This document shows positions 1 to 43,178 of a stretch of DNA of 43,178 nt, piece after piece; the first letter of the stretch is position 1; the number at the start of each line of letters is the position of its first letter. The notes beneath the pieces were generated by a model. That model saw only the letters and a program-made list of their open reading frames with translations. It ran no database searches and was not told the origin of the DNA. Origin of the DNA: Methyloglobulus morosus KoM1 (GTDB taxonomy: Bacteria > Pseudomonadota > Gammaproteobacteria > Methylococcales > Methylomonadaceae); assembly GCF_000496735.2 (NCBI RefSeq), contig NZ_AYLO01000059.1, positions 8,553 through 51,730 of the forward strand. Reading direction: 5' to 3'. The position numbers and the translations under genes are program-made.

Positions 1-131
1 CCCGATAAAACCGCCAGTGCTCGGCGCGACATAAGGGAATAGGCGGGTAATCGTAGGTTGGGGTGAACTTGTGAACCCCAACAAATATAATGATCGGTGT
101 TATGTTGGGGTTCGTTCCTTACCCCAATCTA
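1..131. repeat. Left arm of ~131-bp inverted repeat
   Basis: This stretch is a near-perfect reverse complement of 1141-1272, with only scattered substitutions. Both arms carry CCCGATAAAACCGCCAGTGC at the outer end, the internal hairpin GTTGGGGT (57-64)/ACCCCAAC (75-82), and a second degenerate hairpin near 104-128. The arm may extend left of the window. Similar GTAGGTTGGGG palindromes are common dispersed repeats in several proteobacterial genomes. Confidence 0.85.
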
Positions 132-168
132 CCGAGCTGTTACGTAAGTAATTAAATTTAAAGAAAAT

Positions 169-238
169 GTAGGATGTGCTGAACAAAGTGAAGCGCATCA
201 ATCGCGAACGATGCGCCTCGTTCCTCGGCACATCCTAC
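169..238. repeat. Hairpin repeat of the GTAGGATGTGC family
   Basis: This 70-bp element has perfect terminal arms GTAGGATGTGC (169-179) and GCACATCCTAC (228-238). It also has a nested inner pair, GCGCATC (193-199) and GATGCGC (210-216). Its sequence differs from the flanking ~131-bp inverted repeat, so a second repeat family sits directly upstream of the DUF2971-type gene. It could form a cruciform or an RNA hairpin in the leader. Confidence 0.8.
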
Positions 239-267
239 TTAAAGCGCATCTTACGAGTTATGTTGCT

Positions 268-1143
268 ATGGAAAACTTTTCAGAAAAAATATGGAAATAC
301 ATGGATTTGGCAAAATTTATTTCCTTGCTTTCCAAGGGGTCGCTTTATTTCGCATGTCCCAGTGAATTCGATGATCCTTTTGAGGGATACGTATGCCCTA
401 AGAATATTTTAGAAGATAACGTGATTAAACGTGCAAACCTTATAAAGGTTATGGAACCAAATATAAGCGATTTAAGTACTGCAATAAGGCATCTCAAATC
501 ATTTGATGAGGAAATAAAAAATCTGCCAACAGATGTACAGCGTTCTTTTGGCAAAGTATTTGAAGTACATGATGAAGTTAATGCTCCAATAAATAAAGCT
601 TTAAATATAGTTAATGAATTAGACAAGTTTTTAACGTCTTTAAAAGGGGTATTTGAAAAAAATATTCGTGAATCAGGTGTAAGCTGTTGGCATAAAAGCG
701 AATATGAATCAGAAGCCATGTGGAAACTGTATTCGGTTTCGGGACAAGGTATTGCAATTGAATCAACTATCGGGAAATTAAAAGAATCAATAAAAAATCA
801 AGAAAGCCTGAAAATTGCAAGTGTAACTTACATACCTGAAAATGACCCAAATAAAGAATACCTTAAACATGACCCTATTTTTTTGAAAAGAAAGTCTTTT
901 GAACATGAAAAAGAGTTGCGGGCTAAAGTCTCGCTTAAAGAGGTGGGGGAAGGCGTTTTTGTAGAATGTGATTTGGATATCTTAATTAATCGTATCCATG
1001 TGTCGCCTCTTGTAGAGCCTTATTTTAAAGAAGTTGTTGAATCTATTTGCGCGGGTAAAGTGCGTAACATTAATAAGCCAGTAACTCGCTCAATACTGTT
1101 CGAAGAACCAAATTATGCGTTAAGGGCATTGGCAGCACAGTAG
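268..1143 (+). CDS. DUF2971-family protein
   Basis: A 291-residue soluble protein. Near the N-terminus a segment ends LYFACPSEFDDPFEG, matching the DUF2971 signature (a small-residue turn followed by DPFE). A central CWHKSEYESEAMWKLYS segment matches the family's second block, where an MW..Y pair is conserved. The biochemical role of DUF2971 is not established; members often occur in mobile or defence-related contexts. The reading frame opens further upstream at 211, but that ATG lies inside a palindromic repeat. The ATG at 268, just before the conserved region, is preferred although no clear ribosome binding site is visible. The TAG stop at 1141 is formed by the first bases of the right inverted repeat. 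The gene is visibly more AT-rich than the housekeeping genes, which suggests acquisition. Confidence 0.75.
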   Translation: MENFSEKIWKYMDLAKFISLLSKGSLYFACPSEFDDPFEGYVCPKNILEDNVIKRANLIKVMEPNISDLSTAIRHLKSFDEEIKNLPTDVQRSFGKVFEVHDEVNAPINKALNIVNELDKFLTSLKGVFEKNIRESGVSCWHKSEYESEAMWKLYSVSGQGIAIESTIGKLKESIKNQESLKIASVTYIPENDPNKEYLKHDPIFLKRKSFEHEKELRAKVSLKEVGEGVFVECDLDILINRIHVSPLVEPYFKEVVESICAGKVRNINKPVTRSILFEEPNYALRALAAQ

Positions 1144-1272
1144 GTTGGAGTGAGGAACGAACCTCAACGTCACGATTATCAATATATTTGTTGGGGTTCA
1201 CAAGTTCACCCCAACCTACAGTTATCCGCCCTATCCCGTTATGCCGTGCCGAGCACTGGCGGTTTTATCGGG
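1141..1272. repeat. Right arm of ~131-bp inverted repeat
   Basis: This is the reverse complement of 1-131, ending GGTTTTATCGGG. It includes the hairpin formed by GTTGGGGT and ACCCCAAC around 1191-1216. Its first three bases supply the stop codon of the DUF2971-type gene, so the repeat and the gene end without a gap. Short open frames crossing this region are repeat artefacts. Confidence 0.85.
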
Positions 1273-1667
1273 AATAGCCCGTTAGGGGTGCGGCAGGAAG
1301 CCGCGCTTTGCCGGAAGGACAGGGATGTCCTTTCTGGCAAACCCCGATAAAAACGACGGAGCGCAGGAAGCAAGCGGCATCGGGCGGATTTCTTTTGGAT
1401 ACTTTTCTTTGGCGGAAAACTGCTCCTGCGTTTTCCGCATTCGCCACATCCATGTGGCTTTCCGCGCAAAGAAAAGTATCTCGTCCGTGGGTACGAGAAC
1501 CCACATGAAATAACGGTCGCGATAGCGACACAATATTGTGTTCATGGTTCGACAGGCTCACCACGAACGGATTATATAAACCATCCCTGTGACCGAAATT
1601 CCGGCATTCCCTGCCGGAATGACGACACCCTCACCCATAAGGGGAGAGGGGAAAATATGAGATTACC
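1273..1667. other. Non-coding mosaic of palindromic repeats
   Basis: I see no credible gene here. The stretch is a string of dispersed-repeat pieces: a GGACA/TGTCC hairpin near 1317-1330, the 1398-1480 palindrome, a TTCGACAGGCTC...ACGAACGG piece (1549-1570), the hairpin ATTCCGGC (1598-1605)/GCCGGAAT (1613-1620), and a CCCTCACCC...GGGGAGAGGGG piece at 1628-1651. The last piece lies immediately upstream of the CPBP gene and provides its purine-rich leader. Open frames on both strands have repeat-like composition. Confidence 0.7.
1398..1480. repeat. Nested palindromic repeat
   Basis: Three nested or adjacent inverted pairs are visible. The outer 14-bp arms are GATACTTTTCTTTG (1398-1411) and CAAAGAAAAGTATC (1467-1480). 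Inside them lie GCGGAAAAC (1412-1420)/GTTTTCCGC (1430-1438) and GCCACAT/ATGTGGC (1443-1458). The perfect outer arms argue for a discrete dispersed element rather than chance. Confidence 0.8.
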
Positions 1668-2282
1668 ATGAAAACATCCCCCTTTAGCCCCGACCGTTTT
1701 TTCAGAAGCGCCTGCCTGTTTGAAGCCGCTCTGATCCTGGTTGCAATCGTGTTAGGCTGGATGAGCGGCATCAACCCGTTTGCTGAGTTGCACTATTCCG
1801 AAAGCGCTATTCTCTTTGGAATCCTGGGAACGGTGCCGTTATTCCTGTTGTTTTTGCTAATGGAACAGATCACTTCAGAATCCGTCGTGACCATCCGGCG
1901 TTTCTTGTTGGAAAATTTAGGGCCCGCCTTGCACCGTCACCATTGGGCAGACTTGTTCGTCCTGGCGGCGATTGCCGGAATATCGGAGGAAATCCTGTTT
2001 CGTGGCGTGATCCAACCCTGGATGGAATCATCCTGGGGGGTAAGCGCAGGCTTGATAGCCAGCAATATCCTCTTCGGGTTGGTACATGCCATTACGCCGC
2101 TTTATACCGTTTTGGCAATTCTGGTGGGCATTTATTTGGGGCTTTCCCTGGATGTCGGCGGTGACAGGAACCTGTTAATCCCCATCATCATCCACGGCTT
2201 GTATGATTTTCTGGCGTTTCTTGCACTGGTGCGTAGTTATCGGGCGTATTTGCTGACTCAGGACGATTTAAACGATCACTAA
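1668..2282 (+). CDS. CPBP-family intramembrane metalloprotease
   Basis: A 204-residue integral membrane protein with hydrophobic segments near residues 15-32, 46-65, 95-108, 125-140, 147-162 and 170-188. The CPBP (Abi/CAAX protease) signatures are all present: EEILFR (EE107-108, R112), FGLVH with H140, and HGLYD with H176. These would form the membrane-embedded glutamate/histidine catalytic site. The family includes Rce1-like prenyl-protein proteases and bacteriocin-immunity proteins; the substrate cannot be read from sequence. The ATG at 1668 follows a purine-rich GGGGAGAGGGG leader that is itself part of a dispersed repeat. The gene stands alone between repeats and converges with tldD. Confidence 0.85.
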   Translation: MKTSPFSPDRFFRSACLFEAALILVAIVLGWMSGINPFAELHYSESAILFGILGTVPLFLLFLLMEQITSESVVTIRRFLLENLGPALHRHHWADLFVLAAIAGISEEILFRGVIQPWMESSWGVSAGLIASNILFGLVHAITPLYTVLAILVGIYLGLSLDVGGDRNLLIPIIIHGLYDFLAFLALVRSYRAYLLTQDDLNDH

Positions 2283-2337
2283 TCTGCGGTTGCTGACTTA
2301 TTGCGCCGTTGAGTAAGTATGTAAAATAGGATTAAGT

Positions 2338-2408
2338 CCTTCGACAAGCTCAGGACGAACGGCAAGGTGGTGATTCCGTTCGTGGTGAGTCGTGAACCTA
2401 TCGAACGG
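2338..2408. repeat. Pair of REP-like repeats in opposite orientation
   Basis: CCTTCGACAAGCTCAGGACGAACGG-type sequence (2338-2362) is followed by an opposite-facing relative beginning CCGTTCGTGGTGAG (2376-2408). A third relative lies at 1549-1570. The pair occupies the ~190-bp gap between the convergent CPBP and tldD genes and may act as a bidirectional stem-loop; no T-run typical of an intrinsic terminator follows. Confidence 0.7.
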
Positions 2409-2475
2409 TCGAACCCTGACTGGAATCACAAGTTCAGGAATTCCTAATGTTACTGTTTTTGCTTAGGCTAAAGCC

Positions 2476-3915
2476 TTAAACACTGGTGCCGCCTACCGTT
2501 ATGCCATCTATTTTGATGGTGGGTTGGCCCACGCCGACCGGTACGCTTTGGCCTTCTTTGCCGCAAGTGCCGACGCCGCTGTCCAGTTGGAGATCGTTGC
2601 CGACCATGGAAACTTTGGTCAGCACATCAGGCCCGTTTCCGATCAGGGTTGCGCCTTTGACCGGACGGGTGACTTTGCCGTTTTCGATGAGGTAGGCTTC
2701 GCTGGCGGAAAACACGAATTTACCGGAGGTAATATCCACTTGCCCACCTGCAAAATTCTTGGCGTACAGGCCTTTTTTGACGGACTTGATAATGTCTTCA
2801 GGATGGTCCCTTCCAGGCAACATATAGGTATTGGTCATGCGTGGCATAGGCAAATGCGAATAAGATTCGCGCCGACCGTTGCCCGTCGGTTTAACGCCCA
2901 TTAACCGGGCATTGAGCTTGTCCTGCATATAGCCTTTAAGGATGCCATTTTCGATCAAGACGGTTTGTTCTGTGGGCGTGCCTTCATCGTCTATGCTGAG
3001 GGAGCCGCGCCGTCCTGGTAACGTACCATCATCGACGACCGTACATAAGTCGGATGCGACGCGCTCGCCCACGCGACCGCTGAATGCCGATGTGCCTTTG
3101 CGGTTGAAATCCCCTTCAAGTCCGTGGCCGATGGCTTCGTGCAATAAAATCCCAGGCCAGCCCGGGCCTAAAACGACGGTCATATTTCCCGCTGGCGCTT
3201 CACCAGCTTCCAGGTTAACTAGGGCTTGCCGTACGGCTTCACGTCCGTATTCTAGGGCGGTGTCGTCGGCAATAAAACTTCTGTAATCGGTGCGTCCGCC
3301 GCCGCCCATGCTGCCTTGTTCGCGTTTGCCGTTTTCTACCACGATGACAGACACATTCATCCGCACCAAAGGCCGAACGTCGGCAGCTATCGAACCGTCC
3401 TGATTGGCGACTAAGATACTTTCGTGTACGCCCACCATGCTGACGATGACTTCTTCGATCCGGTGGTCCAGCTTGCGGGTTTCGGCATCGACCTTACGTA
3501 ACAAGTCTATTTTTTCCTGGTCTTCCAAGGATTTTAGCGGGTTGGCGATGGCGTAATAATGCGGCCAGTTGGCTGTTTTGGGTAAGCCGACATGCGCTTC
3601 TTGTCCTTGTCTGGCGATTGCCTTGACGTTGGTGGCGGCTTCCAGCAATACCGGCAGTTCGATGCGGTCGCTGTATGCAAAGCCGGTTTTTTCGCCAGAA
3701 ACTACCCGTACGCCCGCCCCTTGCTGGATATTGTGGCTACCTTCTTTGATAATGCCGCCTTCCATCATCCAGGATTCTGAATGGCTGGTTTGGAAGTAAA
3801 TGTCGGCAGCGTCGACAGGTACGCTCAGCAACTGGCCCATGATAAGCTGGATGTCGCTGTCCTGCATCCCGTTGGGTGCCAGTATGGTTTGTCGTGCTTG
3901 GGTTAGTAGTTCCAT
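2476..3915 (-). CDS. tldD: Metalloprotease TldD
   Basis: A zinc protease of the TldD/PmbA (TldE) family. In Enterobacteriaceae, TldD with TldE matures microcin B17 and degrades the antitoxin CcdA. From the ATG at 3915 the protein is 479 residues and aligns without N-terminal extension with E. coli TldD as I remember it ([24 protein letters not shown]). The HEAIGH motif (residues 259-264) followed by GLEGDF is the metal site, and [13 protein letters not shown] and CGKEGQS lie in the C-terminal half. A TTG 51 bases upstream (3966), preceded by GGATG, could add 17 residues. It is the last gene of a minus-strand run. The partner tldE/pmbA is not in the window. Confidence 0.95.
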
Positions 3916-3974
3916 GTCATCAATTAAGTGGTAGGGGTTGTGTGCAAACTCAAACAAGGCCTGCAATTGAATTT

Positions 3975-4580
3975 TTATTCATCCTTCAAATCATCATGTA
4001 AGGTGTCGTACAGCAATTCGATAAGATTTTCCGATTTGTCTTGAAATACATGGACAGGCGGGTCGTCGGAAGTTTCTTCGCCGTCTTTTTTGGGGATATT
4101 TTGTTCGTCCTTATTGGCCAAACTTGCCGTCACCTGGGTTTCTTCGGCTTCCGGTTCGACTTTCAACAAATAAGTCGATTTGTCATACTCGTCATTAAAA
4201 TACGAGGCCGCTTTTCCGAAAAAGCCATTGCCGTTATAGGTTATGTAATAGAAACCTTTGCTGCGGTCTTGGTCGGCCACTTTAAGTTCGTTATGGTGGA
4301 TAGCAAGGTTTAACAGGCTCCATGACTCGTCAAAACCCCGTTTGATGGTTAATTGTCTAGGCGAACCCTCAGTCCTATAAACATCGGATTTAAGGCCTTT
4401 GCCGCGATGCCTTATTGGGGCTGCAAGCTCTTCGCTTGCGACTTGTTCCGGCGTTTGATTGCTCGTGGTTTTAGGCATTTCGGGCGGACGTTCTAGGCTG
4501 GCGTTATCCTTGTAACGCGAATTGTTGGAGGAACATGCCAGCAATAACAGTGAAGCCAGCACAATTGCTATATTTTGCAT
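3975..4580 (-). CDS. BamC-like (NlpB/DapX) lipoprotein
   Basis: A 201-residue predicted outer-membrane lipoprotein. The N-terminus is a short signal peptide ending in the lipobox LLAC (C17), followed by [20 protein letters not shown]. This resembles the start of BamC (SSDSRY..., then a proline-rich lasso). A later segment reads [15 protein letters not shown]...[15 protein letters not shown], reminiscent of a helix-grip domain of BamC (a partner of the BamA outer-membrane assembly machine). E. coli BamC has about 344 residues and two such domains; this one has room for one. The start is set by the signal peptide and by coupling: the nit stop TAA and this ATG are one base apart. Assignment to BamC is by resemblance only. 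Confidence 0.6.
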
Positions 4581-4581
4581 C

Positions 4582-5400
4582 TTACTCACAGTTAAACCGC
4601 CTATGGTCAAGAACAGGAAAAGCACTGCGTACTTTGCCGAGTTTTTCAAGGTCTATGTCCGCAGCGACAAAACCCGCGCCGGTTTTGTAGCAATCCAGCA
4701 CTAAACCCCAGGGATCGATAATCATGCTATGCCCATAGGTTTTACGGCCATTGAGGTGGAACCCGCCTTGGTTGGGTGCGATGACATAACAGAGGTTTTC
4801 TATGGCGCGTGCCCGTAGCAATACCTCCCAGTGGGCTGAACCGGTCTTGGCAGTGAATGCCGACGGGATAACTAAAATTTCCATGCCTTGCGCGACCATT
4901 TTACGGAAATATTCAGGGAAACGCAGGTCGTAACAGACGGCGATACCCAATTTGCCAAATGGCGTATCCATAACCAACAGCTTGTCACCACGCTCTATGC
5001 TGTCAGACTCACGGTACACTTCGTCCGTACCCGGCACATTGACATCAAAAAGATGTTGCTTGTCGTAGCGGGCGACCCGTTCGCCGTGGTCGTCATATAT
5101 CAAGCACGCCGCACGGACTTTATTCTCATCATCGCCAGCTATAGGGATCGTGCCGCCAATCAGCCACACGCCATGTTTTTTGGCGGTTGTCGACAGGAAC
5201 TGTTGGATAGGCCCAACACCGTCGACTTCCTTAATCTTGACCTTATCTAGCTCACGGTCACCCATCATGGCAAAATTTTCCGGTAAGGCGACCAGTTTAG
5301 CGCCTGTCTTGACTGCTTCGGCAATCAGTTTTCCGGCTTCCAACAAGTTAGAACTGACGCTGGGACCTGATGCCATTTGAATGGCTGCACACTTGCTCAT
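4582..5400 (-). CDS. Carbon-nitrogen hydrolase (nitrilase superfamily, Nit1/Nit2-like)
   Basis: A 272-residue cytoplasmic amidase-type enzyme. The nitrilase-superfamily catalytic triad is visible: E41 (ALPENF), K114 (YDKQHLFD) and C156 (GIAVCYDLRFPE). The length and motifs match the Nit1/Nit2 branch, several members of which hydrolyse deaminated glutathione or omega-amides. The exact substrate here is inferred, not shown. The ATG at 5400 is preceded by GGAAGAAG. The gene follows yhdP by 12 bases and abuts the BamC-like gene, consistent with a single transcript toward tldD. Confidence 0.85.
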   Translation of the reverse strand: MSKCAAIQMASGPSVSSNLLEAGKLIAEAVKTGAKLVALPENFAMMGDRELDKVKIKEVDGVGPIQQFLSTTAKKHGVWLIGGTIPIAGDDENKVRAACLIYDDHGERVARYDKQHLFDVNVPGTDEVYRESDSIERGDKLLVMDTPFGKLGIAVCYDLRFPEYFRKMVAQGMEILVIPSAFTAKTGSAHWEVLLRARAIENLCYVIAPNQGGFHLNGRKTYGHSMIIDPWGLVLDCYKTGAGFVAADIDLEKLGKVRSAFPVLDHRRFNCE

Positions 5401-5412
5401 TTCTTCTTCCCT

Positions 5413-8400
5413 TTATTGTTGTTTGTCGTTGCCCGCCCACGGAAAGTCGGTAATGCTATTCCAGGTTTTTTGGAATAGGCCATCATTTTCATGTTGTGAA
5501 CTGATTTTCACGTCGTCCCAACTGCCTTTCACGAGATACTGTGTCCCAAAGAAAAAACCTTCTTGGTCTTCGCCCGTCAAAGTCTTACCAACCATAGCGG
5601 CGACCCTACCAACAATTGTACCAGCAATGGGAAGCGCGTCTAAACTTTTGGGCACCACCTTGATCACATGGTCGACTGTTTGGTTAACCAGATCCGTATC
5701 TCCGATAATCGTGATTTTTGCGGGGACAGCGTCGATGATCAATCCTTTGGTTGTCGCTTTGCCATTCGATAGGTCAAAATGCCCCTTGATGCTGTTTAAT
5801 GTTAAGCCTTCCGCATAAATGTCGCTGAAATCCAATTGCAAGCGCTTAATCCATTGCGCCATTGCAAGGATTCCCAACACTCGGCCAAAACCGGGTTCAA
5901 TGCTCAAGATACGGCCGCTTTTTAAGTTAACGTCCATCGTCCCCTGTAGGTTAGGTAGCGCCAATTGCAAGGGCGGCGCATTCCATCTGAGATCAAAGTC
6001 AATTGCTCCTGTGGTGTCGGTCAAATCTTTGGTTATATTGAGTTTATCCAGGAATTGGTCGGCTTTTTTCAATTCAAGTTTGCCGTTGAGATGGGTGGAC
6101 GATGTCAATCCCTTGTCTTGCCAGTTTCCTGTCGCCAGCAGTATTTCGTCATCGCCTGTCAATTCCAATCGCTTTATGTTGATCCCTTTGGGTGTACGTA
6201 CCGTTTCTAAAACGAGTTGACCCAGGTTTTTAGATTGCAATAAGGTCTTTTTGCTTTGGATATTAAGCAAAGGGTTGAAATCTCGTTCAGTAGAAGTGCC
6301 CTGCGTTTTTAACTGCTTTATGGCGGACAGGTTAAGCATGTCCATTTCCATCATAATTGGGTTGGCATCCCTTGTTTCAAGGGGAAATTGAAGTTTTCCT
6401 TTAGCGAGATTGCTGTCAATTTCACCTGCCCAGACCTTGGAATTACGCTTTAAGGACAAATCAAAAGCACCTAACGGCGCTTTATCCCATATTGCCGATG
6501 CGCTGTGAATTTTTATTTCATTAATATTATTGATATTAATGTTGGGTTTTCCCGGCTGTTGAGTGGCGGCTAAATTTAGCCAATCCTGTAACTGCAACTG
6601 CTCCCGGTTAATCTCCAGTTTTAATTCGGCAACCTTGGGCAGGATCGCCTCGCCATGACCTATCAAGACATGACCGGCATTGATTTTTTGGTCGGCAGCG
6701 TTAAGGTTGAGCGCGGCTTTCAATTCATGGTTATAGTCCAAGGCAATGGGCAGGATGGATGCGTCGCTTAGTTTGACCGTAACTGAAGAAGGTTTTCTTT
6801 GTTCCTTGGTTTTGGATAATGTCCCAGGTAGCTGTAATGCAATCCCTTGCAAAGTCGATTTAACATTGACTTGTGTGGGGAGGTCGACTGTGGAATTCGG
6901 CAATTGTAATTGCAGTTGATAGTCCCCTTCGCCATCCGCCAGTTGCGATGGCGACCAACCAAATAGGTTTTCTATATCGCTGACTTTAGCGCTGCCGTCT
7001 ACATTGATAAGTGTTTGTTGGTCGGCTTGGGTAATATTGACCTGTATCGGTTGCCCAAATGCGTTCGCATGGATCTTATCGCCATAAATACCGTGTTTGT
7101 TGAATTTCAAGTCACCATTGATGTTGTTAACTTTAAGGTCAAGCTTGTTTACAGTTAACTCGGCGTTTTTCAATTGGGCGCTGCCATCGGTTACTAGCTC
7201 TTGCCCTTTCCATAAAGGTATTGTCAAATCGACCGCAACTTTAGTCGTGCCTTTAGTTGTTGTCGCTTTTGTCACGGGCGATACCTTGTTAGCCAAAGGC
7301 GTTTGTTGCAAGACATTCAAGACATCGCTGATGCCCCCTTGGGCTTCGCCTTTAATGAACAGGCGCTCATCGTGACTCCCTAAACGGGGAATTAGGATTG
7401 CTGCATTGTTGATATCAACATGCCCCATTTTGCCGCTTTTACCTAAGCCGATAATATTGTTATGCTCATAACTAACCCGTCCATTGATACTTGAGATATG
7501 CGGCCATTCAGGATGAATGCTAAGTTCAAGTTTTTCGACATCAGCATAGCCTTCCAAGACACCCGTACCGTCAGCGAAAGGGATATCACTCACCTTGCCA
7601 TAGAGCAATATGTTTCCTTTGGTAACTTTGCCGCCTATGAAAGCCGATTCCAGCCAAGCCTTAAGTTTTTCCTTCATGATCTTGGTTGGGAGGTAAGCTG
7701 CAATGTGGCTTATATCATCGCTTTTGAATGACGTTTGCAGGTCGACAAAAGGTTTCTCTTCGCCCTTTGGCAGTTCTACATGCAAGCGGCTTTCGCTCTT
7801 AAATGCCGGGCTATCCAACGCAATTGCAGGGGCAGATAATGCCCATTGGTCTTTGTCTTGCCGCCAATTAAGTTGTCCTTTTATTTGATCGATAACTAAA
7901 GGCTTGCTGAACAACCGGGGGAGGTTGAGGCGGCTATCCTGGCTATCCAGCCCGATTGCACCCTGCGTATCGCTGCCCTTTACTTGGCCGCTTATATTTG
8001 CCATTCCTGGCATGGAAAGCACGGGTTCAACGCTAATTCCGTCGAACCAACCTGCAAGGGCAAAGCCTTTTGTTTCAGGTTCAGCATATAGGGCGAAATC
8101 CTTTAACAAACCTGTTGCTCGGGTTTGCTCTAATAACTGGGATTGTTCGTCAGTCAATGGCGCAAAAAAATGTAATAGTTTGGAAATTTCCGCCAAATCG
8201 ACTTGTTTGGCAATCATTGTTAGCTTTTGGATGCCTGTGTCCGACGCTTTTTCCCCTGCCAGGTGGAGTATGGCATCCGGCCATTTTTTGCTGACCTTGT
8301 CATTTGGGCCTGATGAGTCCAATAAGAACCGGTTAATGTCGACTAGCCACTGTTGACCGTTCAACCGCCAATTGATTTGCGCATCCAGATGGCTGATGGG

Positions 8401-9252
8401 GAAAGGCCCCCTGTCTTTTCTTGAAAAGATGGCTTGCCTTATTTGGCTCTCGACCTTGATGGAAACGGGTTTTGCCTGTTCCCATTGGCTCCAGGCTTTA
8501 ATATCGGTAGAGCCTGTCTTCATGTCGATTTCGAAAGGCAGGTAGGTGGAAAAAAGCCCGTGCGGCTTAACATTGTTGCCTTCCAAAAACAATGTCCCCT
8601 TAATGTCCGAAAATTTATCACCCGCATCGAAATCCAAAATTACTTTTAAGCGGTCGCCGACTGGTTTTGGCAATTCGGCCAGCATATTGATTCGATGATG
8701 GTTGCCGTCATTCATGATGGCCAAATTGACCGAATCCAGCACGAGTGGTGTCCTCCCTTTTTGTTGGTCTTGGAAGGTAATTTGACTTTGCAACACTTCA
8801 TAGCGCCGTCCTTGCAGCAACCACAAGGGTTGTTCATTGCCTGCCCTTAAGCCTTCAACCGTAAACTGCCCGTCCTGCTTGCGGGTCACCGAAAGCCTTG
8901 CGCCCACCAAGGCAACCCAGGACGAAGACAATACATCCCGGTTATATAAAAATTCGCCCAAGTTGATGCCTAAGCGGATTTCATTCAGGTGGATGGCGGT
9001 TTTTCCTACGGACAGGGTAGAGGCAATATCAATGTCTTTAAGCACGAGTTCGGGGCTAATCCCGCGCATTTTGGCCCCTATACGGCCAAGTTTTACGGAC
9101 GCCCCTACAATTGCGGTAATTTGGTTTTCTAAGTCGGTTTTATACCCTTTTATGCCTATTATCACTAACCTTACACTGCTGAGTGTGATAGCGATAATCA
9201 CTAAAGACCAGAAAATCAGGTGTCGGGTTGCCCGGGTGACGTGATGGATCAT
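5413..9252 (-). CDS. yhdP: YhdP-family AsmA-like lipid-transport protein
   Basis: A 1279-residue protein with one N-terminal membrane anchor (residues ~12-32, FWSLVIIAITLSSVRLVII) and a very long periplasmic part rich in beta-strand repeats, typical of AsmA/YhdP bridge-like proteins. YhdP in E. coli (~1266 residues) helps move phospholipids across the periplasm to the outer membrane. The C-terminal region has the family pattern ending in VDHVIKVVPKSL, AGTIVGRVAAM, EGFFFGTQYLVKGSWDDVK. The gene sits between rng and nit/tldD, matching the rng-yhdP-tldD order in enterobacteria. The ATG at 9252 lacks an obvious ribosome binding site. Confidence 0.93.
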   Translation of the reverse strand: MIHHVTRATRHLIFWSLVIIAITLSSVRLVIIGIKGYKTDLENQITAIVGASVKLGRIGAKMRGISPELVLKDIDIASTLSVGKTAIHLNEIRLGINLGEFLYNRDVLSSSWVALVGARLSVTRKQDGQFTVEGLRAGNEQPLWLLQGRRYEVLQSQITFQDQQKGRTPLVLDSVNLAIMNDGNHHRINMLAELPKPVGDRLKVILDFDAGDKFSDIKGTLFLEGNNVKPHGLFSTYLPFEIDMKTGSTDIKAWSQWEQAKPVSIKVESQIRQAIFSRKDRGPFPISHLDAQINWRLNGQQWLVDINRFLLDSSGPNDKVSKKWPDAILHLAGEKASDTGIQKLTMIAKQVDLAEISKLLHFFAPLTDEQSQLLEQTRATGLLKDFALYAEPETKGFALAGWFDGISVEPVLSMPGMANISGQVKGSDTQGAIGLDSQDSRLNLPRLFSKPLVIDQIKGQLNWRQDKDQWALSAPAIALDSPAFKSESRLHVELPKGEEKPFVDLQTSFKSDDISHIAAYLPTKIMKEKLKAWLESAFIGGKVTKGNILLYGKVSDIPFADGTGVLEGYADVEKLELSIHPEWPHISSINGRVSYEHNNIIGLGKSGKMGHVDINNAAILIPRLGSHDERLFIKGEAQGGISDVLNVLQQTPLANKVSPVTKATTTKGTTKVAVDLTIPLWKGQELVTDGSAQLKNAELTVNKLDLKVNNINGDLKFNKHGIYGDKIHANAFGQPIQVNITQADQQTLINVDGSAKVSDIENLFGWSPSQLADGEGDYQLQLQLPNSTVDLPTQVNVKSTLQGIALQLPGTLSKTKEQRKPSSVTVKLSDASILPIALDYNHELKAALNLNAADQKINAGHVLIGHGEAILPKVAELKLEINREQLQLQDWLNLAATQQPGKPNININNINEIKIHSASAIWDKAPLGAFDLSLKRNSKVWAGEIDSNLAKGKLQFPLETRDANPIMMEMDMLNLSAIKQLKTQGTSTERDFNPLLNIQSKKTLLQSKNLGQLVLETVRTPKGINIKRLELTGDDEILLATGNWQDKGLTSSTHLNGKLELKKADQFLDKLNITKDLTDTTGAIDFDLRWNAPPLQLALPNLQGTMDVNLKSGRILSIEPGFGRVLGILAMAQWIKRLQLDFSDIYAEGLTLNSIKGHFDLSNGKATTKGLIIDAVPAKITIIGDTDLVNQTVDHVIKVVPKSLDALPIAGTIVGRVAAMVGKTLTGEDQEGFFFGTQYLVKGSWDDVKISSQHENDGLFQKTWNSITDFPWAGNDKQQ

Positions 9253-9300
9253 AAGGGGATTATTATAACCAATGATTGCCTTTTCGATAGCGCAACTGAG

Positions 9301-10755
9301 CTAAAGCAGCACCACGTCATATTGTTCTTGGTTGTATTCTGATTCCGCCCTGAACTTGATTTGCACACCCAAAAACGTCTCCAGTTCAGCCAACATGTCG
9401 GCTTCCTCATCGAGCAGCATCTCGACCACGCTATTGGATGCCAGTACCAGCAGTTTTTGCACCTTGTATTGCCTGACTTCACGGATGATTTCGCGGAATA
9501 TTTCCAGGCACATTGACTCTGAGGTTTTCAGCACACCGCGGCCACCACAGGCGCTGCACGGTTCGCACAAGATATGCTCCAGGCTTTCCCGTGTCCGTTT
9601 ACGGGTCATCTCGACCAAGCCTAGAGAGGACACTTCAGTGATTTTGGTCTTGGCGCGGTCTTTTTCCAGACAGCGTTCCAAGGCCTGCAGCACTTGCTTT
9701 TTGTGGTCGTCACTTTGCATGTCGATAAAATCGATAATGATGATGCCGCCAAGGTTTCTCAACCTGAGTTGCCTGGAAATAGTTTGCGCCGCTTCCAGGT
9801 TGGTCTTGAAGATGGTTTCCTCCAGGTTTTTGCCGCCGACATAACCGCCCGTGTTGACGTCCACCGTCGTCATTGACTCGGTTTGGTCAAACACCAAATG
9901 CCCACCGGATTTCAGGGTAACTTTGCGCTCCAAGGCCTTTTGGATTTCATCTTCAACGCTGTAAATATCGAATAAGGGGGAGTCGCCCGTGTAATGTTCG
10001 ACGACTGGGACGATTTCTGGGACGAATACTTCCGCAAATTCGATTAAACGGTGATAGGTTTCCCTGGAATCCACCCTGACCCGCTCTATGCCTTCCTTGT
10101 ATAAATCCCTTAAGGTACGCACACTGAGCGGCAAATCCTTATGGATAAATTCCTTGGCTTTTGCGCTGGCAATTTTGGCAGAGATGGATTCCCACAGTTT
10201 TAATAGAAACGTCATGTCGGCCATCAAAATCGGTTCTTCGACACTTTCTGCTGCCGTCCTAGCGATAAAGCCGCCGCATTTGTTTTGTTTCCTGAACGTG
10301 TCAAGACAAGTTTTTAGGCGGGTGCGCTCCTCTTCACATTCAATGCGCTGTGACACGCCGGAGTTGTTGGCATAAGGCATGTACACCTGAAAGCGAGAGG
10401 GAATCGAAATTTCCGTCGTAATCCGTGCGCCTTTGGTGCCCAGTGGGTCTTTGACGACCTGAACGACTATCTGTTGGCCCTCATGCAAATAAGCCTCAAT
10501 ATTTTCCGAGCCTTTTTTTTCCAGATCCCGTGCGCACAAATCGGAAAGGTGTAGGAATGCCGCCCTGTCCAGGCCAATATCGACAAAAGCGGCCTGCATA
10601 CCCGGCAACACGCGGCACACTTCGCCTTTGTAGATATTGCCCACCAGTCCGCGCATCCGGCTGCGTTCGATAATAAGTTCCTGCAATACGCCGTTTTCCA
10701 CGACGGCTACACGGGTTTCCGGCGGCGTGACGTTTATCAAAATTTCTTCACTCAT
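9301..10755 (-). CDS. rng: Ribonuclease G
   Basis: A 484-residue endoribonuclease of the RNase E/G family (E. coli Rng about 489). The N-terminal S1-type RNA-binding region spans roughly residues 35-120 (GNIYKGEVCRVLPGMQAAFVDIG). The metal-binding aspartates are D299 (TTVDVNTGG) and D342 (IIDFIDM), 43 residues apart as in RNase E. The zinc-link cysteines are at C400/C403 within CEPCSACGG. The protein ends after the catalytic core and lacks the RNase E scaffold tail, so RNase G is the better call. It matures 16S rRNA 5' ends and degrades some mRNAs. The start overlaps the maf stop in ATGA. Confidence 0.96.
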   Translation of the reverse strand: MSEEILINVTPPETRVAVVENGVLQELIIERSRMRGLVGNIYKGEVCRVLPGMQAAFVDIGLDRAAFLHLSDLCARDLEKKGSENIEAYLHEGQQIVVQVVKDPLGTKGARITTEISIPSRFQVYMPYANNSGVSQRIECEEERTRLKTCLDTFRKQNKCGGFIARTAAESVEEPILMADMTFLLKLWESISAKIASAKAKEFIHKDLPLSVRTLRDLYKEGIERVRVDSRETYHRLIEFAEVFVPEIVPVVEHYTGDSPLFDIYSVEDEIQKALERKVTLKSGGHLVFDQTESMTTVDVNTGGYVGGKNLEETIFKTNLEAAQTISRQLRLRNLGGIIIIDFIDMQSDDHKKQVLQALERCLEKDRAKTKITEVSSLGLVEMTRKRTRESLEHILCEPCSACGGRGVLKTSESMCLEIFREIIREVRQYKVQKLLVLASNSVVEMLLDEEADMLAELETFLGVQIKFRAESEYNQEQYDVVLL

Positions 10756-11327
10756 ACCAATAAATGGAGTCCTTGTTTCGCCAAAAGTTCTGCGGTTTCA
10801 AATAATGGCAAGCCCATTACGCCGGAATGGCTGCCCGTAATCGACTTTACAAATGAGCAGCCTAAGCCTTGTATGGCGTAGGCTCCGGCCTTATCGGCCG
10901 GTTCACCTGTCTGCCAATAGGCGCGTATTTCGGGTTCAGACAGTCTCCTGAACGTCACGTCAGTGATGCTTACCGCTTGCCAATGTTGGCTTCCGCGCAA
11001 TGAAATCGCCGTATAGACTTGGTGGGTGCGTCCAGATAGGCGCGTCAGCATTTCGATGCCATCGGCCTCATTTTTTGGCTTTCCCATAATGCTATCGTCC
11101 AGGATAACCACCGTATCCGCCGCCAGAATTGGCAATTCTGAATGTAATATAGTAGCGCATAAGGCCGATTTATCAGCCGCTAACCGTTGCACATAAGCCA
11201 AAGGTTTTTCATTGGGTAACGGTGTTTCATCAAGGTCAACCGGGTGAATAAGTGGCGTAATATTGATTTGCGCCAGCAATTCTTTACGTCGTGGTGAGGC
11301 AGAAGCCAGGATAATTGGAGAGGACAT
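10752..11327 (-). CDS. maf: Maf-family nucleotide pyrophosphatase
   Basis: A 191-residue protein with the Maf signature SASPRRKELL near the N-terminus, LAADTVV and GKP in the middle and a GCSFVKSITGSHSGVMGLPL C-terminal block. Maf/YhdE proteins hydrolyse dTTP, UTP and modified nucleotides to monophosphates. Position next to rng matches E. coli yhdE. A longer open frame reaches 11435, but the first 36 codons overlap rlmH and precede the conserved start [14 protein letters not shown]. The chosen ATG overlaps the rlmH stop in TAATG, indicating translational coupling. Confidence 0.94.
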   Translation of the reverse strand: MSSPIILASASPRRKELLAQINITPLIHPVDLDETPLPNEKPLAYVQRLAADKSALCATILHSELPILAADTVVILDDSIMGKPKNEADGIEMLTRLSGRTHQVYTAISLRGSQHWQAVSITDVTFRRLSEPEIRAYWQTGEPADKAGAYAIQGLGCSFVKSITGSHSGVMGLPLFETAELLAKQGLHLLV

Positions 11328-11794
11328 TAACGATGGTAGGGATGATTTTGTAGGATGCTCCAGGCACGGTAAAGTTGTTCGGCGACGACAATGCGTACCA
11401 AGGGATGTGGAAAAGTCAGTGGGGATAAGCTCCAAAACTCCGATGCCTTGGACTTGACGGAATCCGCCAAACCATCGGGGCCGCCAACTAATAAGGCGAT
11501 CGGTTTACCGATTTCCTGCCACCGCTTTAATGCCAACGCTAATTCTGGCGTAGCCCATGATTTTCCCGATAAATCCAATGCCACACTATGCGCTCCGACG
11601 GGTATTGCCGCATTCATCCGTTCCCCTTCCTCTTTTAAAGTTCTTGCAACATCACAGTTTTTACTCCGATGTGCGAGTGGAATTTCTTTAAGGATCAACT
11701 CGTATTCCCGTGGCAAGCGTTTGGCATATTCCTCATACCCTGACTTTACCCAGTCGGGCATACGGTTACCTACGGAAATCAGGTGTATTTGCAT
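11327..11794 (-). CDS. rlmH: 23S rRNA pseudouridine-1915 N3-methyltransferase RlmH
   Basis: A 155-residue SPOUT-class methyltransferase, exactly the usual family length. Recognisable blocks are VGNRMPDWV, the SAM-binding LLVGGPDGL loop and the C-terminal [12 protein letters not shown]...EQLYRAWSI...NHPYHR. RlmH methylates pseudouridine 1915 in helix 69 of 23S rRNA, acting on assembled 70S ribosomes. An upstream TTG at 11830 would add 12 unconserved residues and is rejected in favour of the ATG at 11794. It is the first gene of the run toward tldD. The usual neighbour rsfS is not seen here. Confidence 0.97.
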
Positions 11795-11966
11795 GGTGGG
11801 CAGGATACAGAGAGCGGGCTTTAGATGCAATTGCTTTGACGCATCTTAATAGCCTGTAAGTAGGATTAAGAAACGAAACCCGACATTTCAAGCTTATCGC
11901 TGGTTTTGTCTGCCCCGCCTAACCGGCCTGGACATTTGGCCTGATTTTATTCTGCTCATATTAACC

Positions 11967-11996
11967 TTGGGCGTAACAAGGATTTAAGGCTAGAAT
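11967..11996 (+). promoter_or_regulatory. Possible promoter for the 176-residue protein gene
   Basis: TAGAAT (11991-11996) is a good match to a sigma-70 -10 box. TTGGGC (11967-11972) is a weak -35 with an 18-base spacer. It would place the transcript start ~60 bases upstream of the ATG at 12065. The 11795-12064 gap must also hold the promoter of the divergent rlmH run. Confidence 0.3.
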
Positions 11997-12064
11997 GCCA
12001 CCAAACCGTTTCCGGTGTTATGGTCGGGTAATGGTTTTTGACCTAACCGCAAGGGAGACCGCCC

Positions 12065-12595
12065 ATGAGCTTGAATTACACAGAAGAAGAACTAAACCTA
12101 TTGGCAAACACCCCCCACATCATCGGGGCCGCGATGGCTTTTGTCGGGAATAGCGGCATGTTTGGCACGGGTAAAGAAATGTTCGTCAATGCCCAGGCTG
12201 TGATGGCGGGCGTTAAAGACTATCCCGACAATGCGCTGATCCAGGCGATATTGCCCAATGTCCAGGGTGGTGCATCCGTGGCAATGGGTAAAATGAAAAA
12301 AGTCCGTGATTGGGGTGTGGAACGATTTAAGGCTAAAGGTGTCGATTCTGCCCAGAAATTTCAGGCGCAAATGGTAGAGGACTGTAAAGAAGTGAACGCA
12401 CTGTTGGAAGCCAAGGCATCTCCGCAAGAAGCGACCGAATATAAGCAATGGGCGATGTCCATTGCCGAAAAAGTGGCGATGGCAGCCACAGAAGGCGGTT
12501 TCCTGGGTTTCGGCGGCGAGCGTTTCAGCGCCAACGAAAAGCAACTGTTCAGCCAAATTGAAAGTGCAATGGGAACGCAAAGTTTGCAGGCCTAA
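12065..12595 (+). CDS. Conserved-looking hypothetical protein (176 aa)
   Basis: I do not recognise this protein. It has 176 residues, no signal peptide and no clear membrane span. The N-terminal half is alanine/glycine-rich (IIGAAMAFVGNSGMFGTGKEM). A central basic helix-like stretch (KMKKVRDWGVERFKAKG) follows, then an acidic/alanine-rich helical part. The C-terminus has AATEGGFLGFGGERFSANEK, which looks like a conserved block. AAGGGAGA lies 5-10 bases before the ATG, so the start is well supported. It is monocistronic: divergent from rlmH and convergent with the receiver protein, separated by a stem-loop. Codon use resembles the housekeeping genes. A soluble cytoplasmic helical protein is the most that can be said. 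Confidence 0.8.
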   Translation: MSLNYTEEELNLLANTPHIIGAAMAFVGNSGMFGTGKEMFVNAQAVMAGVKDYPDNALIQAILPNVQGGASVAMGKMKKVRDWGVERFKAKGVDSAQKFQAQMVEDCKEVNALLEAKASPQEATEYKQWAMSIAEKVAMAATEGGFLGFGGERFSANEKQLFSQIESAMGTQSLQA

Positions 12596-12609
12596 TTCTT
12601 TGCTAAGTG

Positions 12610-12644
12610 TGACAGGCGGCTTGTAATAAGCAAACCGCCTGTCA
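12610..12644. terminator. Stem-loop between convergent genes
   Basis: A perfect 10-bp stem, TGACAGGCGG (12610-12619) and CCGCCTGTCA (12635-12644), with a 15-base loop lies between the ends of two convergent genes. No T-run follows on either strand, so it is a probable but not textbook bidirectional terminator. Confidence 0.5.
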
Positions 12645-12675
12645 TCCCACTGTCCGCATCAATCCAGTTTATTGC

Positions 12676-13125
12676 TCAAGCCGCTTTAAATTCCTCCAAC
12701 CAAGAAAACATTTTCATGTTAAGCCTACGAAAGGATTCTTGCTTGATGGGCTTGGTCACATAGCTTGTGCACCCAGAGTCCGCCCATTTAGAGAAACTGT
12801 CTGGCGAAGCATTGCCGGATACCATAACAATGGGTGTGATTTCATAACCTTTGATTTCCCGAATTCGTACGCAGGTCTCAAAGCCGTCAAGACCGGGCAT
12901 CGTAACATCCAGAAAAATAAGGTCGTATTGCTTTCTCCCTGCTTTTATTAGCGCTTCTTCACCGCTATCGGCAAGGTCAATTTCACCAATTTGGGGTAAA
13001 TTGGAAAGGCTGGCTTCTAACAATCTTTTTGCAGGGCCGTAATCATCCACCACTAAAGCGCTAAAAAAGCTTAGGTGGGGCAGTTCATTTCTAAATCCTG
13101 TAAAGGAAAAATTATTCATTTTCAT
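12676..13125 (-). CDS. Stand-alone response-regulator receiver (CheY-like)
   Basis: A 149-residue single-domain receiver protein. The acidic pair D27-D28 (ALVVDD), phospho-acceptor D73 (FLDVTMPG), S103 (MVSGNAS) and K125 (YVTKPI) are the canonical REC residues. No output domain follows, so it would act by protein contact, as CheY- or Spo0F-like proteins do. About 20 residues precede the domain. The GAGGTG ribosome binding site supports the ATG at 13125. There is no histidine kinase beside it; its partner must be encoded elsewhere. It is followed by the 12610-12644 stem-loop. Confidence 0.9.
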   Translation of the reverse strand: MKMNNFSFTGFRNELPHLSFFSALVVDDYGPAKRLLEASLSNLPQIGEIDLADSGEEALIKAGRKQYDLIFLDVTMPGLDGFETCVRIREIKGYEITPIVMVSGNASPDSFSKWADSGCTSYVTKPIKQESFRRLNMKMFSWLEEFKAA

Positions 13126-13602
13126 GTTAACACCTCGGAATATTATTAGATTCGTTTAACAGGGCTTAACTGCTTGTTTACAAAGACAGATCAAGCACTA
13201 AATCAACCCAATTAACGGTTTATATGGCTTACCTCGACTTTTGTAACTTAATGATCTCCACCCCTTAATGCCTGTTTCAACCCAAAGAGGGCTGAAAACT
13301 TTCGATTTATGACCATCAGAATAGTGATGTCACTTGAAAGTATTAAGGTGAATAGATTTAACGCATTAAATAGCCAAGCCTAAGTAAGTCGAAAAAAAAT
13401 ATACTCCGATGCAATTTGTTTATTTGCCAACCTCATCACATTTTTAAAATATTCGTAAGGAAAAAGTAACATCTTTTTTCGATATTTTGGAGAAAGCTGC
13501 AAATGGGCAAGCGCAAACGTATCAGATAAATAAAGCCGCGAGTCCAGCTGTTAATAACGAAGTTTGGATAGAAGGCGTTAGGTGTGATTTTTACATGTCC
13601 CC
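13126..13602. other. AT-rich intergenic region upstream of the receiver gene
   Basis: About 480 bases without a convincing gene. It is AT-rich and contains neither a strong hairpin nor one of the dispersed repeats. Because comF ends at 13603 and the receiver gene begins at 13125 on the same strand, this is the leader/promoter region of the receiver gene. I cannot pick out a confident -35/-10 pair. A 77-codon open frame starting at 13487 on the plus strand runs into the antisense of comF and is not credible. Confidence 0.5.
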
Positions 13603-14310
13603 TCAAGCTCGCGCGCAAACCCAAACGTCAACCCGGCTTGCTCCCGCCTTTTTTAATTCAGCCGCCAACGCATTCGCCGTAGATCCCGTCGTCATCACAT
13701 CATCCAGGATCGCAATATGACGGCCACGTAAGGGTTTTTGTATGGAAAACGCACGGCGCAAATTCTGGCGGCGTTTTTTGGCGGACAAGCCAGTTTGGTG
13801 CGGCGTGTCTTTATGGCGGACGCAACTGGCGCAATCGATGGGAATTTTTAGGGAAAGCGAGACGGTTCGGGCAATTTCCAGTGCTTGGTTGAATCCCCGC
13901 TCATGATAGCGGGCTTTGTGCAGCGGTATGGGGATAATGCAATCCGGTTTTTCTGCCGTTTTGTCAAGGTAGTCAGCCAATAGGCTACCCAGCAAGCGGG
14001 CATTTTTGAATTGTGCGCCAAATTTTAACCCTGTAATCAAATATCGGATTTCGTCTTGATGGATAAAGGGTGCGTGGGTTTCATCAAATGCAGGTGTTTC
14101 ACTGAGACAACGACCGCAGAGCACAGGGACGGCAATAGGGGAAGCAAAGGTTTCCGCGCAACGATAACAGCACAGGTTGTTCCTAGGCAGGCGGTGATAA
14201 CAGGATTCGCAAATGTCTAATCGGTTAAAGCCGTTGTTACCGCACAAAATACAGGTAGGCGGGAACAGGGTGTCCTGTATAATGGCTAACCAGTTGTAAA
14301 CTTTTTTCAT
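13603..14310 (-). CDS. comF: ComF family protein (phosphoribosyltransferase-like)
   Basis: A 235-residue protein with the ComF layout. The N-terminal zinc-binding part is cysteine-rich (C20, C23, C34, C37, C47/C48, C51, C65, C68). A type I phosphoribosyltransferase fold follows, whose PRPP loop is ILDDVMTTGS (201-210). ComF/GntX proteins are linked to DNA uptake and use; in E. coli gntX lies beside bioH, a similar biotin-gene neighbourhood. The N-terminus (VYNWLAIIQDTLFPPTC) is typical, so the ATG at 14308-14310 is likely right. Its codons 3-6 coincide with the left half of the BirA-type operator, so BirA might also affect this gene. Confidence 0.92.
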   Translation of the reverse strand: MKKVYNWLAIIQDTLFPPTCILCGNNGFNRLDICESCYHRLPRNNLCCYRCAETFASPIAVPVLCGRCLSETPAFDETHAPFIHQDEIRYLITGLKFGAQFKNARLLGSLLADYLDKTAEKPDCIIPIPLHKARYHERGFNQALEIARTVSLSLKIPIDCASCVRHKDTPHQTGLSAKKRRQNLRRAFSIQKPLRGRHIAILDDVMTTGSTANALAAELKKAGASRVDVWVCARA

Positions 14311-14326
14311 TGCTATGGGTTGACAA
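14294..14326. promoter_or_regulatory. BirA-type biotin operator
   Basis: Imperfect dyad TTGTAAACT (14294-14302), a 15-base spacer, GGTTGACAA (14318-14326). The established BirA half-sites are TTGTAAACC and GGTTTACAA with a spacer of about 15, so each half matches 8 of 9. The right half contains TTGACA (14320-14325), a perfect -35 for bioB, although a convincing -10 is not evident. Binding of biotinoyl-AMP-BirA would block bioB transcription. The left half lies within the first codons of divergent comF. Confidence 0.8.
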
Positions 14327-14380
14327 ATGAGTTCGTCGCTTTTTACCCTTAAGCCATTATTGTAATGGGAGATTTAAAGA

Positions 14381-15373
14381 ATGTCTGCAAACCCTGAACG
14401 TATTCGCCATAACTGGCATTTGGATGAAGTCTTGGCATTGTTTGCCCTGCCGTTCAACGACTTGATTTATCAGGCACAAACTGTCCATCGGCAGTATTTC
14501 GATCCGAACGAAGTCCAGGTCAGCAGCTTATTGAGCATTAAGACCGGCGCGTGTTCGGAAGATTGCGGCTATTGCCCCCAAAGCGCCCGTTACGATACCG
14601 GCTTGAAAGCGGAGCCGATGATGTGCGTTGAGGATGTGATTGCAGCCGCGCAGCAGGCTAAGTCACAAGGCGCATCCCGTTTCTGCATGGGCGCAGCTTG
14701 GCGTAGACCGAAGGATAAGGATGTCGAAAAAGTTGTGGAAATGGTGCAAGGCGTCAAAGCGTTAGGCATGGAAACCTGCGTTACTTTGGGCATGTTGACC
14801 GATGAACAAACCGCCAAACTGAAAGAAGGTGGCTTGGATTACTACAACCACAACCTGGATACGTCCGAAGAATTCTATTCCGAAATTATCACCACCCGCA
14901 CCTATCAAGACCGCCTGGATACGTTGACACGGGTGCGCGATGCCGGGATTAACGTCTGCTGCGGCGGCATCGTCGGCATGGGCGAAAGCGACCAAGACCG
15001 CGCCAACCTGCTGATCGAACTGGCCAATATGCCCAAGCATCCTGAAAGCGTCCCCGTCAACATGCTGGTGCAAGTCGAAGGGACACCCCTGATGGGTGCG
15101 GAAGAGCTTGATCCATTCATGTTTATCCGAACCCTTGCCGTAGCGCGGATTATGATGCCACAATCCCGTGTGCGGCTCTCTGCCGGACGCAACAACATGA
15201 GTGACGAGATGCAGGCGTTATGCTTCCTGGCCGGGGCGAATTCGATTTTTTATGGGGAGAAACTGCTGACGACGGATAATCCGCTGACTAATCAGGATAA
15301 GGTTTTGTTTGAGAGGTTGGGGGTGAATATGGGTGGGTTACAATCAACAGCTATGCATAGGAATGATTCATGA
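14381..15373 (+). CDS. bioB: Biotin synthase BioB
   Basis: A 330-residue radical-SAM enzyme that inserts sulfur into dethiobiotin, the last step of biotin synthesis. The [4Fe-4S]/SAM cysteines are C58, C62 and C65 ([13 protein letters not shown]). Ligands of the second cluster are present in [31 protein letters not shown] and the RLSAGR arginine. GGGAGA lies 8 bases before the ATG. It is the first gene of the biotin operon, downstream of the BirA operator. Its TGA overlaps the next start (ATGA), coupling it to an unrelated abortive-infection-type gene instead of bioF. Confidence 0.98.
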
Positions 15374-16215
15374 ACGAAGATTCTAACCAAGAAAGCAACG
15401 AGCAAGTCGGAGGAATAGTTAAACAAACAATCGATTCTGCTACAGCGTTGGCTAAAGCTGTTCCGATTTATGAAGACGCAATTCAGCCTCTAGCAAAGGA
15501 AACTGGTAAAGCTCTGGGTACATTGGGGAAGGCTGTTAATGTTGCATTGGCACCTATTTCGCTTGTTGTATGGGGTTACGATCAGATAAAAGAATTTTTG
15601 GAAACCAGAGTAACTGAAAAACTAGAGAACGTGCCAGAAGATAGAATAACAACCCCTCCTACGAATATCGTTGGTCCAGCCGTAGAAGCACTAAAGTTCA
15701 CTGGGCAAGATCCGACCCTCCAAGATATGTTTGCCAATTTAATAGCCAACTCCTTGGACTCGAAAACTGTTCTAGAAGCACATCCATCATTTGTTGACAT
15801 GATTAAAAACCTTTCACCCGATGAAGGTTTGATTCTTAAACTATTTGCTTCGACGCAGAATTTCCCAATGGTCGATGTTAGGTTAAATAACAAAAATGAT
15901 AGCTCATTCAATGTGTTACATAGAAATGTATCCCAAGTAGGAGTCTTATCAAACTGCAAACATCCTCAACTAACCGCAAATTATCTAGATAATCTTTGTC
16001 GTTTAGGAATTCTTGAAATTCCATCAGGCCAAAGAATAAATGACCCGAAAGCATATGAAATATTAACTAGCGACCCAAGCCTAGAGCAGCTAAAAAATCA
16101 AATTGATGGAAACGAAGAATTCTTTATTGGATTCGAGCAAAAATTTATTCAAGCCACTGGATGGGGGAGGCAATTCATTAACGCATGCATAATAGATAAA
16201 CGGGTTAAAGGTTAA
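15370..16215 (+). CDS. Abi-alpha / DUF4393 family protein
   Basis: A 281-residue protein resembling DUF4393 (Abi_alpha, an abortive-infection-associated family). It has an N-terminal amphipathic region with [22 protein letters not shown], then a hydrophobic [22 protein letters not shown] stretch, [25 protein letters not shown] and [16 protein letters not shown], all characteristic blocks as I recall the family. The start overlaps the bioB stop in ATGA, so it is translationally coupled to bioB and should share the BirA-controlled transcript. Base composition is visibly more AT-rich than the flanking bio genes and a hairpin repeat lies 17 bases after its stop, suggesting insertion into the operon. 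Molecular function is not established. Confidence 0.8.
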
Positions 16216-16231
16216 ATGTATAACAAGTATC

Positions 16232-16282
16232 GTAGGGTGTGTTTTACGCACCAAATACTAAGGTGCATGGAATGCACCCTAC
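16232..16282. repeat. Hairpin repeat of the GTAGGGTGC family
   Basis: Imperfect inverted arms GTAGGGTGT (16232-16240) and GCACCCTAC (16274-16282) with an inner GCACC/GGTGC pair. This is another dispersed palindrome family, placed between the Abi-alpha-type gene and bioF. A T-rich stretch (CTTTTATTT) follows on the plus strand, so it could attenuate transcription into bioF. Confidence 0.75.
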
Positions 16283-16303
16283 TTTTATTTGTAAGATTCT
16301 GTT

Positions 16304-17512
16304 TTGTTTGATTTATCCCTAAAGCTAGACGAACGGTCGCAACAGGGTTTGCGCCGCTCAAGACGCATTGTTGAATCCCCGCAAGGCATTAACCTGATTT
16401 GCGACGGCAAAGCTGTCGTCAACTTTTGCAGCAACGATTACTTAGGCTTGGCTAACCATCCTGATGTCATCAATGCCTTCAAGTCTGCATCGGACAAATA
16501 CGGCGTGGGCAGCGGCTCGGCGCATTTGATTTGCGGCCACAGCCGTGCCCATCATGCGTTGGAAGAGGAGCTGGCGGCCTTTACCGGACGTGATCGCGCT
16601 TTGCTGTTTTCCACGGGTTACATGGCGAATATGGGTGCGATTTCGGCCTTGGTCGGGCGAGGCGATACGGTGTTGGAAGACCGTTTGAACCATGCGTCCT
16701 TGCTGGATGGCGGTTTGTTGTCGGGGGCGAGGTTTAAGCGTTATGCCCATGGGGATGTAGAGCATTTGCAAAATCTATTAGGAAATAGCGAAGCAAATAA
16801 GAATTCTGTTGATATCCCTCACCCTAGCCCTCTCCCAAAGGGAGAGGGGATTTCCCGTAGGTTGATTGTGACTGACGGCGTGTTCAGCATGGACGGCGAT
16901 ATTGCGCCTGTGCAAGCCTTGTCGGCTGTCGCCAAACGGCATGATGCTTGGTTGATGGTGGACGATGCTCACGGGTTGGGTGTATTGGGCGACAATGGCG
17001 TCGGTATTCTTGAAGAATTGAAGCTAAGCCAAGACGATGTGCAGGTACTTGTTGGCACATTGGGCAAGGCATTCGGCACATTCGGTGCTTTTGTCGCAGG
17101 CTCGGAAGAATTGATTGAAACTTTGATCCAACGGGCACGGCCTTATGTCTATACCACTGCCTTGCCGCCTGTCATCGCGGAAGCGACGCGCACCAGCCTT
17201 AAGCTTATCCAATCGGAAGGCTGGCGGCGCGAAAAGCTCAGGCAGTTAACCAGCCGTTTCAGGACGGGCGCGGAACAATTAGGCTTGCCTTTGATGGCAT
17301 CGACTTCGCCCATTCAACCGATTTTAATTGGCGAATCAGAACAAGCCGTTGCCGTTAGCAACGCCTTATTTAACCAAGGCTTTCTGGTCAGCGCAATCAG
17401 GCCGCCCACTGTGCCTGTCAATGCTGCAAGATTACGCGTGACTTTTTCCGCAATGCACGAAGAACTTCAAATCGATCAGTTACTGGATGCCCTCGCTAAA
17501 GCCATAGCATGA
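16304..17512 (+). CDS. bioF: 8-amino-7-oxononanoate synthase BioF
   Basis: A 402-residue PLP enzyme that condenses pimeloyl-ACP with alanine. Family landmarks are CSNDYLGLA, the H..L...L core, MVDDAHG (D220/H223) and the Schiff-base lysine K255 in [11 protein letters not shown]. It is about 18 residues longer than E. coli BioF. The extra sequence is at residues ~161-184 and contains [10 protein letters not shown], encoded by a dispersed palindrome. The only usable start before the conserved region is TTG at 16304, 22 bases after a hairpin repeat and preceded by TAAG. No in-frame ATG occurs until residue 107. The end overlaps bioH in ATGA. Confidence 0.96.
16816..16849. repeat. CCCTCTCCC hairpin repeat inside bioF
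   Basis: CCCTCACCCTAG precedes a perfect 9-bp stem, CCCTCTCCC (16828-16836) and GGGAGAGGG (16840-16848), with loop AAA. The piece is in frame with bioF and is translated as [11 protein letters not shown] related intergenic piece occurs at 1628-1651. The match to an extragenic palindrome family explains the length difference from typical BioF. Confidence 0.85.
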
Positions 17513-18279
17513 CCAACATTCATACGGAAACTTTCGGGCAGGGCAAGCCTATCGTGCTGGTCCACGGTTGGGCAATGCACAGCGGCATTTGGCGGGCGTT
17601 TGCAAAAGGACTGGCGAAACATTATCAAGTAACCTTGGTTGATTTGCCTGGGCATGGACGAAGTGGGGCGATTAAGCCATTCACGCTTGAAACGGTTAGC
17701 ACAGCCTTGGTAGGGGCCATCCCTAATGAACCTTGTTGCTGGCTAGGCTGGTCACTCGGTGCAGCTTTCGTGCTGGAGATTGCCCGTCGTTTTCCAAGCC
17801 GTGTCAATAAAGTGACCTTACTTGCCGGAACACCGTGTTTTGTAAAAAATGATGCCTGGTCGGGCATGGATGTTACGGTTCTCGACAAGTTCGCGGAAAG
17901 TTTGCAACAAGATGTACATACTACTTTGCTCCGGTTTTTGTCTTTGCATATTAAAGGCTTGGATAACCAGAAGGCCACTTTGCAGGAGTTAAAAACCTTG
18001 GTTTTTGAAACGCCAGAACCCAGTCAACATACCTTGCAGCAAGGATTGGATATCCTTAAACAAGCTGATTTAAGGGATGTGTTTGCCAATCTTAAAATAC
18101 CCGTTGCGGTTATTTTAGGTCGACTGGATACCTTAATCCCCGTTTCCGTCGGGGTAAAGATGCATGAATTATTGCCAGACGTGGCTTTAACCGTGATTGA
18201 CAGGGCAGGGCATGTGCCATTCTTGTCGCATCAAGAAGCATTGGTTAATGCAGTACGTCGTTTTATGGATAAGGGATAA
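17509..18279 (+). CDS. bioH: Pimeloyl-ACP methyl ester carboxylesterase BioH
   Basis: A 256-residue alpha/beta-hydrolase that removes the methyl group from pimeloyl-ACP methyl ester, ending BioC-initiated chain synthesis. The triad falls at the positions known from E. coli BioH: S82 (GWSLGA), D207 (GRLDTLIP) and H235 (AGHVPF). The oxyanion-side motif [10 protein letters not shown] is present. The start overlaps the bioF stop (ATGA) and the end overlaps the bioC start (TAATG), so it is translationally coupled on both sides. Confidence 0.97.
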
Positions 18280-19064
18280 TGCGGGTAAAGACCAAGATAA
18301 AACAATCGTTTGCAATGGCTTCGACAACTTATGATAGCGTTGCCTTATTGCAGCAGAAAGTTGGTGGACAGCTCATACAGCGGATAGGGAATGTTGGTCG
18401 GCTTGATACGGTTATCGATATAGGCTGTGGTACGGGTTTTGTTGTCAACGAGATTTTAGGTCGAAAACACGTTGTACCCGAACAAATTGTTGCGCTGGAT
18501 ATTGCTTTGCCCATGTTGCTGCTGGCTCGCAGTAAATTGAAAAATAATAATAAGGTTACTTTTCTCTGTGCGGATGCAGAATATTTGCCGCTACAGGCAC
18601 AATCGGCGGATTTAGTTATTTCCAACTTAGCCTTCCAATGGTGCAATAACCTGGAGAAAACATTGGCCGACATAAAGCGAATATTGAGGTCGGAAGGCCA
18701 GTTTTATTTCACCACCTTTGGGCAGCAAACATTGTCTGAGTTAAGGTACGCCTGGCAAGAAGTTGACGATTATGCCCATGTGAATACGTTTGTCAGTGCG
18801 GGGCAATTAACGGATTATCTGTATCAAGTGGGATTTAAGCAGGTCGAGGTGGAAACTTGCACTTATATTTCAACCTATGAATCCGTTTGGGACTTGATGG
18901 CCGAGTTAAAGCAATGGGGTGCACATACTGTATTGGAAGGCTGCAATAAGCAGCTGACGCGCAAATCAGCCATGCAACGCATGATTTGTGCTTACCAACA
19001 GCAAGACAAAAATGGCTTGGTGTCGGCGACGTTTGAAGTCATTACAGCTGCGGCCAGGGTATAA
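18279..19064 (+). CDS. bioC: Malonyl-ACP O-methyltransferase BioC
   Basis: A 261-residue class I SAM-dependent methyltransferase that methylates malonyl-ACP to start pimelate synthesis. Motif I is VIDIGCGTG (45-53), the acidic residue of motif II is D74 (VALDIA), and CADAEYLPL and DLVISNLAFQW follow. The N-terminus KTKIKQSFAMASTTYDSVALLQ matches the BioC pattern (FS.aa..YD..a..Q). The ATG shares a base with the bioH stop. It pairs with BioH to make pimeloyl-ACP. Confidence 0.96.
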   Translation: MRVKTKIKQSFAMASTTYDSVALLQQKVGGQLIQRIGNVGRLDTVIDIGCGTGFVVNEILGRKHVVPEQIVALDIALPMLLLARSKLKNNNKVTFLCADAEYLPLQAQSADLVISNLAFQWCNNLEKTLADIKRILRSEGQFYFTTFGQQTLSELRYAWQEVDDYAHVNTFVSAGQLTDYLYQVGFKQVEVETCTYISTYESVWDLMAELKQWGAHTVLEGCNKQLTRKSAMQRMICAYQQQDKNGLVSATFEVITAAARV

Positions 19065-19070
19065 CTCAAG

Positions 19071-19757
19071 ATGGAGCAAGGGTATTTTATTACCGGAACG
19101 GACACCAACATAGGCAAAACCTGGGCAACCGTCGCCCTGATGCAGTATTTCAAAAATCAAGGGAAATCGGTTATCGGCATGAAGCCCGTGGCTTCAGGAT
19201 GCACCCTCAAAGACGGTATGCTGGTTAATGATGATGCGCTTTTGCTCCAGGAACATGCGACAGTCAAGCTGGATTATCGGCAAATTAATCCTTATGCTTT
19301 TTCACTCCCCGTTTCCCCGCATATTGCCGGGAAGGATAATCCCGTCGATTTGGCTGTTATTGTTGATGGTTTTAATGCCATCAGCGATTACGCCGACGCC
19401 ATCCTGGTTGAAGGGGCTGGCGGTTGGTATTCGCCACTGAATGAAAGCCAGGATAACAGCGACCTTGCGGCGGCGCTAGGCTTGCCTGTGCTACTCGTAG
19501 TGGCGATTAGGCTAGGTTGTATCAACCACGCAAAGTTATCTTACCAGGCAATAATAAGCAGCGGTGTTAGTTGTGCTGGTTGGATTGCGGTTTGCACCGA
19601 CCCTAATGAACGGTGCATCGAAGAAAATATCGCCATGATAAAAAAACGGCTGGATGCGCCGTTGCGGGGCGTGCTGCCCTATAAGGATGTTCCCAATTTT
19701 GATGAATTGGCAGGCGGCTACTCGTTTGCAGCTTCACTGTTACTTAGCCAGTCTTGA
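19071..19757 (+). CDS. bioD: Dethiobiotin synthetase BioD
   Basis: A 228-residue ATP-dependent carboxylase that closes the ureido ring of 7,8-diaminopelargonate. The P-loop GTDTNIGKT (residues 9-17), the KPVASGC loop, ND for metal binding and VEGAGGWYSPL are typical. It lies 6 bases after bioC and is the last biotin gene; bioA, the preceding step, is missing from the window. It ends only 6 bases from the convergent gspD stop, with a run of seven T between them. Confidence 0.97.
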   Translation: MEQGYFITGTDTNIGKTWATVALMQYFKNQGKSVIGMKPVASGCTLKDGMLVNDDALLLQEHATVKLDYRQINPYAFSLPVSPHIAGKDNPVDLAVIVDGFNAISDYADAILVEGAGGWYSPLNESQDNSDLAAALGLPVLLVVAIRLGCINHAKLSYQAIISSGVSCAGWIAVCTDPNERCIEENIAMIKKRLDAPLRGVLPYKDVPNFDELAGGYSFAASLLLSQS

Positions 19758-19763
19758 ATTTTT

Positions 19764-21992
19764 TTACCAGTTTCTTGCGCGCCACCAATCACCCTTTTTC
19801 TTGGGTTTAGCTGGATCGTAGTACAGGCCTGTCAGCTTTCTCTTGAATTCATCGGTGATGACCCTAGCATCTTGTTTTGATGTGACGACACGAGGGGTAA
19901 TCAATACCACTAATTCAGTTTTGTCATCTTTTAAAGTCGTATCACCAAATAATGAACCGATATACGGTATTTCATGTAAGAAAGGAATCCCATTCTTGAG
20001 ATAATTCTTTTTAGATTCTATTAGTCCACCTAAAGCAATGGTTTCACCGTCTTTTACTGCCACGGAACTTTCGATTTCTTTCTTTTGAATTGTTGGCGAT
20101 GTTGAAACACCAGTCGTTGTAGCGACAGGTGTGCTGACAGTTTGGTGGATATCCATAATGACCATACCACTTGAATTGACCCTAGGCGTAACTTCCAATA
20201 TAACCCCTGTATCCTTGTATTGAATTTGGTTAGCTTGGGCAAAACCTGTGCCTGTGTTTGTGCCGGTGCTGGCGATGGCATTGGATAGGCTGCTGGTTTG
20301 GATGGGGACTTGGTCACCCACATTTATTTTGGCCTCCTGATTATTTAAGACCATCAGCGACGGCGATGAAATTACTTGGACATTTCCCAGATTGGCTTGT
20401 GCATTTAATAAAGCTTTGATAGCCCCTGAGCTATAAATGGCGCTTAGCCCACCCGTTGCAGCGGCAGCGGCAGCGGTAGCGGCGGCAGTACCAAATTTTG
20501 CTCCGGCTACAGCCGTTGGGGTGCTACCAATGCCACTGGCATCTTTCGCCAAATACCACTGAATACCATATTGTAAATCATCATTCAACGAAACTGCTGC
20601 GATTGTGGCGTCTATCAATACTTGTAAAGGGATAATATCCAACTGCTTGATCACTGGAAGGATTTTTGAATATTCTTGAGGCGTGGCGACCACAATGATG
20701 GAGTTATTGGCGATATCTGCGACAATCTTTGTTTCATTGTCGCCTGAGCCGCCACCGGAACTGCCGCCAGATTGAGAGCCTCCTGCCGAACTTTTTTTGC
20801 GTTTGACGGACGTTGTTGCATCGGTTTTTTGGCTGTTACTGCTGTCGAAAGAATCTTTATTGCTGGTCGTTGCCGATTTTTTTCCGGCGGCTACTTTGGC
20901 GGACTTATCCCTGGGGCCGGCACCCGTAAAAATTTCATTGAGCGTACCGGCCAGTTCCTCGGCATCCATGTTTTGGACCCTATATACATTGACCCCGCCG
21001 CCGGATTCGGTATTCGCCCTGTCCAGCCGATAAATCCAGTTTTCAACGTCTTTCAAATAAGCGGCTTGGTGAGTAATTGCCAATACTGCGTTCATTCGCT
21101 CTATGGGCAGGAAGCGGAAAAATTCACTGTCTTCCTTGCCGGTAGAGGTATTGAACACGGCTTCCAGTTCATCTATGACTTGGTCTGGCTCGACATGCTT
21201 CAGCGGGAACAGGGCAAAAGAGCGCCCCCTTAACAAGTCGATATCAAAGGTGCTGACCATGTCCATCACGCGCGCTAATTCGTCCGAGGTCCCTTGCGCC
21301 ACGATAGTATTGCGGGTGCTATCTACGGTTAAGATCGTTTTTTCATGCACCATGGGCTTTAGGATGTCGGCAACTTCCTGGGCGGCGACATTACGGATAG
21401 GGATGACCCGGGATTGGTATCCCGTGCTGCCGCCCGCAACGGTGGCACTGTACAAGGCCTCCGATTTTGGCTCTATATGATAAATTTTGCCATCCTTGAC
21501 CAAGGCCGCATTGTTCATGCTCAAGACCATTTCCAGGGTAGGTAAAAGTTCTGCTTTGCTCAACGGTTCTTTCGTATTGAGGGTGACTTTGCCCGTCACT
21601 TTTGGGCTAAGGACATAGTTTTCCCCTAAAATGTCACTTAAAATAACTTTGGCGACTTCACCTAGGTCGGCATCGTCAAAATTTAGGCTGTAAGTGCCCG
21701 CCCCCCCTGGCGTTGAACTACGTCGATGGCTTTCGCCCTTGGGCGTAAAACGATCCCGGGCGGGGTACATTTCGATTTTCGATTGCAAAGCATCGTTAAT
21801 AGGCGTTTTGTTTTGCAGGTCCCTCAAGCTTGCACTTCCATCTGCCCCAGTCCCCTCGGTGCGATCTTTGAGTACAGGGGTGAGCGGTATTTTAGCGGAC
21901 CGTTTTGGGGGCAAAAGCTCACAGCTGGGCAGCGTTAAGGCCAAGGTAAGTATGCAGGCAACCTTGATTGAGTTACTGAAATTGTTCATCAT
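19764..21992 (-). CDS. gspD: Type II secretion secretin GspD (XpsD-like lipoprotein)
   Basis: A 742-residue secretin. The N-terminus MMNNFSNSIKVACILTLALT ends in the lipobox LPSC, suggesting a self-targeting lipoprotein secretin as known for XpsD and HxcQ. After a ~90-residue linker, N-domains begin at YSLNFDDADLGEVAKVIL. A Ser/Gly/Lys-rich disordered insert (near KSSAGGSQSGGSSGGGSGDN) precedes the last N-domain. The secretin core carries VQVISSPSLMVLNN, INVGDQVPI and GIPFLHEIPYIGSLFG. An Ala-rich stretch AAATAAAAAATGG lies at the core's gate region. An earlier ATG at 22025 would lengthen the overlap with the upstream gene; 21992 with CGAGAA upstream is preferred. It is the last gene of the gsp run. 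Confidence 0.95.
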   Translation of the reverse strand: MMNNFSNSIKVACILTLALTLPSCELLPPKRSAKIPLTPVLKDRTEGTGADGSASLRDLQNKTPINDALQSKIEMYPARDRFTPKGESHRRSSTPGGAGTYSLNFDDADLGEVAKVILSDILGENYVLSPKVTGKVTLNTKEPLSKAELLPTLEMVLSMNNAALVKDGKIYHIEPKSEALYSATVAGGSTGYQSRVIPIRNVAAQEVADILKPMVHEKTILTVDSTRNTIVAQGTSDELARVMDMVSTFDIDLLRGRSFALFPLKHVEPDQVIDELEAVFNTSTGKEDSEFFRFLPIERMNAVLAITHQAAYLKDVENWIYRLDRANTESGGGVNVYRVQNMDAEELAGTLNEIFTGAGPRDKSAKVAAGKKSATTSNKDSFDSSNSQKTDATTSVKRKKSSAGGSQSGGSSGGGSGDNETKIVADIANNSIIVVATPQEYSKILPVIKQLDIIPLQVLIDATIAAVSLNDDLQYGIQWYLAKDASGIGSTPTAVAGAKFGTAAATAAAAAATGGLSAIYSSGAIKALLNAQANLGNVQVISSPSLMVLNNQEAKINVGDQVPIQTSSLSNAIASTGTNTGTGFAQANQIQYKDTGVILEVTPRVNSSGMVIMDIHQTVSTPVATTTGVSTSPTIQKKEIESSVAVKDGETIALGGLIESKKNYLKNGIPFLHEIPYIGSLFGDTTLKDDKTELVVLITPRVVTSKQDARVITDEFKRKLTGLYYDPAKPKKKGDWWRARNW

Positions 21993-22680
21993 TGTTATTC
22001 TCGAAGTTGGAGTCACTTGATTCATCGGGGATAAATTCTGGTTCTAATGCCGGTTCAGGCACAGGCTCAGGGATGGGCATCGGTTGTTGTCCAGGCACAA
22101 TCTGTGGCTGTCCAACTTGGGTAGGTGTGGTTGGCGCAACTCTGGAATCGCCGGTATTACTCACTGGTTCCTTGGGTTTGGGCTTCCTCAAAGGCAGTTC
22201 TTTTTGCTTACTGCCTTGGCTGACAACCACTTTGTCTTTCTGTATGTCAATCAGTTTCCAGCCGTCTATATCGTTATCTTTAGTGACTTTCCGGTAATTA
22301 TCTTTAGGGGTTTTGCCGGTTGTCCTACTCAATAAGGCGTAAAGCTTATTTTGGTAGGTATAAATGCCGTTCACATCCCAGTTAAATGATTCTGTCGCCG
22401 CATTGGTTACAGGGATGGGTTCGTTGGTGGGTTCGTTGACTGGCTTTCTTCCTTGTATGAATAATGGCCTTGAAACCAAATCCGTATAGCTGGTTTCAGG
22501 ATGTTTAGCCAGCTCAATGGAAGGTAATTGCGCGACCGCCTTTTTTGGCTTATTTACAGATTCGACAGTTTCAAGTAATTGTTTTTGCGCGTAAATGGCA
22601 TACATCCATTCGCAAAATATGACGAGCAGTAAGCCCGCGCACATGACACCTAGGAATTTGATTAACTTTATGTTCATCAT
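21973..22680 (-). CDS. gspN: GspC-like/XpsN-type inner-membrane T2SS protein
   Basis: A 235-residue single-pass protein with a membrane anchor (residues ~9-29) and a periplasmic HR-like part with TSYTDLVSRPLF (64-74), VNGIYTYQNKLYALL and GWKLIDIQKDKVVVSQG. This is the pattern of GspC homology regions that contact the secretin N-domains. No PDZ domain follows; instead residues ~165-220 are proline/glutamate-rich. Position after gspM and before gspD matches xpsN in the Xanthomonas order E-F-G-H-I-J-K-L-M-N-D. The start overlaps the gspM stop (TGATG-type) and the end overlaps gspD. Naming as GspN follows synteny; GspC would also be acceptable. Confidence 0.75.
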   Translation of the reverse strand: MMNIKLIKFLGVMCAGLLLVIFCEWMYAIYAQKQLLETVESVNKPKKAVAQLPSIELAKHPETSYTDLVSRPLFIQGRKPVNEPTNEPIPVTNAATESFNWDVNGIYTYQNKLYALLSRTTGKTPKDNYRKVTKDNDIDGWKLIDIQKDKVVVSQGSKQKELPLRKPKPKEPVSNTGDSRVAPTTPTQVGQPQIVPGQQPMPIPEPVPEPALEPEFIPDESSDSNFENNNDEQFQ

Positions 22681-23264
22681 GATGATTGCGCCCTCATGAA
22701 GCTGATGGCCTGAAAATTGATATTCAGCCCGTTACTGGGTTCAATCTGGCGTGTTATTCGATTTCGGACGCTGCGCATAGGCCTGATATCCAATTGTTCG
22801 ATTACAATCAGGGGTGCGGCTGTTTCCAACTTATACAAGACTGCCCGTAGCACTTCGATACTGCCCGTCATCCTGACGCTGACGGTTATTCGGCTGAATT
22901 TGTCTTTGTTGGTGGGGGGCAGCACCTGGGTGCTGCTCAATTGCCCACCCGCCTGCACGATGGCTTGCTTAATGAACTCCTGCATTTGCGCAGAGGCGAG
23001 AGCGCTGGTACCTTGGGTGTTGAAGTACTTTTGGTCTTCATGTTGTTGCTTTATTGCGGCTATATTCCCTACTATCGCCTCTTTCCCTGCCAATATTTGT
23101 TCATATTTTTTTAGGGTGAATGCTAAATTTTCTTTGTTTTCATGCAATTCCAGGCCTTTGCTTATAATTGGGACGATAAGCACCAGTACGACTAACAGTA
23201 CGACCAAAGCGAGCAGCCCTACAGCAAGCCATCGCTGAGCTTGGGGGTTATTGCTCAGATCCAT
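22677..23264 (-). CDS. gspM: Type II secretion protein GspM
   Basis: A 195-residue bitopic inner-membrane protein. A transmembrane helix (residues ~11-34, very Val/Leu-rich) is followed by a coiled-coil stretch and a small ferredoxin-like periplasmic domain of the GspM type-b/PilO kind. The ATG at 23264 has a strong AGGAGA ribosome binding site and lies inside the 3' end of gspL; a longer frame to 23309 adds 15 unlikely residues. GspM partners GspL in the assembly platform around the GspE ATPase. Confidence 0.85.
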   Translation of the reverse strand: MDLSNNPQAQRWLAVGLLALVVLLVVLVLIVPIISKGLELHENKENLAFTLKKYEQILAGKEAIVGNIAAIKQQHEDQKYFNTQGTSALASAQMQEFIKQAIVQAGGQLSSTQVLPPTNKDKFSRITVSVRMTGSIEVLRAVLYKLETAAPLIVIEQLDIRPMRSVRNRITRQIEPSNGLNINFQAISFMRAQSS

Positions 23265-24381
23265 TGGTATCTCCTGGCTTGATAATATCACCTGCCTTAG
23301 TAATATCAACGGTGATCTGAAAGCGTTCCAATTTGGTTACATTATCGCGGGTAACGGGCGAAACAAATTTTGCATTGGCAAAAATATCGGATGCTTCCAA
23401 TACCGAAATCAGTGATGAAGCGGCCGGTGATTCGCCTTGGACTTGCAATTGGCCGCTTGCATACTGTGCATAAGCCAGCCAGGTGTCATCCTTGATTAAT
23501 TTGCTTAGGGTGTCCAGTACGGACACTACGGGCGGTTTTTCGGTTTTTTTGTCGATCAATTGCTGGGTTTCATCCACCAAGGCATCGACTTCAGCCTGTA
23601 AGGCTTTAGTGCTTTTGGCATCTTTTTCAATGGCCGCAATTTTTCGTTGTAACTCATTGACTGACCTGGATTCAAACCAAACCGGCAAGGCCAGCGCAGA
23701 CAGCATGAGCAATGCGACGATGCCGGTCAATAAACCATGAATTAACTGTGCGGTATTGTCCGATTTTTCCCGCAACCATTCGGGGAGGAGGTTATAAGGT
23801 TCTTCATTTCCTTCCAGGTCGTTGGGTACATCTTCGTAATCGGCAAATTTTGGCACCATGCCAAAAGCTTTGATGTCCCTGCAAAAAGTGTCAAGGACTT
23901 CCCGCGCCGTAAGGATTAACACCACTCTGATCTGTCCTGGTTCGTTGATTACGTCCAAGGCCTTAACCGCATAGTAAGCATGTTCCGCACTAAACGGCGA
24001 ATACCTCGACAATTCGTAGGTGACAACCTGGTACAGGTTCTCTTTGGCAGCGACAGGAAGGGAGAGTTCTTTTTGGATGGCATATTTTCGGGTCAACCGG
24101 AATACCAGGTCGGCTTTTTGCAGGCGTTCGTCAGATGCCAGTAATTCCTTAAATTTGGCTATCCCTTGTTCGTCGCGGTCAACCTTGATGAGCGGTTCGT
24201 CCCGCCATGCAAACCAATAGCTCAAGGCAAATTGATTGCCCTCCGGACGCACAATAATAGTACCCCGCTGGTCATTGACTAGCTGTTTAATCTTTTCTGG
24301 GATTAGGAAGCTAAGTTCACGTTTCCACCAGCGAAAGAATTTTTTAAAATCCAGGTCAATCGCTGAGTTCAGGTTCGGCAT
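23248..24381 (-). CDS. gspL: Type II secretion protein GspL
   Basis: A 377-residue assembly-platform protein. The cytoplasmic part (1-213) has LSLPVAAKENLYQVVTYEL, the actin-like GspL/PilM pattern that recruits GspE. A transmembrane helix lies at 214-235. A coiled coil and a PilN-like periplasmic domain (DTLSKLIKDDTWLAYAQYASGQLQVQG) follow. The start overlaps the gspK end by 26 bases and has no clear ribosome binding site, suggesting coupling to gspK translation. Confidence 0.9.
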   Translation of the reverse strand: MPNLNSAIDLDFKKFFRWWKRELSFLIPEKIKQLVNDQRGTIIVRPEGNQFALSYWFAWRDEPLIKVDRDEQGIAKFKELLASDERLQKADLVFRLTRKYAIQKELSLPVAAKENLYQVVTYELSRYSPFSAEHAYYAVKALDVINEPGQIRVVLILTAREVLDTFCRDIKAFGMVPKFADYEDVPNDLEGNEEPYNLLPEWLREKSDNTAQLIHGLLTGIVALLMLSALALPVWFESRSVNELQRKIAAIEKDAKSTKALQAEVDALVDETQQLIDKKTEKPPVVSVLDTLSKLIKDDTWLAYAQYASGQLQVQGESPAASSLISVLEASDIFANAKFVSPVTRDNVTKLERFQITVDITKAGDIIKPGDTNGSEQ

Positions 24382-25369
24382 ATTGTTTAACTAATAATTC
24401 GCTCATTTCATCGGTATACAAGGATTCTCCATTAGTTGGGTTGCGTTGCCACTCCAAAATATTAAATGGCGGCGGCTGATTGGTATCCGATAACCCAGAC
24501 TGCCCAACGCCCGACTTTAACACGGTTGCAACCACTATAGCGCTGGTTTCATCGGCCATTAAAGCTTCGGACGTTATCTTAATCGTCTCGTTTGAAGCCC
24601 CCAAAATACCGCTTTTGACGAGGCCACCTTGAAATTCCGGCGTAGGCAAGTCGTTTTTTGCACTGTCAAGTCTAGTTGCAACATAACTTTCTATCAAGGT
24701 GGCATCCAAATTAGGTATGATTTTCATGACTTTAGTGGATGCTAGCTTTAAGTTTACCTGTGGCTGTCCCGAATAAACAGTAATAACGGGCTCCAGCCAG
24801 TTATAAATGTGTTCATCCATCCCTAAAACCATTTGTAGCTCTTCCATCGTCTGAAAAGGTTTGTTGCGGGGCTGGTATTTTAACCCTGCGTCTTTGTATT
24901 CTTTTTTTTCCGCGCCATCGATACTTAACAGGTCGTCCGGGTCTCGCCAATCCATTATTGCGGCAACTAATTTTGCTTGCTGCTCTTCTTCTGCGGGCGC
25001 TTGTGAAAAAAGGGCTTGCAGCAATGGCAGGTCGGCTTTGTTGATGTCTATTTTACCGGATTCCGACAGCAACCGCAGGCGGATGCGGGTGTCGCCAAAA
25101 TCCACTTGGTAAATATTGCCGTCCGCACGCCAGCTCTTGTTTGGTTCGGGATTTAACAGCATCATCTCGGCGTACGCAATGCCTGCTTCCGCTGTTGCAA
25201 TCGCCCCTGCGTTGTCCTTTATGCCTGCAACGACGGTCGACTCCCTGCGCATCGTCAACGCAAAACTGCCGGCCATGATGGTCAACAGGCTTAATACCCA
25301 TAAAACAAGGACTAAGGCAAATCCAAGCTGGGTGGATTTTACCTGAGAATATTTGTTTTTCCTATCCAT
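24356..25369 (-). CDS. gspK: Type II secretion minor pseudopilin GspK
   Basis: A 337-residue minor pseudopilin, large as usual for GspK because of an alpha-domain inserted in the fold. The prepilin site is at G16-F17 followed by ALVLVLWVLSLLTIM. The glutamate at mature position 5 is absent, which is normal for GspK. SGKIDINKADLPLLQALF and MDWRDPDD are family blocks. It caps the pseudopilus tip with GspI and GspJ. The processing peptidase is not encoded here. Confidence 0.93.
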   Translation of the reverse strand: MDRKNKYSQVKSTQLGFALVLVLWVLSLLTIMAGSFALTMRRESTVVAGIKDNAGAIATAEAGIAYAEMMLLNPEPNKSWRADGNIYQVDFGDTRIRLRLLSESGKIDINKADLPLLQALFSQAPAEEEQQAKLVAAIMDWRDPDDLLSIDGAEKKEYKDAGLKYQPRNKPFQTMEELQMVLGMDEHIYNWLEPVITVYSGQPQVNLKLASTKVMKIIPNLDATLIESYVATRLDSAKNDLPTPEFQGGLVKSGILGASNETIKITSEALMADETSAIVVATVLKSGVGQSGLSDTNQPPPFNILEWQRNPTNGESLYTDEMSELLVKQYAEPELSD

Positions 25370-25396
25370 TGCCTATTACGGTGAGAATAATGATTA

Positions 25397-26092
25397 TTAT
25401 TGATCGTCAATAGTCGATTGCTGACCCGCTTCTTGCTCTTCGTTAATCAGCGTTTGGTCGTCGGAATTCGATTGCGTCGGTTCAGCTTTAAGCTCAACGA
25501 CCATTTCTGGCCAGAAACCGCCATTATCGCGTTCAATCTTGATTTTGACCAAGCGGGGCTGGGTTTCCTCGCCAAGCCAGTCTTCCTGCCATACCCCTTC
25601 CGCCTGAGGATCATCCAGTTTGTAGTAGTTCAGCGAAAAATTACGGACATGCCTCAATAACGTCACTTCTTCCTTATGCCATTCTTCACCTTTTGCAATG
25701 GGGTAAAATGGCGTTATGGAGACTTGAATAAGTTGCTCATCGCCGTCTTTAATCAATTTAAGCGAAAACAACTGTAACCCAGACTTTTTGGCACTGGCCG
25801 GAAACGACGAAACAAATTGCAATTCTTGGTTTTTGCCCTGAAAAGCGAATATCCTGTTGCCTTCTTCCGAAAAATTATCCCACAAAGGAATTGCGGTGCT
25901 TAGGTGATGTTGGAAAAATTGGTAAACGACCGCGACATCGTTGACTTCGGTGATTTTGTCTTCACCTTTTTGCCAGCTATCCGCACAGATTTTCATGCTG
26001 CTGAACAGCAAGACAACCATGATGCCAAGTAGGGTCATCGCGATCAGCACTTCTATCAGGGTAAAGCCCAGGTTGGTTTTACGGGCCTGCAT
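25397..26092 (-). CDS. gspJ: Type II secretion minor pseudopilin GspJ
   Basis: A 231-residue minor pseudopilin. A short basic leader precedes the cleavage/methylation site G9-FTLIEVLIAM, with E5 of the mature protein present. The rest is a beta-rich periplasmic domain with a long acidic/glutamine-rich C-terminal tail (DDQTLINEEQEAGQQST). The start overlaps gspI by 14 bases. It forms the pseudopilus tip with GspI and GspK. Confidence 0.92.
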   Translation of the reverse strand: MQARKTNLGFTLIEVLIAMTLLGIMVVLLFSSMKICADSWQKGEDKITEVNDVAVVYQFFQHHLSTAIPLWDNFSEEGNRIFAFQGKNQELQFVSSFPASAKKSGLQLFSLKLIKDGDEQLIQVSITPFYPIAKGEEWHKEEVTLLRHVRNFSLNYYKLDDPQAEGVWQEDWLGEETQPRLVKIKIERDNGGFWPEMVVELKAEPTQSNSDDQTLINEEQEAGQQSTIDDQ

Positions 26093-26507
26093 TGTCTTTT
26101 GCTGCCAGCTTTAAGGTGGTTAATCGTATTTGGCGGTCATCGCTCCCGGCCTCGCCATCACCCCAGGTGACGGTCACGCTGACTTTATAGAGCTGTGCAG
26201 GCAGGCTTTTGGGGTCAAAACCCTCGGCGCTCGATACATAGGGGTTGATAGTCAGTCGCCAGTAGTATTTTTTATTTTCATCGCCTGAACTTTGATGGCC
26301 CTTTAACGGTATTTCCGAACCGGCTTTAGCCAAGAGCGATTCGGCGATTTGGGTGGCAACCGTATAGTCCTCGGCGACCATCGCGTTATTGACGCCGCCA
26401 GAAAATATTTTTAGTAAAATGCCCAGGGACAATGCCAGTATCGAGAAGGCAATCAGGATTTCCAAAAGGGAAAAACCCTGTTGTTTGTGTTGCTTACTTG
26501 GTTTCAA
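26079..26507 (-). CDS. gspI: Type II secretion minor pseudopilin GspI
   Basis: A 142-residue minor pseudopilin with leader MKPSKQHKQQ, cleavage after G11 and FSLLEILIAFSILALSLGIL. The only in-frame start before the signal is TTG (26505-26507), inside the last codons of gspH, so translation is presumably coupled. YYWRLTINPY and YKVSVTVTWGD match the GspI beta-sheet. It nucleates the tip complex. Confidence 0.92.
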   Translation of the reverse strand: MKPSKQHKQQGFSLLEILIAFSILALSLGILLKIFSGGVNNAMVAEDYTVATQIAESLLAKAGSEIPLKGHQSSGDENKKYYWRLTINPYVSSAEGFDPKSLPAQLYKVSVTVTWGDGEAGSDDRQIRLTTLKLAAKDNAGP

Positions 26508-27048
26508 GTTCGACCTGTCCCGTTAACCAATTGATGTCGATTTGCCAAGTGGCTGAATTCATCTCCAATTTGATCCGCCCTCCGCTGGATGAGCCGTCAG
26601 GGAAAAACCGGATATTCGCTAGGCCTTTCCCTTCCAGTTCTTCTTGTGCTGTCACGACGGTCAGGGCAATGGTGTCAGGGATGGTGAACACTTTGTCACG
26701 GTCGCTGACAGTATAGGTGTTTTCGTTAAGGTTTAGCGCTACGGTCGTTTCTTCATGGGAGATGAGCGCCTGTCCCTTGGCAAAACGCAAGGCGGAGACC
26801 ATGTCCCTGGCGGCAGACTGGAGCTTTGTGGCGTCATTTCCAGACGAGATGTTAAGGCCGATTGCCGAAAATCCTAAAATGACAATAAACATCACCAGCA
26901 TCAATTCCAGCAGGGTGAAACCTTTGCTGAAACCCAGATCAGTAACATTGGGGGGCTGGGTCTTTAGCCTGCTTTTAAAGGATTTGCCCAGAGGGCTTTC
27001 AGCGTAGCCCCTGGAATTTCTCAGCGTTTGCGGATAAAACAGGGTCAC
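26494..27048 (-). CDS. gspH: Type II secretion minor pseudopilin GspH
   Basis: A 184-residue reading with the prepilin motif KGFTLLELMLVMFIVILGF far from the start. The only in-frame canonical start is GTG at 27048, giving a ~43-residue leader instead of the usual 6-15. The segment before the motif contains no ATG or TTG. The globular part (SALRFAKGQALISHEETTVALN, FFPDGSSSGGRI) is typical GspH/FimT. The end overlaps gspI. The 57-base gap to gspG is larger than elsewhere in the run, so the 5' end deserves checking. Confidence 0.87.
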   Translation of the reverse strand: MTLFYPQTLRNSRGYAESPLGKSFKSRLKTQPPNVTDLGFSKGFTLLELMLVMFIVILGFSAIGLNISSGNDATKLQSAARDMVSALRFAKGQALISHEETTVALNLNENTYTVSDRDKVFTIPDTIALTVVTAQEELEGKGLANIRFFPDGSSSGGRIKLEMNSATWQIDINWLTGQVELETK

Positions 27049-27105
27049 GTCTAATGGGGAACTGATGGTATGGACTGCACTAAAGCCTGACGGTCAAGAG
27101 CGCTA

Positions 27106-27534
27106 TTATTCCCAGCTATTCAGGTCTTTGTCTTCACCGTCACCGCCCTCTTTGCCATCTGCACCGAGGGAGACGATGTCAAATTTGCCATGTTCGCCCG
27201 GTGAGGTGTATTTATATTCCTGATTCCAAGGATCGAACGGCACTTTGGATTTCCGTAAATAAGGGCCGTTCCAGCGTTGTGCGCCGTCGGGCGATTCGAT
27301 AAGGGCGTTTAAACCTTGCTCTGAAGTCGGATAACTACCGACATCAAGTTTATACATATCCAGCGTTTGCGAGAGGTCTTCAATCTGCACTTTAGCGGCT
27401 TTAACCTTGGATTCGCCCATGTGTTTCATCACTTGCGGGCCAACCAAACCGGCCAGCATAGCGATAATGCCAAGTACGACCAACAATTCCAGTAAAGTAA
27501 AGCCAGTTTGTTTGCGTGTGTCGTTGTGTTTCAT
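27106..27534 (-). CDS. gspG: Type II secretion major pseudopilin GspG
   Basis: A 142-residue major pseudopilin that forms the pseudopilus shaft. The leader MKHNDTRKQT is cleaved before G11/FTLLELLVVLGIIAMLAGLVGP. The conserved region AKVQIEDLSQTLDMYKLDVGSYPTSEQGLNAL and the calcium-loop-like acidic end (GADGKEGGDGEDKDLNSW) are present. GGAAAAC precedes the ATG. It lies 12 bases after gspF. Confidence 0.97.
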   Translation of the reverse strand: MKHNDTRKQTGFTLLELLVVLGIIAMLAGLVGPQVMKHMGESKVKAAKVQIEDLSQTLDMYKLDVGSYPTSEQGLNALIESPDGAQRWNGPYLRKSKVPFDPWNQEYKYTSPGEHGKFDIVSLGADGKEGGDGEDKDLNSWE

Positions 27535-27546
27535 AGTTGTTTTCCG

Positions 27547-28764
27547 TTAAAAAGCCAAATCGTTGACGCTCAGTATTGCCAGTAAGATTGATACAATAAT
27601 ACCAGCAATCATCAGCCCTAAAGTGATAATTAAAGCGGGTTCAAGCAGTGCCAGCATTCGCGCAATGGACACGCGTAGTTGTTTATCATAAATCGTGGCG
27701 ACACGCAGTAACATTTCTTCCAGGCGACCCGTTTCTTCGCCCATTTTGATCATTTGCATCGCCATTTTGGGGAAAATGCCCTTATCGTGCAATGCATCGT
27801 ACAGGTGCTTGCCTTGTTTTAATTGCACCTCAGCATCTTGTATGGCATCTGCCAACACCAAGTTGTCCACCGTTTCCCGCACGATAACCATTGCGGACAA
27901 TATGGAAACACCATTACCCAATAAAGTTCCCAATGTGCGGCTGACATTGGCGGTTTCTTTATGCAAGATGATGGTACCGGCTAAGGGGAGCTTTAAAAAA
28001 ATGCCATCCCATTTTTTTTTTCTGATGGGGTCTGCCATCTGATATTTCATGTAGCTGGAAGCAAAAACGACTGCGCCAATCAATAGCCACCAGTATTTTT
28101 GCAACCATTCTGCCAATGCGACCACGATTTGCGTCGATACGGGTAAAGCTTTACCTGCACTTTCAAACATTTCCGTAAATTGCGGCACCACGAAGGTCAG
28201 CATCACAAATAAGGATGCCAGCGACATCACCAATAAGATCGCCGGATAGATTAAGGCCGTGCTGACGGTATCTTTTAATTCCTGTGACCGTTCCAGATAT
28301 TCTGACAAACGTGTTAGCACTTCACCTAAATTGCCGCCCGCTTCGCCTGCACGGAGCATATTCAGGTAGAACTTGGAGAAAATTCCGGTTTGCTTTTCTA
28401 AGGCATCCGCCAACGACGAACCGCTTTTGACTTTTTCCAGCACTTTGCTAATGAGTTTGCTCAAGCGTTCATTCTCGTCCGTGAGGTCGATCAAGACGGA
28501 TAAGGATTTGTCCAAAGGCAAGCCCGATTCCAGTAAAGTCGCTAGTTCACCGGTAAACATGCCTATGTCTTTTTGCGATAACTTGTTTTGCTTTCCGCCC
28601 AATCCCAGCCCTAAAAAGGATCTGCTATTGGCTTGCGTTACGCTTATTGGTATATAACCTTCTGACTGCAAGGATTTTATAAGGGATTGTTCGTCGGACG
28701 CATCGCGGATGTTTTCTTCAGTTTCACCTGTGCTACTTATGGCTTTGTATTTGAACAATGGCAT
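27547..28764 (-). CDS. gspF: Type II secretion platform protein GspF
   Basis: A 405-residue polytopic inner-membrane protein with two GspF domains (roughly residues 60-190 and 265-395) and membrane helices near 167-193, 219-236 and 375-399. N-terminal MPLFKYKAISSTGE and the motifs LATLLESGLPLDKSL and GNGVSILSAM are family hallmarks. It is the central platform that GspE couples to. GGAAACC precedes the ATG. Confidence 0.96.
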   Translation of the reverse strand: MPLFKYKAISSTGETEENIRDASDEQSLIKSLQSEGYIPISVTQANSRSFLGLGLGGKQNKLSQKDIGMFTGELATLLESGLPLDKSLSVLIDLTDENERLSKLISKVLEKVKSGSSLADALEKQTGIFSKFYLNMLRAGEAGGNLGEVLTRLSEYLERSQELKDTVSTALIYPAILLVMSLASLFVMLTFVVPQFTEMFESAGKALPVSTQIVVALAEWLQKYWWLLIGAVVFASSYMKYQMADPIRKKKWDGIFLKLPLAGTIILHKETANVSRTLGTLLGNGVSILSAMVIVRETVDNLVLADAIQDAEVQLKQGKHLYDALHDKGIFPKMAMQMIKMGEETGRLEEMLLRVATIYDKQLRVSIARMLALLEPALIITLGLMIAGIIVSILLAILSVNDLAF

Positions 28765-28777
28765 TTAAGGTTTCCGT

Positions 28778-30478
28778 TTAGGCTTCCGAAGTAACACGCA
28801 TGACTTCTTCAATAGTGGTATTACCTTGGATTGCTTTAGTCAGCCCGTTCTCAAACATGGTCGTCATACCTTCCTCGATAGCGAGTTTTTGGATAGCCCC
28901 CGCTTCTTCATGTGCCATGATGAGCTTGCGGAGCGGGTCGGTCATTTGCAGGAATTCGATAATCGCCATACGGCCACGATAGCCCATGCCGCCGCATGAT
29001 GTACAGCCTACGGGCTTATATAAAGTAATGTCGCCATCAGGGACAAAACGACGCAAACGTAATTCTTTGATAACCTCTGGCGATGCTTGGTACGGTTTTT
29101 TGCAGTCGGGACACAGTTTTCGCACGAGCCGTTGCGCCAATATGCCGTTCACCGTAGAAGTCAGCAGGTATTCTTCCAACCCCATGTCCAGCAACCGAGT
29201 AACGCCACCGGCGGCATCATTGGTATGTAAGGTTGACAAGACCAAGTGACCCGTGAGGGCGGATTGCACCGCGATCCGTGCCGTTTCCAGGTCGCGCATC
29301 TCACCAATCATGATGACATCGGGGTCTTGGCGGACGATGGAGCGCAAGGCCGAGGCAAACGTGAGGCCAATCTGCGGCTTCGCCTGTATTTGGTTAACGC
29401 CTTCCATTTGGTATTCCACCGGATCTTCCACGGTGATGATTTTGCGTTCCGACGTGTTCAATTGCTTTAATGCGGCATACATGGTGGTGGATTTACCGCT
29501 ACCGGTCGGGCCGGTAATCAGGATAATGCCGTGTGGTTGCGACAGCACCTCGATAAATTGTTGCAGATGCCGTCCGGCAAAACCCAGGGCGGCAAAATCA
29601 AATACGGTGTTTTCTTTGTCAAGCAGACGGATAACGACGCTTTCGCCATACATGGTCGGTATCGTTGAAACCCGTAAATCTAACTCTTTACCCAGCATCT
29701 GCACTTTGATCCGGCCGTCTTGAGGCAGGCGTCGCTCGGCAATGTTCAGTTTCGCCATGATCTTGATACGGGAAATAACGGCGGCAGTTGATTTGACTGA
29801 CGGTGCATCGATTTCTTTCAGCACGCCATCAACCCGCAACCGGACTTTTAAGGTTTGTTCAAAAGGCTCGATATGGATGTCCGATGCTCGGGTTTCTATC
29901 GCCCGCTGCATAATCAGGTTGACCATCTTGATGACTGGGGCTTCGCTCGCCAGGTCTTTCAGGTGCTCCAGGTCTTCTTCGCCGATGTCGTCTACATTCA
30001 GGTCGTCTATGGTTTTGTCCATCGCCGAACGGCCTTCACCGTATTGGACTTCCAACGCGGCATCTATTTCGGAAAGCAATCCGACTTTGACGGCGATATC
30101 TTTACCCGTAACCAGCTTTAATGAATCGACGACGAATTCATCCTCAGGATCCATCATGGCAACCGTGATGGTATTTTCGTCCTGGTCCAAGCCAACAACA
30201 TGGTACTGTTTGAGGAAACGTAAAGAGACACTTTCGGGAAGTTGCGTTTCCAGCGGGTATTGTTCCGGTTTTACCTTCTCGAAATGACCGGTCTCAACAA
30301 AGGCATCGGCAACGTCGAGCTCTGAACATAGCCCCAATTTTACCAATAATTGCGGCAAGCTTTCTGCCACCGATGTTTTTTTTACGCGCTCAACTTTTTT
30401 CAATTCCGAAGCGGAAATCTTGTCCCACTGTTTAAGGATATTGAATAAAGCCTGATAAGGTTCAGCCTGCTGTGTCAT
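28778..30478 (-). CDS. gspE: Type II secretion ATPase GspE
   Basis: A 566-residue cytoplasmic hexameric ATPase. An N-terminal GspE_N domain (~40-145) contacts GspL. The Walker A motif is GPTGSGKS (323-330), with Walker B in DPDVIMIGEMRD (385-396), an Asp-box EDPVEY and a His-box at STLHTND. A zinc-binding tetracysteine lies at C456/C459 and C492/C495. It is the first gsp gene, 14 bases after waaC, so it may be transcribed with the LPS genes. The ATG has no strong ribosome binding site. Confidence 0.97.
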   Translation of the reverse strand: MTQQAEPYQALFNILKQWDKISASELKKVERVKKTSVAESLPQLLVKLGLCSELDVADAFVETGHFEKVKPEQYPLETQLPESVSLRFLKQYHVVGLDQDENTITVAMMDPEDEFVVDSLKLVTGKDIAVKVGLLSEIDAALEVQYGEGRSAMDKTIDDLNVDDIGEEDLEHLKDLASEAPVIKMVNLIMQRAIETRASDIHIEPFEQTLKVRLRVDGVLKEIDAPSVKSTAAVISRIKIMAKLNIAERRLPQDGRIKVQMLGKELDLRVSTIPTMYGESVVIRLLDKENTVFDFAALGFAGRHLQQFIEVLSQPHGIILITGPTGSGKSTTMYAALKQLNTSERKIITVEDPVEYQMEGVNQIQAKPQIGLTFASALRSIVRQDPDVIMIGEMRDLETARIAVQSALTGHLVLSTLHTNDAAGGVTRLLDMGLEEYLLTSTVNGILAQRLVRKLCPDCKKPYQASPEVIKELRLRRFVPDGDITLYKPVGCTSCGGMGYRGRMAIIEFLQMTDPLRKLIMAHEEAGAIQKLAIEEGMTTMFENGLTKAIQGNTTIEEVMRVTSEA

Positions 30479-30492
30479 GTAAGTTGCAATTT

Positions 30493-31500
30493 TTAGTCTG
30501 TTAAATTAGGTAACAAGGTGTTTGCCAGTTCGATTATTTCGCGTTCGTCTATGTCCTTGATCGAGTAATCTGCCCTATTAAGCTTATAAGGGTTAACCGT
30601 CGAATCGGATTTAATCACCTTGTTGATTTCCGTTTGATATACCCGGCTGGTTGGTGTAGGGCCAAAAATGGTAATTGAAGGCCTGTTTAATGCCCAGGCG
30701 ATGTGGGTAGGCCCCGTATCATTGCCTATCACTAAATCCGCCTTCCCAACCACTGTTTTCAAATCATTCAAATCGAGTTTGGGTAATACTTTAATATTAG
30801 CACATTGCTTAGCCATCCAGTCTGCCTTCGCCCGTTCTTGTCCATTACCCCATAGTGTGAGGCACGAGCCGGATAAATTCTGTGCAATATTCACAAACTT
30901 CTCAATGGGGTAGTTTCTGCTTTCCCAGGTTGAACCGATAACGAATACAATATTGTTACGGTTTTTTGGGAAAAATTCATCAAGTTGCGGATTGGGGGTG
31001 TCGTTGTATAAAAAAGGTTTTTTGCTTAGGATTTCATTGCTTGTGATGTCGAAACCTAGTGGTTTTGATAACACGAGGGCGTTTCGGTCAATCGTGTTTT
31101 CATGATAAGGACACGCTACTTTGACATCGTAAAACCAAGATGCGGCTTTTTCCCGGATGGACTTGGCATCGAATCCAGCCACTTTTTTGCCGAGCAAACG
31201 GGCGGTTATAGCTGACTTGATTAGCCCTTGGGCATCAATGACCAAGTCATAATTATGTTTTGAATAGCCCCGTATTTTTTTTATTTCCTGAAAAATTCCC
31301 CATTTATTTTTCTTCAACGCCTTGAGGTTAATGGTGAGTATCCGCGAAATGTCGGGGTTATGCTGTAAAATCCCAGCAAATCGCTCTTCGACAATCCAGT
31401 CAATTTCAATAGTGGGCGCATGTTGCTTGATGAACTGGAGCGCAACCATCGCATGAATAATATCACCCAAGGCAGAAAGTTTGACGATGGCGATACGCAT
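30493..31500 (-). CDS. waaC: LPS heptosyltransferase I WaaC
   Basis: A 335-residue GT9-family ADP-heptose transferase that adds the first heptose to Kdo2-lipid A. The N-terminus MRIAIVKLSALGDIIHAM is characteristic of WaaC (basic start and GD.IH). DLVIDAQGLIKSA and the nucleotide-sugar block VIGNDTGPTHIAWAL are present. The ATG at 31500 is preferred over a TTG at 31512 that overlaps the waaF stop. It lies 8 bases after waaF. Confidence 0.93.
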   Translation of the reverse strand: MRIAIVKLSALGDIIHAMVALQFIKQHAPTIEIDWIVEERFAGILQHNPDISRILTINLKALKKNKWGIFQEIKKIRGYSKHNYDLVIDAQGLIKSAITARLLGKKVAGFDAKSIREKAASWFYDVKVACPYHENTIDRNALVLSKPLGFDITSNEILSKKPFLYNDTPNPQLDEFFPKNRNNIVFVIGSTWESRNYPIEKFVNIAQNLSGSCLTLWGNGQERAKADWMAKQCANIKVLPKLDLNDLKTVVGKADLVIGNDTGPTHIAWALNRPSITIFGPTPTSRVYQTEINKVIKSDSTVNPYKLNRADYSIKDIDEREIIELANTLLPNLTD

Positions 31501-31508
31501 AGATAGGC

Positions 31509-32543
31509 TCAATCGCCAATTAGTTCAAGGATTCGTTCAGGCTTGATTCCGGTCAGGCATCGGGTATGGTCTGGATGTCCAACGGGATATAAGGGGCATA
31601 CACGCTTAAGGCAGGGGGCGCAGGGGAGATTTAAGGACACGGTTTGGGCTTTTTTGCACAGCGGCGGCGCAAATTCGGGCGGGGTTGAGCCATAAATAGC
31701 GATGACGTATTTATTTAACGCCGCTGCCAGGTGCATAAGCCCCGAGTCATTGGCGACAACGGTATTTGCCAGCGACATTAGCTCAACCGCTTCTAGCAAT
31801 GACGTTTGGCCGACAAAGTCCCGGCATTGCTGGTTTGTTAGCTTATTAATGGCCGCTGCCGATTCCTTATCTTTCTCCGAACCCAATAACCATACTTGCC
31901 AACCGTGCTGGATTTTTGCCTGCGCGACCTTGGCAAAGTAATCTGCCGGCCAGCGTTTGGACGGCCCGTATTCAGCACCTGGGCATAAGGCAAGAATTTT
32001 TTCGCTAAAGGTTAAGCCAAATTTCTGGATGACGTTATCTTGGCCTGATTTGTTGGCGGGAAGGCTGGGTTGTCCGCAATTAGGGGGCTGCTTGGCATGA
32101 CTGGGCAAGCCAAGCGCAACAAAACGTTGCACGGTCATGGTAAGGATGCCTTTATCCAACTTTCTTACATCATTAAGCAATCCCCAGCGGTACTCGCCCC
32201 GGTATCCGGTACGGTGAGGAATGCCGGCAAAAAAGGGGACGACTGCCGACTTCCAGGAGTTGGGCAGGACAATCGCTTGGTCGTAGCGTTCTGTACGCAG
32301 TCGCAGGCCGAGCTTGATTCGCGCCATCAAGCCAAATTGCCCGTGACCCAAGGGCATGACGATTGCATTGGCTACTTGCGGCATCCTGTCCAATAAAGGC
32401 AAGGACCAGGCCGGGGCCAGTACGTCAATCAGGCAGCCTGGAAAGGCTGTTTTCAGCGAAAGGAACAGGCTTTGCGCCATGATCATATCGCCCACCCAAG
32501 ACGGCCCGACAATTAATATTTTTTCGGGTTTGTGCGTATTCAA
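31509..32543 (-). CDS. waaF: LPS heptosyltransferase II WaaF
   Basis: A 344-residue GT9 enzyme adding the second inner-core heptose. KILIVGPSWVGDMIMAQSL, VLPNSWKSAVVPFFAGIPHR and GYRGEYRWGLLND are near-diagnostic for WaaF. ANDSGLMHLAAAL is the donor site, and the cysteine cluster PCAPCLKRVCPLYP occurs near the C-terminus. The start codon is TTG (32541-32543); no ATG is available before the conserved region. It lies 4 bases after ilvE. Confidence 0.96.
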   Translation of the reverse strand: MNTHKPEKILIVGPSWVGDMIMAQSLFLSLKTAFPGCLIDVLAPAWSLPLLDRMPQVANAIVMPLGHGQFGLMARIKLGLRLRTERYDQAIVLPNSWKSAVVPFFAGIPHRTGYRGEYRWGLLNDVRKLDKGILTMTVQRFVALGLPSHAKQPPNCGQPSLPANKSGQDNVIQKFGLTFSEKILALCPGAEYGPSKRWPADYFAKVAQAKIQHGWQVWLLGSEKDKESAAAINKLTNQQCRDFVGQTSLLEAVELMSLANTVVANDSGLMHLAAALNKYVIAIYGSTPPEFAPPLCKKAQTVSLNLPCAPCLKRVCPLYPVGHPDHTRCLTGIKPERILELIGD

Positions 32544-32547
32544 GCAA

Positions 32548-33474
32548 TTAGGCGACGTAGGTCAACCATTCCGCGTGGTCGCCCCTGCGTCCGTGGACAT
32601 AATCGAAATACAAGGCCTGCAATTTTTGCGTAGTAGGGCCACGGCTGCCGTGCCCTATGGCACGGTTATCATATTCGCGGATTGGCGTGACTTCCGCCGC
32701 AGAACCGGTGAAAAACGCCTCATCCGCGACATAGACTTCATCACGGGTGATGCGTTTTACCGTAACCGACAGCCCTTGTTCTTCAGCGATTGTGATAAGC
32801 GTGTCTCGGGTTATGCCTTCCAATGCCGAGGTGGTTTCGGGTGTGTACAACTTGCCATTGCGGACAATAAACAGGTTTTCGCCGCTGCCTTCGGCGGCAA
32901 AGCCTTCATGGTCCAGCAATAAGGCTTCGTCATAGCCCGTCGATAAGGCTTCCTGCAAGGCCAATATGGAGTTGATGTAATTGCCGTTGGCCTTGGCTTT
33001 GCACATGGTGCTGTTGACGTGGTTGCGGGTATACGATGACGTGCGGATACGGATGCCTTTTTCCATGTTTTCCGCACCCAGATAAGCGCCCCACGTCCAG
33101 GCCGCAACCATGACATGGACTTTTAGGTTGTCGGCGCGCAGCCCCATGCCTTCCGAACCATAAAAACACATGGTGCGGATATAGGCGCTGTCCAGGTTGT
33201 TTTTGGAAATCGCCTCCTTTTGGGCTTGGTTGATTTCATCCTTGCTAAAGGGCATCGGCATGTTCATGATATGCGCCGAACGGAACAGGCGGTCGGTATG
33301 TTCCTGCATTTTGAATATCGCCGTACCTTTTTCGGCGTGATAAGCGCGCAAGCCCTCAAACACGCCGCAGCCGTAATGCAGGGTATGTGTCAACACATGG
33401 ACTTTGGCATCCCGCCAGGCAACCCATTGTCCGTCCAGCCAGATTAGGCCGTCTCTATCGTCCATCGTGTTCAT
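32548..33474 (-). CDS. ilvE: Branched-chain amino acid aminotransferase IlvE
   Basis: A 308-residue class IV PLP aminotransferase that makes valine, leucine and isoleucine from their keto acids. Landmarks are LHYGCGVFEGLRAY, the PLP lysine K161 (KANGNYINS), DEALLLDHEG, AEGSGENLF and FFTGSAAEVTPI. AGGTG sits only about 2 bases before the ATG at 33474 but ~10 before an in-frame ATG at 33465, so the true start may be 9 bases downstream. It lies 25 bases after glnE. Confidence 0.96.
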   Translation of the reverse strand: MNTMDDRDGLIWLDGQWVAWRDAKVHVLTHTLHYGCGVFEGLRAYHAEKGTAIFKMQEHTDRLFRSAHIMNMPMPFSKDEINQAQKEAISKNNLDSAYIRTMCFYGSEGMGLRADNLKVHVMVAAWTWGAYLGAENMEKGIRIRTSSYTRNHVNSTMCKAKANGNYINSILALQEALSTGYDEALLLDHEGFAAEGSGENLFIVRNGKLYTPETTSALEGITRDTLITIAEEQGLSVTVKRITRDEVYVADEAFFTGSAAEVTPIREYDNRAIGHGSRGPTTQKLQALYFDYVHGRRGDHAEWLTYVA

Positions 33475-33499
33475 TCATTCACCTATATTTACTGTTAAT

Positions 33500-36382
33500 T
33501 CAATTGCCGGCGGATCCCATCACCTTATGCCAGATGCCTTCGACTTGTTTTCTTAATCCGTCTGCTTCGATTTCGTCAATGATCGCCTTATCCCCTTGCA
33601 GCACTTGCTTATGCCCAATATCCCGATAGGTACAATATGCCGTTTTCAGGGTTTCCGCTTCAATGGGGGAGATAAAGCCTTCTTTAGCCAGGCATTCAAG
33701 CAGCCTGACATTGTCGGTATATGTCGTTAGCGCCGCCTGTTTTGCCGCATTAGCCAGAACCCCGAATTGTACTATAAACTCAATGTCAGCAATACCGCCT
33801 TTGCTCTGTTTCAAATCAAATTTGTTGGTCGCTTTGATGTCGAGCGTGGCGCGCATTTTCTCACGCATGTCGCGGACTTCGGCTTTCAGTTGGGTTTCAT
33901 CCCGAGTTAAGCCCAAGATTCTATGGCGAATAGATTCATAGTGGGTTTTCAGTCGCTGGTCGCCCGCGATGAATCGACCACGAACCAATGCCTGATGTTC
34001 CCAGGTCCACGCTTGATTTTTCAGGTAGCCTTCATAAGTGCCGATGTGGGTGACCAATAAACCCGAATCCCCGTTGGGGCGTAGGCGCATGTCCACGTCG
34101 TAAAGTACCCCGGACAATAGTTTGGTGTCGAGAATATGCCGGATCTTTAGCCCCAACCGTCCATAAAATTGCGAGCAGGATAACGGTTTCTCACCCGATG
34201 TCATCGCATTGCCGTCAGGACAATCGTATAAAAACACGAGGTCAAGATCCGAGCTATAGCCTAATTCTATGCCTCCCAGTTTGCCGAAACCGATAATGGC
34301 GAAGTTGATATTATCGTTGCTGGTGTCGGGCGGAAAGCCATGTTTGTCCGTCAGCATGAGCCAAGTTCGCCCGATGACGTTCTCGACAATGCTCTCGGCG
34401 ATGTAGGTCAAATAATCGCTGACCACCATAAGCGGGATTAGCCCCATAATATCGGCGGCGGCCACGCGCAATACATTCAGGTGCTTGAATTGCCGCAGCG
34501 CTATCATCAGTTGTTCCAAATCCTCAATGTCGATGGCGGCCAATAAAGCTTTAATCTGCTGGTTGAGGTCGTCTCGTTTCAATGGTTCATAGAGTGTGCG
34601 GGTATCCAACAGTTCATCGAACAACACAGGATACAATGCCAGATAATCGCAAATCCAGACGCTGGCAGACGCAAGGCGGATTAATTGGTTCAAGGCATCA
34701 GGATTCTCAGATAGCAAAGCTAGGTAAACATTCCTACCCGCGACCGCTTCAAACAGCTTGACTAAGCGTATTAAAGTCTCATCGGGGTTATCGGCCTGTT
34801 GCACCGATTCGATCAGTTGCGGCATGAGGCGATCAATAATGCCCGCGCCCTTTGTCGTCATTCGCCGAAGGGCGGTCGAATTCTTGAAATCCTTGATGGC
34901 TTTCAAGGTTTCCTCGGCGGACTGGAAACCGCCTTTTTCCAGATAGCTTTTCAATTCCTCGTCTTCAGCAACGCAAGACCAGATTTTTTGGCTCAGATTG
35001 CCCTTTTTTTGTTGCTTCGATACGGCGAAAACTTGGTCAAAAATGGACTGCACAGCCGCCCTGACACGATCCAATTCGCTTTTAAAGCTTTGCCAATCCC
35101 CAAAGTCCAAGGAATAAGCGAGTATTGACTGGGCTGTTTCTGATGTCGGCAGGTCGTGGCACTGCCTATCCTGATATTGCTGAATATGGTTTTCCACCCG
35201 GCGCAAAAAACGGTAAGACTGGCTAAGTTGCTCGGCATCCACGTGCGGAAGCAAATTTTTGTTGTCTAATATTGCTAGGACATCTAGGATACCGCGTGTT
35301 TGCAAAGCCTTTTCGTTGCCGCCGCGAATAAGCTGAAACGCCTGCCCAATAAATTCAATCTCGCGGATACCGCCGGGCCCCAGCTTTATATTGTCTAGGC
35401 GGTCCTTACGTTTTAATTCCTGGTTGATTTGCAGTTTTAACGAACGCAATTCTTCAAATGCGCCATAATCCAAATAACGACGGTAAACAAACGGCTTTAG
35501 CATCGCCATGAGTTGAGCGCCCATCCTGAAATCGCCTGCGACTTGCCGTGCCTTTATCATCGCGTAGCGTTCCCATTCGCGTGCCTGGGTGAGGTAATAG
35601 TTTTCCATGCCATCGAAGGACAGTGTGACCGCACCACTGTCGCCAAAAGGGCGCAAGCGAATATCGGTGCGGAACACAAAACCGTCTACGGTTATGTCAT
35701 CCAACACCTTGACCAGTTTTTGGCACAGGCGGGTAAAAAACTCGCTGTAGCTGGTTTCCTTGCGATCTGGCAGGGCGCCTTCTTCGGGGTAAGCAAAAAT
35801 CAAGTCAATATCAGACGAATAATTCAATTCATAAGCCCCCAGTTTGCCCATGCCCAACACCACGATTTGCTGAGGGCTGCCATCCGCAAGTAGGGGTGTG
35901 CCGCGCAGTTCACAGGCTTGCCGATAAAGGAAAGCCAATGCAGCCTGAATGCAGGTATCGGCAAGCAACGATAAATCCAGTAATGTTTCGCCAAGTTCAG
36001 CCCAGCCAGCTAAATCGCGCCAGGCGATCCTGACCATTTCACGGCAACGGAACTGACGCAGCTTAGTCATTAAGTCCGTTTCGTCCGCGATTTCCAAATG
36101 CGCCAGCTTGGTTGGATAGGTGTGTTCGGAATACAGGCCCTCTAGGTCGCCGGAATCGATCAGGTCAACCAACAACGGAGGTTTACGTGTGCAACTTTCG
36201 GCAACGAATTCGCTGCAACACCAGACTTTCGGGATGGATTGGATGAGTTTGTCAGATGGATTTAAGTTGGGGTTATTTTGATTGAGCAGGGTTTGCCAGT
36301 TTTCCAGGCTGGATTTGACGGGTTCTTGAAGTGCTTCCGGTAAGGTTTTGAGGTGAGGTTCTATATCGAGAATTGTCAACAT
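33500..36382 (-). CDS. glnE: Bifunctional glutamine synthetase adenylyltransferase/deadenylase GlnE
   Basis: A 960-residue regulator of glutamine synthetase (E. coli GlnE is ~946). Two nucleotidyltransferase domains are visible. The N-terminal deadenylylase has GMGKLGAYELNYSSDIDLIF (D191/D193). The C-terminal adenylylase has GFGKLGGIELGYSSDLDLVF. Each is followed by its helical partner region (LGPGGIREIEFIGQ in the first, SKGGIADIEFIVQF in the second). It covalently adjusts GlnA activity in response to PII. It is the first gene of the long minus-strand run. Confidence 0.97.
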   Translation of the reverse strand: MLTILDIEPHLKTLPEALQEPVKSSLENWQTLLNQNNPNLNPSDKLIQSIPKVWCCSEFVAESCTRKPPLLVDLIDSGDLEGLYSEHTYPTKLAHLEIADETDLMTKLRQFRCREMVRIAWRDLAGWAELGETLLDLSLLADTCIQAALAFLYRQACELRGTPLLADGSPQQIVVLGMGKLGAYELNYSSDIDLIFAYPEEGALPDRKETSYSEFFTRLCQKLVKVLDDITVDGFVFRTDIRLRPFGDSGAVTLSFDGMENYYLTQAREWERYAMIKARQVAGDFRMGAQLMAMLKPFVYRRYLDYGAFEELRSLKLQINQELKRKDRLDNIKLGPGGIREIEFIGQAFQLIRGGNEKALQTRGILDVLAILDNKNLLPHVDAEQLSQSYRFLRRVENHIQQYQDRQCHDLPTSETAQSILAYSLDFGDWQSFKSELDRVRAAVQSIFDQVFAVSKQQKKGNLSQKIWSCVAEDEELKSYLEKGGFQSAEETLKAIKDFKNSTALRRMTTKGAGIIDRLMPQLIESVQQADNPDETLIRLVKLFEAVAGRNVYLALLSENPDALNQLIRLASASVWICDYLALYPVLFDELLDTRTLYEPLKRDDLNQQIKALLAAIDIEDLEQLMIALRQFKHLNVLRVAAADIMGLIPLMVVSDYLTYIAESIVENVIGRTWLMLTDKHGFPPDTSNDNINFAIIGFGKLGGIELGYSSDLDLVFLYDCPDGNAMTSGEKPLSCSQFYGRLGLKIRHILDTKLLSGVLYDVDMRLRPNGDSGLLVTHIGTYEGYLKNQAWTWEHQALVRGRFIAGDQRLKTHYESIRHRILGLTRDETQLKAEVRDMREKMRATLDIKATNKFDLKQSKGGIADIEFIVQFGVLANAAKQAALTTYTDNVRLLECLAKEGFISPIEAETLKTAYCTYRDIGHKQVLQGDKAIIDEIEADGLRKQVEGIWHKVMGSAGN

Positions 36383-36400
36383 TTCAGAAATATGGAATCT

Positions 36401-36560
36401 GTTGGGTTAGGCTCGCAAATTGATACAAATTAAGAAACCCGGGCGGTTGAGCGAGCCGTAACCCGGCATCTAAGGGTTAATTAACGATCCATGTTGGGTC
36501 ACGGTGCTCATACAGCCTGTTACAATTTTGGCATGATTTATTGTGTGTGCCTAACCCAGC
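36401..36560. repeat. Inverted repeat element of the GTTGGGTTAGGC family
   Basis: GTTGGGTTAGGC (36401-36412) and GCCTAACCCAGC (36549-36560) are inverted with one mismatch. The arms border the glnE-PIN spacer, which also contains AACCCGG/CCGTAACCCGG pieces. The right arm supplies the last codons and the TAG stop of the PIN-toxin gene. Confidence 0.65.
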
Positions 36561-36982
36561 CTACCCGACTTTAAGCAACCTTCAAATTCATTGGGTGTTA
36601 TGATGGGCACTGCCAAAATATTTTTTAAAACGAGCAAATCATTGTCACCCGTTACCAAAACTTCCGCTTTACTGGTAACTGCGAGGGATAAAAACATCTG
36701 GTCGGCACAATCCCGAGCAATCGGCAGGCCAGTAGGTTCGTCTTGAGGTGGAACAGTTTCGGCATAAGGTAAAAAATCGGCCAGCAATAAGCCTTGTTCG
36801 GCTTTGGTCAGCTTAAATTTAGGATAAGCCAACACCCTGAGCAATTCGCTGACGGTTTGTTTGTTGACTAACGGCGTAAAGCGTCCAGATTGCCAGCCTC
36901 GACGTAGCCACGCCATTTTCCCCTGAGAAAAGATTAGTGCTGAAATGACGCAATTGGTATCGAGGACGACCCGATGGCTCAT
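36551..36982 (-). CDS. PIN-domain toxin
   Basis: A 143-residue PIN-domain ribonuclease-like protein of the type II toxin-antitoxin kind. The acidic active-site set is visible: D8 (VVLDTN), E46 (VSELLRVL), D94 (DCADQMFL) and D113 (TGDNDLL). It is closest to the COG1569-type putative TA toxins as I recall them. The start overlaps the antitoxin stop (ATGA). The final residues and stop lie in a dispersed repeat, so the C-terminal five or so residues may be recent. It sits between glnE and rapA on the same strand as both. Confidence 0.9.
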   Translation of the reverse strand: MSHRVVLDTNCVISALIFSQGKMAWLRRGWQSGRFTPLVNKQTVSELLRVLAYPKFKLTKAEQGLLLADFLPYAETVPPQDEPTGLPIARDCADQMFLSLAVTSKAEVLVTGDNDLLVLKNILAVPIITPNEFEGCLKSGRLG

Positions 36983-37206
36983 GCAGGATTTTTTCTAGCC
37001 CAATCAATCGCATCGACCACATCTTGGGCATCGATCCCTAAAGCCTCTAGCTTGGCGCGTACAGCATCGGCTTGTTGAATACGTACCGGGGTCAGCACAA
37101 TGCGCCCGTTTTCGACATCCACCTCAAAGTAATCGGTCTTATCCACCGAATTGACCACGGATTTAGGTAAGGTCAGTTGGTTTTTGCTAGTTATTTTTGC
37201 AAGCAT
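36979..37206 (-). CDS. AbrB/SpoVT-type antitoxin
   Basis: A 75-residue protein with an N-terminal swapped-hairpin DNA-binding segment (MLAKITSKNQLTLPKSVV...YFEVDVENGRIVLTPV) and a C-terminal helical tail likely to bind the PIN toxin (DAQDVVDAIDWARKN). It precedes and overlaps the toxin gene by 4 bases, the standard antitoxin-first arrangement, and is expected to autoregulate the pair. Confidence 0.9.
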   Translation of the reverse strand: MLAKITSKNQLTLPKSVVNSVDKTDYFEVDVENGRIVLTPVRIQQADAVRAKLEALGIDAQDVVDAIDWARKNPA

Positions 37207-37310
37207 TGCAATACTATAAGAAAGTAATGAAGTAAGGATATCGTACTCTTTTGGGTTAGAGATGACAAGCCGAGTTAAAAGGTATATCTCTTGTAAGTCC
37301 TTCGGCGAGC

Positions 37311-40130
37311 TTAACTCGTAATCAAAAACCTAACCGCATCTAACCTAATCTGCGCCGCCTGAATATGTTCATGCGCTAACAGGGTCATGTCTTTAAGGGT
37401 TTCAATTTCATCGGTTTTGATGGTGGGGTTGACTTTTTTGAGCCGTACCAGCCGTTTGATTTCCGCCGTCAACGATTCCAGCATGGTTTTGGTGGCATCG
37501 GTAATCAATGATTGCATCCCGATTTTGGCATTTTGTTCGGCAAGGTTAAGGATTTTAGTGATGTGTTCGCGCTGGTTGTTGATGAATTCGACGATTTGTT
37601 GCTGATCGAACGATGTGCGGTTTTCGACCAAGCTGCGATGTCCTATGGCCTGGGATTTGTCCTGCATATTCTGGTCGATGAGGATGCGGATGGGCGTTGC
37701 GGGTAGGAATCGGCTGATTTGTAACTCAGCGGGCGCGCTGCATTCGACGATAAACAGGCATTCCAGCAAAAATTGTCCGGGTTTCAGGTCGTTGTTGCGT
37801 ACGACGGCAATCGTCGCATTGCCGGTTTCGCTGGACTGCACCAAATCCATTGCTGCACTTACCGTGGGGTGTTCCCAGGTGAAAAACTGCATGTCCTCCC
37901 GCGCCAGGGCGATTTGGCGGTTGGTGGTTACGGTGATGCCGTCTTCCTGTAAGCCCGGAAAACCGGATACCCGCATGTGGTCACCGGGCGTGATGATAAA
38001 GCAGTCCGGCGAATGGAACTCCGTTTCAACGCCGTAACACTCGAATAATTCCTCCAGATAAGGCCAAAGTGTGCCTTGCTTTTCCAGGATATTGACTTGA
38101 TCGATCAAGTCAACGGCAACTTCTTTGCGGCAGGAATTCAGTTCCAACAGTAAATCTCGACCATTTTGCAATTGGGTTTCTATGTCGGCATTCAGTTCTT
38201 GGGTGTTGGCGATTAAATCGACAATGGCCTTACGGCTGGGATTGGCCAACACGGACTGCAATTCGTCGTGCAGGAGTTCAGCAACCCGTGTCGCCGCCGA
38301 GTTGTTAAGGTGGAAGGCATCCAAACCCTCGTCATACCATTGATACAGGACTTCTTCCTGGGAGTTTTCAAGGTAAGGGATGTGTATCTGGATAGTTTCT
38401 TTTTGCCCGATGCGGTCTAGCCGCCCGATGCGTTGCTGCAGCAAATCCGGATTGTCCGGCAAATCAAACAGGATCAAGTGATGGGCAAATTGGAAATTAC
38501 GGCCTTCGCTGCCGATTTCTGAGCAAATCAGCAAGCGCGCCGTGCTGTCCTGGTCGGCAAAGTAGGCGGCGGCACGGTCGCGTTCGATGATCGACATACC
38601 TTCATGAAATACGGCGGCGGCAATACCGGCACGGTTTTTTAAGGTCTGTTCCAAGCTCATTGCAGTTTGGGCATGCTTGGTAATCAGCAAGGCTTTTTGT
38701 CCCGCCAGTTGACGGACTTTGCCGACCAGCCACAGATAACGGGGATCCTTTTCCCAGTCGGATTCATTGGCGGCACCGCTTAAGGGATACGCATGGCGTT
38801 TGCGTTCGGGAAAGCCGCGTACGGTTTGGCGTGAATTCCTGAACAATATCCGTCCTGTACCGTGGTGGTCGACTAGAACTTTCAATAGGTTGTCACGGGC
38901 AGTGGCGGACTCATGAGGGGCATTCAGGTTTTTTAGCAGCGGTGCGACATTGTCTTCTTTCAGTAACTCGGCAAGATGGCGTTGGACATCGGCAGTCAAT
39001 GGCAGGTCGCTCAACAGTAGTTTCGCGGCTTCGGCAACGGGTTCAAATTGTTTTTCTTCCTCCACAAATGCGGAAAAGCTATGGAAGCGGTCGGCATCCA
39101 GCAGCCGCAATCGGGCAAAATGGCTTTCTTGCCCGAGTTGCTCCGGTGTTGCCGTGAGTAAGATGAGGCTGGGAGAACGCAAACCCAATTGTTCAACGAA
39201 AAGGTATTCTGGGCTGGCAGATTGTTGATTCCATTCCAGATGATGGGCTTCATCGACGATCACCATGTCCCAATTCGCTTCGATGGCCTGTTTTTGGCGA
39301 TGGGGATGGGCAGAAAAAAACGCTTGGCTACACAAGATACATTGCTCGTTACCAAACGGATTGATCCGCTGGAAACCGGGGATATTGTCGTCATCCGCAT
39401 CAAAACCGTTTTCGCCCGATTCTTCCAGGCAGCGGACTTCATCGAAAACACTAAAGCGCAAGTTAAATCGTCTGAGCATTTCCACCAGCCATTGGTGCAA
39501 CAAGCTTTCAGGGACGATAATCAAGATACGCTTGCTCAAGCCATTGATCAGCCGTTGATGGATAATCAAGCCTGCTTCGATCGTCTTGCCTAAGCCCACT
39601 TCATCCGCCAACATAATCCTGGGCGCTGCTCGGCTCGCTGCCTCATGAGCAATATAAAGCTGATGTTGGATCAGGGAAGTGCGTCCGCCAATCAAGCCTT
39701 TTACGGGCGATTGCTGGTGCTGCTGTCGATGTTGCCAAGTCTGGTAGCGCAATAAAAACCAGGCGTTAGGGTCAATTTGCCCAGTAAACAACCGATCCTG
39801 GGGTTTATTGAACTGGATGTTGTGGTTCAGTTCGATTTCTTCCAGATAGATTTCTACTCCAAGTTCGTCTTTACCCACGTAAGTGATCAGGCCGTTTTCT
39901 TCAATCAGTTTGGTGACCGTGATTTTGTTTTCATCGACGGATTCAACAATGTCACCCACAGCAAAAATGACGCGGGTTAATGGCGCATTATCAGTAGCGT
40001 AAATACGTTTTTCATTGCTTGCCAAAAACAGTACGGTCACGCGCTTGAATTCGACTTCAAGGATAAGGCCTAAGCCAAGTTCAGATTCATTGCTGCTGAT
40101 CCAGCGTTGTCCGGGGATAAAATTGTGCAT
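37311..40130 (-). CDS. rapA: RNA polymerase-associated ATPase RapA (HepA)
   Basis: A 939-residue SWI2/SNF2 ATPase that recycles stalled RNA polymerase (E. coli RapA is 968). N-terminal Tudor-like domains cover the first ~110 residues (FIPGQRWISSNESELGLG). Walker A is LADEVGLGKTIEAGLI (from 174) and the DEAH box is at 293-296. The helicase C-terminal lobe has LLICSEIGSEGRNFQFAHHL and DLLQQRIGRLDRIGQ. A RapA-specific C-terminal part follows. Its stop lies in an 8-bp inverted pair (CGAGTTAA 37271-37278, TTAACTCG 37311-37318). Confidence 0.96.
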   Translation of the reverse strand: MHNFIPGQRWISSNESELGLGLILEVEFKRVTVLFLASNEKRIYATDNAPLTRVIFAVGDIVESVDENKITVTKLIEENGLITYVGKDELGVEIYLEEIELNHNIQFNKPQDRLFTGQIDPNAWFLLRYQTWQHRQQHQQSPVKGLIGGRTSLIQHQLYIAHEAASRAAPRIMLADEVGLGKTIEAGLIIHQRLINGLSKRILIIVPESLLHQWLVEMLRRFNLRFSVFDEVRCLEESGENGFDADDDNIPGFQRINPFGNEQCILCSQAFFSAHPHRQKQAIEANWDMVIVDEAHHLEWNQQSASPEYLFVEQLGLRSPSLILLTATPEQLGQESHFARLRLLDADRFHSFSAFVEEEKQFEPVAEAAKLLLSDLPLTADVQRHLAELLKEDNVAPLLKNLNAPHESATARDNLLKVLVDHHGTGRILFRNSRQTVRGFPERKRHAYPLSGAANESDWEKDPRYLWLVGKVRQLAGQKALLITKHAQTAMSLEQTLKNRAGIAAAVFHEGMSIIERDRAAAYFADQDSTARLLICSEIGSEGRNFQFAHHLILFDLPDNPDLLQQRIGRLDRIGQKETIQIHIPYLENSQEEVLYQWYDEGLDAFHLNNSAATRVAELLHDELQSVLANPSRKAIVDLIANTQELNADIETQLQNGRDLLLELNSCRKEVAVDLIDQVNILEKQGTLWPYLEELFECYGVETEFHSPDCFIITPGDHMRVSGFPGLQEDGITVTTNRQIALAREDMQFFTWEHPTVSAAMDLVQSSETGNATIAVVRNNDLKPGQFLLECLFIVECSAPAELQISRFLPATPIRILIDQNMQDKSQAIGHRSLVENRTSFDQQQIVEFINNQREHITKILNLAEQNAKIGMQSLITDATKTMLESLTAEIKRLVRLKKVNPTIKTDEIETLKDMTLLAHEHIQAAQIRLDAVRFLITS

Positions 40131-40505
40131 TTAGATTGGTCTGTCGAGATTAATATACGGGCAGGTTGGTTCGGAAAATTGTTCCGCAGGTCACTTTAAT
40201 TTAATGGCTCAAACGGAAAACACGGTATTTATCGTTGCTTTAGAAAATTTAAAAATAGAGGAAATATTAGAAATTACCACTATTATACAGTAGCTGTGTT
40301 TGCCAAACTATTGGATTGATTTTAAGGCAATTTTACCTTGTAAAAAGCGAAAGAATCAGGGCAATAAAAAAATTTGGATTTATCGTCGATAGTTTAAGAG
40401 ATTGTTAAGTACCTTACGTTTATGATTTCAACCCGAATAACAAGCAATAATGCTTATTGCCGACTTATGGAACCGCTGAACAATCACCCCTTACAGGTAG
40501 GTAAA
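40131..40505. other. AT-rich divergent promoter region
   Basis: 375 bases between divergent rapA and the first His-rich gene. It is AT-rich and has no repeat of the families seen elsewhere. A TATGAT box at 40421-40426 could serve the plus-strand gene, but no matching -35 is clear. A 29-codon frame (40205-40294) has no ribosome binding site and is not called. Confidence 0.4.
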
Positions 40506-40823
40506 ATGAATAAAATAATTCTAATCGGAAAGGTAATTGCGTTAGTCATGCTTTTTACCGATGCAGCTAATGCCTCAGGTGGGCATGGCAGGGATAGAGG
40601 GCATCACCACAGACATCATGGTGAGCATTATTATCCACCCGGCCAGTATTACGGCCCACCCCCTCCTCCCGTCTATCAAGATGGACGTTCCCATCAAGGT
40701 TTGGCAGGTGGCGTAGTGGGTGGTGTTTTAGGATATGAGGTCGGAAATGGTAACCCGTTGGCTACGGGCCTTGGTGCCGCAGCGGGTTCATTGATTGGTA
40801 ATGGGATTTCTGGCAGGCGTTAA
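40506..40823 (+). CDS. Secreted His-rich glycine-zipper protein, copy 1
   Basis: A 105-residue exported protein. The signal peptide ends in ANA (residues 21-23). The mature N-terminus is histidine-rich (RGHHHRHHGEH), followed by a Tyr/Pro stretch (YYPPGQYYGPPPPPVYQ). The C-terminus is a glycine zipper (GLAGGVVGGVLGYE...GLGAAAGSLIGNG) resembling the 17-kDa/Rick_17kDa type membrane-inserting motif. AGGTAGGT precedes the ATG at 40506; an upstream in-frame ATG at 40422 would bury the signal peptide. A paralogue follows at 40950. Function is unknown; metal binding by the His cluster and envelope anchoring by the zipper are inferences. Confidence 0.8.
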   Translation: MNKIILIGKVIALVMLFTDAANASGGHGRDRGHHHRHHGEHYYPPGQYYGPPPPPVYQDGRSHQGLAGGVVGGVLGYEVGNGNPLATGLGAAAGSLIGNGISGRR

Positions 40824-40949
40824 AAATAATTTTTTATTTAGTTTTGTTGTTAAGCAACCATTCATGTTAATTCAGTAAAATGATCGCCAAGTTAAAACAA
40901 AAGCATTTATTTTTAACAACTTTGAAAATAACTAAATAGGAATAATGCC

Positions 40950-41357
40950 ATGAAAAAGTTAATTTATTTTAAGCTAGCGATTGTAGCCTTATTGTTTTCG
41001 TCTTCCGGATTTGCGGACGATCATGGGGGGCATCACGGTGGTTGGGGTGGTCACGGACATCACGGCTGGGGACATCGCCATCAGGGTTGGGGCGGTTACG
41101 GTCACCCTAGGCAGCAAATAAACAACTATTATCAACAACCCCCTGTTGTGTATCAACAACAGCCGCAATATTATCCGCCCCAACCCCAATACTACAATGG
41201 CGGCGGTTATTACGACAACCGTTCACACCAGGGCTTGGCGGGCGGCGTAGTAGGGACGGTATTTGGATATGAGCTGGGTAATGGAAACCCGCTAGCAGCC
41301 GGTTTAGGTGCGGCAGCAGGCTCGTTCTTAGGAAATGGAGTGGGTTGGCGCTACTAG
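40950..41357 (+). CDS. Secreted His-rich glycine-zipper protein, copy 2
   Basis: A 135-residue paralogue of the preceding gene. The signal peptide ends near GFA (residue 22). The mature part begins DDHGGHHGGWGGHGHHGWGH, a His/Gly/Trp repeat, followed by a Gln/Tyr/Pro-rich linker. The C-terminal RSHQGLAGGVVG.V.GYE.GNGNPLA.GLGAAAGS..GNG block is almost identical to copy 1, while the middle has diverged and lengthened. TAGGAA precedes the ATG. A strong stem-loop follows at 41407. Confidence 0.82.
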   Translation: MKKLIYFKLAIVALLFSSSGFADDHGGHHGGWGGHGHHGWGHRHQGWGGYGHPRQQINNYYQQPPVVYQQQPQYYPPQPQYYNGGGYYDNRSHQGLAGGVVGTVFGYELGNGNPLAAGLGAAAGSFLGNGVGWRY

Positions 41358-41406
41358 GACGTGTCAGGGATAAGTCGCCAATATCCGCCAGGGAATAGGC
41401 ATTTTG

Positions 41407-41445
41407 AGGCCTGGTTTAGCTGTATAGCCCAGTTAAACTAGGCCT
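41407..41445 (+). terminator. Stem-loop terminator after the His-rich pair
   Basis: AGGCCTGGTTTAGCT (41407-41421) pairs with AGTTAAACTAGGCCT (41431-41445) over 15 positions with two G-T pairs and a 9-base loop. It is followed by TGCTTTAT. The stem is strong and the T-tract short. Confidence 0.6.
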
Positions 41446-41595
41446 TGCTTTATCCGTCATTTGAACATAATCGATCCACTATTCAAGGTGGGTTCAAACC
41501 TACCGAATAAATAATCCGCTTTCAGACGGATTTTCCCGAAAAATAGATTAGACTTACAGGCTGATATTAGTCAGTGTACAGGTAGGTTGAGTTTC

Positions 41596-42291
41596 ATGAA
41601 GCCCCTCATAAAAACTTATGTTTTTATTGCTATTGTCCTGCTTATTGCGGGATGCGCGCGAACATACCAAGCGCGGCATGTTGTAACCACCGATTTCCTA
41701 GATGATTATACGGTATTGAAAGAAGGCCAAGATGATGATGCCTTACTGACTTACTGGAAAAAAGGGATCAATTGGACAGCCTATAAGAAAGTTATTTTAG
41801 ACCCTGTCATCCTCAAAAAAACACCCAGTTCAGAGCTCAATGAAATGACTCATGCAGACGGCTACCGGCTGATGGAGTTGCTGGATTACCGAATACAGGA
41901 AGCCCTAAAAAAAACCTTCAAACTGGTCAACAAACCAGGGACTGATACCCTACGCGTACAGTTTGCCATCACCGACGCAGAGACATCGTCCGTCCTGTTC
42001 GATACATTTTCATCCGTCTACCCTTCGGCGCGCGTCTTATCCGCACTAAAGCATTTAGTTACCGGCACAGAATCTTTTGTCGGCAAAGCCAGCATCGAAG
42101 GCAAGATTGTCGATTCAAGCACAGGCGAATTGCTGATGGCCTCCGCCGATGCCCGCGCCGGGGGCAAAACCTTGGACGGTTCCGGTGATGAATGGGACGA
42201 TGTTGAGCAAGCCTATAAATACTGGGCTATCCAACTGGGTTATCAGCTTTGTATGCGGCAAGCACGGCTAGATTGTCAGAAGCCAGGATAG
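41596..42291 (+). CDS. DUF3313-type lipoprotein
   Basis: A 231-residue predicted lipoprotein: MKPLIKTYVFIAIVLLIAGC has a lipobox with C20. The mature part resembles DUF3313 proteins (early FLDDYTVLKEG, central TLRVQFAITDAETSS, late SFVGKASIEGKIVDSSTGELLMASADARAG), small outer-membrane lipoproteins of unknown role. A TTG at 41587 would add three residues; the ATG at 41596, with AGGTAGG upstream, is preferred. It stands downstream of the His-rich pair but is separated from it by a terminator. Confidence 0.75.
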   Translation: MKPLIKTYVFIAIVLLIAGCARTYQARHVVTTDFLDDYTVLKEGQDDDALLTYWKKGINWTAYKKVILDPVILKKTPSSELNEMTHADGYRLMELLDYRIQEALKKTFKLVNKPGTDTLRVQFAITDAETSSVLFDTFSSVYPSARVLSALKHLVTGTESFVGKASIEGKIVDSSTGELLMASADARAGGKTLDGSGDEWDDVEQAYKYWAIQLGYQLCMRQARLDCQKPG

Positions 42292-42653
42292 AAGAAGATG
42301 GTTGGCGTTATCTTTAGTATGGTTATTGAAACACGGACATCCTCTCAGGATAAGCTGATGAGTTTTTTATTGGCGCAGGCTGGATTGAGTTATTTAGATA
42401 TTTTATCCGTTTATTGATATCGTATAACTTACGTTAACTTCCTTTATCATGATACTCAAAGATTTCAGCAAAATCACGCAAGAGGGCTGTTGGGAGTTGT
42501 ACGCACTTACTTTTAAATGAACCGAAACCTCCCCAAAATCATGGAACAATTCGCTACCCGTTTGATAGAAGTCGGAATCGAACTTGCGTAGATTCCGCTA
42601 TGCTTCTCCAAGTCACGCATTTCCTTCTTTTGAATGTACAACTAATCTTACCC
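42292..42653. other. Intergenic region before the CvfB-type gene
   Basis: About 360 bases without a convincing gene. A 7-bp hairpin CGGAATC (42573-42579)/GATTCCG (42591-42597) lies 57 bases before the next gene. Two short frames (42298-42417, 39 codons; 42517-42591, 24 codons) lack convincing ribosome binding sites. No dispersed repeat of the families seen elsewhere is evident. Confidence 0.4.
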
Positions 42654-43094
42654 ATGCTACAGATCGGCAAAATTAATACCCTTAAAGTCGCAAGCCGCGT
42701 AGGTTCGGAAATTTATCTTGCCAGCCCAACGTCAGTGAAAGTGCTGCTGGTTGACAAGAAACCGCCAGCCAACTGCCAGGTCGGCGATACGTTGGACGTT
42801 TTCGTTTACGTCGATATGGACGGTCATTTGGCGGCTACCACGGCGATCCCTAAAGCCTTGGTCGATGAGGTTGCCTGGTTGAAGGTGGTTTCGGTCAACC
42901 GCGTGGGGGCGTTCCTGGACTGGGGTTTGCCGAAAGACCTGCTGGTTCCGTTTGGCGAACAGCACCACGAGTTGGAAGTGGGCAACCCTTACCTGGTAAG
43001 GCTGTTCCTTGATGCCCAAAACCGCATTCTTGCGACGACTAAAATTGACAAATACATTGCCGATGAAAATTTTGGTATTGTTAAGTTAGTATAG
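42654..43094 (+). pseudogene. Truncated CvfB-type S1 RNA-binding protein
   Basis: The reading frame encodes 146 residues, whereas CvfB/YitL proteins have about 280. Two S1-like modules are visible: MLQIGKINTLKVASRVGSEIYL...GDTLDVFVYVDMDGHLAATT, then KVVSVNRVGAFLDWGLPKDLLVPFGEQ...ILATTKIDKYIADE. Homology-like sequence ends near residue 140, where GGTATTGTTAAGTTAG begins; the last residues and the stop come from the foreign sequence. The third S1 and winged-helix parts are missing. The ATG at 42654 matches the family start better than 42600. It is likely non-functional or a partial protein. Confidence 0.75.
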
Positions 43095-43178
43095 CATTTG
43101 CTACACTTACCCAATTTGTAGGGGTAAAGGCTAATATGAATTGTCCAAAATGTGGTTCGACCGATTGCGGCAAAGATG
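43074..43178 (+). mobile_element. Left end of an IS1-like insertion sequence (partial)
   Basis: At 43074 the CvfB coding match stops and GGTATTGTTAAGTTAGTATAG begins, loosely resembling IS1-family terminal repeats. At 43137 an ATG with AAAGG upstream opens MNCPKCGSTDCGKD, a CPxC zinc-finger N-terminus like that of IS1-family InsA-type transposases. The element runs off the window, so its right end, target duplication and full transposase cannot be seen. Confidence 0.6.

Follow-up and report, generated by a model that had tools for sequence, protein, structure and literature searches.

A recurrent cargo slot between bioB and bioF in the biotin operon of Methyloglobulus morosus KoM1 and its relatives

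The bioB-bioF junction in the biotin operon of Methyloglobulus morosus KoM1 holds a gene of the Abi_alpha family (here called abi), and the same junction holds other, unrelated genes in congeneric genomes. The features found in the window, by which we mean the whole stretch of DNA analysed (43,178 nucleotides), are listed in Table 1. As a whole, these observations are probably best explained by a recurrent cargo slot between bioB and bioF that is refilled horizontally and whose occupant is read from the bio promoter, with the Abi_alpha protein aborting infection. The junction would act as such a slot in the genus and, more rarely, elsewhere in the family. Its cargoes comprise one or a few genes each, lie behind bioB in the operon direction, and differ between relatives; two thirds are of the defence or toxin-antitoxin type. 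They would arrive horizontally and be replaced by recombination in the conserved genes on either side, bioB and bioF, which is the simplest route. The bio promoter would drive transcription of the occupant, helped by the overlap with bioB.

Table 1. Features of the biotin operon and its bioB-bioF junction, in positions of the window.
Feature	Position	Strand	Basis
comF-like phosphoribosyltransferase with zinc ribbon, divergent upstream neighbour	13603..14310	-	ORF list
BirA-type operator TTGTAAAC-16-GGTTGACAA, between comF and bioB	14294..14326	+	pattern and scoring
bioB, biotin synthase	14381..15373	+	ORF list, Pfam
variable bioB 3′ end after ...FERLGVN, 5′ edge of the slot	15329..15373	+	tail comparison
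AGGA, Shine-Dalgarno-like	15359..15362	+	sequence read
Abi_alpha gene (abi), 281 aa, slot cargo	15370..16215	+	ORF list, Pfam, PADLOC, structure model
GTAG-type REP unit, first of inverted pair	16232..16252	+	sequence read
GTAG-type REP unit, second of pair; with the bioF leader, 3′ edge of the slot	16262..16282	-	sequence read
bioF, TTG start	16304..17512	+	ORF list, Pfam
bioH-like alpha/beta hydrolase	17509..18279	+	ORF list, Pfam
bioC-like methyltransferase	18279..19064	+	ORF list, Pfam
bioD, dethiobiotin synthetase	19071..19757	+	ORF list, Pfam

The operon runs in the order bioB-abi-bioF-bioH-bioC-bioD. An earlier note on this DNA had placed abi between bioB and bioF with an ATGA overlap, and the coordinates confirm this: abi starts at the A preceding the bioB stop codon TGA, and the AGGA lies 7 nt 5′ of its ATG. 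The assignment to the Abi_alpha (DUF4393) family also held, with a match of the product to Pfam PF14337 (E 1.9e-58; 198 bits vs a cut-off of 29) in which protein residues 70–273 align with positions 2–196 of the 196 in the model. In PADLOC, the protein matched the candidate PDC-S47 (E 3.9e-60). An NCBIfam search with the abi protein gave a chance-level match only (E 0.17), and phmmer against the PDB returned nothing convincing (best E 0.012). The AT-rich, foreign look that the note had remarked upon is borne out by the composition of abi (GC 38.9% and GC3 30.9%) in comparison with the five bio genes (GC 44.8–52.5% and GC3 46.7–61.6%), and 7 of 424 segments of 846 bp were equally AT-rich. Both direct neighbours of abi are bio genes, and no phage or plasmid genes lie directly beside it. 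The bioB tail 5′ of abi contains TACAAT at 15339–15344, which could be a −10 box or part of a promoter of abi's own; it does not figure among the sites listed by a separate scan.

The predicted structure of the abi protein has a mean pLDDT of 82.5, with residues 1–47 below 50. Foldseek matches of this model with E ≤ 0.001 were confined to chains of PDB 3H35 (ABO_0056), an uncharacterised protein (best E 1.5e-4; TM 0.59 by target length). The VIA comparison with 3H35 gave Z 11.4 and an rmsd of 6.2 over 142, which is large; the next row had Z 6.0. A MarR-like winged-helix fold was considered for Abi_alpha and rejected, its rows (Z 6.0 and lower) being inseparable from background. One hydrophobic stretch (residues 49–67; mean Kyte-Doolittle 1.61) is suggestive only of a membrane role. 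The one Abi_alpha family member for which the literature covered gave a test, that of Enterococcus faecalis, causes abortive infection with premature lysis, and was reported to be similar to 3H35 (PMC6356687). That protein, encoded by prophage 6 of strain V583 (PMC6356687), shares both the Pfam family and the 3H35 likeness with abi; it resides on a prophage of a Gram-positive bacterium, whereas abi is a lone chromosomal gene in a bio operon of the methanotroph family. By analogy, abi would act like its E. faecalis homologue, through early lysis or death of phage-infected cells.

A search for the abi protein in 61 genomes, its own included, was positive in two: KoM1, with two copies, and G036, from another genus. 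The Pfam Abi_alpha model matched in 7 of 237 family genomes. The second KoM1 copy (L241 6134–6925, contig C106) is 25% identical and lies between a spermidine synthase and a VapB-like antitoxin ORF, while the copy in G036 is near an N6 methylase with a specificity domain. Relatives at E ≤ 1e-5 were present in 66 of 50,697 phage records and 7 of 72,556 plasmid records; 34 viral contigs came from a pattern-limited scan. This sporadic distribution, extending to phages and plasmids, indicates that the Abi_alpha family is mobile, and the position of abi in the bio operon is most readily understood as a single acquisition.

The genus set comprised eight genomes, including KoM1 (G000) and metagenome-assembled genomes (at least G001, G003, G004, and G007), and bioB and bioF were linked in six. 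All six junctions hold cargo, with gaps of 799–1272 bp. The occupants are Abi_alpha in G000, a 320-aa relative of HrgA (so named by plasmid annotation only) in G001, a 260-aa protein without a family in G002, an Abi_C/AbiJ-like protein in G003 and a DUF3644/PDC-S19 protein in G004 (both by family-model matches), and a CopG-type and weak BrnT-like pair (BrnT below its cut-off) with a 134-aa ORF in G005, where the junction additionally holds an unassigned 122-aa ORF on the opposite strand. In G006, neither bioB nor bioF had a true match. The operon of G007 is split, with bioB before a homoserine dehydrogenase and bioF behind an aminotransferase with a REP dimer between (L034 3482–5365; L288 84–2649), an arrangement resembling the outcome of a swap of halves between two operons at the bioB-bioF junction. 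The uninterrupted junction that the earlier note had proposed to look for was sought in the congeners and not found, other cargo being there instead. The occurrence of abi in the bio operon of all relatives, which the note had named as counting against its idea, was not seen either: abi stands there in one of the 153 family genomes read at the bioB end. Since the congeners carry unrelated cargo, it is the slot that recurs and not the association of Abi_alpha with biotin.

The edges of the slot can be read from the flanking genes. In all seven genus genomes read, BioB is kept up to ...FERLGVN (FERLGLN in G007) and then diverges, the ends in G002 (MSGSKYN) and G007 (MSESNY) still being similar to that of the sister genus (MGGSNYA). 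The bioF leader is common to most of the genus genomes read. These varied bioB ends and the shared leader place the variable part between the last bioB codons and the bioF leader. In G000, G004, and G007 the inverted REP pair 5′ of bioF is clear; G001 and G003 have a degenerate form of it, and none can be recognised in G002 and G005. GTAG-tagged REPs are a described class (PMC3733652); the KoM1 genome has 33 matches (≤2 mismatches) vs 0 for a reversed control, and Y1-type transposase domains are present. The idea that REP dimers generally mark the landing sites of defence genes was considered and rejected: around 12 REP stretches, the neighbours were by eye mostly housekeeping or unknown genes, with transposase-like ORFs in two stretches and a Phd-like antitoxin in one. 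With such neighbours, the REP looks generic. Separately, bioF carries an in-frame extra, REP-type-looking stretch, CCCTCACCCTAGCCCTCTCCCAAAGGGAGAGGGG, at 16750–16870 of the window, and BioF has 402 aa in comparison with 382 in G002 and G007.

Across the family, 214 genomes had a bioB match, and we read 152 of these as well as G002, in which a contig end truncates bioB. In 24 of the 152, bioF was not in reach, and the set of linked junctions numbered 129. The median bioB-bioF gap in linked genomes is 11 bp (n = 127). By hand count, 12 of the 129 junctions are occupied, and by a mechanical ORF rule 13. Outside the genus, the occupants are a 184-aa protein without a family (G011), a protein of DUF7674, a family of unknown function (G030), HicA alone, as a partial cargo (G203), a methyltransferase piece with two HNH proteins, also partial (G207), an AAA ATPase with a partner, matching PDC-M31 (G211), and PemK with a small ORF 5′ of it (G241). 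The occupied gaps measure 332–2591 bp. In 10 of the 12, the cargo starts −8 to 99 bp from the bioB stop, and in G005 and G207 at 178 and 252 bp, respectively. Gaps of at least 250 bp outside the 12 occurred in G088, G178, G181 (no ORF of at least 80 aa), and G210; the last contains an 84-aa same-strand ORF beneath a longer opposite one (142 aa), stands outside the hand count, and is the thirteenth mechanical case. G213, with an HNH-like ORF behind bioB and bioF elsewhere, was left out of the count. In G211, bioH and bioC are fused into a single 523-aa reading frame (L237 3661–5232). In other families of the order, none of 20 genomes had a gap of at least 250 bp, the largest being 118 bp. Among the best 30 loci of the wider Gammaproteobacteria (28 from other orders), bioF was in reach in 25, and at two of these junctions the gap was large and held an ORF, judged by eye to encode a methyltransferase (L261 2322–3260) and a membrane protein (L275 2487–2984), neither being of defence type.

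The occupied state is concentrated both at this junction and in this genus. Same-strand ORFs of at least 80 aa lie in the gap at 13 of 129 bioB-bioF junctions vs 3 of 237 junctions further along the operon (nominal p 1.6e-4, kinship ignored), the later ones giving 3/107, 0/69, and 0/61 in order by the same rule. Gaps of at least 250 bp number 16 at bioB-bioF vs 6 at the later junctions (5, 1, and 0; nominal p 3e-4, kinship ignored). By hand counts, 6 of 6 linked junctions in the genus are occupied, in comparison with 6 of 123 in the rest of the linked family (nominal p 1.6e-7, kinship ignored). The three later junctions with a same-strand ORF are those of G011, G030, and G111 (88 aa in the last). 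Between bioF and bioH, G011 carries ORFs of 181 and 173 aa (L052 3238–4258), the former without a Pfam family, and G030 carries a 78-aa ORF flanked by genes for two PIN-domain proteins (L053 3429–4518), so the bioB-bioF junction is not the sole site.

All 12 hand-counted cargoes lie on the operon strand, as read by hand, and in a pairwise comparison no two cargo proteins were related at E ≤ 0.1. Matches to defence or toxin-antitoxin families (Pfam/PADLOC), some of them weak or partial, were obtained at 8 of the 12 occupied loci; the four occupants without such a family-model match are the 260-aa and 184-aa proteins, the DUF7674 protein, and the 320-aa protein annotated as HrgA. The PADLOC base rate at 1e-5 was one in ten window neighbours, the single case being comF against ShosT, a match that we read as phosphoribosyltransferase likeness. 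A single ancient insertion was rejected as the source of the pattern, since the BioB tree requires seven occupancy changes, with the genus as one clade. This FastTree tree (172 rows; G002 absent; unlinked bioF coded as empty) is weakly resolved, with 37 of 167 inner branches starred.

The earlier note had also put abi behind a BirA-type operator, and this is where it was found: the site upstream of bioB is the only match in the window to the pattern TTGTAAACN-(14–17)-GGTTNACAA, which matched in 0 of 100 shuffles. Scored out of 17, the operator-like sites of G000, G001, G004, and G005 reached 16, 15, 16, and 14, respectively, in comparison with at most 13 for shuffles. G003 and G007 scored 12 each, and the occupied genomes of other genera 14 (G011), 12 (G030), 13 (G203), 13 (G207), 13 (G211), and 10 (G241). 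Because these scores are weak in part of the occupied genomes, we refrain from extending biotin control to every occupant. The KoM1 genome encodes a 332-aa BirA in which HTH_11 lies above the Pfam cut-off; the bifunctional ligase/repressor model is likewise above its cut-off, and the narrower model TIGR00122 is below. An operator 5′ of the operon, together with a BirA bearing a helix-turn-helix, is what characterises a BirA regulon, to which the KoM1 operon is assigned by these predicted features. Judging from its direction and overlap, the occupant is probably expressed via the bio promoter.

Several other explanations bear on the same observations. Insertions might simply be harmless at this junction, the occupants being neutral or served by promoters of their own and their direction reflecting selection to keep bioF-bioD transcribed. 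We consider such passive tolerance rather unlikely. It would accommodate the extra, by eye non-defence genes at two of the 25 linked junctions in the wider Gammaproteobacteria, the cargo taken up between bioF and bioH, the partial cargoes in G203 and G207, and the possible −10 box brought by abi. However, it does not lead one to expect defence or toxin-antitoxin matches in 8 of 12 occupants, cargo starts so close to the bioB stop in 10 of 12, or intact unrelated ORFs in all six linked genus genomes. The earlier note had offered an insertion sharing the transcript as its alternative; this came closer to what was found, except that the insertion is recurrent and not a one-off. Its main proposal was a specific link in which scarce biotin lifts BirA repression and thereby raises the expression of a defence gene. 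The operator-like scores above the shuffled range in G000, G001, G004, and G005 and the presence of a BirA with a helix-turn-helix are in keeping with this proposal, but the same slot in the congeners carries unrelated genes, and G003, G007, and the occupied genomes of other genera score 10–14, mostly within the shuffled range. Moreover, a prototroph needs its own bio genes, and the bio operon is therefore probably never silent. We thus regard a specific biotin-defence link as very unlikely.

Capture by an integron, with the cargoes as cassettes inserted at a secondary site by IntI, appears most improbable. Chromosomal integron cassettes are exchangeable one-gene cargo in one direction, and the slot cargoes resemble them in being exchangeable, mostly single-gene, and all in one direction. 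The IntI model exceeded its cut-off in 9 of the 14 genomes in which it was sought, so that chromosomal integrons may be widespread in this clade, and the best homologue on a plasmid has an integron integrase and an IS1595 transposase less than 5 kb away. Unlike integron cassettes, however, none of the 12 cargo tails has paired strict core sites (RYYYAAC...GTTRRRY) at attC spacing, the KoM1 genome has only partial IntI matches below the cut-off, and no integrase or transposase was recognised among the ORFs listed at the slots, part of which were scanned. We prefer the recurrent, horizontally refilled slot. A tentative extension of this reading, possible though doubtful, is that the bio operon offers a ready-made promoter slot, in which selection would keep promoterless immunity genes because feedback through BirA gives them steady, low, never-silent expression, with refilling as phages change. 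If true, this would be a defence hotspot set by an expression niche and not by a mobile-element target.

Slots of one or few genes in housekeeping operons are easily missed by surveys that seek islands, and are easily mined. This junction points to candidates for immunity genes, such as the 260-aa (G002) and 184-aa (G011) orphans, and makes it testable whether operon readthrough keeps lone defence genes expressed. Among the matches listed in our literature searches, mainly of open-licence papers, there was no description of a defence slot inside a biotin or other biosynthetic operon. Defence hotspots with core flanks are known; as far as these searches reach, one as small as this and located within a biosynthetic operon is apparently undescribed.

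The defence-island hotspots of Escherichia coli are like the bio slot in that one site holds defence cargo varying between strains, and differ from it in that their cargo is usually on mobile elements (PMC10121019), whereas the bio slot has no recognised mobility gene. In that survey, sites of three or fewer genes were scored as empty, and a slot like this one would thus go uncounted (PMC10121019). In Pseudomonas aeruginosa, cDHS1 and cDHS2 are core defence hotspots, cDHS1 spanning 1–224 kb with a median of 26 kb, and recombination through conserved flanks is one potential route proposed for cDHS1 (PMC10250203). The bio slot is a core-gene-flanked hotspot in having shared flanks around unrelated cargo in which known or candidate defence genes are frequent, and is not one of the large islands with mobility genes. 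It shares with cDHS1 and cDHS2 the fixed core-gene flanks, the varied defence cargo, and the lower GC (PMC10250203); unlike cDHS1, it holds mostly one gene, lies within a biosynthetic operon, and is filled in the operon direction.
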